In this document: positions 1 through 40,478 of the stretch, piece by piece
Numbering within the stretch: the stretch's first letter is position 1
How the letters are laid out: every line of letters starts with the position of its first letter
Assembly (NCBI GenBank): GCA_947600065.1
Contig: CANQFZ010000015.1
Span: 1 to 40,478, forward strand
Length of the DNA: 40,478 nucleotides
DNA from: an uncultured Clostridia bacterium
GTDB lineage: Bacteria; Bacillota; Clostridia; Oscillospirales; Ruminococcaceae
Direction: 5' to 3'
Translations under genes and position numbers: made by a program
Notes under the pieces: model-generated
The model's database searches: none
What the model was told of the DNA's origin: nothing
Seen by the model: the letters and a program-made list of their open reading frames with translations, nothing else

Positions 1-106
1 CTAGCGGCTGATTTCGTTCAAAGTTATTAACATCATATTTTTTGAGAAATGTGTAACATATCATTGACAAACGTACACCGTTTTTGAAAAAAATTTTAAA
101 AACCCC

Positions 107-135
107 TTGACAAAATTTTTTCCCGGGTGTATAAT
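107..135 (+). promoter_or_regulatory. Sigma-A promoter of the infC operon
   Basis: A TTGACA -35 box (107-112) and a TATAAT -10 box (130-135) are separated by 17 bp, matching the vegetative consensus exactly. It drives infC-rpmI-rplT through a leader of about 190 nt. Confidence 0.9.
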
Positions 136-336
136 AGCAACGTTGGGATTTCATATCCCAAAACAAAGCAGAGTTTTACAGCTCTCACCCGCCGACGCTT
201 TTCGGCTGTCGGGCGCGGTCGTTTAAAAATGAAATTAGGTTTTTTTGACTTATAATTGATTTTTTAGGCGCGGGCTGTTATGACCGCGCTTAATTTATTC
301 TGTTTAATTGTACTTAGAGAAAGGCGGTGCTTCAAA
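136..336 (+). promoter_or_regulatory. Structured 5' leader of infC, candidate r-protein leader/attenuator
   Basis: This gene-free stretch between the promoter and the infC start holds several inverted repeats. TTGGGAT (143-149) pairs with ATCCCAA (155-161). CCGAC (192-196) pairs with GTCGG (208-212). GCGCGG (268-273) pairs with CCGCGC (284-289) and is followed by a T-rich run. In addition GCGCGGTC (213-220) is exactly complementary to GACCGCGC (282-289), so the last hairpin has a competing long-range partner. Firmicutes infC-rpmI-rplT operons are known to be controlled by an L20-binding leader acting by attenuation; assigning this leader to that class is inference from position and folding. 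Nothing gene-like is visible in positions 1-106. Confidence 0.6.
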
Positions 337-852
337 ATCAGCACAAAGGAACAGCTCATCAATGAGGAAATTCGCGAAAAAGAAGTCAGGGTCATCGGAA
401 CGAGCGGCGAGCAGCTCGGAATTATGTCGAGCGCGGAAGCTCTCGAAAAAGCTGTCGAGGCGGAGCTTGATCTTGTCATGATCTCTCCGACGGCAAAGCC
501 TCCCGTATGCCGCATAATGGACTACGGAAAATATCGCTTTGAGCAGACAAAGCGCGAAAAAGAGGCAAAGAAAAATCAGAAAACCGCTGACGTAAAAGAA
601 ATAAAAATGTCCCTTAATATTGACACAAATGATTTCAATATAAAGGTGAAGAGCGCGATTAAATTTCTTCAAAACGGCGACAAGGTAAAAGTTACCGTTC
701 GTTTCAGACGTATGCGTGAGCTGACGCACGTAAATCTGGGCGAGGATTTGATGAAAAAGTTCATAGACGCGGTTTCGGAGTACGGCAGCTCTGACAAGCC
801 CTCAAAACTTGAGGGGAGAAATTACGCGGTAGTTTTAAGCCCGAAAAAATAA
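337..852 (+). CDS. infC: Translation initiation factor IF-3
   Basis: IF-3 binds the 30S subunit, prevents premature 50S joining and proofreads the start codon. The protein reads ISTKEQLINEEIR..., the usual IF-3 N-terminus, followed by VRVIGTSGEQLGIMS, the lysine-rich linker and a C-terminal domain ending in VVLSPKK; about 171 residues, normal for the family. I place the start at the ATC codon 337-339: AAGGCGGTG (321-329), one mismatch from the full anti-16S complement, sits 7 nt upstream, and translation from there gives exactly the conserved N-terminus. The in-frame ATG at 280 lacks a ribosome binding site and would add an unconserved stretch inside the leader. Rare start codons on infC are known to allow IF-3 autoregulation. 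First gene of infC-rpmI-rplT. Confidence 0.93.
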   Translation: MSTKEQLINEEIREKEVRVIGTSGEQLGIMSSAEALEKAVEAELDLVMISPTAKPPVCRIMDYGKYRFEQTKREKEAKKNQKTADVKEIKMSLNIDTNDFNIKVKSAIKFLQNGDKVKVTVRFRRMRELTHVNLGEDLMKKFIDAVSEYGSSDKPSKLEGRNYAVVLSPKK

Positions 853-884
853 TTCGGAAAATTTATCATTAGGAGGAACAAAAA

Positions 885-1082
885 ATGCCAAAGATCAAAA
901 CACACAGCGGCGCTAAAAAGCGCTTTAAGCTGACCGGAACAGGCAAGGTAAAAATGCAGCACTGCGGAAAGCGCCACATTCTTACGAAAAAGACCACAAA
1001 GCGCAAAAGAGGTCTGAGAGCGGGAGCTTATGCGGACTCTACAAACGTAGCTCAGGTAAAGAGCCTTATTCCGTACAAATAA
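885..1082 (+). CDS. rpmI: 50S ribosomal protein L35 (bL35)
   Basis: A 65-residue, strongly basic protein starting [14 protein letters not shown] and ending SLIPYK, the standard length and ends of bL35. It is a structural protein of the large ribosomal subunit. AGGAGG at 871-876 gives a strong ribosome binding site. It lies 32 bp after infC and 30 bp before rplT in the conserved IF3-L35-L20 operon. Confidence 0.98.
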
Positions 1083-1112
1083 TATCGGACAAAACGAAGG
1101 AGGAAATATAAT

Positions 1113-1466
1113 ATGGCACGAGTAAAAGGCGCTCTTGCTACGCGCAAGAGAAGAAATAAAACATTAAAGCTCGCAAAGGGCTATTGGGGCGGAAAGAGCA
1201 GACTTTTCAAGACGGCTAAAGAAGCCCTTATGAAGTCGGGACAGTACGCATATGTTGGCAGAAGACTTAAGAAAAGAGATTTCAGACGTTTGTGGATAAC
1301 GAGAATTTCCGCAGCCTGCAAGCTCAACGGAATGAACTATTCGACGTTTATGAACGGTTTAAAGAAAGCAAACGTTACACTTAACAGAAAGATGCTTTCC
1401 GAGATCGCAATTAACGATGCGGCAGGCTTCACCGCTCTCGCGGAAAAGGCTAAGGCTGCGCTTTGA
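1113..1466 (+). CDS. rplT: 50S ribosomal protein L20 (bL20)
   Basis: A 117-residue basic protein beginning [24 protein letters not shown], the usual bL20 sequence and length. L20 binds 23S rRNA early in 50S assembly and in Firmicutes also represses its own operon by binding the leader mRNA, which fits the folded leader upstream of infC. AAGGAGG (1097-1103) is the ribosome binding site. It is the last gene of the operon, followed by an inverted repeat at 1478-1502. Confidence 0.98.
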
Positions 1467-1477
1467 TTTGATTTTTT

Positions 1478-1502
1478 CTCACGTCCGTTTTTCGGACGTG
1501 AG
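1478..1502 (+). terminator. Hairpin after rplT
   Basis: A perfect 10-bp stem, CTCACGTCCG / CGGACGTGAG, with a five-T loop, starts 11 bp after the rplT stop. It is followed by ATTTTCG, so the T-tract is short; it is probably an intrinsic terminator, possibly a partial one. Confidence 0.7.
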
Positions 1503-1607
1503 ATTTTCGCTATTGTAGGGGTTGTTTACAAAGCCGTTTAACGTGCTGCATCAGGGCATTTGCGGCTTTGCAAGCAAGCTCACTTTCAAGGGATCGGGGG
1601 CGTTTTT

Positions 1608-2384
1608 TTGGAGATAATTTCCTCGCGCAAAAATATTGACGTCCGTTTAATGCGTGAGCTTTTGAAAAGCGCGGAGTACCGCCGCGAACAGAGTATGTTT
1701 GCCGTAGAGGGTGATCATTTGTGCAGGGAGCTTGCAAATTGTGATGATTGTTCGGCAATTGAGGCTTTCCTGTATACCGAAAAGGCGGCGCAAAAATATC
1801 CCGAAACCGTCAGATCGGCGCAGGCGAAAGCGCACAGTTTTGCGGTAATAACTGACGAACTTTCCGAATATATTTCCGATACGAAAACTCCGCAGGGTCT
1901 TTTCGCGTCGGCTGAAGTGTTCGGACGGGATATCCCCGAAAACGCAAAAAAACTAGTCATTTTAGACGGCGTACAAGACCCAAAGAATGTCGGTACAATG
2001 ATCCGCACCGCCGAGGCGTTGGGTATCGACGGAGTTGTTTTCATAAACGGCTGTGCAGATAAGTTCTCTCCAAAGACATTAAGAGCATCAATGGGGAGCA
2101 TGTTTAGAATGCCGTCACTTTCTCCGAAAGTTGAAACGCTTGGAGAGTGGTTGCACGGAATGGGATTTGAGGTCTACGCGGCAATGCTCGATAAAAACGC
2201 AGTGCGCCTCGGAGAAGTTGCATTCCCCGAAAAAACAGCTGTAGTCATCGGAAACGAGGGAGCGGGAGTATCTAGCGAGATAGCAAAAATATGTGACAAG
2301 AAACTTTACATTCCCATAAGAGGCGCGGAGAGCCTTAATGCAGCCGCTGCTGCGGCAATTATTCTGTGGGAAATTTCAAGATAA
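1608..2384 (+). CDS. TrmH/SpoU-family RNA 2'-O-methyltransferase
   Basis: Predicted S-adenosylmethionine-dependent ribose methyltransferase acting on rRNA or tRNA. An N-terminal substrate-binding part (SRKNIDVRLMRELLKSAEYR...FAVEGDHL) precedes a SPOUT catalytic domain with its three motifs: ILDGVQDPKNVGTMIRTA, VIGNEGAGVS and IPIRGAESLNAAAAAAIILWE. From TTG 1608 the product is 258 residues, typical for the family; a purine-rich stretch (about 1590-1600) lies upstream. A longer reading from 1560 adds a sequence unlike the family. An 8-bp inverted repeat (CAAAGCCG 1529-1536 / CGGCTTTG 1563-1570) sits upstream. The specific target nucleotide cannot be told from sequence. Confidence 0.88.
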   Translation: MEIISSRKNIDVRLMRELLKSAEYRREQSMFAVEGDHLCRELANCDDCSAIEAFLYTEKAAQKYPETVRSAQAKAHSFAVITDELSEYISDTKTPQGLFASAEVFGRDIPENAKKLVILDGVQDPKNVGTMIRTAEALGIDGVVFINGCADKFSPKTLRASMGSMFRMPSLSPKVETLGEWLHGMGFEVYAAMLDKNAVRLGEVAFPEKTAVVIGNEGAGVSSEIAKICDKKLYIPIRGAESLNAAAAAAIILWEISR

Positions 2385-2410
2385 AGAACCAAAAAAGGGA
2401 GAATTTTGTT

Positions 2411-4513
2411 TTGTCGGATTTAGTTATACTTGAGTCGCCGTCAAAGGCGAAGACCGTAAAAAAATATCTCGGCGCGGGATATGACGTTATAGCGTCTACG
2501 GGGCATATAATAGATCTGCCGAAGTCAAAGCTCGGCGTTGACATAGAGCATGATTTTGCGCCGCAGTATGTAAATATGCGCGACAAGGCGGATATTATAA
2601 AAGAACTGAAAAAACGTGCAAAAGAGTGTGGCACGATATACCTCGCGACCGACCCCGACCGCGAGGGAGAGGCTATAGCGTGGCATTTGTCGCACTTGCT
2701 TAATATAGACGAGAAAAAGGCAGTCAGAGTTACCTTTAACGAGATAACAAAAACGGGCGTTCAATACGGAATGAGCCACCCGCGCACAATAAACGAGGAC
2801 ATTGTAAACGCCCAGCAGACGCGCAGAATACTCGACAGAATTGTCGGATATAAGCTGTCGCCGTTTTTGTGGAAAAAGGTAAGACGCGGCTTGTCCGCAG
2901 GAAGAGTACAGTCTGTCGCGGTAAGAATAATCGTAGACCGCGAAGAGGAAATACGCGCTTTTCAATCTACCGAATACTGGACAATAGACGCGAAGTTCCA
3001 TACGAAATCATCGAAAAAGCTTTTTTCGGCAAAGCTCGCGGAGATAGGCGGGAAAAAGGCGGAGCTTCCCGATAAGGCTTCGGCTGACGCTGTTCTTGAC
3101 AGACTAAAGGACGCGGAGTTTATTGTTTCAAGCGTAAAGAAGTCACAGCGCAGGAAACAGCCCGCGCCGCCGTTTACGACTTCAACATTACAGCAGGAGG
3201 CTTCTCGCAGATTGTCTTTCCAGGCGCGCAGAACCATGAAAGCCGCACAGGAGTTGTACGAGGGCGTAGATATACAGGGAATGGGCGCGGTAGGACTTAT
3301 AACTTATATGAGAACCGACTCTCTGCGTATTTCCGACGAGGCGAAGACTGCCGCGGCAGAGCTTATCAAAAAGGAATACGGCGCTGAGTATCTTCCCGAA
3401 AAGCCGCGCGTATATAAGTCCAAAAGCAATGCGCAGGACGCACATGAAGCCATTCGTCCTTCAAATGTCGAGCTTACTCCCGAAAAGGTAAAAAGCTCGC
3501 TTTCAAACGATCAGTACAAGCTTTATAAACTCATCTGGGAGAGATTTATGGCGAGCCAAATGGCAAACGCCGTTCTTGATACGGTTTCCGTAAATATCTC
3601 GGCGAAGGATTGTTTGTTTAAGGCGAGCGGTTATTCCGTAAAGTTCGAGGGATTTACAAAGCTGTATGAGGAAACGAACGACAGCGACGAGCAGGGCGGT
3701 GCGCTCCCGAAAATAGAAAACGGCGAAAAACTCACCGCAAAGGAAGTTCTCGGAAACCAGCATTTTACCCAGCCACCCGCACGCTATAACGAGGCTTCGC
3801 TTATAAAAGCGCTTGAAGAAAACGGCATTGGCAGACCCTCGACCTATGCGCCGACTATTTCTACTATTCTTGACAGGCATTATGTTGAGCGCGAGCAGGG
3901 AAATCAGCTGAAGCCCACTTCTCTCGGAGAGGTAATAACCGCGCTGCTTAAAGATAAATTCAACAATATAGTCGATGTGAAGTTTACGGCAAAAATGGAG
4001 AGCAGTCTCGACGATATAGAAAACGGCGACAAGGACTGGGTAGATACTCTCAGAAAGTTCTACAGCGGTTTTGAGCAGTCGCTTGAAAAAGCCGAAAAGG
4101 AAATGGACGGAAAACACGTCAAAATTCCCGATGAGCCTACTGACATCGTCTGTGAAAAATGCGGAAAGCCTATGGTCATAAAGATAGGTCCGTATGGAAA
4201 GTTTCTCGGCTGTACAGGATTTCCCGAGTGCAAGTTTACAAAGAACATTGTAAATGAAACAAAGGGCGTTTGCCCCAGGTGCGGCAGAAAAATGCTTCTC
4301 AAAAAATCAAAGAAGGGAAAACCTTTTTACGGCTGCGAGAATTATAAGGACTGCAACTATATGACATGGGATCTCCCGATAGAAGAAAAATGCCCGAAAT
4401 GCGGCACAACTCTGTTTAAGAAAACGGGAAAGCTCGGAAAGATCTATTGCGCGAAGGACGGCTGCGGATACGAGCGTCCTTTGGATAAAACAAAGGATAA
4501 AGATGAAAGTTAA
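2411..4513 (+). CDS. topA: DNA topoisomerase I
   Basis: Type IA topoisomerase that relaxes negative supercoils by a transient 5'-phosphotyrosine link. The N-terminal Toprim domain shows LVILESPSKAKT and the acidic DPDREGEAIAWHL motif. The catalytic tyrosine is Y299 in GLITYMRTDS. The C-terminus carries three zinc ribbons: CEKCGKP...GCTGFPEC, CPRCGRK...GCENYKDC and CPKCGTT...CAKDGC. I choose the TTG at 2411 because AAGGGAGA lies 8 nt upstream and it gives MSDLVILESPSKAKT; 700 residues is the normal length. The upstream in-frame start at 2366 lies inside the methyltransferase gene. The stop overlaps trmFO by 11 bp, the usual topA-trmFO order of Firmicutes. Confidence 0.97.
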   Translation: MSDLVILESPSKAKTVKKYLGAGYDVIASTGHIIDLPKSKLGVDIEHDFAPQYVNMRDKADIIKELKKRAKECGTIYLATDPDREGEAIAWHLSHLLNIDEKKAVRVTFNEITKTGVQYGMSHPRTINEDIVNAQQTRRILDRIVGYKLSPFLWKKVRRGLSAGRVQSVAVRIIVDREEEIRAFQSTEYWTIDAKFHTKSSKKLFSAKLAEIGGKKAELPDKASADAVLDRLKDAEFIVSSVKKSQRRKQPAPPFTTSTLQQEASRRLSFQARRTMKAAQELYEGVDIQGMGAVGLITYMRTDSLRISDEAKTAAAELIKKEYGAEYLPEKPRVYKSKSNAQDAHEAIRPSNVELTPEKVKSSLSNDQYKLYKLIWERFMASQMANAVLDTVSVNISAKDCLFKASGYSVKFEGFTKLYEETNDSDEQGGALPKIENGEKLTAKEVLGNQHFTQPPARYNEASLIKALEENGIGRPSTYAPTISTILDRHYVEREQGNQLKPTSLGEVITALLKDKFNNIVDVKFTAKMESSLDDIENGDKDWVDTLRKFYSGFEQSLEKAEKEMDGKHVKIPDEPTDIVCEKCGKPMVIKIGPYGKFLGCTGFPECKFTKNIVNETKGVCPRCGRKMLLKKSKKGKPFYGCENYKDCNYMTWDLPIEEKCPKCGTTLFKKTGKLGKIYCAKDGCGYERPLDKTKDKDES

Positions 4514-5825
4514 GGTCATAGGCGCGGGACTTGCGGGAGTAGAAGCCGCGTGGCAGTTGGCAGAGCGCGGCTTTAAGGTAGAGCTTTGCGAAATGAAGCC
4601 CGAAAAATATTCTCCCGCGCATAAATACAGCGGTTTTGCCGAGCTCGTATGCTCAAATTCGCTGAAGTCAAGCAGCATCGACACTGCCTGCGGACTGCTT
4701 AAAGAGGAAATGCGAAGGCTTGGTTCTTTGGTTGTTCCTGTTGCGGAAAAGACGGCAGTTCCCGCGGGCGGCGCGCTCGCCGTAAACCGAAAGGATTTTT
4801 CTGACGAGATAACGCGGCTTATTTGCTCGCACCCGAACATCACCGTCATAAACGGCGAAGTTACTGAGTTCCCCGAAAAGAACGCGATAATCTGCACGGG
4901 ACCGCTCACTTCCGACGCGTTTGCGGAGAAGATACGCGAGCGGTTCGGCGAAAACGGCGAGTTTATGAGCTTTTACGACGCGTCCGCGCCGATAGTTACC
5001 GCCGAGAGCATTGACAGGTCAATTGCATTTATCCAGTCGCGCTACGACCATGGCGGCGCGGATTATCTCAATTGCCCGATGAATAAAGAAGAATACGACG
5101 CGTTTTATAATGCGCTTATAAACGCCGAGCCTGCCGAGCTTCACGAGTTCGATAAAAATCCGAACGTCTACGAGGGCTGTATGCCCGTAGAAGTTCTTGC
5201 AAAACGCGGTTATGACAGCGTTCGCTACGGTTGTATGAAGCCTGTCGGTCTTACCGACCCGCGCACGGGAAAACGCCCTTATGCGGCGGTGCAGCTTCGC
5301 GCGGAAAATAAGGAAGCTACTATGTACAATCTTGTCGGATTTCAGACGCATCTTAAATTCGGCGAGCAAAAGCGCATATTTTCAATGATACCGGGGCTTG
5401 AAAACGCCGAGTTCGTGCGATACGGCGTTATGCACAGAAATACCTACATTTGTTCGAGAACTTTGCTTGATAAGAATTTTATGCTCAAAGGCTCGGAAAA
5501 CATTTTTTTCGCGGGACAGATGACGGGAGTAGAAGGGTATGTTGAAAGTGCAATGTCGGGAATTTGCGCGGGACGAGCTTTGGCGGACATTCTTTCGGGT
5601 AAAGAGCCGCTGAATTTCCCGCCGACGACAATGACAGGCGCACTGATAGATTATGTCTGCGACCAGACGGACGGGCAGTATTGCGAGTTTGACCCCATGG
5701 GTGCGAATATGGGAATACTCCCGCCGCTTGAACAAACATTCAAGGGAAAAATCGGAAAGCAGGAAAAGTATCATGCGCTCGCGCAAAGGGCGCTCTCTGA
5801 TCTGGACAAACTTATTCGGAAATAA
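4503..5825 (+). CDS. trmFO: Methylenetetrahydrofolate-tRNA (uracil-5-)-methyltransferase TrmFO
   Basis: Flavoprotein that makes 5-methyluridine at tRNA position 54 using methylene-tetrahydrofolate as carbon source. The N-terminus VKVIGAGLAGVEAAWQLAERG is the FAD-binding GxGxxG fold of the GidA-related family. Family blocks such as LVCSNSLKS, ICTGPLTS, GCMPVEVLAKRG and FFAGQMTGVEGYVESAMSG are intact. At 440 residues it has the expected length. It starts inside the end of topA, so translation of the two is probably coupled. Confidence 0.96.
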   Translation: MKVKVIGAGLAGVEAAWQLAERGFKVELCEMKPEKYSPAHKYSGFAELVCSNSLKSSSIDTACGLLKEEMRRLGSLVVPVAEKTAVPAGGALAVNRKDFSDEITRLICSHPNITVINGEVTEFPEKNAIICTGPLTSDAFAEKIRERFGENGEFMSFYDASAPIVTAESIDRSIAFIQSRYDHGGADYLNCPMNKEEYDAFYNALINAEPAELHEFDKNPNVYEGCMPVEVLAKRGYDSVRYGCMKPVGLTDPRTGKRPYAAVQLRAENKEATMYNLVGFQTHLKFGEQKRIFSMIPGLENAEFVRYGVMHRNTYICSRTLLDKNFMLKGSENIFFAGQMTGVEGYVESAMSGICAGRALADILSGKEPLNFPPTTMTGALIDYVCDQTDGQYCEFDPMGANMGILPPLEQTFKGKIGKQEKYHALAQRALSDLDKLIRK

Positions 5826-5836
5826 GGAGAAAACTT

Positions 5837-6856
5837 ATGAAGATAGTAATAGACGGCTTCGGCGGCGATAACGCGCCCGACGAGGTCATCAAGGGCTCCG
5901 CTCTTGCTGTAAAGGAGCTCGGGATAGAGGTTATAATAACGGGCGACGTAAACGTTCTCGAAGAGAGGATAAAAGCGCTCGGCGTCTCGCGAGAGGGGAT
6001 AACGTTTGCCCCCGCAGAGGGAGTTATAACGACCGAAGATAACCCGAAGTCAATACTTAAAGAAAAGTCGAAAACGTCAATGGGCGTTGCGTTCAATATT
6101 CTTGCCGAGGGAAAAGCCGACGCGGCTATCTCTGCGGGAAGCACCGCTTCTATCGTTATCGGCGGAACGATGATAGAAAAGCGCATAAAGGGCGTTAAAA
6201 GAACGGCTCTTGTGCCGCTTATGCCGTGCCTCGGAGGAGTGAGATACTGCGTGCTTGACGGCGGTGCAAACCTCGATTGCCGCCCCGAAATGCTGCTTCA
6301 GTTCGCCATTATGGGAAGTTGCTTTATGAAAGCGACAATGGGTATTGACGATCCCAGAGTAGGACTTCTGAACATAGGCACGGAGGACGAAAAGGGCAGA
6401 GAGCTTGAACAGGAAACAAAAAAGCTTCTCGATAAAGCTCCGATAAATTTCGTCGGATTTGTCGAAGCAAGAGAAGTTCCGCTCGGCGCGGTAGACGTCC
6501 TTGTGACAGACGGATTTACGGGAAACGTTTTCCTCAAAGCCTGCGAGGGAATGGGCGCGCTTATGAAAACGGCGCTTAAAAACATTTTTTACGCGAATTT
6601 AAGGACAAAGATAGGCGCGCTTTGTGTAAAAGACAGACTTAATGATTTCATAGCGCAAATGGACTATAAAACAATCGGCGGTTCTCCGCTTTTGGGAACG
6701 GCAAAACCCGTGTTTAAAGCTCACGGAGCTTCGGACGCAGCTGCGTTTTTCGGGGCGTTCCGCCAGGCTAAACTTTTTGTCGAGCATAACGCAATTGAAG
6801 AAATGACGAAAGCAATAGCCGAACTTCATATCGAGGAGGCTTCGGAAAATGCCTGA
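5837..6856 (+). CDS. plsX: Phosphate acyltransferase PlsX
   Basis: Makes acyl-phosphate from acyl-ACP, the first step in phospholipid synthesis through PlsY. The protein begins MKIVIDGFGGDNAPDEVIKGS and carries AAISAGSTAS, LGGVRYCVLDGGAN and TDGFTGNVFLKACEG; 339 residues is standard. AAGGAGA lies just before the ATG. The stop overlaps the rnc start by 8 bp. In many Firmicutes acpP sits between plsX and rnc; here it is absent. Confidence 0.96.
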   Translation: MKIVIDGFGGDNAPDEVIKGSALAVKELGIEVIITGDVNVLEERIKALGVSREGITFAPAEGVITTEDNPKSILKEKSKTSMGVAFNILAEGKADAAISAGSTASIVIGGTMIEKRIKGVKRTALVPLMPCLGGVRYCVLDGGANLDCRPEMLLQFAIMGSCFMKATMGIDDPRVGLLNIGTEDEKGRELEQETKKLLDKAPINFVGFVEAREVPLGAVDVLVTDGFTGNVFLKACEGMGALMKTALKNIFYANLRTKIGALCVKDRLNDFIAQMDYKTIGGSPLLGTAKPVFKAHGASDAAAFFGAFRQAKLFVEHNAIEEMTKAIAELHIEEASENA

Positions 6857-7547
6857 AGGCATATCTTTTGACAAGCTTGAAGAAGCGATAGGATACAAGT
6901 TCAAAAACCGCAGACTTTTGAAAAGGGCTATGACACATTCGAGCTATTCGGGAGGCAAAAACCATGGCAGCAACGAGCGGCTTGAATTTCTCGGCGACAG
7001 CATTTTACAGGTGTCCGTGTCGCAGTATTTATACAAGAATATGACGGGCGTTCCCGAGGGCGGACTTACAAAGCTCAGAGCCTCTATCGTCTGTGAAAAC
7101 TCGCTTTACGGATTTTCAAAAAAGATAGATCTCGGAAAATACATACTTCTGGGAAAAGGCGAGGAAATGACAGGCGGCAGGGACAGACGCTCTATATTGG
7201 CGGACGCTTTTGAGGCAATGCTTGCGGCGGTATATCTTGACGGCGGGCTTAAAGCGGCAATGAGCGTAGTTATGCGGTTCGTTCCGTCTATTGAGGCGTT
7301 AAAGTCGGGACAAGTAAAGCTCGGCGATTATAAGACTATACTCCAGGAGATAATCCAGAAAAATCCCGAGGAGAAAATATCATACGAAGTTGACGAAACT
7401 CCCGCAAAGAATAACCAAAAGCTGTTTTTTGCAAATGTTCAGCTCAACGGTCAGACCATAGGCAGCGGCAGCGGATATTCAAAAAAAGAAGCCGAACAAG
7501 AAGCCGCAAAAGAAGCTATATTGCTTATGGGATATGATATAGGATAA
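6849..7547 (+). CDS. rnc: Ribonuclease III
   Basis: Double-strand-specific endoribonuclease for rRNA and mRNA processing. The RNase III signature NERLEFLGDSILQ lies near residues 40-52 and the second acidic cluster LADAFEAMLAAVYLDGG near 115-130. A C-terminal dsRNA-binding domain (DYKTILQEIIQK...GSGSGYSKKEAEQEAAKEAI) follows. The 232-residue length is usual. The start overlaps the end of plsX. It is part of the conserved plsX-rnc-smc-ftsY block. Confidence 0.97.
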   Translation: MPEGISFDKLEEAIGYKFKNRRLLKRAMTHSSYSGGKNHGSNERLEFLGDSILQVSVSQYLYKNMTGVPEGGLTKLRASIVCENSLYGFSKKIDLGKYILLGKGEEMTGGRDRRSILADAFEAMLAAVYLDGGLKAAMSVVMRFVPSIEALKSGQVKLGDYKTILQEIIQKNPEEKISYEVDETPAKNNQKLFFANVQLNGQTIGSGSGYSKKEAEQEAAKEAILLMGYDIG

Positions 7548-7559
7548 AACAGCCCGAAA

Positions 7560-8552
7560 ATGAAAAAGACTAACATAAGCATTTTTATTCCACATGTCGG
7601 ATGTCCTCATCTTTGCAGCTTCTGCGACCAGAAAAGCATTTCGGGCGCACAAAAAGCGTCTTCGGCAAAGGAAGTAGCCGACCTTCTTGAAAAACAGGCT
7701 GAAAGCCTTTATGAGAGAAATATAGAGGCTGAAATAGCGTTTTTCGGGGGGAGCTTTACTGCTATCCCGCGCGACTATATGACGGAGCTTTTAGAAACGG
7801 CGAGCCGCGCCGTAAAACAATTTCCCGCTTATACGGGCATACGCTGTTCCACAAGACCCGATTGTATAGACGATGAAATAACGGGGATACTTAAACGTTT
7901 CGGAGTGACTGCCGTCGAGCTTGGGGCGCAGTCAATGAGCGACGAGGTGCTTATAGCGAACGAGCGCGGACATTCGGCAGATGATGTGAGAAAAGCCTCG
8001 GAGCTTATCAAAAGCGCGGGTATCGAACTCGGACTTCAGATGATGACGGGATTATATAAGGACACGCCCGAACGTTCGCTCGAAACTTGCCGTGAGTTTA
8101 TAAAGATAAGACCTAAGACCGTTCGTATATATCCTACGGTCATTCTTGGAAACACAAGGCTCGGAGAGCTGTATAAAAGCGGAGAATATGAGAGCTTTTC
8201 GTTTGAGGAAACGGTAGAGCTGTGCGCAAAAATGCTGGAAATGTTTGAAGAAAACGATATTTCGGTAATAAGAATGGGACTTCATGCGAGCCGCGAGGTA
8301 GAAGAAAAAATGCTCGGAGGAGTATACCACCCGAGCTTTAGGGAGATAGTCGAGAGCAGAATGATATATAACAGGCTCATAGAGCTTCTCGAACCGCTCG
8401 GAAAGGGAAAATATGCGGTCTATACGGATAAAAAGAATATCAGTAAAGTCGTGGGTCAGAAACGGGATAATCTCCGCAGACTGTATGAAAAAGGCTATGA
8501 TATAAGGATAAAGGAGAGATCGGGAGCATATCTCGAGATCGGGGAGATCTGA
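7560..8552 (+). CDS. Elp3-like radical SAM protein
   Basis: A 330-residue radical SAM enzyme. The 4Fe-4S motif is C15-x3-C19-x2-C22 in GCPHLCSFCDQ. The barrel continues with AFFGGSFTAIP (SAM/glycine-rich region) and VELGAQSMSDEVL. The stretch LGNTRLGELYKSGEYES resembles the Elp3/COG1243 radical SAM family. It lacks the acetyltransferase domain of true Elp3. The C-terminal 60 residues (YTDKKNISKVVGQKRDNLRRL) look KH-like and may bind RNA; that is inference. It sits between rnc and smc, a position I recall for this family in Clostridia, and ends with a 1-bp TGATG overlap onto smc. The substrate is unknown; RNA modification is a guess from similarity. Confidence 0.85.
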   Translation: MKKTNISIFIPHVGCPHLCSFCDQKSISGAQKASSAKEVADLLEKQAESLYERNIEAEIAFFGGSFTAIPRDYMTELLETASRAVKQFPAYTGIRCSTRPDCIDDEITGILKRFGVTAVELGAQSMSDEVLIANERGHSADDVRKASELIKSAGIELGLQMMTGLYKDTPERSLETCREFIKIRPKTVRIYPTVILGNTRLGELYKSGEYESFSFEETVELCAKMLEMFEENDISVIRMGLHASREVEEKMLGGVYHPSFREIVESRMIYNRLIELLEPLGKGKYAVYTDKKNISKVVGQKRDNLRRLYEKGYDIRIKERSGAYLEIGEI

Positions 8553-11500
8553 TGTTTTTTAAAACACTTAAAATACAAGGCTTTAAGTCCTTTGCGGACA
8601 AGACCGTGCTTTCGTTCGATACCAGAACGACAGCCGTAGTCGGAAGCAACGGAAACGGCAAAAGCAATATTTCCGACGCGCTCCGCTGGGTAATGGGAGA
8701 GCAGGGCGCAAAAACTCTGCGCGGCGAAAAAATGGAAGACGTTATCTTCTATGGAACCGTCGAGCGCAAACCGATGGGTTTTGCGAGCGTTTCGCTCGTT
8801 ATTGACAACAGCGACCGAGCGCTAAGCGTAGACGCGGACGAGGTGGAAATTTCGCGAAAGCTCTACAGAACGGGCGAGAGCGAGTATTCCATAAACGGCA
8901 GGAAAACGCGCCTGAAGGACGTTCAGGAGCTGCTTATGGGAACGGGTCTTGGGCGCGACGGATATTCAATTATCGGACAGGGAAGGGTAGACGAGATAGT
9001 AAATTCCCGCGATACACAGCGCCGCGTTATTTTTGAAGAAGCGGCGGGAGTTTCTCTTTTCCTGCATAAAAAAGCCGACGCAGAAAAACAGCTCGAACAG
9101 GCTTCCGAAAACATAACCCGCCAGCATGACCTTATACGCGCCGACGAAGAAAGACTTCCCATACTCAAAAAGCAGTCAGAAAAAGCGGCTCTTGCGTCCG
9201 AGCTTATGGGAAAGAAAAAAGAACTTGAAATCTCGGTATCCGCCGCAAGATTAAAGGAAAAACGCACGGAGCTCAGAAAGCTGTCCGATGAGATACTTTT
9301 AAACAAAAGCGAGTGCGAGCATTACGACCATGATATTGAAAAGTCGGAAAAGGATATAGAAAATCTCTCTGACGAAAAACTTTCGGCAAACGCCGCTCTT
9401 GGCAGAATTAGAAATGAAATAAAGAGCGCGGGCGATATGCTCGCAGAAATGAACGCTGCGATAAAAGTTGCTGAAAACGATCTCGAACATAATGAAAAGC
9501 GCAGGGCTGAACTTAAAGAACAGCTCGAAAAGGCGCGTCTGAGCGGTTCGGAGTTTGACGAGCAGATAGACGGGCTGAATGTAGAGATAGAAAAAAAGAA
9601 CGAGAATATTGCGCTTCTTGAGCAAAGGATAACCGATTATCAGCAAAGACTTGACGAAATTTCAAAGGAGAACGCTTCTTCGGGAGAGGAGTTTTCCGCT
9701 CTTGAAAGCGAGCTTGCCGCGGCATATCGTGAAAAGACCGAGTTTTCTCTAACCGTTACACAGTCCGAACATTCGCGCGATGAAAATGAAAAACAGCGCG
9801 CGGCGTTTTTGGGTGAAGTGTCCGATTATGAAAACAAGATAGCGGAATATTCGGGTGAGCTTTCCGAAGCAAAGAAAAGGTCGGGCGAAATTATCGAGGA
9901 AAAATCCGAAGCGGAAAACAGGCTCGGCGGAATGGAAAAGCTCTTTGAGGGTAGAAAAAAGCGCCTTGACAGCGCGAGAACAGAGCTTGAAAACGCGTCC
10001 TCGGCTCTCGGAGAAAAACAGCAGCGCTATAAAGTCCTCTCGGACATAGAAAAGAGCAAAGAAGGCTATTTCCGCTCGGTAAAGGAAGTAATAAGCGCGG
10101 GCGAACAAGGCAGACTTTCGGGCATACACGGCATTGTAGCCGACGTCCTGACCGTTCCGCAGAAATATGTAACGGCAATTGAAACGGTATTGCAGCCCGT
10201 AATGCAGAACATAATCGTAGACAACGAGCAGACGGCGAACCGCTGTATTCAATTCCTTAAAGAAACAAACGCAGGCAGAGCGACTTTCTATCCGCTCACT
10301 TCGATGAAAGGCAGAAGTCTGAATGAACAGGGACTTCGCAATGAGATCGGTTTTGAAGGTGTAGCGAGCGAGCTTGTGTCGTTTGACGGAGTATACGGTG
10401 AGATAATCTCAAATCTTCTCGGAACGACGGCTGTTGTGGACGATATTTCGACCGCGACGGTCATAGGAAAGAAATACGGCTATAAATTCAGAATAGTTAC
10501 ACTCGACGGACAGGTCGTAAACGCGGGCGGTTCTTTTACGGGCGGTTCAAGGATAAATAAGGGCGGCATTATCTCCAGAAAACAGGAAACAGACGCGCTT
10601 TATTCCGAAATAAAAACTCTCAGAAAGACCGAAGAAGCAAAGCGCGGAGAATTTGAAAAATGCCGCGCGGAATATGCGAAATTTTCCATTGAGCTTGAGG
10701 GAATGAACGACAAACTGCGCGATCTTGAACACGAAGATATCAGCGTAAAAGCGGAGATATCCCGACTTTCGGGACTTATTGAACAGCTTGAAAGGCAGAA
10801 GGAAACGTCCGACCTTGCGTTAAAGCGTTTTGACGAGCAGACCTTGCGCCTAAGTGAAACAATAAAAGAAGCGCAAAAGCAGATAGTTCTTGTGTCCGAA
10901 AAGATAGAAAAGCTTGAAGAAGAACGCTCGCTCCGCTCCGAACAGCGCGGAGAAACGGAAAACAGGATAAAATCGCTTTATGACAGCATAAGCGCGTTCA
11001 ATATGGAAAAAATGTCTGAAATAAAGGATATAGACACCTTGAACGTTCAGATAAAAAATATCGAGGAAAACCGAAGAATGCTGCTCGAAAACAGCGGCGG
11101 TTTTAAAAATGCAATGGCTTCTCTCGATGATTCCGACCGTGAGATACGCGAGAATATCGAACGCCTGAAGTGCGATATATCTTCACACAGCGGCGAAATA
11201 TCGGATAAGAATGCCGAGATAGAAAATTATTCAAAAAAGATCGAAAACCTTGAACAGCAGATAAGCGAGCTTCATAAAAGCATAACCGAGCTTAACCGCG
11301 AAAAAGAAAAGTTTACGGGAACAGCCGCGCGCCTTGAAGAGCGTATGGATTCCGTTCAGAAAGAGTACGACAGGATAGTAGCGCTTCTGTTCGACAGCTA
11401 TGAGCTTACGGTGTCGCAGGCGGAGCAGGAAGCGAAGATACCCGATGACCTCAAAAAAGCGGAAGCGGATCTTAAAGAGCTTACGAAGAAAATAACCGAC

Positions 11501-12133
11501 CTCGGAAGCGTAAATATGGCGTCTATCGAAGAATACCGAGAGGTTTCAGAGCGCTATGAGTTTCAGGCGGCACAGCTTAGGGATATAGAAAACTCAAAGC
11601 GAGATCTCGAAAAACTTATCGAACAGCTTACAGTCGACATCAAAAAGCGTTTTCTTGAAAGTTTTGAGGAAATAAATAAATATTTCAAGGAAATATTCAC
11701 CGAGATATTCGGACCGGGCTCTCATGCGGAGCTTGAACTTACAACGCCCGATGACGTTCTTAATTCGGGAATAGAAATAAAAGCGGCTCCTCCGGGAAAG
11801 GTCATAAAAAATCTTATTTCGCTATCGGGCGGTGAAAGGACAATGGTAGCTATAACTATCTATTTCGCTATATTAAAGCACAATCCTACGCCGTTTTGTA
11901 TGCTCGACGAGGTAGACGCCGCGCTTGATGATGTAAATATCGAGAAGTATATACGTTATCTTAACAGCTTCAGTCGCACAACCCAGCTTATGGTCATAAC
12001 TCACAGACGCGGAACTATAGAGGGCTGTTCAGTGTTGTACGGAGTATTTATGCAGGAAAAGGGTGTTTCAAGACTTCTGCGCCAGGAGCTTAACGAGGGA
12101 ATTTCCGAAGAACTCAACGATATAATAAACTAA
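8552..12133 (+). CDS. smc: Chromosome segregation protein SMC
   Basis: Condensin ATPase that compacts and segregates the chromosome with ScpA/ScpB. The N-terminal ATPase half has Walker A GSNGNGKS (residues 31-38; the commoner form is GPNGSGKS). Two long coiled coils (about 170-500 and 680-1010) flank a hinge near 520-670 (IHGIVADVLTVPQKYVTAIE...). The C-terminal head has the LSGGERTM signature and Walker B PFCMLDEVDAALDD. At 1193 residues it is complete. It is translationally coupled to the radical SAM gene (ATG overlaps the TGA) and followed by ftsY after 23 bp. Confidence 0.97.
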   Translation: MFFKTLKIQGFKSFADKTVLSFDTRTTAVVGSNGNGKSNISDALRWVMGEQGAKTLRGEKMEDVIFYGTVERKPMGFASVSLVIDNSDRALSVDADEVEISRKLYRTGESEYSINGRKTRLKDVQELLMGTGLGRDGYSIIGQGRVDEIVNSRDTQRRVIFEEAAGVSLFLHKKADAEKQLEQASENITRQHDLIRADEERLPILKKQSEKAALASELMGKKKELEISVSAARLKEKRTELRKLSDEILLNKSECEHYDHDIEKSEKDIENLSDEKLSANAALGRIRNEIKSAGDMLAEMNAAIKVAENDLEHNEKRRAELKEQLEKARLSGSEFDEQIDGLNVEIEKKNENIALLEQRITDYQQRLDEISKENASSGEEFSALESELAAAYREKTEFSLTVTQSEHSRDENEKQRAAFLGEVSDYENKIAEYSGELSEAKKRSGEIIEEKSEAENRLGGMEKLFEGRKKRLDSARTELENASSALGEKQQRYKVLSDIEKSKEGYFRSVKEVISAGEQGRLSGIHGIVADVLTVPQKYVTAIETVLQPVMQNIIVDNEQTANRCIQFLKETNAGRATFYPLTSMKGRSLNEQGLRNEIGFEGVASELVSFDGVYGEIISNLLGTTAVVDDISTATVIGKKYGYKFRIVTLDGQVVNAGGSFTGGSRINKGGIISRKQETDALYSEIKTLRKTEEAKRGEFEKCRAEYAKFSIELEGMNDKLRDLEHEDISVKAEISRLSGLIEQLERQKETSDLALKRFDEQTLRLSETIKEAQKQIVLVSEKIEKLEEERSLRSEQRGETENRIKSLYDSISAFNMEKMSEIKDIDTLNVQIKNIEENRRMLLENSGGFKNAMASLDDSDREIRENIERLKCDISSHSGEISDKNAEIENYSKKIENLEQQISELHKSITELNREKEKFTGTAARLEERMDSVQKEYDRIVALLFDSYELTVSQAEQEAKIPDDLKKAEADLKELTKKITDLGSVNMASIEEYREVSERYEFQAAQLRDIENSKRDLEKLIEQLTVDIKKRFLESFEEINKYFKEIFTEIFGPGSHAELELTTPDDVLNSGIEIKAAPPGKVIKNLISLSGGERTMVAITIYFAILKHNPTPFCMLDEVDAALDDVNIEKYIRYLNSFSRTTQLMVITHRRGTIEGCSVLYGVFMQEKGVSRLLRQELNEGISEELNDIIN

Positions 12134-12156
12134 AAGGCTTTCATTAAGGAGAATTT

Positions 12157-13218
12157 ATGGGCTTATTTGACAGGTGGAAAAAGAAAAACGAACAGGCTGA
12201 ACAGGAAAGCCGCGAAAGACTTGCGTTTCTTGAAAAGCTGAGCGGCGATACGCCGATATTTACAGACCACGAGTCTGATATACAATTCCAGCAGGAATAT
12301 GAAAAAGAGCTCGAGGAGTCCAAAAACAAGATACGCGAGGGACTTCGCAAAACAAAGGACGGATTTGTCAGCAGGATAGAGCAGATAGTAAATTCGTTTA
12401 CTAAGATAGACGAGGACTTCTTCGACGAGCTTGAAGAAACGCTTATTCTTTCGGACATCGGTGCACAGACGAGCGCGGAGATCTGCGAGGAGCTTCGCGA
12501 CAGAGTAAAGAAAACGGGAACGACCGACCCCGCAGAGGTAAAACAAATTTTAAAGAATATAATTTCCGAGATACTTACGGGCGGAAACGACCTGCACCTA
12601 AATTCAAGACCGTCTGTGATAATGGTCATTGGCGTAAACGGCGCGGGAAAAACGACGACTATCGGAAAAATGGCGGCAAGATTTAGGTCTAACGGCAAAA
12701 AAGTCATCGTTGCGGCGGCGGATACTTTCAGAGCCGCGGCAATAGACCAGCTAAACGTCTGGACCGACCGCGCGGGAGTTGATATTGTAAAACATTCCGA
12801 GGGGAGCGATCCCGCCGCCGTTGTTTTTGACGCTATATCTGCTGCAAAAGCAAGAGGCGCGGACATTATACTGTGCGATACCGCGGGCAGACTTCATAAC
12901 AAGAAAAACCTTATGGAAGAGCTAAAAAAGATAGCCAGGATAATAAATCGTGAATTGCCCGAGGCATGCGTTGAAACTCTCCTAGTGCTTGACGCGACAA
13001 CGGGACAGAACGCTGTAAATCAGGCGCGCCTTTTCAGCGAGAGCGCAGATATAACGGGCATAGTTCTTACAAAGCTTGACGGAACGGCAAAGGGCGGTAT
13101 AATCATCCCCATTAAAAACGAGCTTAATCTTCCCGTAAAGCTCATAGGAGTGGGCGAAAAAATAGACGACCTGCAGCCGTTCATTCCCGAGGCATATGTA
13201 GACGCGCTGTTTGAGTGA
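12157..13218 (+). CDS. ftsY: Signal recognition particle receptor FtsY
   Basis: SRP-receptor GTPase that docks ribosome-SRP complexes at the membrane. A short charged N-terminal region is followed by the NG domain with G1 [22 protein letters not shown]3 DTAGRLHN, G4 [10 protein letters not shown] and [12 protein letters not shown]. The 353-residue protein lacks the long acidic extension of the E. coli version, as in other Firmicutes. AAGGAG lies before the ATG. It is the last gene of the smc block; a new promoter follows. Confidence 0.97.
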
Positions 13219-13233
13219 ATGTAAACTCGGTGA

Positions 13234-13262
13234 TTGACAGACAGCGGATTTTGTGGTATAAT
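13234..13262 (+). promoter_or_regulatory. Sigma-A promoter of the rdgB operon
   Basis: TTGACA (13234-13239) and TATAAT (13257-13262) with a 17-bp spacer; TGG directly before the -10 gives an extended -10. It starts 16 bp after the ftsY stop and about 46 bp before the rdgB start. Confidence 0.9.
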
Positions 13263-13307
13263 CATTAGTATTAAGGCAGTATAGTTGTTTTTGAAGAAAG
13301 GAATTTT

Positions 13308-13925
13308 ATGAACAATAACGGCGACAACCCCCGAAGTAAACTGGTAATAGCTTCAAATAACGCGGGAAAGATCCGCGAGTTCCGCGAGCTTTTGTCCCCG
13401 TTCGGCTTTGACGTAGTGTCAATGAAAGAAGCGGGATTTTCAAAAGAGATAGTCGAAGACGGAGAAACCTTTGAGGAGAACGCGCATATAAAGGCGAGAG
13501 CGGTCTTTGAGGCGACCGGTCTTCCGACGATAGCCGACGACAGCGGTCTGGAGATAGATTTTCTAAACGGCGCTCCCGGAGTATATTCCGCGAGATATGC
13601 CGGCGAAAATGCTACCGACAAAGAACGCTGTGAAAAGGTGCTCGAGGAAATGCACGGAGTAGCAAAAGAACTTCGCGACGCAAGATTTGTCTGCTCTATA
13701 TATTTTATTTTCGATGATGAAGATGAGTATTCCGTGCGCGGAGAAGTGTGCGGATACATAGGTGATGAGCCCGTAGGTGAAAACGGCTTCGGCTATGATC
13801 CTATATTTATGCTTGATGATGACGAAAGCATGGCGACGATAAGTTCCGATGAAAAGAACAAAATAAGCCACCGCGCCAAAGCGTTTGAACAGCTTTCGGT
13901 CATTTTAAAGGAGAAATTTTTATAA
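13308..13925 (+). CDS. rdgB: XTP/dITP diphosphatase (Ham1/RdgB family)
   Basis: House-cleaning pyrophosphatase that removes non-canonical purine nucleotides (XTP, dITP). The signature blocks are present: [18 protein letters not shown] near the start, [25 protein letters not shown] and GFGYDPIFM. At 205 residues it has normal length. GAAAGGAA precedes the ATG. The stop shares a base with the yhbY start, so it heads the rdgB-yhbY-nadD-yqeK-rsfS operon. Confidence 0.96.
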
Positions 13926-14221
13926 TGCTTAGTAGTAAACAGCGCGCAAATCTGCGCTCACAGGCAATGGAGCTTTCGCCGATATTCTTTATCGGAAAGC
14001 TCGGCATAACGGACGAGATAATAAACCAGCTCGAAAATGCAATAAACGCGCGCGAGCTTATAAAGATAGGCGTACAAGAAGCCTGCGATTATAACGCACG
14101 CGAAGCCGCCGACATCATTGCTCCTAAGCTCGAGGCGGAAGTCGTTGCCGTAATAGGAAGAAAGTTTGTATTGTTTAGGAGAAGCAAAGATCCGAAAAAG
14201 CGGGTGATAGAGTTTGATTGA
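13925..14221 (+). CDS. yhbY: YhbY-type RNA-binding protein (CRM domain)
   Basis: A 98-residue single CRM (CRS1-YhbY) domain protein: LSSKQRANLRSQAMELSPIFFIGKLGITDEIINQ..., ending GRKFVLFRRSKDPKKR. The family associates with pre-50S ribosomal particles. It overlaps rdgB by one base and nadD by eight, pointing to coupled translation within this ribosome-biogenesis and NAD operon. Confidence 0.93.
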   Translation: MLSSKQRANLRSQAMELSPIFFIGKLGITDEIINQLENAINARELIKIGVQEACDYNAREAADIIAPKLEAEVVAVIGRKFVLFRRSKDPKKRVIEFD

Positions 14222-14825
14222 GAAAACAGGAATTTTCGGCGGAGCGTTTGACCCCGTCCATAACGGTCATGTACACCTCGCGAAAGAGGCAATATCACAG
14301 CTTAAACTCCGCAGACTTCTGATAATCCCGACCTATGAAAGCCCGCATAAAAATACAAAGCTCCTGCCTTTTGAACAGCGCGCAGAGATGTGCAGGCTCG
14401 CTTTTACGGGAATAGGCGAGGGCTATACCCATGGAAGCTGTAAAATTGAAATAAGTGATATCGAGCAGAAAATGGGCGGCGTGAGCTATACTATAAACAC
14501 CCTGCGGGAGCTTAAAAAGCTCTATCCCGACGAGCGTTTTTACCTTATAATCGGCGGGGATATGCTGTTTTCGTTTACGAAATGGTATAAATATGAGTCG
14601 ATACTTAAAGAATCGACAGTATGCGCCGCGGCGAGGGGCGGCGACAATTTCGCGGATATGCTCGAATTTGCAAACGAGGTTGGAAGAATAAAAGTTATGC
14701 CGACAGAAGTTGTCGATATAAGTTCTACGGAGATACGCGAAAAGCTTAAAAACAATGAGAGCGTTTCGGGACTTGTTCCCGAAAGCGTCGAAAAATATAT
14801 CGCCGAAAACGGACTTTTCAAATAA
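14214..14825 (+). CDS. nadD: Nicotinate-nucleotide adenylyltransferase
   Basis: Transfers AMP from ATP to nicotinate mononucleotide in NAD synthesis. The nucleotidyltransferase motif GIFGGAFDPVHNGHVHLA is at the N-terminus, and SSTEIREKLKN, the second nucleotide-binding motif, is near residue 170. At 203 residues it is full length. The start is a TTG overlapping the yhbY stop; GGGTGATAG lies upstream and no in-frame ATG precedes the conserved motif. It is followed by yqeK, as in many Firmicutes. Confidence 0.95.
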   Translation: MIEKTGIFGGAFDPVHNGHVHLAKEAISQLKLRRLLIIPTYESPHKNTKLLPFEQRAEMCRLAFTGIGEGYTHGSCKIEISDIEQKMGGVSYTINTLRELKKLYPDERFYLIIGGDMLFSFTKWYKYESILKESTVCAAARGGDNFADMLEFANEVGRIKVMPTEVVDISSTEIREKLKNNESVSGLVPESVEKYIAENGLFK

Positions 14826-14859
14826 TTCAAATAAAAGATAAAACCGAGGACAGAAGAAA

Positions 14860-15453
14860 ATGAGCAGATACGAGGAATTTGACGATTATGAAAAGCTGAT
14901 AAAAGAAAAGCTCTCGAAAAAGCGCTTTACCCACAGCATAAACGTCGCGGAGGAATGTTATCATCTCGCAAAGCATTGGGGAGCGGACGAAAAACGCAGT
15001 TATCTGGCGGGGCTCCTGCATGATATAATGAAAGAGGAGCTTCCAGAAAAGCAAAAGCAGTATACAGTGGACAGCGGACTTTGTCCCGACCCTGCCGAAC
15101 TAGCGGCAAAACAGCTTTGGCATGGAGTAGCGGGGGCATATTATGTCCGCGAAAAGCTTAATATCGACGATGATGAGATAATAGAAGCAATTCGCTATCA
15201 CACAGTAGGCTGCGCCAGAATGACGCTTATAGAAAAAATCGTCTATCTCGGAGATATGATCTCGGCGGAGCGCGACTATAAGGGCGTTGAAAAAATGCGG
15301 GAGTATTGCTATAAGGACATAGACCTCGCAATGTCCGTGGCGCTAAACTATCAGATAAGAAGCGTCTGCGGAAAATGCGGACAGATACCCGTTTCAACAT
15401 TCGAGGCTTATAACTATTATCTTAAATTCAATAAGGAAAGGGAAACTTTATGA
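14860..15453 (+). CDS. yqeK: YqeK-family HD-domain hydrolase
   Basis: A 197-residue HD-domain protein with KRFTHSINVAEECYHLAKHWG, the paired LAGLLHDIMKE and YHTVGCARMTLIEKIVYLGDMIS. YqeK proteins are known symmetrical Ap4A hydrolases that split diadenosine tetraphosphate to two ADP. The last few bases overlap rsfS by 4 bp. A YqeK role in adenylated dinucleotide turnover fits its place after nadD. Confidence 0.92.
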   Translation: MSRYEEFDDYEKLIKEKLSKKRFTHSINVAEECYHLAKHWGADEKRSYLAGLLHDIMKEELPEKQKQYTVDSGLCPDPAELAAKQLWHGVAGAYYVREKLNIDDDEIIEAIRYHTVGCARMTLIEKIVYLGDMISAERDYKGVEKMREYCYKDIDLAMSVALNYQIRSVCGKCGQIPVSTFEAYNYYLKFNKERETL

Positions 15454-15800
15454 TCGATACAGAAGAACTTGAAATAGCGGTAAGAGCGCTTTCGGAAAAG
15501 AAGGCAGAAAAAATAACCGCGCTCAAAGTAAAGGATATAACAAGCATAGCGAATTATTTCGTCATCGCGGGCGCTTCAAGCACAACACAGGCAAAGGCTC
15601 TCGCAGACTTTGTGGAATTTAAGCTCGGCGAAAAGGGAGTTAAACCCAAAAATATCGAGGGAGTATCAACGGCGGGCTGGATAGTGCTGGATTATATCGA
15701 CGTTGTCGTTCATATATTCACCGAAGAACAGCGCGATTTCTACAAACTTGAAAATCTCTGGGCGGACGGCGAGCCTGTAGATATTTCGAAGTGGGAATAA
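15450..15800 (+). CDS. rsfS: Ribosome silencing factor RsfS
   Basis: A 116-residue protein of the RsfS/DUF143 family, which binds L14 on the 50S subunit and blocks subunit joining when nutrients are low. The conserved stretch LKVKDITSIANYFVIAGASSTTQAKALAD and the ending VVHIFTEEQRDFYKLENLWADGE are typical. The ATGA overlap with yqeK couples translation. It is the last gene of the rdgB operon. Confidence 0.95.
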   Translation: MIDTEELEIAVRALSEKKAEKITALKVKDITSIANYFVIAGASSTTQAKALADFVEFKLGEKGVKPKNIEGVSTAGWIVLDYIDVVVHIFTEEQRDFYKLENLWADGEPVDISKWE

Positions 15801-15889
15801 GGTGCAAAATACTTACAACTAATTTTCGCGGTTGAATTTGGGGATAATTGCCAAAAAAGAAAAAAGTTGAAAATTTTGTGAAAATTCTA

Positions 15890-15918
15890 TTGACAAACTT
15901 TAATGAATAGTGTATAAT
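15890..15918 (+). promoter_or_regulatory. Sigma-A promoter of rpsU
   Basis: TTGACA (15890-15895) and TATAAT (15913-15918) with a 17-bp spacer, about 65 bp before the rpsU start. The short leader contains a small TGCCG/CGGCA hairpin (15954-15965) just before the ribosome binding site. Confidence 0.9.
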
Positions 15919-15982
15919 ATTTTATATACTGTTTGAGTAAGAGTATAAGCCTGTGCCGAACGGCAAGGGGAGGGAAATATAG

Positions 15983-16156
15983 ATGGCAGAAATTCGTCTT
16001 GGCAAAAATGAATCGCTGGAAACAGCTCTGAAGCGTTTCAAGCGTTCATGCGCGAGGGACGGCGTTCTTGCTGAGGTTCGTAAAAGAGAGCATTACGAAA
16101 AGCCTTCGGTAAAACGTAAAAAGAAGTCCGAAGCTGCTCGTAAGCGTAAGTTCTGA
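15983..16156 (+). CDS. rpsU: 30S ribosomal protein S21 (bS21)
   Basis: A 57-residue basic protein: [21 protein letters not shown], then [21 protein letters not shown] and an Arg/Lys-rich tail ending RKRKF, which is classic bS21. It sits near the 3' end of 16S rRNA and helps initiation. GGGGAGGGA lies about 8 nt before the ATG. It has its own strong promoter and a hairpin after the gene, so it is a single-gene unit. It is easily missed because of its size. Confidence 0.96.
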
Positions 16157-16188
16157 TATATGAACTGAGCGAAAAACTTAGAAGACGG

Positions 16189-16216
16189 TTAAAGCGGGCA
16201 ATTATGTCCGCTTTAA
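16189..16216 (+). terminator. Hairpin after rpsU
   Basis: TTAAAGCGG (16189-16197) pairs with CCGCTTTAA (16208-16216), a 9-bp stem 33 bp after the rpsU stop. The following TTGGATTTATAG is only moderately T-rich, so termination may be partial. Confidence 0.6.
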
Positions 16217-16353
16217 TTGGATTTATAGGGGAAATAAAAACGCTGTGCCGCGCGGAAACTTTCGGAGTTTTTCGTAGTTATGCGCTTTGCGCGGTAATTA
16301 TTTTTCCGAAATGAGATATTACATAACTGTTGTAGATTTTAACGGAGAAGACA

Positions 16354-16854
16354 ATGTTGTTTAAACCTACGTTCTGGCTGAAAAACGTGTTTTCGATAGA
16401 TGAGGAGTTCCTGAAAAAGAACGGCGTCAAAGCGCTCGTCCTCGATATGGACAACACTCTTTCGATGCATGGCGATCCGAAAGCCGAGGACGGAGTTATG
16501 GAGTGGCTGGATAAAATGCGCGGGCTGGGAGTGAAAATGCGCGTGGTGTCGAATAATACGACAAAGCGTGTAAAACCGCTCGCAGATATGCTCAGACTGG
16601 AATTTACGTCAAACGGCGCAAAGCCGCTTACGTTCGGAGTGAACCGCGCGATAAAGGCAATGGACGTTAAGAAAAGCGAAGCGCTCGTCATTGGCGACCA
16701 GATCTTTACGGACGTTCTGGCGGGGAATTTTGCGAGAATACGCACGGTCTTGGTCGAGCCGTTCCACCTTGAAAACAAGTGGACATTCAGGCTGAAGCGA
16801 AAGATAGAAAGCCTTGTGTTCCACAGAGATTATTCTGATCTGGAGTTGAAATAA
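16354..16854 (+). CDS. yqeG: YqeG-family HAD phosphatase
   Basis: A 166-residue HAD-superfamily (IIIA) phosphatase. Motif I is LDMDNTLS (catalytic Asp pair), motif II VVSNN and motif III VIGDQIFTDVLAG. The substrate in the family is not firmly known; similarity to phosphatidylglycerophosphate phosphatases has been noted. In B. subtilis yqeG also lies near yhbY-nadD-yqeK. AACGGAGAA precedes the ATG. The stop overlaps the next start by one base. Confidence 0.88.
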   Translation: MLFKPTFWLKNVFSIDEEFLKKNGVKALVLDMDNTLSMHGDPKAEDGVMEWLDKMRGLGVKMRVVSNNTTKRVKPLADMLRLEFTSNGAKPLTFGVNRAIKAMDVKKSEALVIGDQIFTDVLAGNFARIRTVLVEPFHLENKWTFRLKRKIESLVFHRDYSDLELK

Positions 16855-17696
16855 TGATAACATTCGGACCGGGAGGAAATTCAATAAGCTTCGGTAAAAG
16901 AAAGTTTCCCGAAGATCTCCCCGATTATTTGAAGTCTATGGGACTAAACGGCTATGAGTTGGAGTTCGGCAGAGGCGTCAGGATATCGGAAAGCTCGGCG
17001 GAGAAATTATTGAAAATAGCCGAAGAAAACGGTATATATCTTACCGTTCACGCTCCGTATTTCATTTCTCTTTCGGGAGTTGTTGAGGAAACGCGGCTTA
17101 AAAGCGTGGAATATATATTGCAGACGGCAATAGCGGCAAGATCTGTCGGAGCAAAAAAGATAGTAGTCCACAGCGGGTCGTGTTCAAAAATCACAAGAGA
17201 ACAGGCTATAGAGCTTGCAAAAGACACGCTTTTGAAAGCACAGCAGGCTCTCGATGATGAAAAATTATCCGACATTATTATCTGCCCCGAAACTATGGGA
17301 AAGATAAACCAGCTCGGAACTCTCGAGGAAGTTTTGGAGTTATGCTCGGTAGACGAGAGATTTTTGCCGACAGTCGATTTCGGACATCTTAACGCCAGAA
17401 CGCTCGGCGGTATAAAAACGCGCAAGGATTATGCACAAATGCTCGACCTTATAGAGGACAAGCTTGGACGCGAGCGCGCTTCTTCCATGCATATCCATTT
17501 CAGCAAGATTATGTACACAAGCGGCGGGGAAAAAACGCATCTTACATTTTCCGATGAAACATACGGACCAAAGTATGAGCCGCTTATGGAGGAGATACAA
17601 AAGCGTGGGATTTCTCCGTCGATAATCTGCGAGAGCGACGGTACACAGGCGGAAGACGCCGCAGAGATGAAGCGGTATTTTGAATCGCTATTTTAG
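16854..17696 (+). CDS. nfo: Endonuclease IV-type AP endonuclease
   Basis: A 280-residue TIM-barrel protein of the AP endonuclease family 2 (base-excision repair of abasic sites). Metal-binding blocks are visible: LTVHAPYFISLSG, KKIVVHSGS, IICPETMGK, LPTVDFGHLNAR, SMHIHFSKI and IICESDG at the end. The order matches endonuclease IV. The length is close to the usual 270-285. It overlaps yqeG by one base and is followed closely by aroQ. Confidence 0.9.
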   Translation: MITFGPGGNSISFGKRKFPEDLPDYLKSMGLNGYELEFGRGVRISESSAEKLLKIAEENGIYLTVHAPYFISLSGVVEETRLKSVEYILQTAIAARSVGAKKIVVHSGSCSKITREQAIELAKDTLLKAQQALDDEKLSDIIICPETMGKINQLGTLEEVLELCSVDERFLPTVDFGHLNARTLGGIKTRKDYAQMLDLIEDKLGRERASSMHIHFSKIMYTSGGEKTHLTFSDETYGPKYEPLMEEIQKRGISPSIICESDGTQAEDAAEMKRYFESLF

Positions 17697-17708
17697 TTGG
17701 GGGAATTT

Positions 17709-18152
17709 ATGAAGATACTTGTTATAAACGGACCTAATCTTAACCTGCTCGGAGAGCGCGAGCCGAATGTTTACGGAAATGAAACGCTGAATTCCATAAA
17801 CGAAGAATTAACTGTAAAAGCCGAGAAAATGGGCTATAAACTTAAATTTTTTCAGTCAAACAGTGAGGGCGCGCTTATAGACGCTCTCCATGCTTCGAGG
17901 CTCGACTGCGCGGGAGTTATACTGAACGCGGGAGCATATACGCATTACAGCTATGCGATACGCGACGCAATTTCGGCGATAAAGATACCTGTAGTAGAGG
18001 TACATCTCAGCAACGTAAATTCACGCGACGAGTTCAGAAAAACGAGCGTTATTGCGCCCGTCTGCGCCGGAACTATAGCAGGCTTCGGAAAGTACAGCTA
18101 TCATCTTGCTCTTGACGCACTCGACTACCGTTTCTCAAAGGAGAAGAAATGA
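17709..18152 (+). CDS. aroQ: Type II 3-dehydroquinate dehydratase
   Basis: Third step of the shikimate pathway. The 147-residue protein begins MKILVINGPNLNLLGEREPNVYG with the active-site Tyr. It continues with the catalytic His region (ILNAGAYTHYSYAIRDAI) and VEVHLSNVNSRDEFRKTSVIAPVCAGTIAGFG. The ATG at 17709 has GGGGGAA just upstream; a TTG at 17697 would add four residues and has no room for a binding site. Its end overlaps the M24 gene by 4 bp. The order aroQ-M24 peptidase-efp is conserved in Firmicutes. Confidence 0.96.
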   Translation: MKILVINGPNLNLLGEREPNVYGNETLNSINEELTVKAEKMGYKLKFFQSNSEGALIDALHASRLDCAGVILNAGAYTHYSYAIRDAISAIKIPVVEVHLSNVNSRDEFRKTSVIAPVCAGTIAGFGKYSYHLALDALDYRFSKEKK

Positions 18153-19210
18153 GCCTAGTCAAAAAGCTGTCGGAGCAGCTCGGAGAAAATTCCGCCGCAC
18201 TCATAACGTCTGATCTGTCTATCCGTCATTTGTGCGGATTTAAATTCAGACACGGTTTTATTATTGCCGCGAAAAAAGAAAGCTTCATTTTTGTTTCGCA
18301 GGCGGAGTACGATTTTCTGAAAGATAAAGCAGAAGGTTATACAGTAAGCGTTTACAGCGATATGAAAAACGTTTTGGAGCTTCTGAAAACTCTTGGCATA
18401 GAAAAGATATATGTCGAGAGCGACAAGATGACTGTAAGAGAATTTAATTATTATTCCGAGGAGCTTTGCGGCGTTGAGATAGTTACAGATGATCTGCTTT
18501 CACAGGAACTTGCCATTCTAAGAACGATAAAATCCGAGAGTGAAATAAAAGCTGTCAGAAGAGCCCAGACAGTCTGCGATAAGGCGTATGACAAGCTGCT
18601 GATGAATATTCGCAAAGGAATGAGCGAGCGGCAGATAGCTACTATGCTCAGGTGTTATCTTGCCGAATTTGGGGCAGATGAGATATTGCCGAGAATGAGA
18701 GTTGCTTCGGGAGAAAATTCCGCGAAGCATTTTATAAAGCCTACCGACAGGAAAATTTCGGACGGCGATTTTCTGCTTATGGATTTTGGCGCAAAGGTCG
18801 GAGGTTATTGTTCTTCAATGGCAAGAACGGTAATTGTCGGAGAGATAACCCCAAAACGCGAGAATATCTATAACGCGGTTTATTGTGCAGTAGAAGACGG
18901 GCTTAAAGTTCTCCGAAACGGAATAGGCGCAAAGCTGGCTGAAAGCGTATGTCAGGCTACTCTAAGCGGCTGGGAGATCGACAAGTATGCAAAAGCCGAT
19001 TTCGGACACGGAACGGGACTGGAGTTTTACGAGCCGCCGTATCTCGAACTTGGTTCTCCGTCAATGCTCAAAACAGATATGACGCTTGTTTGCGGGTGTG
19101 AGGTGACTGCTCCGAACAGATATGGAGTAAAGATCGCGGACAGCGTTATAATAACCGATGACGGTCATATAAATCTCACAAAGGCAACAAAGAATTTAGT
19201 GCATATTTAA
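18149..19210 (+). CDS. M24 (Xaa-Pro aminopeptidase-like) protein, probably inactive
   Basis: A 353-residue protein with a creatinase-type N-terminal domain and a C-terminal M24 'pita-bread' domain, in the place of the YqhT/PepQ peptidase between aroQ and efp. The first metal Asp is present (LLMDFGAKVGGYC), but the second, normally SDMTRT, reads SSMART. The His region normally GHxTGHGIGLEVHE is shortened to GHGTGLEFYE, losing His residues. The Glu of GVRIED is Ala (GVKIADSV). CEVTAPN keeps one Glu. So three or more of the residues needed for two-metal catalysis are missing, while the reading frame and fold are intact. It likely serves a non-catalytic, perhaps binding, role; that is inference. 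It overlaps aroQ by ATGA. Confidence 0.85.
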   Translation: MSLVKKLSEQLGENSAALITSDLSIRHLCGFKFRHGFIIAAKKESFIFVSQAEYDFLKDKAEGYTVSVYSDMKNVLELLKTLGIEKIYVESDKMTVREFNYYSEELCGVEIVTDDLLSQELAILRTIKSESEIKAVRRAQTVCDKAYDKLLMNIRKGMSERQIATMLRCYLAEFGADEILPRMRVASGENSAKHFIKPTDRKISDGDFLLMDFGAKVGGYCSSMARTVIVGEITPKRENIYNAVYCAVEDGLKVLRNGIGAKLAESVCQATLSGWEIDKYAKADFGHGTGLEFYEPPYLELGSPSMLKTDMTLVCGCEVTAPNRYGVKIADSVIITDDGHINLTKATKNLVHI

Positions 19211-19238
19211 TTTTTTTGTTTTGATTTGGGAGAATGAT

Positions 19239-19616
19239 ATGTGGGAAAGTTTTGAATTTGAACCGCCCTATAAAGGCAAAAAAATCAAAAAAATAAACGG
19301 AGTTAAACTTCCCAAAAATTATCTCGCGTTTATGAAAGAGCATAACGGCGGCGAGGGAGAGACTGCGGGCGGTACGTGGCTCGTGCTGTATCAGCTCGAA
19401 GAATTACAACAAATGAACGACGATTATGAGATACCCGAATTTCTTCCCGACCATATCATTATCGGCGACAACGGCGGCGGTGAATTTTTCGGAATAAACA
19501 AAAAAGGCGAGTATTTTATTGTTCCCGAAATTATTGATGAGGAAAATCTTTCGGTCCTTTGCAATGATATAAACGTACTTCCCGAAGCGATCGACAAGTT
19601 CTGGAAGGATATATAA
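19239..19616 (+). CDS. SMI1/KNR4 (SUKH) family protein
   Basis: A 125-residue acidic protein of the SUKH superfamily: NGVKLPKNYLAFMKEHNGGEGE near the start and IIIGDNGGGEFFGINKKGEYFIVP in the middle, the two hallmark regions. SUKH proteins often act as immunity proteins against polymorphic toxins, but stand-alone ones occur and no toxin gene is near. The ATG at 19239 has GGGAGA 6 nt upstream; an earlier TTG at 19221 lacks a site. It lies between the M24 gene and the efp promoter. Confidence 0.8.
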   Translation: MWESFEFEPPYKGKKIKKINGVKLPKNYLAFMKEHNGGEGETAGGTWLVLYQLEELQQMNDDYEIPEFLPDHIIIGDNGGGEFFGINKKGEYFIVPEIIDEENLSVLCNDINVLPEAIDKFWKDI

Positions 19617-19649
19617 ATTTGCAGGCTTAAAGAGAGCGCTAAAAACTTA

Positions 19650-19678
19650 TTGACAAAATATTGCTTTTGTGATATAAT
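19650..19678 (+). promoter_or_regulatory. Sigma-A promoter of efp
   Basis: TTGACA (19650-19655) and TATAAT (19673-19678) with a 17-bp spacer, about 60 bp upstream of efp. Confidence 0.9.
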
Positions 19679-19738
19679 AAAATGTAGAGTTTGCTCGTAA
19701 GAGCTTAGTTATGTTGAATAAAATTTTGGAGGTTCGCT

Positions 19739-20299
19739 ATGGTAACAGCGGGAGATTTCAGAAACGGTATGACTTTTGAAGAAGACGGAAACGTAATGCA
19801 GATCATCGAGTTCCAGCATGTAAAGCCCGGAAAAGGCGCGGCGTTCGTTCGCACAAAGGTGAAGAACGTTATTACAGGCTCGGTGGTTGAAAAGACTTAT
19901 AACCCGTCCGCAAAATTCCCTACGGCGTTTGTAGAGAGAAAGGATATGGAATACACCTATTCCGACGGCGAGCTTTATCACTTTATGGATTCCGAAACAT
20001 ATGAGGACGTTCCGATAAACGCTTCCGATGTCGGAGATAATTTCAAGTTCGTAAAGGAGAATATGGTTTGCAAGGTTCTTTCCTATAAGGGCAAGGTTTT
20101 CGGCGTTGAGCCTCCGAACTTTGTTGAGCTTGAAGTAACGACGACCGAGCCGGGATTTGCGGGAAACACCGCCACTAACGCTACAAAGCCTGCTACTCTT
20201 GAAACGGGCGCTGAGATACGTGTTCCTTTGTTTATAAACGAGGGCGAGAAGATCCGTATCGACACAAGAACGGGCGAATATATGGAGCGCGTAAAGTAA
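19739..20299 (+). CDS. efp: Elongation factor P
   Basis: Relieves ribosome stalling at polyproline. A 186-residue, three-domain protein beginning [21 protein letters not shown]; the modification-site lysine is K32 in [14 protein letters not shown]. The C-terminal domain ends [14 protein letters not shown], the family signature. TTGGAGGT precedes the ATG. It has its own promoter despite its place after the aroQ-M24 block. Confidence 0.98.
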
Positions 20300-20372
20300 T
20301 CGGACTGCAGTTTGATTTTATCGGAGCTTGGAAAACTTTCAGCTCAAAAACCGAATAAACGGAGGTGTTGTT

Positions 20373-20765
20373 ATGACAATAGGCGAAAAGGTATCTTATA
20401 TAAAGGGTCTTTGCGAGGGTCTCGGAAAGGAAGATAAGATAATTTCGGCAATCCTTGATGTCCTTGCGGATATCGCGGAAAATCTTGAAGAAGTAGACGA
20501 AGAACTTGATGATGTTGCGTCTGTAATGACCGACCTTGAAGAAAGCGTCTGCGACCTTGAGGACGAGGTTTACGGCGAATCGGACGACGATTATTACGAA
20601 GAAGATATTGATGACGATATCGACGAGATGTATGAAACTGAGTGTCCGAATTGTCACAATAAAATAAGCTTCGATTATGAGCAGGCGTCAAAGGGCGAGC
20701 TTGACTGCCCGAACTGCGGCAAAAAGCTCGTGTTCGATGTAAACGAAGACGCAGAAGAAGTATAA
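20373..20765 (+). CDS. Acidic protein with C-terminal zinc ribbon (CD1247-like)
   Basis: A 130-residue acidic protein. The N-terminal helix-rich part (IGEKVSYIKGLCEGLGKEDKIISAILDVLADIAENLEEVDEEL) resembles clostridial CD1247-type proteins as I recall them. An Asp/Glu-rich linker follows, then a zinc ribbon with CPNCHNK and CPNCGKK. The function is unknown. ATG 20373 has ACGGAGGTG upstream; an earlier in-frame start at 20328 has none. It lies 73 bp after efp and is probably cotranscribed. Confidence 0.75.
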   Translation: MTIGEKVSYIKGLCEGLGKEDKIISAILDVLADIAENLEEVDEELDDVASVMTDLEESVCDLEDEVYGESDDDYYEEDIDDDIDEMYETECPNCHNKISFDYEQASKGELDCPNCGKKLVFDVNEDAEEV

Positions 20766-20951
20766 CAGTATCTGTTCTCGTAAAAATCAGACGTGTAATT
20801 TTTCGGCACAATTCCGCTTTCGTCAGTGCATAAGTATATCTCCAACCGTTTGTGTGGGATATCGAAAGCAGGGGGCGGCAGTTCCGAAAATGCGTCGTTT
20901 TTTGCGGGAACAATTTATTTTACTTGTTAATATACTTTAGATAGGACAAGC

Positions 20952-20991
20952 AGATAAGAGAACAAGAGGCTAAGAGGCTAAGAGATAAGAT
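20952..20991 (-). repeat. Heptamer/octamer repeat array before hisC
   Basis: Read on the minus strand, the stretch is ATCTTAT, CTCTTAG, CCTCTTAG, CCTCTTG and TTCTCTTAT: degenerate 7-8 nt units of the same type as the arrays near 29203, 38803 and 39003. The last unit runs into the ATG of hisC, so the purine-rich run in front of that start comes from the repeat. Confidence 0.65.
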
Positions 20992-22045
20992 GAGCTACAA
21001 GGACAATCTTTTAAAGATCGACGCATATGTCGCGGGCGAACAGCCGAATAAAACGGATTTCATAAAGCTAAATGCAAATGAAAATCCATATCCGCCCTCG
21101 CCTATGGCAATAAAAGCGATAAATGATTTTGATGGTGAAACGCTCAGAAAATACCCTTCTGCAAATGCTGTGGGACTTGTAAAAGCAATTGCCGATTATC
21201 ACGGCTTAAAGCCCGAAAATGTTTTTGCGGGAAACGGCACAGACGATGTGTTGTCGCTGTGCTTTCGGGCATTTTTCAATTCGGGAAGACCCATACTTTT
21301 CCCCGATATAACCTATTCATTCAACACCGTTTGGTGTGAGATACTGAGGATACCCTATGAGCAAATACGCGTAGATGAAAATTTCAGGATAGACCCCGCG
21401 GATTACAGAAGGGAAAACGGCGGAGTTGTCATAGCAAATCCGAACGCGCCTACTTCAATCGGAGAAGGCATTGAATTTGTAAGAGAGATTCTCGAAGACA
21501 ATAAAGACGTTGTGGTGATAATAGACGAGGCTTATGTTGATTTCGGCGGGACAACGGCTATTCCGCTCCTTAAAGAATACGACAACCTTGTTATAACCAG
21601 AACGTTTTCAAAAAGCCGCTCAATGGCAGGAATGAGATTAGGCTATGCAATGGGCAGCGCCGACGCTGTTTCTGCGCTTTATGCCGCAAAGGACAGCATG
21701 AACAGCTATCCTGTGGACAGCGTTGCACAAGCGGCGGGAATTGCCTCGATAGGCGATGAAAAGTATTTCAGAGAAACGCTGAAAAAGGTAATGGCTACCC
21801 GCGAAAGGCTTACGGAAGAAATGCGGAAAATGGGCTTTGATATCCCCGATAGTTCTACGAACTTTATTTTTGCAGAGCATAAGACGCTTTTTGCAAAGGA
21901 CATTTTCGAGTTCCTTAAATCAAAGGACATCTACGTCCGCTATTTCAATAAACCGCGAATAGATAACCGTTTGCGTATCACAATAGGAACAGACGATGAA
22001 ACAGACAGGCTTTTAAATGCTTTGAGAGAGTATGTCAATAATTAA
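20990..22045 (+). CDS. hisC: Histidinol-phosphate aminotransferase
   Basis: PLP enzyme of histidine synthesis (and often aromatic amino acid transamination). A 351-residue fold-type I aminotransferase: LNANENPYPPSP at the start, FAGNGTDDVLSLCFRAF, IIDEAYVDFGG, and the PLP lysine K208 in TRTFSKSRSMAGMRLGYAMG. The C-terminus carries RYFNKPRIDNRLRITIGT with the phosphate-binding Arg. No other his genes are in the window; the neighbour is metY, 18 bp away. The 224 bp upstream show no clear promoter. Confidence 0.93.
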   Translation: MSYKDNLLKIDAYVAGEQPNKTDFIKLNANENPYPPSPMAIKAINDFDGETLRKYPSANAVGLVKAIADYHGLKPENVFAGNGTDDVLSLCFRAFFNSGRPILFPDITYSFNTVWCEILRIPYEQIRVDENFRIDPADYRRENGGVVIANPNAPTSIGEGIEFVREILEDNKDVVVIIDEAYVDFGGTTAIPLLKEYDNLVITRTFSKSRSMAGMRLGYAMGSADAVSALYAAKDSMNSYPVDSVAQAAGIASIGDEKYFRETLKKVMATRERLTEEMRKMGFDIPDSSTNFIFAEHKTLFAKDIFEFLKSKDIYVRYFNKPRIDNRLRITIGTDDETDRLLNALREYVNN

Positions 22046-22063
22046 AAACGAGAGGTGTATATT

Positions 22064-23329
22064 ATGAAAATAGAAACGCAATGCTTACACGAGGGTTACA
22101 CTCCCAAAAACGGCGAACCGCGCGTTATGCCTATAGTACAAAGCACGACATATGTTTACGATTCGACTGACGACGTAGCGGCTGTATTTGACGATCCGAC
22201 AAAGGGGCTTATCTATTCTCGTTTCGCAAACCCGACAACGGACGTTGTAGAAAAGAAGATAGCGGCTCTTGAAGGCGGCGCGGCGGCTATGTGTACGTCG
22301 AGCGGTCAGGCGGCGAGCCTGCTTTCTATTCTCAATATCTGCGAGGCAGGCGACAGCTTTATAGCTTCCGCGTCGATTTACGGCGGAACGATAAATCTGT
22401 TCGGCTATACGCTGAAGAAAATGGGAATAGAGTGCATTTTCGTAGAGCACGACTGCACGGAAGAAGAGCTGAGCGCGGCATTTAAGGACAACACAAAGGC
22501 TGTGTTCGGAGAAACTCTTGCAAATCCCGCGTTGACAGTGCTTGATATTGAGATGTGGGCAAAGGTCGCTCACGCACACGGCGTTCCGCTTATAATCGAC
22601 AACACCTTTGCAACTCCCGTTTTGTGCCGCCCTATCGAATGGGGAGCGGATATTGTCGTTCATTCTACGTCAAAATATATGGACGGACACGCTCTTCAGG
22701 TCGGCGGAGTTATAGTTGACAGCGGAAAATTTGACTGGACAAACGGAAAATTCCCCTGTATGACCGAGCCCGACGAGAGCTATCACGGGCTTGTTTATAC
22801 GGAAAAATATCCCGCCGCGCCGTATATTACAAAAGCGAGAATGCAGCTTATGCGCGATTTCGGCTGTTATCCTGCGGCAAATTCTTCCTTCCTGCTTAAT
22901 CTGGGACTTGAAACGCTTGCGGTAAGAATGAAGCAGTATTGTGAAAACGCGCTGAAAGTTGCGCAGTATATACAGTCCACGGGAAAAGCGGAGTTTGTGA
23001 CATATCCCGCGCTCGAGGGAAGCAAAGGTCACGAGCTTGCGAAAAAGTATCTTCCAAACGGAACCAGCGGCGTTATTTCGTTCTCAATAAAGGGCGGCAG
23101 AAGCACGGCCGTAAAGTTTATGGACAGCTTAAAACTTGCGTCAAATGAAGTTCATGTCGCTGATATAAGGACTTGCGTTTTACACCCCGCAAGCGCTACG
23201 CACCGCCAGCTTTCCGACGAGCAGCTCGTTGCGGCGGGAATAGACGGCGGACTTATAAGACTGTCCGTAGGTCTTGAAAATGCAGATGATATCATAGACG
23301 ACCTGAAAGCGGCTTTCGCAAATATCTGA
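22064..23329 (+). CDS. metY: O-acetylhomoserine sulfhydrylase (aminocarboxypropyltransferase)
   Basis: Cys/Met-metabolism PLP enzyme that makes homocysteine from O-acetylhomoserine and sulfide. The 421-residue protein has YSRFANPTTDVVEKKIAALEGG, the PLP lysine K204 in HSTSKYMDGH and the long insertion GKFPCMTEPDESYHG typical of MetY rather than MetB or methionine gamma-lyase, though the latter cannot be excluded. ATG 22064 has AGAGGTG 6 nt upstream; GTG 22055 lies inside that site. I saw no SAM riboswitch or T-box upstream. Confidence 0.9.
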   Translation: MKIETQCLHEGYTPKNGEPRVMPIVQSTTYVYDSTDDVAAVFDDPTKGLIYSRFANPTTDVVEKKIAALEGGAAAMCTSSGQAASLLSILNICEAGDSFIASASIYGGTINLFGYTLKKMGIECIFVEHDCTEEELSAAFKDNTKAVFGETLANPALTVLDIEMWAKVAHAHGVPLIIDNTFATPVLCRPIEWGADIVVHSTSKYMDGHALQVGGVIVDSGKFDWTNGKFPCMTEPDESYHGLVYTEKYPAAPYITKARMQLMRDFGCYPAANSSFLLNLGLETLAVRMKQYCENALKVAQYIQSTGKAEFVTYPALEGSKGHELAKKYLPNGTSGVISFSIKGGRSTAVKFMDSLKLASNEVHVADIRTCVLHPASATHRQLSDEQLVAAGIDGGLIRLSVGLENADDIIDDLKAAFANI

Positions 23330-23381
23330 CTTTTATCTATGAAAACTTTCGACGTAACATTATAATAAAAAGGATTTTTAA

Positions 23382-24146
23382 ATGCACACAAAATCATCAA
23401 CAATTATAAGAACAATTATCATAATAATTTCGGGAATAATGCTCGTCTGGTCGCTTTGCAATAAAATTACAGAGGGAACGTTTATCGGCTTCTTCGGCTT
23501 CGGTGCAATAATAGCTGTTTGCGTTTTTATAAAGCCGATTTTAAGGGCAATTAAATTCTGTTGGAAAAAGATACCGCTGCGCGTGGTAATGCTTGCTCTT
23601 AGCGCGGTAGTTACGTTTTTCGCGGGAATGTGCATATGGTTTTCGGCAAATATGCTGATACGCGCGGAAGTCCCCGTAGACGAGCCGAAAGCTGTTGTAG
23701 TTTTAGGCTGTCTAGTAAAGGGAGAAACTCCGAGCTTAATGCTGAATGCACGTCTTGAAGCGGCAGTTGAGGTAATAGAAGAAAACCCCGACGCGCTTAT
23801 AGTTCTCTGCGGAGGAATGGGCGGAAGCGAGAAGATAACCGAAGCCGAAGCAATGTGCCGTTATCTGTCGGAAAAGGGAATACCCGAAGAACGCATGATA
23901 CTTGAGGACAAATCGACCTCGACCGAGGAGAATATAGCCTTTGCGGCTGAGATATTAAAGGAACACGGAATATCGGACGATATCATTATAGTTACAAACG
24001 AGTTCCACCAATACAGAGCGTATAATTTTGCAAAAAGAAACGAGCTTACTACGGGAGCACATTCGGCGCATACTTTTTTGCCGAATCTTCTGAATTATTG
24101 GCTCAGAGAGTGGGCAGGGCTGTTTGTACAGTTCTTTGACCGCTGA
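23382..24146 (+). CDS. YdcF/SanA-type membrane protein (DUF218)
   Basis: A 254-residue protein with about three N-terminal membrane segments (near residues 7-25, 30-50 and 66-88) and a DUF218 domain. The domain reads AVVVLGCLVKGETPSLMLNARLEAAVEV, then LCGGMGGSEKITEAEAMCRYL, EDKSTSTEENIAFA and IVTNEFHQYRAYNFAK. Members such as SanA and YdcF have roles at the envelope, with ElyC linked to lipid-carrier metabolism; the reaction is not known. It lies between metY and the ABC-F gene. Confidence 0.85.
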   Translation: MHTKSSTIIRTIIIIISGIMLVWSLCNKITEGTFIGFFGFGAIIAVCVFIKPILRAIKFCWKKIPLRVVMLALSAVVTFFAGMCIWFSANMLIRAEVPVDEPKAVVVLGCLVKGETPSLMLNARLEAAVEVIEENPDALIVLCGGMGGSEKITEAEAMCRYLSEKGIPEERMILEDKSTSTEENIAFAAEILKEHGISDDIIIVTNEFHQYRAYNFAKRNELTTGAHSAHTFLPNLLNYWLREWAGLFVQFFDR

Positions 24147-24177
24147 TAGAGAAAAAAGATCTGAAAGGAGATAACTG

Positions 24178-25791
24178 TTGATAACAGTATCGGACGTTTC
24201 CGTGTCGTTCGGCGGACAGCTTTTGTTTAAAGACGCCGAGCTTAAATTTACCGCGGGAAATTGTTATGGAGTTATAGGTGCAAACGGCGCGGGAAAATCG
24301 ACATTTCTGCGCGTGCTTTGCGGCGAGCTTGAACCGACAAAAGGAACGGTCTCACACCCCGCAGAGCTTAGAATGAGCGTTTTAAAGCAGGATCACTATG
24401 CGTTTGACGAGTATACCGTAATGGATACCGTAATTATGGGAAACAAGCGCCTTTACGATATTATGAAGGAAAAAGACGCGCTTTATGCTAAAGAGGATTT
24501 TACCGATGAGGACGGGGAAAGAGCGTCTGTTTTAGAGGGCGAATTTGCCGAGATGAACGGCTATGAGGCTGAAAGCGACGCGTCAAAACTCGTTCAAGGG
24601 CTCGGGCTTTCTGAGGACATAATGTATTCGCAGATGTCTTCGCTTTCGGGAAATGAAAAAGTAAAGGTATTGCTCGCACAGTGCCTTTTCGGAAATCCCG
24701 ATATTATCCTTATGGACGAGCCGACAAACCACCTCGATGTAGACGCGGTGTCGTGGCTCGAAGATTTCCTTGCGGATTATTTCGGAACAGTCATTGTCGT
24801 TTCCCATGACAGGCATTTTCTGAATAACGTCTGCACGCATATAGTCGATATAGATTATGGAAAAATTAAAATGTACGTCGGAAATTATGAGTTCTGGTAT
24901 GAAAGCTCGCAGCTCATAAGGCGTATGATAAAACAGCAAAACCAAAAGACCGAGGAGAAGATAAAGGAGCTTCAGAACTTTATCGCACGCTTTTCCGCGA
25001 ACAAATCAAAATCAAAACAGGCGACCTCCCGCAGAAAGCTGCTCGATAAGCTGACAGTCGAAGAACTTCCCGCAAGTTCGAGAAAATACCCTTATATCGC
25101 GTTCGACATGGAGCGCGAGTCGGGAAAAGATATCCTCGAAGTCAGGGGCTTGTCAAAAACCGTTGACGGCGTAAAGGTATTGAACAATTTAAGCTTCACC
25201 GTTGCAAAAGGCGATAAAATAGCTTTTGTCGGGGCAAACGAGATAGGCATAACGACGCTGTTTAAGATACTGACCGAAGAAATACCCGCTGATGAGGGAA
25301 CGTTCAAATGGGGAAGCACCATAAGCGTTTCATATTTCCCTAATGACAACAGTTCGTTCTTTAACGGCTGTGATCTGTCCATACTTGACTGGATGCGTCA
25401 GTATTCAAAGGACGAGACCGAAAGTTATCTAAGAGGATTTTTAGGGAGAATGCTGTTTTCGGGAGATGACGTATTCAAGCCCGTGAAAGTCCTTTCGGGA
25501 GGGGAAAAGGTTAGATGTATGTTTTCGAGAATGATGCTTTTTAAAAGCAATTTTCTCATTCTTGACAGACCCACAAACCACCTTGACCTTGAAAGCATAA
25601 CCGCGGTAAACAACGGCCTTTCGGAGTTCAAGGGAAATCTGCTTTTCGCTACTCACGACCTCGAAATACTCGAAACTGCTCCGAACAGGATAATTGAACT
25701 TACCGAAAACGGCTGCCGTGATTTTGCGGGAAGCTATGAGGATTATGTTTCATGGCGGCGCGAAAATGTGGGCGGAGCGCTTGCTATCTGA
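24178..25791 (+). CDS. ABC-F ATPase (YbiT/YkpA type) with degenerate second site
   Basis: A soluble tandem ATPase of 537 residues without membrane domain; ABC-F proteins act on the ribosome. Site 1 is intact: GANGAGKST, LSGNEKVKV and ILMDEPTNHLD. A charged linker (KQQNQKTEEKIKELQNFIARF) follows. In site 2 the Walker A is GANEIGITT (Lys replaced by Ile) and the Walker B ends LILDRPTNHLD (catalytic Glu replaced by Arg), while LSGGEKVR is kept. The TTG start has AAAGGAG at 24164-24170. The segment FLGRMLFSGDDVFK points to the YbiT/YkpA subfamily. One-site hydrolysis is inferred. Confidence 0.9.
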   Translation: MITVSDVSVSFGGQLLFKDAELKFTAGNCYGVIGANGAGKSTFLRVLCGELEPTKGTVSHPAELRMSVLKQDHYAFDEYTVMDTVIMGNKRLYDIMKEKDALYAKEDFTDEDGERASVLEGEFAEMNGYEAESDASKLVQGLGLSEDIMYSQMSSLSGNEKVKVLLAQCLFGNPDIILMDEPTNHLDVDAVSWLEDFLADYFGTVIVVSHDRHFLNNVCTHIVDIDYGKIKMYVGNYEFWYESSQLIRRMIKQQNQKTEEKIKELQNFIARFSANKSKSKQATSRRKLLDKLTVEELPASSRKYPYIAFDMERESGKDILEVRGLSKTVDGVKVLNNLSFTVAKGDKIAFVGANEIGITTLFKILTEEIPADEGTFKWGSTISVSYFPNDNSSFFNGCDLSILDWMRQYSKDETESYLRGFLGRMLFSGDDVFKPVKVLSGGEKVRCMFSRMMLFKSNFLILDRPTNHLDLESITAVNNGLSEFKGNLLFATHDLEILETAPNRIIELTENGCRDFAGSYEDYVSWRRENVGGALAI

Positions 25792-25823
25792 CAAAAACGG
25801 CGCATTTATCGGGGTGTGGAAAT

Positions 25824-26738
25824 ATGAATTACATTATTCTTGATATGGAATGGAACCAGGCTTTGAGCAGGGCTAAGACCGTTCGTTCGCCGATAGTTCT
25901 CAACGGAGAGATAATTCAGATCGGCGCAATAAAGACAGATGAAGATTTTGAGCTTGTAGACAGGTTCAAAATAAACGTCCGCCCGAAATATTACAAGAAA
26001 ATGAATCCTTATGTTGAGGAAATAACGGGTATCTCAAGCCTTGATCTGACTTGCGGAGAGACTTTTCCACAGGCGTTCAGACGTTTTTACGAGTGGTGTG
26101 GGAACGATTTCCGTTTTATAACCTGGGGTTTTGACGATATAGGGATATTGTCCGACAATTTAAAGCTTCATGGGCTTGACGATACTTTCGGCAGGAATTA
26201 TATAAACCTTCAGCTTATTTACAACCGTCAGACAAAAGCGCCTCAGCTTCAGTGCAGCCTGTCTGCCGCCGCAGAAAAGCTCGGTATTCCTATAGATGTT
26301 CAGGTACATGACGCGGCAAACGACGCATATCTTACATACGAGGTATGCAAAAAGCTTGATATGACATTGGGCATTGCAGAATATTCAGAGCTTGCCTCGA
26401 AAATATCCGAGCCTATATTCAGGGATACCGTACCGAAAGTGAAGGATTGCAAAAAAATGCTACTTGATAAACGGGTGACCGATATAAAATGCCCCGCTTG
26501 CAAGCAAAAGCTGCCGTTTGGAGAGTGGCTTTTCACAAACGGAAAAAATTGCAGGACTATCACCCGCTGTACTTGCAATGAAGTTTATTTGGTAAAGCTC
26601 AAAGCTGCGTTTATCTCGGAGGGAAATTTTACGGTCGTGCGTTCGGTCTATGCTTCTACCGAGAGTGAAGCAAACATTTTTTCCGAAAAGCTGAGAAAAA
26701 GAGCCGAGGCACGAGAAAGACACAAGAAAAACGTTTAA
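25824..26738 (+). CDS. DEDDh-type 3'-5' exonuclease
   Basis: A 304-residue protein with an N-terminal exonuclease domain: ILDMEWNQA (Asp-x-Glu), a middle Asp in FITWGFDDIGIL and VHDAANDAYLTYEV (His-x-x-x-x-Asp). It resembles KapD/ERI-1-like RNA or DNA exonucleases. The C-terminal part adds a ribbon-like CPACKQK...CRTITRCTC, perhaps metal binding. The ATG at 25824 has GGGGTG upstream and gives MNYIILDMEWN; a start at 25752 lies inside the ABC-F gene. The substrate is unknown. Confidence 0.85.
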   Translation: MNYIILDMEWNQALSRAKTVRSPIVLNGEIIQIGAIKTDEDFELVDRFKINVRPKYYKKMNPYVEEITGISSLDLTCGETFPQAFRRFYEWCGNDFRFITWGFDDIGILSDNLKLHGLDDTFGRNYINLQLIYNRQTKAPQLQCSLSAAAEKLGIPIDVQVHDAANDAYLTYEVCKKLDMTLGIAEYSELASKISEPIFRDTVPKVKDCKKMLLDKRVTDIKCPACKQKLPFGEWLFTNGKNCRTITRCTCNEVYLVKLKAAFISEGNFTVVRSVYASTESEANIFSEKLRKRAEARERHKKNV

Positions 26739-26782
26739 TCCCGATAACAATTTAAATTTTATCCGCGAAGCGGATACCTTTG

Positions 26783-26817
26783 CTGTTTACTTTAAACTGT
26801 ACACTGTATACTGCAAA
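26783..26817 (+). repeat. Heptamer tandem array (CTGTAYA type)
   Basis: Five 7-nt units in phase: CTGTTTA, CTTTAAA, CTGTACA, CTGTATA and CTGCAAA. The array follows a small perfect hairpin (ATCCGC GAA GCGGAT, 26761-26775) after the exonuclease gene. Confidence 0.6.
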
Positions 26818-26872
26818 TCATAGACAAAGTACATCTACTCCCATAATCACGTTTGTCAGAAATAAAACCCCA

Positions 26873-26900
26873 CCCTTGTGCATACACTTTGCACAAGGGG
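26873..26900 (+). promoter_or_regulatory. Hairpin covering the ymxH ribosome binding site
   Basis: CCCTTGTGCA (26873-26882) pairs perfectly with TGCACAAGGG (26890-26899). The 3' arm holds AAGGGGTG, the ribosome binding site of the gene starting at 26909. It is not followed by a T-tract, so occlusion of translation fits better than termination. Confidence 0.6.
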
Positions 26901-26908
26901 TGATTTTC

Positions 26909-27199
26909 GTGGTATACAGTTTTAATGACTTGAAGTGTAAAGAGATCATCAATGTAAAGACGGGCGCAAGGCTCGGATATCCCGACGATATAGAGTTCGA
27001 CAGCTGCACGGCAAAGATATGCAGAATGATAGTTTTCGGCAGGGCGAAGCTGTTCGGACTTCTCGGAAGAGAGGACGACCTGTATATAAAGTGGTGTGAT
27101 ATTGACGTTATAGGTGATGATACGATACTTGTTTCATGCGATGTTCCGTCAAATTGCATAAAACGCCGCGGAAAAGGTTTTGGAAGTTTGTTTAAATGA
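26909..27199 (+). CDS. YlmC/YmxH-family sporulation protein (PRC-barrel)
   Basis: A 96-residue PRC-barrel-like protein: YSFNDLKCKEIINVKTGARLGYPDDIEFD is the family hallmark, followed by MIVFGRAKLFGLLGREDDLYIKWCDIDVIGDDTILV. YlmC/YmxH proteins are found in endospore formers and are annotated as sporulation proteins; the molecular role is not known. The GTG start has AAGGGGTG 6 nt upstream, inside a hairpin. An earlier in-frame start at 26780 would translate the heptamer array and is rejected. Confidence 0.88.
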   Translation: MVYSFNDLKCKEIINVKTGARLGYPDDIEFDSCTAKICRMIVFGRAKLFGLLGREDDLYIKWCDIDVIGDDTILVSCDVPSNCIKRRGKGFGSLFK

Positions 27200-27214
27200 A
27201 CAAATAAAAAATAC

Positions 27215-27243
27215 TTGATAAATAAACAAATTTATGGTACAAT
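27215..27243 (+). promoter_or_regulatory. Sigma-A promoter of rpsB-tsf
   Basis: TTGATA (27215-27220) and TACAAT (27238-27243) with a 17-bp spacer, with TGG before the -10 (extended -10). It sits about 180 bp before rpsB. Confidence 0.8.
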
Positions 27244-27249
27244 ATTATG

Positions 27250-27400
27250 GTAATTTCGGTTGTTATAATATACCGAGAAATACACACACGCAAAAGGCTT
27301 TTTGGGTGCGGCATTGTGTGAAAAGAGCGCGGAGTGTTAGTTTTACACGGGTCCTGCAGCATAAAGCCGTTGGAAGGGCTTGTTTTGCGTGGAGGAAATT
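27250..27400 (+). promoter_or_regulatory. Structured leader of rpsB
   Basis: The leader contains a closing stem ACGCAAAA (27288-27295) with TTTTGCGT (27383-27390), inside which GGCTTT (27296-27301) can pair with AAAGCC (27363-27368). The loop between is GC-rich and could form further stems. This fits an r-protein autoregulatory site that binds S2, but I cannot assign a named RNA family. Confidence 0.55.
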
Positions 27401-27423
27401 AACCTAAACAGGAGGAAAAACAA

Positions 27424-28161
27424 ATGGCAGTAGTATCAATGAAACAGCTTCTGGAGGCAGGAGTACACTTCGGACACCTCACAAAGAGATGGAACCCGAA
27501 AATGGCTCCGTATATCTTTACCGAGAGAAACGGTATTTACATTATAGACCTTCAGAAAACAGTAAAGAAGCTCGACGAGGCTTATAACTTCATCCACGAA
27601 ACAGCGGCAAACGGCGGCGAGATACTCTTTGTAGGAACAAAGAAGCAGGCTGCGGATTCCATAAAGGAAGAAGCTACCCGCGCAGGCGCTCACTATGTAA
27701 ACGCTCGTTGGCTCGGCGGTATGATGACGAATTTCAAGACTATTCAGAGAAGAATTGCTCGTCTTGAACAGCTTCATACAATGGAAACAGACGGAACGTT
27801 CGATCTTCTTCCCAAAAAGGAAGTTATAAAGCTCAATCTTGAAATTGAAAAGCTCGAAAAGTTCCTCGGCGGTATAAAGAATATGAAGAAGCTCCCCGCG
27901 GCTCTGTTCGTTGTAGATCCGCGCAAGGAGAAAATTGCCGTAAGCGAGGCAAGAAAGCTCGGTATTCCCGTTGTGGCTATTGTAGACACAAACTGCGATC
28001 CCGATGAGATAGACTATGTTATCCCCGGAAACGACGACGCTATCCGCGCTGTAAAGCTCATTGCAGGCGCAATGGCTGACGCGATAATCGCAGGCAACCA
28101 GGGAACAACAGAAGAGCCCGCAGAAGAAAAAGACGAACAGCCCGAAGCAGAGGCTGAATAA
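27424..28161 (+). CDS. rpsB: 30S ribosomal protein S2 (uS2)
   Basis: A 245-residue S2: [32 protein letters not shown] at the start, [25 protein letters not shown] and [28 protein letters not shown]. The tail is acidic ([16 protein letters not shown]), as in many clostridia. CAGGAGGA precedes the ATG. It is cotranscribed with tsf, the universal order. Confidence 0.98.
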
Positions 28162-28200
28162 TTTGAGCGGTGCGGATAAATACAGAGGAGAATGAATAAT

Positions 28201-29109
28201 ATGGCTAATATTACACCAAAGGACGTAAAAGAGCTGCGCGATATGACAGGCTGCGGTATGATGGACTGCAAGAGAGCGCTTGAGGACGCAAACGGCGACC
28301 GCGACGAGGCTGTAAAGATCCTTCGTGAAAAGGGTCTTGCAAAGGCAGCTAAAAAGGCGGGAAGAATTGCCGCAGAGGGCGTTGTAAAGACGCTTGTAAA
28401 GGGCGACAAGGGCATTATCGCCGAGATAAACTGTGAAACAGACTTCTGCGCTAAGTCGGAAAAGTTCTTAGAGCTCGTTGAGGACATCGCGAACACCATA
28501 CTCGAAAGCGACGCTGAAACTCCCGAGGCTCTTATGAGCTGCAAGGTAGCAGGTGCAGAAGAAACAGTTGAGGCTTATCTTACAAATAAGATTGCGACCA
28601 TCGGCGAGAATATAAAGATTCGCCGCTTTGCTAAAATGCAGGGCGAGCTTACGGGATATATGCATGACGGCGGCAGAATAGGAACGCTTCTCAGAATATC
28701 TACCGATAAGCCCGACAGCGCGGAAGTAAAGGAGTGCGCAAAGAACGCCGCTCTCCAGGTAACTGCTCTTAACGCTCAGTATATCAGCAGAGATACCGTT
28801 CCCGCTGATGTTCTTGCAAACGAAAAGGAAGTACAGACAAAGCTTGTTGAGCAGGAAGGAAAGCCTGCAAACGTAGCCGAAAAGATAGTAGAAGGACGTA
28901 TCAGAAAGTTCTACGAGGACGTTTGCCTGCTTGACCAGAAGTATTTCAAGGACGATTCGATGAATGTCGGAAAGTATATAGACAGCGTTGCAAAGGCTCA
29001 GGGCTGCTCAATAAAGGTCGAGGAGTTTATCCGTTTTGAGCGCGGCGAGGGCATTGAGAAAAAGGCTGACGATTTCGCGGCAGAAGTTGCACAGCTTGCA
29101 GGAAACTGA
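28201..29109 (+). CDS. tsf: Elongation factor Ts
   Basis: Nucleotide exchange factor for EF-Tu. The 302-residue protein begins MANITPKDVKELRDMTGCGMMDCKRALEDANGD and keeps the second signature GIIAEINCETDFCAKSEKF. I choose ATG 28201: AGAGGAG (28183-28189) lies 11 nt upstream, while an earlier in-frame ATG at 28192 is only 2 nt from it. The gene ends 21 bp before a strong terminator hairpin. Confidence 0.97.
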   Translation: MANITPKDVKELRDMTGCGMMDCKRALEDANGDRDEAVKILREKGLAKAAKKAGRIAAEGVVKTLVKGDKGIIAEINCETDFCAKSEKFLELVEDIANTILESDAETPEALMSCKVAGAEETVEAYLTNKIATIGENIKIRRFAKMQGELTGYMHDGGRIGTLLRISTDKPDSAEVKECAKNAALQVTALNAQYISRDTVPADVLANEKEVQTKLVEQEGKPANVAEKIVEGRIRKFYEDVCLLDQKYFKDDSMNVGKYIDSVAKAQGCSIKVEEFIRFERGEGIEKKADDFAAEVAQLAGN

Positions 29110-29130
29110 TTTAATCAAAAAAAAGATATT

Positions 29131-29167
29131 CGGCTCTCCGAAAAAAAGGAGAGCCGTTAATTTTTTT
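29131..29167. terminator. Bidirectional terminator between tsf and spoIIID
   Basis: CGGCTCTCC (29131-29139) pairs with GGAGAGCCG (29148-29156). On the plus strand TTAATTTTTTT follows. On the minus strand the same stem is followed by AATATC and eight T's, so it can also end spoIIID transcription. Confidence 0.88.
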
Positions 29168-29237
29168 AAGAATTTCGGGCAGACAACAAGAGTTCCCCGA
29201 AATTCTTACCTCTTACATCTTATCTCTAACCTCTAAA
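29168..29237. repeat. 12-bp inverted repeat plus five-unit heptamer array
   Basis: AAGAATTTCGGG (29168-29179) is perfectly repeated in inverted form at 29196-29207. Overlapping and following it are five in-phase heptamers (29203-29237): TTCTTAC, CTCTTAC, ATCTTAT, CTCTAAC and CTCTAAA. The last four units nearly match the array at 38810-38837. Confidence 0.7.
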
Positions 29238-29260
29238 AGGGCGAGCCGTTCTTTTATGTA

Positions 29261-29533
29261 TTATGCCGTTCTTGATTTTAGCTCCTTATACTTTCTTTTT
29301 GTCGCTTCTCCTCCGCGTATATGGCGTTCCTGTTTGTTTTTGTTGAGGACAGCTTTTACTTTTTCATAAAGCGCTTTGTTTACTTTTGGGAGTTTGGAGG
29401 TAATGTCCTGATGAACCGTGCTTTTGCTGATCCCGAATTGTTTTGCGGTACTTCTGACGGTTGCGTTTTTTTCGACAATATATGTTCCGAGTACGACACA
29501 CCTTTCGTCATTTCCTTCGTTTATCATTTTCAA
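29261..29533 (-). CDS. spoIIID: Sporulation transcription factor SpoIIID
   Basis: A 90-residue helix-turn-helix protein: CVVLGTYIVEKNATVRSTAKQFGISKSTVHQDITSKLPKVN, then VLNKNKQERHIRGGEATKRKY, matching SpoIIID over its whole length. SpoIIID regulates mother-cell genes with sigma-E during sporulation. The TTG at 29533 lies 10 nt after AAAGGGG; an ATG at 29527 is the alternative. It converges on tsf and diverges from the PLP gene at 29685. I could not recognise a sigma-E promoter with confidence. Confidence 0.93.
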   Translation of the reverse strand: MKMINEGNDERCVVLGTYIVEKNATVRSTAKQFGISKSTVHQDITSKLPKVNKALYEKVKAVLNKNKQERHIRGGEATKRKYKELKSRTA

Positions 29534-29615
29534 CGAAATTCAACCCCTTTCAAACTGTATAGCACTAAATTTTATGTCCTTTGTGACAGGATTATGATTG
29601 CGGACAAATTCACTA

Positions 29616-29644
29616 TTGACTTTTAGGGAGAAAAACGTTATAAT
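29616..29644 (+). promoter_or_regulatory. Sigma-A promoter of the PLP enzyme operon
   Basis: TTGACT (29616-29621) and TATAAT (29639-29644) with a 17-bp spacer, 40 bp before the start at 29685. Confidence 0.88.
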
Positions 29645-29684
29645 TTAAAAGGCGGAGTATTTTTAGCAGACAGAGGAGAATAAA

Positions 29685-30935
29685 ATGATATTTGAATTTA
29701 GTCCCGAACTTATAGAAGCGGAGCTTTCGGCTCTCGAAAAATGTAAGGAGCAGTTTGAAAAGCTCGACAGACTTTGCGAGCAAAACGGTGAAAGGGTTTT
29801 AAAGGCGTTTATCGACAACAGGATAAGCGAAATGCACCTAAAAGGCACAACAGGCTATGGCTATGACGACAGCGGCAGAGATAAGCTCGACGCGGTATTC
29901 GCTCAAGTTTTGGGCGCAGAAGACGCGCTTGTACGCCACAATTTCGTAAACGGCACTCACGCAATAGTAACCGCGCTGTTTGGTGTTCTTAGAGCGGGCG
30001 ACAGGATATTGTTTACGACCTCAAAGCCCTATGATACCGTTTGCGACGCAGTTTTCGGAGAGAACATCGGCTCTATCAAAGATTACGGAATAACGGCGGA
30101 GGTAGTAGAGCTTACAGAGCAGGGATTGCCCGATCTTGAAAAAATATCCGAGCGAGCAAAAGGCTGTAAAGCGGCTTTTATCCAGCGTTCGAGGGGATAT
30201 TCGCTTCGTCCGTCATACGACATTGAAACAATAGGAAAGATAATTTCCGCTGTCAAGAATAATAATCCCGACTGCATAGTAATAGTTGACAATTGTTACG
30301 GTGAGCTTGTCGAGGATAAAGAGCCGACAGCGGTAGGCGCTGACCTTATTATCGGAAGCCTTATAAAGAACTTGGGCGGCGGTATTGCCGAAACAGGAGG
30401 TTATATCGCGGGAAGGGCAGACCTTATCGAAAAATGCGCCTACAGGCTTACAACGCCGGGAGCAGGCAAAGAGGTCGGCTGTACTTTAAATCAGCTAAGA
30501 GGAATGTATATGGGGCTTTTCCGCGCACCCGAAGCGGTCTGCGGAGCGCTTAAAACGTCCGTTTTTGCGACCTCGCTGTTCGACGAGCTGGGGTATGAAG
30601 CATTCCCGAAATATGACGAAAAACGGACGGACATAATCGCGGCAATAAAACTGAACGGTGCAAAAGAATTGTGCGCGTTCTGCGAGGGTATACAAAGCGG
30701 ATCTCCTATAGACAGCGGCGTTACACCCGAACCGTGGGATATGCCAGGCTATGACAGCAAAGTCATTATGGCGGCAGGCGCGTTTACAATGGGCGCTTCG
30801 ATAGAAATTTCCGCCGACGCACCATTGAGAGAACCTTATGCGGTGTGGGTTCAAGGCGGACTTACCTTTGCGAGCGGAAAAATAGCGATAATGAAAGCCG
30901 CCGAGCGCGTTCTGAGGGACAGAGAAAATGGTTAG
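29685..30935 (+). CDS. Methionine gamma-lyase-like PLP protein (YnbB/aluminium resistance family)
   Basis: A 416-residue fold-type I PLP protein: HLKGTTGYGYDDSGRDKLDAVFAQVLGAEDALVRHNFVNGTHAI, IVDNCYGELVEDKEP, and the PLP lysine K228 in GSLIKNLGGGIAETGGYI. This matches the family annotated as aluminium resistance or methionine gamma-lyase family protein; the true substrate is uncertain. AGAGGAG precedes the ATG. It heads a plus-strand unit with the next gene, yicC and DUF5662. Confidence 0.88.
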   Translation: MIFEFSPELIEAELSALEKCKEQFEKLDRLCEQNGERVLKAFIDNRISEMHLKGTTGYGYDDSGRDKLDAVFAQVLGAEDALVRHNFVNGTHAIVTALFGVLRAGDRILFTTSKPYDTVCDAVFGENIGSIKDYGITAEVVELTEQGLPDLEKISERAKGCKAAFIQRSRGYSLRPSYDIETIGKIISAVKNNNPDCIVIVDNCYGELVEDKEPTAVGADLIIGSLIKNLGGGIAETGGYIAGRADLIEKCAYRLTTPGAGKEVGCTLNQLRGMYMGLFRAPEAVCGALKTSVFATSLFDELGYEAFPKYDEKRTDIIAAIKLNGAKELCAFCEGIQSGSPIDSGVTPEPWDMPGYDSKVIMAAGAFTMGASIEISADAPLREPYAVWVQGGLTFASGKIAIMKAAERVLRDRENG

Positions 30936-31473
30936 AAAAATGATGGTGGTCTCGGCAATAACCCTTGTGCTTATGATGGTTTTCTGGGGAATATTTATTT
31001 CGAGCGAAAAGCGTGTCTTCTACATTCTCGGGATAATTTCACTTACGGTATGTTATCAATTCTGTGAAAGGCTCGTTATTGGCGGGCTTATCGACTACAA
31101 TATGAAAAACCGCTTTGATCACAATAAAGAATGGTTCTCGGAAAAAAGCTTTGAAAAGAATTTATACAAGAAACTGCGCGTAAAGAAATGGAAGGATAAT
31201 TTCCCGACAGCAGACGAAGAACTTTTTTCGCTAAAAACTCACACGGCAGAGGAAATAATTATGGCGGGCTGTCAGTCGGAAATTGTGCATTGGCTTTGCG
31301 CGGCGGCAGGATTTCTGACATTGTTTCTTATAATTCCATTCGGGGAATGGTATATATTTCTGATAATCTCGGTATTTGCCGCAGTCTATGATATGGCGTT
31401 TGTGATAACTCACCGCTACAACCGCCCGCGGCTTTTGAAAACGCTAAAACGTCTGAATGAAAAGGAGAATTAA
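30928..31473 (+). CDS. CrtO-like membrane protein (glycosyl-diaponeurosporenoate acyltransferase-like)
   Basis: A 181-residue membrane protein with hydrophobic segments near residues 5-25, 31-50 and 118-160. The motifs NRFDHNKEWFSEKSFEKNLYKKLRVKKWKDNFPT, SEIVHWL and ending HRYNRPRLLKTLKRL resemble the CrtO acyltransferase family of staphyloxanthin synthesis. No other carotenoid gene is near, so the family likeness should not be read as that function. The start overlaps the previous gene by 8 bp. Confidence 0.6.
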   Translation: MVRKMMVVSAITLVLMMVFWGIFISSEKRVFYILGIISLTVCYQFCERLVIGGLIDYNMKNRFDHNKEWFSEKSFEKNLYKKLRVKKWKDNFPTADEELFSLKTHTAEEIIMAGCQSEIVHWLCAAAGFLTLFLIIPFGEWYIFLIISVFAAVYDMAFVITHRYNRPRLLKTLKRLNEKEN

Positions 31474-31474
31474 A

Positions 31475-32353
31475 ATGATAAAGAGCATGACAGGATTTGG
31501 CAGGGGAAACGCCGTGCTTAACGGCAGAGATATTACCGTGGAAATAAAAGCGGTAAACCACCGTTATTATGAGCTTACCTGCAAGCTCCCGAGAAGTATG
31601 AACTACTGCGAGGAGCGCCTTAAAACGCTTTTAAACGGCAGGATAACGCGCGGAAAGACGGAGCTTTCCGTTCAGATACAAAGCGTAGGAGAAGTGTCCG
31701 AGCAGATAGCCGTAAACAAGGACATTGTGCGCCAGTATATAGAAGCCCTGCGCGGGATAAAAGACGAGCTTGGTCTTTTGGACGACCTTACATTGTCGAA
31801 TGTTATGCGTATTCCCGACGCATTTACGGTTGTAAAGGCTGAAACCGACGAAGAACAGCTATGGGAGGATTTAAAAACAGTGACCGAAACTGCCCTTACT
31901 AATTTTGTCAAAATGCGCGAAAACGAGGGCAATCGAATGAAAGCGGATTTGCTTCAAAGACTTTCGACAATTGAAAAGTGGGTGGATATAATAGACGAGC
32001 GTTCGCCGAAAATTGTCGAAGATTACAGAAAGCGTCTTTATGACAGAATGACCGAGGTCTTGCAGGGAAAGGAAATAGACGAGAGCAGGATACTTCTTGA
32101 GGCGGGAATATTTGCCGATAAAACCGCCGTAAGCGAAGAAACGGTTAGGCTAAGGTCGCATATCGCGCAGTTCCGTGAAATGCTCGAAAGCGGCGAGCCT
32201 GTCGGAAGAAAGCTCGATTTCCTTGTTCAGGAAATGAACCGCGAAACAAACACCATAGGCTCAAAGGTCCAGGATATAGAAGTAACGAAAATCGTCGTAG
32301 ACCAGAAAAGCGAGATAGAGAAAATAAGAGAGCAGATACAGAATATAGAATAA
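31475..32353 (+). CDS. yicC: YicC-family endoribonuclease
   Basis: A 292-residue protein: MIKSMTGFGRGNAVLNGRDITVEIKAVNHRYYELTCKLPRSM at the start and the C-terminal DUF1732 part LEAGIFADKTAVSEETVRLRSHIAQF...REMLESGEPVGRKLDFLVQEMNRETNTIGSK. YicC/YloC proteins are endoribonucleases involved in RNA turnover. ATG 31475 has AAAGGAG upstream. In B. subtilis yloC precedes the remA-gmk-rpoZ cluster; here a DUF5662 gene follows instead. Confidence 0.93.
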   Translation: MIKSMTGFGRGNAVLNGRDITVEIKAVNHRYYELTCKLPRSMNYCEERLKTLLNGRITRGKTELSVQIQSVGEVSEQIAVNKDIVRQYIEALRGIKDELGLLDDLTLSNVMRIPDAFTVVKAETDEEQLWEDLKTVTETALTNFVKMRENEGNRMKADLLQRLSTIEKWVDIIDERSPKIVEDYRKRLYDRMTEVLQGKEIDESRILLEAGIFADKTAVSEETVRLRSHIAQFREMLESGEPVGRKLDFLVQEMNRETNTIGSKVQDIEVTKIVVDQKSEIEKIREQIQNIE

Positions 32354-32378
32354 CAGATATTAAGACGGGGAGAAAATT

Positions 32379-32924
32379 ATGTCGTTTCGCGGCGCACTCA
32401 TTCATTTTAAAACAATAACAAAACACCGTCATAAGGTCATAGCTCATTGTGCCAAGGCGGGGATTTTAGGACAGGGATTATTGCACGATCTGTCAAAATA
32501 TTCCCCGACCGAATTTATTCCGGGCGCAAAATTCTCCACGGGAAAACGCAGCCCGAACGAGGGCGAGCGTGAGGCTTACGGCTATTCAAAAGCATGGCTT
32601 CATCACAAAGGCAGAAACCGCCACCATTTTGAATATTGGACGGACTACGATCCGAAAACAAAGTTGATGTCGCCTGTAAAAATGCCGCTTAAATACGTTG
32701 CGGAGATGTTCTGCGACAGAGTAGCCGCAAGCAAGATCTACCGAGGAAAAGACTATAAAGACAGCGACCCGCTCGATTATTTCGCACAAGCAAAGAACAA
32801 ACGCATTATCCATCCCGAAACGTCGGCTTTTCTCGAAATGCTTTTGAAAATGCTTGTCGAAAAGGGAGAGGACGAAACGTTTAAGTTTTTAAAGGATTAT
32901 CTTAAACACAATAAGGATTATTAA
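32379..32924 (+). CDS. DUF5662 family protein
   Basis: A 181-residue protein with an HD-like arrangement: HFKTITKHRHKVIAHCAKAGILGQGLLHDLSKYSPTEF, then WLHHKGRNRHHFEYW. These histidines and aspartates look like metal ligands of an HD-type hydrolase, but the family has no known function. ACGGGGAGA precedes the ATG. It is the last gene of the unit and is followed by a terminator. Confidence 0.8.
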   Translation: MSFRGALIHFKTITKHRHKVIAHCAKAGILGQGLLHDLSKYSPTEFIPGAKFSTGKRSPNEGEREAYGYSKAWLHHKGRNRHHFEYWTDYDPKTKLMSPVKMPLKYVAEMFCDRVAASKIYRGKDYKDSDPLDYFAQAKNKRIIHPETSAFLEMLLKMLVEKGEDETFKFLKDYLKHNKDY

Positions 32925-32928
32925 ACAT

Positions 32929-32960
32929 AAACCCGCGTTCCTTTTCAGAACGCGGGTTTT
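32929..32960 (+). terminator. Terminator after DUF5662 gene
   Basis: AAACCCGCGTTC (32929-32940) pairs with GAACGCGGGTTT (32948-32959), 12 bp, loop of 7, ending in four T's. The long hairpin repeat at 32961 begins directly after it. Confidence 0.8.
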
Positions 32961-33065
32961 CAGACTGTATATAAAGCCCCATCTGCTGTGTCAGCGGCAC
33001 TGCGGCAGGCACAAAGCCTAGCCGCAGCACCGCTTCCTTGCATCTGGGGCTTTCTCTACAGTCTG
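32961..33065. repeat. 105-bp long-hairpin intergenic element
   Basis: The element begins CAGACTGTA and ends TACAGTCTG. Nested pairs follow: AAAGCCCC (32973-32980) with GGGGCTTT (33046-33053); AGCGG (32993-32997) with CCGCT (33030-33034); CTGCGGC (33000-33006) with GCCGCAG (33021-33027); AGGC (33007-33010) with GCCT (33016-33019). Its first 36 bases match 38743-38778 at 29 of 36 positions. It lies between convergent genes. No direct repeats flank it. Confidence 0.75.
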
Positions 33066-33095
33066 AAGTTTGCCTTTTTTTATACAGTGTGTGGA

Positions 33096-33719
33096 TTATT
33101 TTTCCCTATACATAGAATTGAATATCGGTCTTAATTTCTTGTAGAGCAGAACCGATAATATTGCCGCGATTAGACCTTTTACAAACGTAAACGGAACATT
33201 GAATATAAGCAGACATTCAGCGAGCGTATCCACATTCGGATTTATCTTCTGATACTCTGAGACAATAGCCTCTATCGGCATACCTATGTTTGAATAAAGC
33301 GGATAAATGAGGAAATAATTCGACACAAATCCTCCAAGCAAAGTCATTGTAATCACGCCGACTATACAGCCGATAACCGCACGGCTGAATTGTTTTTGCC
33401 TGTGCGAAATTAGTCCTGCGGGAACAACAAGCGCTATGCCGAGGATAAAGTTTGAAAGCTCGCCGATGCACGCCGTTTTTGTTGTAAAACAGCCTATTAC
33501 GTTTTTTATCAGGCACACGAAAAATCCCGAAACAGGTCCCATTGTTAGCGTCGCCAGGACTGCGGGAGCGTCCGAAAAGTCGAACGTTATAAAGCTCGGC
33601 ATTATCGGTATCTTGAACGTTAACGTTTCCGCAAGCACTATCGAAAGTGCCGCCATTAGCGCGGTGAATACCAGTTTCCTGACATCGATCCGCTTTCCTT
33701 GTTTTGCTGTGTTTTCCAT
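33096..33719 (-). CDS. ribU: Riboflavin ECF transporter substrate-binding subunit RibU
   Basis: A 207-residue, strongly hydrophobic S-component: KLVFTALMAALSIVLAETLTFKIPIMPSFITFDFSDAPAVLATLTMGPVSGFFVCLIKN is the RibU signature. About six membrane segments follow. It imports riboflavin with the shared EcfA/A'/T module, not encoded here. The ATG at 33719 has AAAGGAC upstream; a longer reading to 33800 runs through the terminator and is rejected. It is controlled by the FMN riboswitch at 33822-33938. Confidence 0.93.
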   Translation of the reverse strand: MENTAKQGKRIDVRKLVFTALMAALSIVLAETLTFKIPIMPSFITFDFSDAPAVLATLTMGPVSGFFVCLIKNVIGCFTTKTACIGELSNFILGIALVVPAGLISHRQKQFSRAVIGCIVGVITMTLLGGFVSNYFLIYPLYSNIGMPIEAIVSEYQKINPNVDTLAECLLIFNVPFTFVKGLIAAILSVLLYKKLRPIFNSMYREK

Positions 33720-33755
33720 AAAAAGTCCTTTCCTCAGGGTATGACTTTTTCTGAA

Positions 33756-33794
33756 CAAAAATCCCGATTTTCGGACAACAATCCAAAAATCGGG
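33756..33794 (-). terminator. Riboswitch-linked terminator before ribU
   Basis: On the minus strand CCCGATTTT (33794-33786) pairs with AAAATCGGG (33771-33763), followed by ATTTTTG. It lies between the FMN riboswitch and the ribU ribosome binding site, the expected off-switch when FMN is bound. Confidence 0.85.
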
Positions 33795-33821
33795 GCGCAA
33801 ATATGTGACTATTTGTGTTCT

Positions 33822-33938
33822 GTTCTTTCATCCGGACTATACCGTCGGTATCGGAATTTCACCGATTCGGCAGCCGTTTTGTTTAACGGCTGTTCGCGGA
33901 CTATACCGCCGGTGAGGAATTGCACCTCGCCCCGAAAC
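33822..33938 (-). promoter_or_regulatory. FMN riboswitch (RFN element)
   Basis: On the minus strand the RFN conserved blocks are seen in order: TTCGGGGCGAGGTG, ATTCCTCACCGGCGGTATAG, a variable hairpin AGCCGTTAAACAAAACGGCT, ATCGGTGAAATTCCGA, ACCGACGGTATAGTC and CGGATGAAAG. The aptamer senses FMN and controls ribU. The rest of the 303 bp between ribU and the kinase gene holds its promoter and the terminator. Confidence 0.96.
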
Positions 33939-33972
33939 AGATTAAAATTTATTTGTGATTTCTCACATCTAC

Positions 33973-34001
33973 ATTATATTACACTTTGTATGATTTGTCA
34001 A
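33973..34001 (-). promoter_or_regulatory. Sigma-A promoter of the FMN riboswitch and ribU
   Basis: On the minus strand TTGACA (34001-33996) and TATAAT (33978-33973) are spaced 17 bp, 35 bp upstream of the aptamer. Confidence 0.9.
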
Positions 34002-34022
34002 TAGCTTTTTTTATTTTAATTT

Positions 34023-36599
34023 TCACTTCATAAACTTTTTCAGCAGTCTTGCTACTTCTTTTACATCTATAGGCTTTGCCGTATGTGCATTCATTCCTGC
34101 GTCCAGACATTTTTTAACATCGTCCGAGAATGCGTCTGCCGTCATCGCTATAATCGGCAGATCGCAGTCGGGGCGGTTTTCCTTTCGTATGGCTTCCGCC
34201 GCCTCATATCCCGACATTTCGGGCATTCTGATGTCCATAAGTATCGCCTTGTAATATCCGACCTCGCTCTTTTCAAACATATCCACGCAGATCTTGCCGT
34301 TCTCCGCATTATCTATCAGAAGCCCCAGCTCCGACAACAGCTCGTTTGCTATCTCTCGGTTAAGGTCGTTGTCCTCTGCGAGCAGTATGCGCACATTGTC
34401 AAAGCGCTCTATGTTGTCGGGACGTTCTACCTCTATTGTATCTTCCGTAGACGGCACTTCGTTTCCTGCCGCAAACTTTTTCAGCCCGTAGTACAGCGTG
34501 GACTTAAACAGCGGTTTTGCGATAAAGCCCGATATGCCCGCTTCCTTTGCCTTGTCCTCTATCTCCGACCAGTCGTATGCGGATATCAGCAGAATGGGAA
34601 CATCATGTCCGAGGTGTATCCTTATCTGCTTTGCAGTCTCAATGCCGTCGATCCCGGGCAGCTTCCAGTCAAGAAGAATTATATGGAACGGGTTTGTATA
34701 GTGCTTTTGCTCGATTATCTTTACCGCGCTCTCTCCGTCAAGCGTCCATTCGGCGTTTATCCCTATTTTCTTCAGCGATTCCGAAGCCGTCTTGCAGATA
34801 AGCTCGTCGTCGTCAACAACAAGCATATGCCAGTTCGGAAGTATCATATTTTCTTCGCGGACATCTGCAATTTCAAGGTCGAGCGTCACATAAAAGCAAG
34901 TGCCTTCGCCCTGTTTGCTTTCAACGCGGATATCGCCCTTCATCGTGTCGACTATGTACTTTGTGATAGCCATTCCGAGACCCGTTCCCTCGGTTTTGTG
35001 AACGCGCTTTGTGTCCTCTCTCGCGAAAGCGTCGAAAACGGTCTTTTGAAATTCTTCCGTCATTCCTATGCCGTTGTCGCGGACTTCAAGTTTAACTCTC
35101 GTGAAATTTTCGCCGACAGGGGATGGTTCTTCATACAGCGTTACTTCAATTTTTCCCTCGTCCTGGGTGAATTTAACGGCGTTTGAAACGAGATTTAGTA
35201 TAACCTGATTAAGTCTGACGGAGTCGCAGAGAACATTTTCGTGCTCGATATTGTCAATGCTCACGTTGAAATGCTGGCGCTTAGCCTTTATCTGCGGCTG
35301 AACTATGCCGACTACGCCGTCCATTACCTCTCTTAGAGAAACGTCCGATATAGATAAGGTCATCTTTCCGCTTTCGATCTTGGACATATCGAGAACGTCG
35401 TTTATAAGCCCCAAAAGGTGTCTGTTTGAAACGCTTATTTTTTCCAGACAGTTTTCGACCTGCGCGCGGTTGTCTATGTTCGCCATAGCTATGGCGGTCA
35501 TACCGACAATAGCGTTCATAGGCGTTCTTATGTCGTGAGACATATTCGAGAGAAATTCGCTTTTTGCGCGGTTAGCATTTTCCGCTTCAAGTCGCGCCGC
35601 TTCGAGAAGCCTCATCTGCCTTCTGCTTGAATGATAATACAGCGTGAAAATAATTATAAGCACCGCGAGGTTAATCGCCATGCATATTATCATAAGCACA
35701 AGCCTTACTTGCCCCAAAGATTCAATTATGCTGTCAATATTTCCATACGGCATGACTGAAACGAGATACCATTCGCTGTCGCTGAGCGGGCAGGCATATA
35801 TATACCTCATCTGTCCGTCAACAAGAGAAGCGTTGTTATAGACCCCGCGGTTTTCCATTGCTTCGGTCATTCCCGAAATAAGCTCTTCGAGATTGCCGTT
35901 TTTGCCGACTAACGAGCGCATATAATCAAAATAGTTGTTTATATCCTGATTATCGGTATTATTTACGATATAATTGCCGTTAGAGCGAATAAGGCGCGTC
36001 TGTATAAGCTGATTTTTTTCATCGAGCGAGAGCGTCGCGGAAATATAGGACATCGGAATAGTCGCCACAACTGCAATGCTTGTGCGATCATTATTCAGAT
36101 GATAAACCGCAGGAAGTCCGAACATAACCACTCTTTCGCCCGCAGAGTCTGTTCCCACGGCGATCTTCTTTTTTCCCTCTGTCAGAGAGGCAAAAAACTT
36201 CGTTGCCGCAGAAAGCTCGACCGTATCGCCGTATATCATTTCCGTCGAACCGTCGCTCATCATAAAGCCCAGAGAGCGATAGGAGCGTATCTGCCCCTGA
36301 TAACCCATACCGCTTGAAAGATCTTCATAAGGCGCAGAACCGTCGGGATAAAGCTCTACAAGCTCTTCAAGCGTATCCATACGCAACGAAATGGTATTGT
36401 CGAATTGTTCGGAGATTTCGTGGCTCATGCCCTCCATATATATCTCGCCTATTTCGCTTACAGCTTTACGGCTCTCAAAGGACATAAATATTCCGAGAAA
36501 AGCTAAAGTTCCTATTGTCGTTACCAAAAGCACAAGCAGACTTATCATAAGAAAACGCGAAGTTTTCAAAGGCTTTTTTGCGTTGTTTCGGTTATTCAA
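34023..36599 (-). CDS. Hybrid histidine kinase with two receiver domains
   Basis: An 858-residue membrane sensor kinase. Order: membrane segment (about 16-39), extracellular Cache-like sensor (about 45-295), second membrane segment (about 300-322), HisKA with phospho-His H355 in SNMSHDIRTPMNAIVG, HATPase with NLVSNAVKFT, RDNGIGM and GTGLGMAITK. Then receiver 1 (VVDDDELIC..., acceptor Asp in LLDWKLPG) and receiver 2 (LLAEDNDLNREIA..., acceptor Asp in LMDIRMPEM). The TTG start has AAGGCGGTG (36613-36605) 5 nt away. It is the third gene of an operon with an Hpt protein and a REC-HD-GYP regulator, so a His-Asp-His-Asp relay is inferred. The signal sensed is unknown. Confidence 0.93.
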   Translation of the reverse strand: MNNRNNAKKPLKTSRFLMISLLVLLVTTIGTLAFLGIFMSFESRKAVSEIGEIYMEGMSHEISEQFDNTISLRMDTLEELVELYPDGSAPYEDLSSGMGYQGQIRSYRSLGFMMSDGSTEMIYGDTVELSAATKFFASLTEGKKKIAVGTDSAGERVVMFGLPAVYHLNNDRTSIAVVATIPMSYISATLSLDEKNQLIQTRLIRSNGNYIVNNTDNQDINNYFDYMRSLVGKNGNLEELISGMTEAMENRGVYNNASLVDGQMRYIYACPLSDSEWYLVSVMPYGNIDSIIESLGQVRLVLMIICMAINLAVLIIIFTLYYHSSRRQMRLLEAARLEAENANRAKSEFLSNMSHDIRTPMNAIVGMTAIAMANIDNRAQVENCLEKISVSNRHLLGLINDVLDMSKIESGKMTLSISDVSLREVMDGVVGIVQPQIKAKRQHFNVSIDNIEHENVLCDSVRLNQVILNLVSNAVKFTQDEGKIEVTLYEEPSPVGENFTRVKLEVRDNGIGMTEEFQKTVFDAFAREDTKRVHKTEGTGLGMAITKYIVDTMKGDIRVESKQGEGTCFYVTLDLEIADVREENMILPNWHMLVVDDDELICKTASESLKKIGINAEWTLDGESAVKIIEQKHYTNPFHIILLDWKLPGIDGIETAKQIRIHLGHDVPILLISAYDWSEIEDKAKEAGISGFIAKPLFKSTLYYGLKKFAAGNEVPSTEDTIEVERPDNIERFDNVRILLAEDNDLNREIANELLSELGLLIDNAENGKICVDMFEKSEVGYYKAILMDIRMPEMSGYEAAEAIRKENRPDCDLPIIAMTADAFSDDVKKCLDAGMNAHTAKPIDVKEVARLLKKFMK

Positions 36600-36628
36600 A
36601 ACCGCACCGCCTTTCCTTTATACTGAAA

Positions 36629-36657
36629 ATATCCGAATACAAAAAGTATTCGGATAT
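36629..36657 (-). terminator. Perfect hairpin between the Hpt and kinase genes
   Basis: ATATCCGAATAC (36629-36640) is inverted exactly at 36646-36657, with a five-base loop. On the minus strand the stem ends in ATATTTTCAG, so it could be a weak terminator or an RNA-processing site that lowers kinase expression relative to the two upstream genes. Confidence 0.6.
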
Positions 36658-36676
36658 CGCATTTAGACAAGAATAG

Positions 36677-37027
36677 TCAGTCCAGATTTCCGAGTGCGGA
36701 AATGACCTTTTCATATTCCGTTTTTACAATTTCCGCAAGCTCGGGGGTGTTTTCGGCTACTTCGTTCCTTAGCGCTTCCGTAAGGTCCGAAGAAGCTTTT
36801 TGGAGATTGTCAAGTCCTAAATTAGCGCAAACTCCTTTTAATGTGTGCGCCATTCTGAAAGCGAGCTGATAGTCCTTTTCACCGAGCGATCTAAAAAGTT
36901 CTTCGGCGGTCTTGTCGTTCGGGAATTTTTTTACAAACTTGTCGAGCATTTTTTCCGAGTTTCCCATTCTCATGAGCGCCGCATTAAAGTCAGAGCCAAT
37001 GCTCTCATAAAATTCCTTTAAAGTCAA
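36677..37027 (-). CDS. Hpt-domain phosphotransfer protein
   Basis: A 116-residue single Hpt domain. The phospho-accepting histidine is H61 in AFRMAHTLKGVCANLG. It would pass phosphate between the hybrid kinase downstream and the regulator upstream. The start is uncertain: TTG 37027 lies 9 nt after GAAGGGAG, whereas TTG 37036 directly abuts that site and cannot use it. Either way it overlaps the regulator gene (23 or 32 bp), which suggests coupled translation. Confidence 0.88.
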   Translation of the reverse strand: MTLKEFYESIGSDFNAALMRMGNSEKMLDKFVKKFPNDKTAEELFRSLGEKDYQLAFRMAHTLKGVCANLGLDNLQKASSDLTEALRNEVAENTPELAEIVKTEYEKVISALGNLD

Positions 37028-38630
37028 TATCGTCAACTCCCTTCAACATTCCGTACGTATAGCCGTATGGCACAAGCTTTCCTATAACTCCCGTATATGA
37101 TGGCGGTTCTTCCGCAGTCCATGTCGTAAGGCAAATAAGCTTATAAGTAAAGCATTTCGCGTTCTCAGGCACCTCGGCTTCGTGACTGTCGCTCAGCAAA
37201 AAGCTGTTTATTTCTTTCCCGTCTTCCGTGGTAATAAACTGGTGGAAATAGAACATCACCACGGGCTCGTCAACGTTCGCTCCTCTTATACGCGATATAA
37301 TAGCGCCGAGCTTGTCTTTTCCGAAGAATTTCGCCAGTCTCCAGTCCGAATGAGGATCCATTATCGTTTCGGGCAATCCCAGAACTGCGGCGGAGTTTTC
37401 GGAGAACGACAACATTCTCGTGGAAACGCTGTATTCAAAGCTGCAGCTTCCCGTAACCTTTTCAAAGAAGCGGTTCTTCAGTCTTTCGTATTCGAGCTTT
37501 CTGAGCAATCTGTCCGAACTGTACAGTGCGTCATTCTTAAGAAGCTCCCGCGCGAACGCTTTAATTTCGTGCTCGTCATTTGTATTCAGCCCGCTGCCTT
37601 TTTCCTTTACGGCGCGCATTTCTTCCTGCGTTTCTTCGAGGCATTGCAGCAGCATGGGATTGAACGTTCCGCATTCCCCGTTCAATATCATTTCCATTGA
37701 CTTTTCGTGAGTATATGCCTTTTTGTATACTCTGTCGGCGGTGAGTGCGTCATAAACGTCCGCAAGAGATACGACCTGCGCCGCTATCGGTATCTCGTCG
37801 CCTTTAAGCCCGTCGGGATAACCGCGCCCGTCCCAGCGCTCGTGATGCCACCGCGCAATGGCGTATGAATACTTTACGATAGGTTCTTCCTCGTGAAAGG
37901 GAAGATCCGAAAGCATTCTCGCGCCCGCCGCAGAATGGGTCTTCATTATCTGATATTCTTCGTTTGTAAGACGTCCCGGCTTATTCAGTATCTCGTCGGG
38001 AATGGAAATTTTCCCTATATCGTGCAGCGCTGCGGCGTTGCAAATAAGCGAAATATCCGCTTCGGAGAGCTGATATTTGTCGGTCATTCTTGAAAGCGCT
38101 TTCAGAAGTATCTCGGTGTAATTCTGAACGTTCTTTACGTGCAGACCGCACTCGTTGTTTCTGAACTCGACTATGTGAGCGAGAATGTCTATCATCATTC
38201 TCGAATTTTTTTCTCTTTCATAAAATTGGTCTGCAAACAGATCCACAAGCTTTTTCTGCTTTGAATACAGAGCAATGATGTTGTGGCAGCGTTTTTGAAC
38301 GACCAGCGAGTCGAACGGTCTGCGGATAAATTCCGTAACACCCAGCTCATAGGCCGTATGAGTAAGCACGGGAGAATCCTCCGAGCTTATCATGATAACG
38401 GGTATATCGTCTATCCAGCTGTTCTTGCTCATTATCTCGAGAACTTCGAGACCGTCCATTTCGGGCATTATCATATCAAGCAGTATGAGCGAGATATCGT
38501 TTGCCCGCTCATTTAACATAGCAATAGCTTCCTTGCCGTTTTCAGCCTCGAGGATCTCATATTCCTCCAGCATATCGGCAAGTATCTCACGGTTCATCTG
38601 AGAGTCGTCAACAATAAGAATTTTTCCCAT
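37005..38630 (-). CDS. Response regulator with HD-GYP domain and C-terminal PAS-like domain
   Basis: A 541-residue regulator. Residues 1-125 are a receiver (VDDSQMN; acceptor D52 in LLLDMIMPEMDG; the usual Lys-Pro is Arg-Pro). Residues about 140-320 are HD-GYP: HD at 203-204 in AALHDIGKISIPDEIL, WHHERWDGRGYPDGL with GYP at 270-272, and SLADVYDALTADRVYKKAY. This domain is a c-di-GMP phosphodiesterase in known members. Residues about 385-520 look PAS-like (FEYSVSTRMLSFSENSAAVLGLPE). It is the first gene of the phosphorelay operon. No c-di-GMP cyclase is in the window. Confidence 0.92.
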   Translation of the reverse strand: MGKILIVDDSQMNREILADMLEEYEILEAENGKEAIAMLNERANDISLILLDMIMPEMDGLEVLEIMSKNSWIDDIPVIMISSEDSPVLTHTAYELGVTEFIRRPFDSLVVQKRCHNIIALYSKQKKLVDLFADQFYEREKNSRMMIDILAHIVEFRNNECGLHVKNVQNYTEILLKALSRMTDKYQLSEADISLICNAAALHDIGKISIPDEILNKPGRLTNEEYQIMKTHSAAGARMLSDLPFHEEEPIVKYSYAIARWHHERWDGRGYPDGLKGDEIPIAAQVVSLADVYDALTADRVYKKAYTHEKSMEMILNGECGTFNPMLLQCLEETQEEMRAVKEKGSGLNTNDEHEIKAFARELLKNDALYSSDRLLRKLEYERLKNRFFEKVTGSCSFEYSVSTRMLSFSENSAAVLGLPETIMDPHSDWRLAKFFGKDKLGAIISRIRGANVDEPVVMFYFHQFITTEDGKEINSFLLSDSHEAEVPENAKCFTYKLICLTTWTAEEPPSYTGVIGKLVPYGYTYGMLKGVDDIDFKGIL

Positions 38631-38701
38631 AAGACATTCCTGCGTAAATCCGCATATTCTCCTTTTCTAAAAAATTCAGTAGTGAGTGATTAAAGAAACT
38701 A

Positions 38702-38730
38702 AGAATACGTTTTGCAGAAAAGTATGTAAA
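38702..38730 (-). promoter_or_regulatory. Candidate promoter of the phosphorelay operon
   Basis: On the minus strand TTTACA (38730-38725) and TATTCT (38707-38702) are spaced 17 bp, about 70 bp before the regulator start. The -10 is weak. The -35 lies inside the left 19-bp direct repeat. Confidence 0.45.
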
Positions 38731-38742
38731 TAAACATTACAT
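38724..38742. repeat. 19-bp direct repeat, left copy
   Basis: ATGTAAATAAACATTACAT occurs here and, identically, at 39098-39116. The copies abut the two ends of the block 38743-39097. The sequence has ATGTAA/TTACAT arms, so it could also be a protein-binding site. Confidence 0.8.
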
Positions 38743-38802
38743 CAGACCGTATATAATACCCCGTCTGCTTCGTCATCGTTTTGAGCGGCAAACAGCCTTT
38801 CG

Positions 38803-38837
38803 CCTTAAACTCTTACATCTTATCTCTAACCTCTAGA
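38803..38837 (+). repeat. Heptamer array inside the MITE-like block
   Basis: CCTTAAA, CTCTTAC, ATCTTAT, CTCTAAC and CTCTAGA in phase. The middle three units are identical to the array at 29210-29230. Confidence 0.7.
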
Positions 38838-38838
38838 A

Positions 38839-38897
38839 GCGGGGGTTGCGGGGACGGGAGCCCCCGCACTCTCCCCCTTTCCCCTCGGGAAAGGGGG
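38839..38897. repeat. Two adjacent GC-rich hairpins
   Basis: GCGGGGG (38839-38845) pairs with CCCCCGC (38861-38867). CCCCCTTTCCC (38873-38883) pairs perfectly with GGGAAAGGGGG (38887-38897) around a 3-base loop. Neither is followed by a T-tract, so they are repeat structures rather than terminators. Confidence 0.75.
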
Positions 38898-38902
38898 CAG
38901 GG

Positions 38903-39065
38903 GGATAGGGCGAGATAACGTTATTTAAAGAAATACCGTTTTAGAAATAAGATGATGGAAGATAGAGTTTGAAAGAAGAAGTTATTCTTGGTTGAAAACA
39001 AATTCTAACCTCTTACTTCTAGCAGGATAGGGCGAATAAACGTTATTTATAGAAATATCGTTTAA
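38903..39065 (+). repeat. Pair of 41-bp direct repeats
   Basis: 38903-38943 and 39025-39065 both start GGATAGGGCGA and continue through ACGTTATTTA and AGAAATA to CGTTT; 35 of 41 positions agree. Each is preceded by a heptamer array (38803-38837 and 39003-39023), which suggests an internal duplication of a heptamer-plus-GGGCGA module. Confidence 0.75.
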
Positions 39066-39097
39066 AAAGAACTCCAAATCGGTATATATACAAACTG

Positions 39098-39116
39098 ATG
39101 TAAATAAACATTACAT
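39098..39116. repeat. 19-bp direct repeat, right copy
   Basis: Identical to 38724-38742; begins at the base after the CTG end of the block 38743-39097. Confidence 0.8.
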
Positions 39117-39233
39117 TTACACACATCTACAAAATACATTATAACATATAATTCATTTTTTGTCAACAACAAACGCCCGAATTTTTAAATAATGCGCACA
39201 AAGTGCATAAAGAAAATAAACGGCAAAAATTAC

Positions 39234-39262
39234 TTGACAAAACGCCCTAAATGCCTTATAAT
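39234..39262 (+). promoter_or_regulatory. Sigma-A promoter of galE
   Basis: TTGACA (39234-39239) and TATAAT (39257-39262), 17-bp spacer, 85 bp before galE. Confidence 0.9.
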
Positions 39263-39346
39263 TCAATAAGGGACATTTTGTTTGATATAAATTTAAAATT
39301 CCCGTTTATTTGTCACAATAAATTAAAAAACGAAAAGAGGAAAATT

Positions 39347-40336
39347 ATGAGCATACTTGTTCTGGGCGGAGCGGGCTATATCGGTTCTCATACGGCGCTT
39401 GAGCTTGTGAGAGCGGGGGAGAGAGTGGTTGTCGCGGATAATCTGTCTACGGGGCATATACAGGCTGTCCCCGAGGGCGCGAAGTTCTATAAAGGCGACT
39501 TGCATGACAAATCGTTTCTTGACAGCATTTTTGAAAACGAGCAGATAGACGCAGTCATTCATTTCGCGGCATATTCTCTTGTCGGTGAGAGCGTTACAAA
39601 CCCTCTCAAATATTATGACAACAATCTTTGCGGAACGAAAGTTCTGCTTTCTTCAATGGTCGAGCATAGGATAGACAAGATAGTATTTTCATCTACTGCG
39701 GCTACCTATGGCGAGCCTGAGAATATTCCCATTCTTGAAACGGACAGGACGCTGCCGACAAATCCATATGGCGAAACCAAGCTCGCGATGGAGAAAATGT
39801 TTTACTGGACGGCAAACGCTCACGGTATGAGATACGTTTCACTTCGCTATTTCAATGCCTGCGGCGCGGATAAATCGGGACATATAGGAGAGGCACATAA
39901 CCCCGAAAGCCACCTTATACCGCTTATACTTCAGGTGCCTAACGGAAAGCGCGACAGCATTTCGATATTCGGAACGGATTATGATACGCCCGACGGAACG
40001 TGCATACGCGATTATATTCATGTTACGGATCTAGCGCAGGCGCATATACTTGCGGTTCAATATCTGAGAAACGGAAACAAGAGCGATATATTCAATCTCG
40101 GAAACGGCGTTGGATATTCCGTGCGCGAGGTAATAGAAACTGCGCGTAAGGTCACGGGACATTCTATTCCCGCAGTAGAAGCGGATAAGCGCGCGGGCGA
40201 TCCCGCAAGGCTCGTGGCATCGAGCGAAAAGGCGAGAAAAGTCCTCGGTTGGGATCCTAAGCACGCAAGCCTTGAAGAAATAATCGCTGACGCATGGAAT
40301 TGGCATAAGACCCACCCGAACGGGTTCGAGGAATAG
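39347..40336 (+). CDS. galE: UDP-glucose 4-epimerase
   Basis: Interconverts UDP-glucose and UDP-galactose using bound NAD. The 329-residue SDR protein has the NAD motif LVLGGAGYIGSHTALEL, FSSTAATYGEP, the catalytic NPYGETKLAMEKM (Tyr-x3-Lys) and YFNACGADKSGHIGEAHNPESHLIPL. The ATG at 39347 has AAAAGAGG upstream; a longer reading from 39251 would overlap the -10 box and is rejected. It is alone behind its own promoter. Confidence 0.96.
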   Translation: MSILVLGGAGYIGSHTALELVRAGERVVVADNLSTGHIQAVPEGAKFYKGDLHDKSFLDSIFENEQIDAVIHFAAYSLVGESVTNPLKYYDNNLCGTKVLLSSMVEHRIDKIVFSSTAATYGEPENIPILETDRTLPTNPYGETKLAMEKMFYWTANAHGMRYVSLRYFNACGADKSGHIGEAHNPESHLIPLILQVPNGKRDSISIFGTDYDTPDGTCIRDYIHVTDLAQAHILAVQYLRNGNKSDIFNLGNGVGYSVREVIETARKVTGHSIPAVEADKRAGDPARLVASSEKARKVLGWDPKHASLEEIIADAWNWHKTHPNGFEE

Positions 40337-40436
40337 AGGCTAGCGGCAAGAGGATGGAAGCTGTTATGAGCGGCGAAGTGCGTTATCGTTTAAAACCACC
40401 TACGGGCGGCGACACGAAAGTTTTTTGAAAGGGAGC

Positions 40437-40474
40437 TTGAGGGAAAACTTTTTTTCAAAAAAGTTTTCCCTCAA
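40437..40474. terminator. Long perfect palindrome at window end, probable terminator
   Basis: TTGAGGGAAAACTTTTTT (40437-40454) and its exact inverse (40457-40474) form an 18-bp stem with a 2-base loop, 100 bp after galE. It looks like an intrinsic hairpin or a dispersed palindromic repeat; the window ends four bases later. The region 40337-40436 shows no gene. Confidence 0.65.
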
Positions 40475-40478
40475 TAAC

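Follow-up and report, generated by a model that had tools for sequence, protein, structure and literature searches.

The window, by which we mean the whole 40,478-nucleotide stretch of DNA analyzed here, is contig 15 of a 2.22-Mb assembly in 80 contigs (98.6% complete by estimate), with uncultured Clostridia and Oscillospiraceae MAGs as its nearest named relatives, the closest ones coming from isolates labelled Lapin. An operon comprising a response regulator/HD protein, an Hpt protein and a hybrid kinase lies on one side of the region of interest and a galE-like gene on the other, with the following features:

37005-38630, minus strand: response regulator receiver and HD domain protein (PF00072, PF13487), first gene of the operon carrying the element in its predicted leader
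38702-38730, minus strand: promoter-like match of lower quality, TTTACA-17-TATTCT, between the block and the response-regulator gene (9/12, frequent in shuffles)
38724-38742, no strand: target-site duplication, left copy, palindrome ATGTAA-N7-TTACAT with a 6-bp stem; one copy in three relatives
38743-39097, plus strand: non-coding MITE-like element of 355 bp, not present in three relatives
38743-38778, plus strand: left end of the element, CAGACCGTATATA..., resembling that of 60 of the 72 other complete members at 78-88% identity along its first 26-39 bp
38825-38941, no strand: interior modules recurring widely in the genome, mostly without element ends (at least 60 matches listed in the own genome, the block itself counted, after scoring of 40 of the 214 candidates)
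38903-38946, plus strand: internal 44-bp repeat, first copy (84% identity, spacing 122)
39025-39068, plus strand: internal 44-bp repeat, second copy (84% identity to the first)
39025-39097, plus strand: right end region of the kind seen in the longer subfamily, 73-82% identical to that of L097, L123, L135, L266 and L267, with inverted CAGTTTGTATATA at its end
39098-39116, no strand: target-site duplication, right copy
39099-39121, no strand: inverted repeat TGTAAA-N11-TTTACA, stem 7, overlapping the right target copy, operator-like by position
39138-39166, minus strand: leftward promoter match TTGACA-17-TATAAT just beyond the insertion (12/12, consensus match only; same hexamers in the three relatives)
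39234-39262, plus strand: promoter match upstream of the galE-like gene (12/12, consensus match only)
39347-40336, plus strand: galE-like NAD-dependent epimerase (PF01370)

The two copies of the 19-mer ATGTAAATAAACATTACAT at 38724-38742 and 39098-39116 are identical at 19 of 19 positions and are separated by exactly 355 bp (38743-39097), which start with CAGACCGTATATA and end, read inverted, with CAGTTTGTATATA; the preliminary description of exact 19-bp repeats bounding a 355-bp block with imperfect inverted ends was therefore confirmed in positions and identity. The terminal inverted repeats form 19-nt arms that are 84% complementary and take in 6 bp of each 19-mer. Allowing up to 3 mismatches, the window holds the 19-mer at just those two places (0.02 expected), while the whole assembly adds 2 further places, each with 3 mismatches, vs. 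1 for the reversed-pattern control. No ORF of at least 60 aa in the ORF list of the window overlaps the block, bearing out the earlier view that it has no coding capacity, and as single-stranded DNA the block folds better than its shuffles (z -4.87). The 19-mer is itself a palindrome, its 6-bp stem being attained by 0.6% of shuffles.

Recognizing that the 12/12 leftward promoter match lies on the galE side of the block, we place the block in the predicted 5' leader of the response-regulator operon rather than upstream of its promoter. The left flank had been thought to contain the likely -35 of this phosphorelay operon, but it offers only the 9/12 match, and the hexamers and spacing of the match at 39166-39138 are identical by eye in the three relatives. 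The insertion is thus predicted to add 374 nt to the 5' leader, with the predicted promoter and the promoter-proximal palindrome staying whole. That palindrome, the TGTAAA-N11-TTTACA repeat just downstream of the leftward promoter match, is a candidate operator or leader hairpin of the operon; it is whole in the window, and the empty sites of the relatives have versions of it with stems of 5 to 7 bp. The right flank does lie upstream of galE, as described before, but galE, whose expression the insertion had been suspected of changing, keeps its 12/12 promoter match more than 100 bp away.

Comparison with three relatives revealed the state of the locus without the block. In L009, L010 and L012 the neighboring response regulator is 97-98% identical, both flanks are kept at 88-95% DNA identity (over 99 bp only for the right flank of L010) and the flanks meet, with each alignment showing a single 18-19-bp version of the 19-mer and zero trace of the block. 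As these are contigs of G002, G006 and G009, our two empty-site searches covered the identical three genomes; among the nine genus genomes in which the locus was searched, the intergenic region is kept in these three and is empty in 3/3, and in the remaining six the alignment, among the matches listed, is confined to coding parts and repeat modules. Elsewhere in their sequence, the three genomes with empty sites carry 25 (G002), 53 (G006) and 32 (G009) matches to the family ends. For another young copy, L244, the flank has so many matches across the searched genomes that no unique empty site was found, and the DNA surrounding the window element had no match in the plasmid collection (near mode). 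The 355-bp block is a transposed element. The reading of the preliminary description, a transposed element with a target-site duplication, is supported by the empty sites and by the large family of ends described below; the single-19-mer sites that it foresaw exist in the three relatives, elements bounded by CAG...CTG are abundant, and the 19-mer does not recur as an operator.

The ends of the block belong to a high-copy family of short non-coding elements. In G000, the genome of the window, the family ends CAGnCTGTATAtAaAG (pattern CAGNYTGTATAWARAGNC, 0 mismatches) have 61 exact matches (control 1), CAGNNNGTATATA has 51 (control 8) and an 18-mer pattern of the right end, allowing 2 mismatches at most, has 129 (control 2). 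The CAGNYTGTATAWARAGNC pattern matches 9 of 25 genus genomes, the own genome counted, and 1 of 16 others; of six more genus genomes that contain IS copies like L192 or remnants of such copies, three have it (33 times in G053, 12 in G057 and once in G051). From the fetched loci we collected 100 distinct left ends and recognized the right end for 73, dropping the other 27. Most of these 73 complete members measure 75-184 bp, and at least 10 measure 208-395 bp. The window element joins a left end as found in 60 of the 72 other members to a right end as found in the longer members, and its ends depart from the family pattern at a few positions. A near-identical second copy of the 355-bp version was not found among the matches listed, the next best being 78% identical over about 200 bp. 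In G006, three identical 243-bp copies are each found at a different hairpin, with 26-29 bp duplicated, which suggests recent movement. With its short length, absence of a transposase gene, inverted ends, target duplication with an empty site and multi-copy ends, the block has the attributes of a MITE.

The window contains a second family member, of the short type:

32961-33065, plus strand: short family member whose outer right end would be near 33089, separated by one base from a terminator-like hairpin at 32929-32959

The hairpin adjoining this member has 13 pairs, and the right side (to 33089) shows no visible duplication. We also considered whether the matches to the interior modules are all full elements and rejected this, given that the end motif stands on both sides within 420 bp in 4 of 38 fetched core loci (a stricter both-ends script found 2 of 38, missing L097 and L102). 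The short members at many loci (L126-L161) have a central hairpin in two forms, CTGCGGCAGGC-ACAAA-GCCTAGCCGCAG and CTGCAACAGCC-ACAAA-GGCTAGTTGCAG, which by eye differ by compensating stem changes around the same loop; this hairpin may be a structured element of its own. Stretches resembling CTCTAACCTCTAGAAG / CTTCTAGAGGTTAGAG (window 38806-38837, L135) recur in many of the matched places and flank an inner segment of L135 as inverted repeats, and may represent a nested family of repeats. Short members have a doubled right end, for example L151 with tandem CAGnCTGTA motifs 24 bp apart, and some short members seemingly end at the inner motif. In G057, loci L339, L341, L343, L345 and L349 form a subfamily with ends CAGTCTGTATAAAAAGTCGGTTATAAAAAA (variants in L341 and L343) that stands, by eye, directly after strong hairpins. 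No Rfam family matched the element at the gathering threshold, the sole match in the window being an FMN riboswitch elsewhere (33817-33943, minus strand, 108.6 bits); at E up to 1, L240 and L138 gave three matches under the gathering score, and L001 and L151 gave none.

We then asked what these elements leave at their targets. A duplication score of at least 6 was reached by 16 of the 73 complete members, vs. 0.10 expected from re-paired flanks, with four further rows at scores of 4 or 5 left out of the count. The other 57 had no clear duplication at this score, possible reasons being age, misplaced right ends or a rule that is not general. The duplications fall into two groups: 1) nine members have duplications of 16-31 bp, all nine palindromic, with stems of 5 to 13 bp that reach to within 2 nt of both borders and shuffle frequencies of at most 0.009; 2) seven members have duplications of 6-11 bp, none of them palindromic. 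Since L182 and L183 share one flank cluster, the nine long duplications represent eight independent sites, the window locus among them. In the palindrome shuffle test, the four IS rows had been picked for a visible repeat, while the nine MITE rows were free of such choice.

The same preference is seen at single ends. Of 138 ends, 34 have a stem of at least 7 pairs at a distance of 0-2 nt, vs. 0-4 at seven control positions further out. As the 138 ends include orthologous insertions in related genomes, we reduced them to one end per flank cluster, whereupon a strong hairpin abutted 28 of 124 vs. 0-3 at the controls. The hairpin idea arose on part of these data, and the held-back count is that of clusters found only in loci fetched after it had formed, namely 10 of 47 vs. 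0-1 at the controls. Palindromes are a preferred target of the family, with a strong hairpin not abutting 96 of the 124 independent ends (about three quarters). These data suggest that how much of the site is copied depends on the shape of the target and not on a fixed ruler. The palindrome at the window locus is among the weakest of the long duplicated ones, and the 19-bp duplication is a weak but regular case of hairpin duplication. It had been remarked that 19 bp is long for a target duplication; the length is real, but the worry is removed by the habit of the family, documented by eight independent sites and seven full IS1182 elements, of copying the target palindrome whole.

These full elements point to the likely driver. 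NF033551, the profile of the IS1182 transposase, has some match in 16 of 43 genus genomes and a match over the cut-off in three. The best transposase, that of L192 in G053 (476 aa, NF033551 378.8 bits, PF05598 and PF13751), belongs to an intact IS of 1.5 kb with ends CAGTCTGTATATAAACCCC and inverted CAGCTTGTCC and the same exact 34-bp palindrome on either side, in a genome that also holds the 33 MITE-end matches mentioned above; L193 in G020 has a 21-bp palindrome on either side. The ends of the MITEs resemble those of IS1182 elements, both in L192 and in L217 (G051), where the MITE 18-mer pattern is matched exactly by the end lying upstream of a fragment of the transposase start.

We examined both flanks of 11 IS1182 loci, namely the three genus copies above the cut-off (L192-L194), three of the four top plasmid matches (Enterococcus being left out) and five hand-picked for their harmless hosts from the 60 rows listed of 331 records. 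A duplicated palindrome of 19-34 bp was found in seven: besides the genus copies L192 (34 bp) and L193 (21 bp), these are L293 of Acetoanaerobium (24 bp), L295 of Cetobacterium (22 bp), L327 of Peribacillus (24 bp), L328 of B. subtilis (19 bp) and L329 of Rhizobium (25 bp). Four had none (L194, L294, L326 and L330): in L294 (Thermocaproicibacter) and L330 (Alkalihalophilus) the hairpin at one end differs from that at the other (in L330 the left one is imperfect), L326 has a hairpin on the right side only, and L194, of a distant subgroup, has no hairpin. The element of L294/L305 is on plasmid pTVN of Thermocaproicibacter melissae near a cas10 gene, and its two different hairpins without duplication appear as after recombination between two copies or a deletion. 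Outside the 11 comparators, the remnants L196, L199 and L202, with guessed bounds, had no flanking repeat; in five genus remnants with an end facing a transposase piece, four ends abut a hairpin by eye (L208, L196, L226 and L217) and that of L195 does not, the L209/L216 end having been dropped because it points away from the transposase fragment.

Taken together, we consider it very probable that the block is a MITE with IS1182-type ends, inserted in trans by an IS1182-family transposase, often at palindromic targets. Such a transposase would recognize the ends CAGnCTGTATAtAaAG... and inverted CAGnyTGTATAaAaAG... and then insert the element, often at a palindrome; the target hairpin or cruciform would be recognized as such and the strands joined at its feet, while targets without a hairpin would yield the short duplications of 6-11 bp. 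We find evenly balanced the further proposition that a branch of DDE transposases may read the shape of the target and not its sequence, joining at the feet of the extruded hairpin, in which case the hairpin and not the enzyme would set the length of the long duplications (16-34 bp).

Among other explanations, the one that survives best, if still improbable, is that the MITE and its target duplication owe their existence to a transposase of another family that has CAG..TATA ends and a taste for hairpins. It draws on the results of the transposase searches, in which none of the nine end-bearing genus genomes showed an intact IS1182 transposase despite the recent-looking copies in G006: none was found in G000 with the PF13751, NF033551 and PF01609 profiles or with the L192 protein, and the other eight yielded NF033551 fragments in G024 and G017, one PF01609 fragment in G017 and no match to the L192 protein (PF13751 covered the own genome, NF033551 and the L192 protein the 43 genus genomes, and PF01609 the nine end-bearing genomes). 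However, the intact IS1182 elements of this end type in the genus, L192 and L193, have similar ends, the same type of target and a duplicated palindrome, and G053 has an IS1182 element together with many MITE ends. Multi-copy IS are often lost from short-read MAG assemblies, and such loss is the reason we prefer for the missing transposase.

An IS1182-type insertion is also to be set against the alternative raised in the preliminary description, i.e. that a palindromic operator (ATGTAA/TTACAT) was duplicated around unrelated sequence without any transposition: the palindromy is real, and the overlapping TGTAAA..TTTACA repeat is found in the relatives at an operator-like distance from the consensus promoter match, but this reading, which we regard as highly implausible, is contradicted by the clean empty sites in three relatives, by ends common to a large family and by the failure of the 19-mer to recur as an operator in the genome, and as a sole explanation it is ruled out. 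Equally hard to credit is a replacement of the IS1272 type, in which a hairpin is swapped out and the flanking repeats are leftovers, as suggested by the report that IS1272, of the IS1182 family, replaces target hairpins without duplication (PMC5678879, PMC4923244, as far as the available portions go); removal of the hairpin at this locus is contradicted by the whole palindrome on either side and by relatives with one copy and no extra flanking sequence, although a replacement of this kind may apply to family members without duplications.

The IS1182-type reading places the family close to, and yet apart from, what the available portions of the literature describe. IS1272 and TnSha1 of Staphylococcus likewise target an inverted repeat or terminator hairpin without a sequence consensus; the former is reported to replace the inverted repeat without duplication (PMC5678879), and both are reported to delete the hairpin (PMC4923244, which also refers to Siguier and colleagues on the targeting of palindromes by certain members of the IS1182 family), with no target duplication left by either, in contrast to the window family, which duplicates it. 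ISPse1 of Paracoccus, also assigned to the IS1182 family, differs by a value of 4 in a table column presumed to give the duplication length (PMC3281130). In view of hairpin deletion by IS1272 and TnSha1, this value for ISPse1 and whole-palindrome duplication here, the IS1182 family is heterogeneous in the outcome of insertion, insofar as these partial sources show. The IS1182 elements proper (NF033551, DUF772 and DDE_Tnp_1_6; L192 and L193) share with the window element the CAGnCTGT... ends, hairpin or terminator-like targets and whole-palindrome duplication, but the window element is 355 bp long and lacks a transposase gene. Other prokaryotic MITEs, including the pneumococcal BOX, RUP and SPRITE elements named in the available text of one review, are likewise short, non-coding and intergenic, with inverted ends and presumably moved in trans, but differ from the window family with its hairpin-sized, target-dependent duplication and IS1182-type ends; IS1182 is not mentioned in the main text of that review as available (PMC10969869). 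Among the matches listed in our searches, mostly of open literature, there was no description of IS1182-type MITEs or of whole-hairpin duplication as an observed rule.

The length of the target duplication is normally taken as a constant of a transposase. In the material studied here, it ranges from 6 to 34 bp and, above 11 bp, tracks the target hairpin. The natural duplication of a whole hairpin corresponds to an outcome that the available portion of PMC5678879 draws as a hypothetical pathway only (legend of Fig. 13, 3b-6b). The triple copies in G006 and the intact IS flanked by 34-bp palindromes lend themselves to a direct test of structure-directed integration. The lesson for annotation is that two copies of a long palindrome can stem from duplication of a target instead of being paired operators. 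If the transposase does read shape, a terminator or operator palindrome would be copied whole and a functional palindrome could thus remain on either side of the element; insertions could then be mild, and non-coding derivatives could reach high copy numbers in terminators and leaders.
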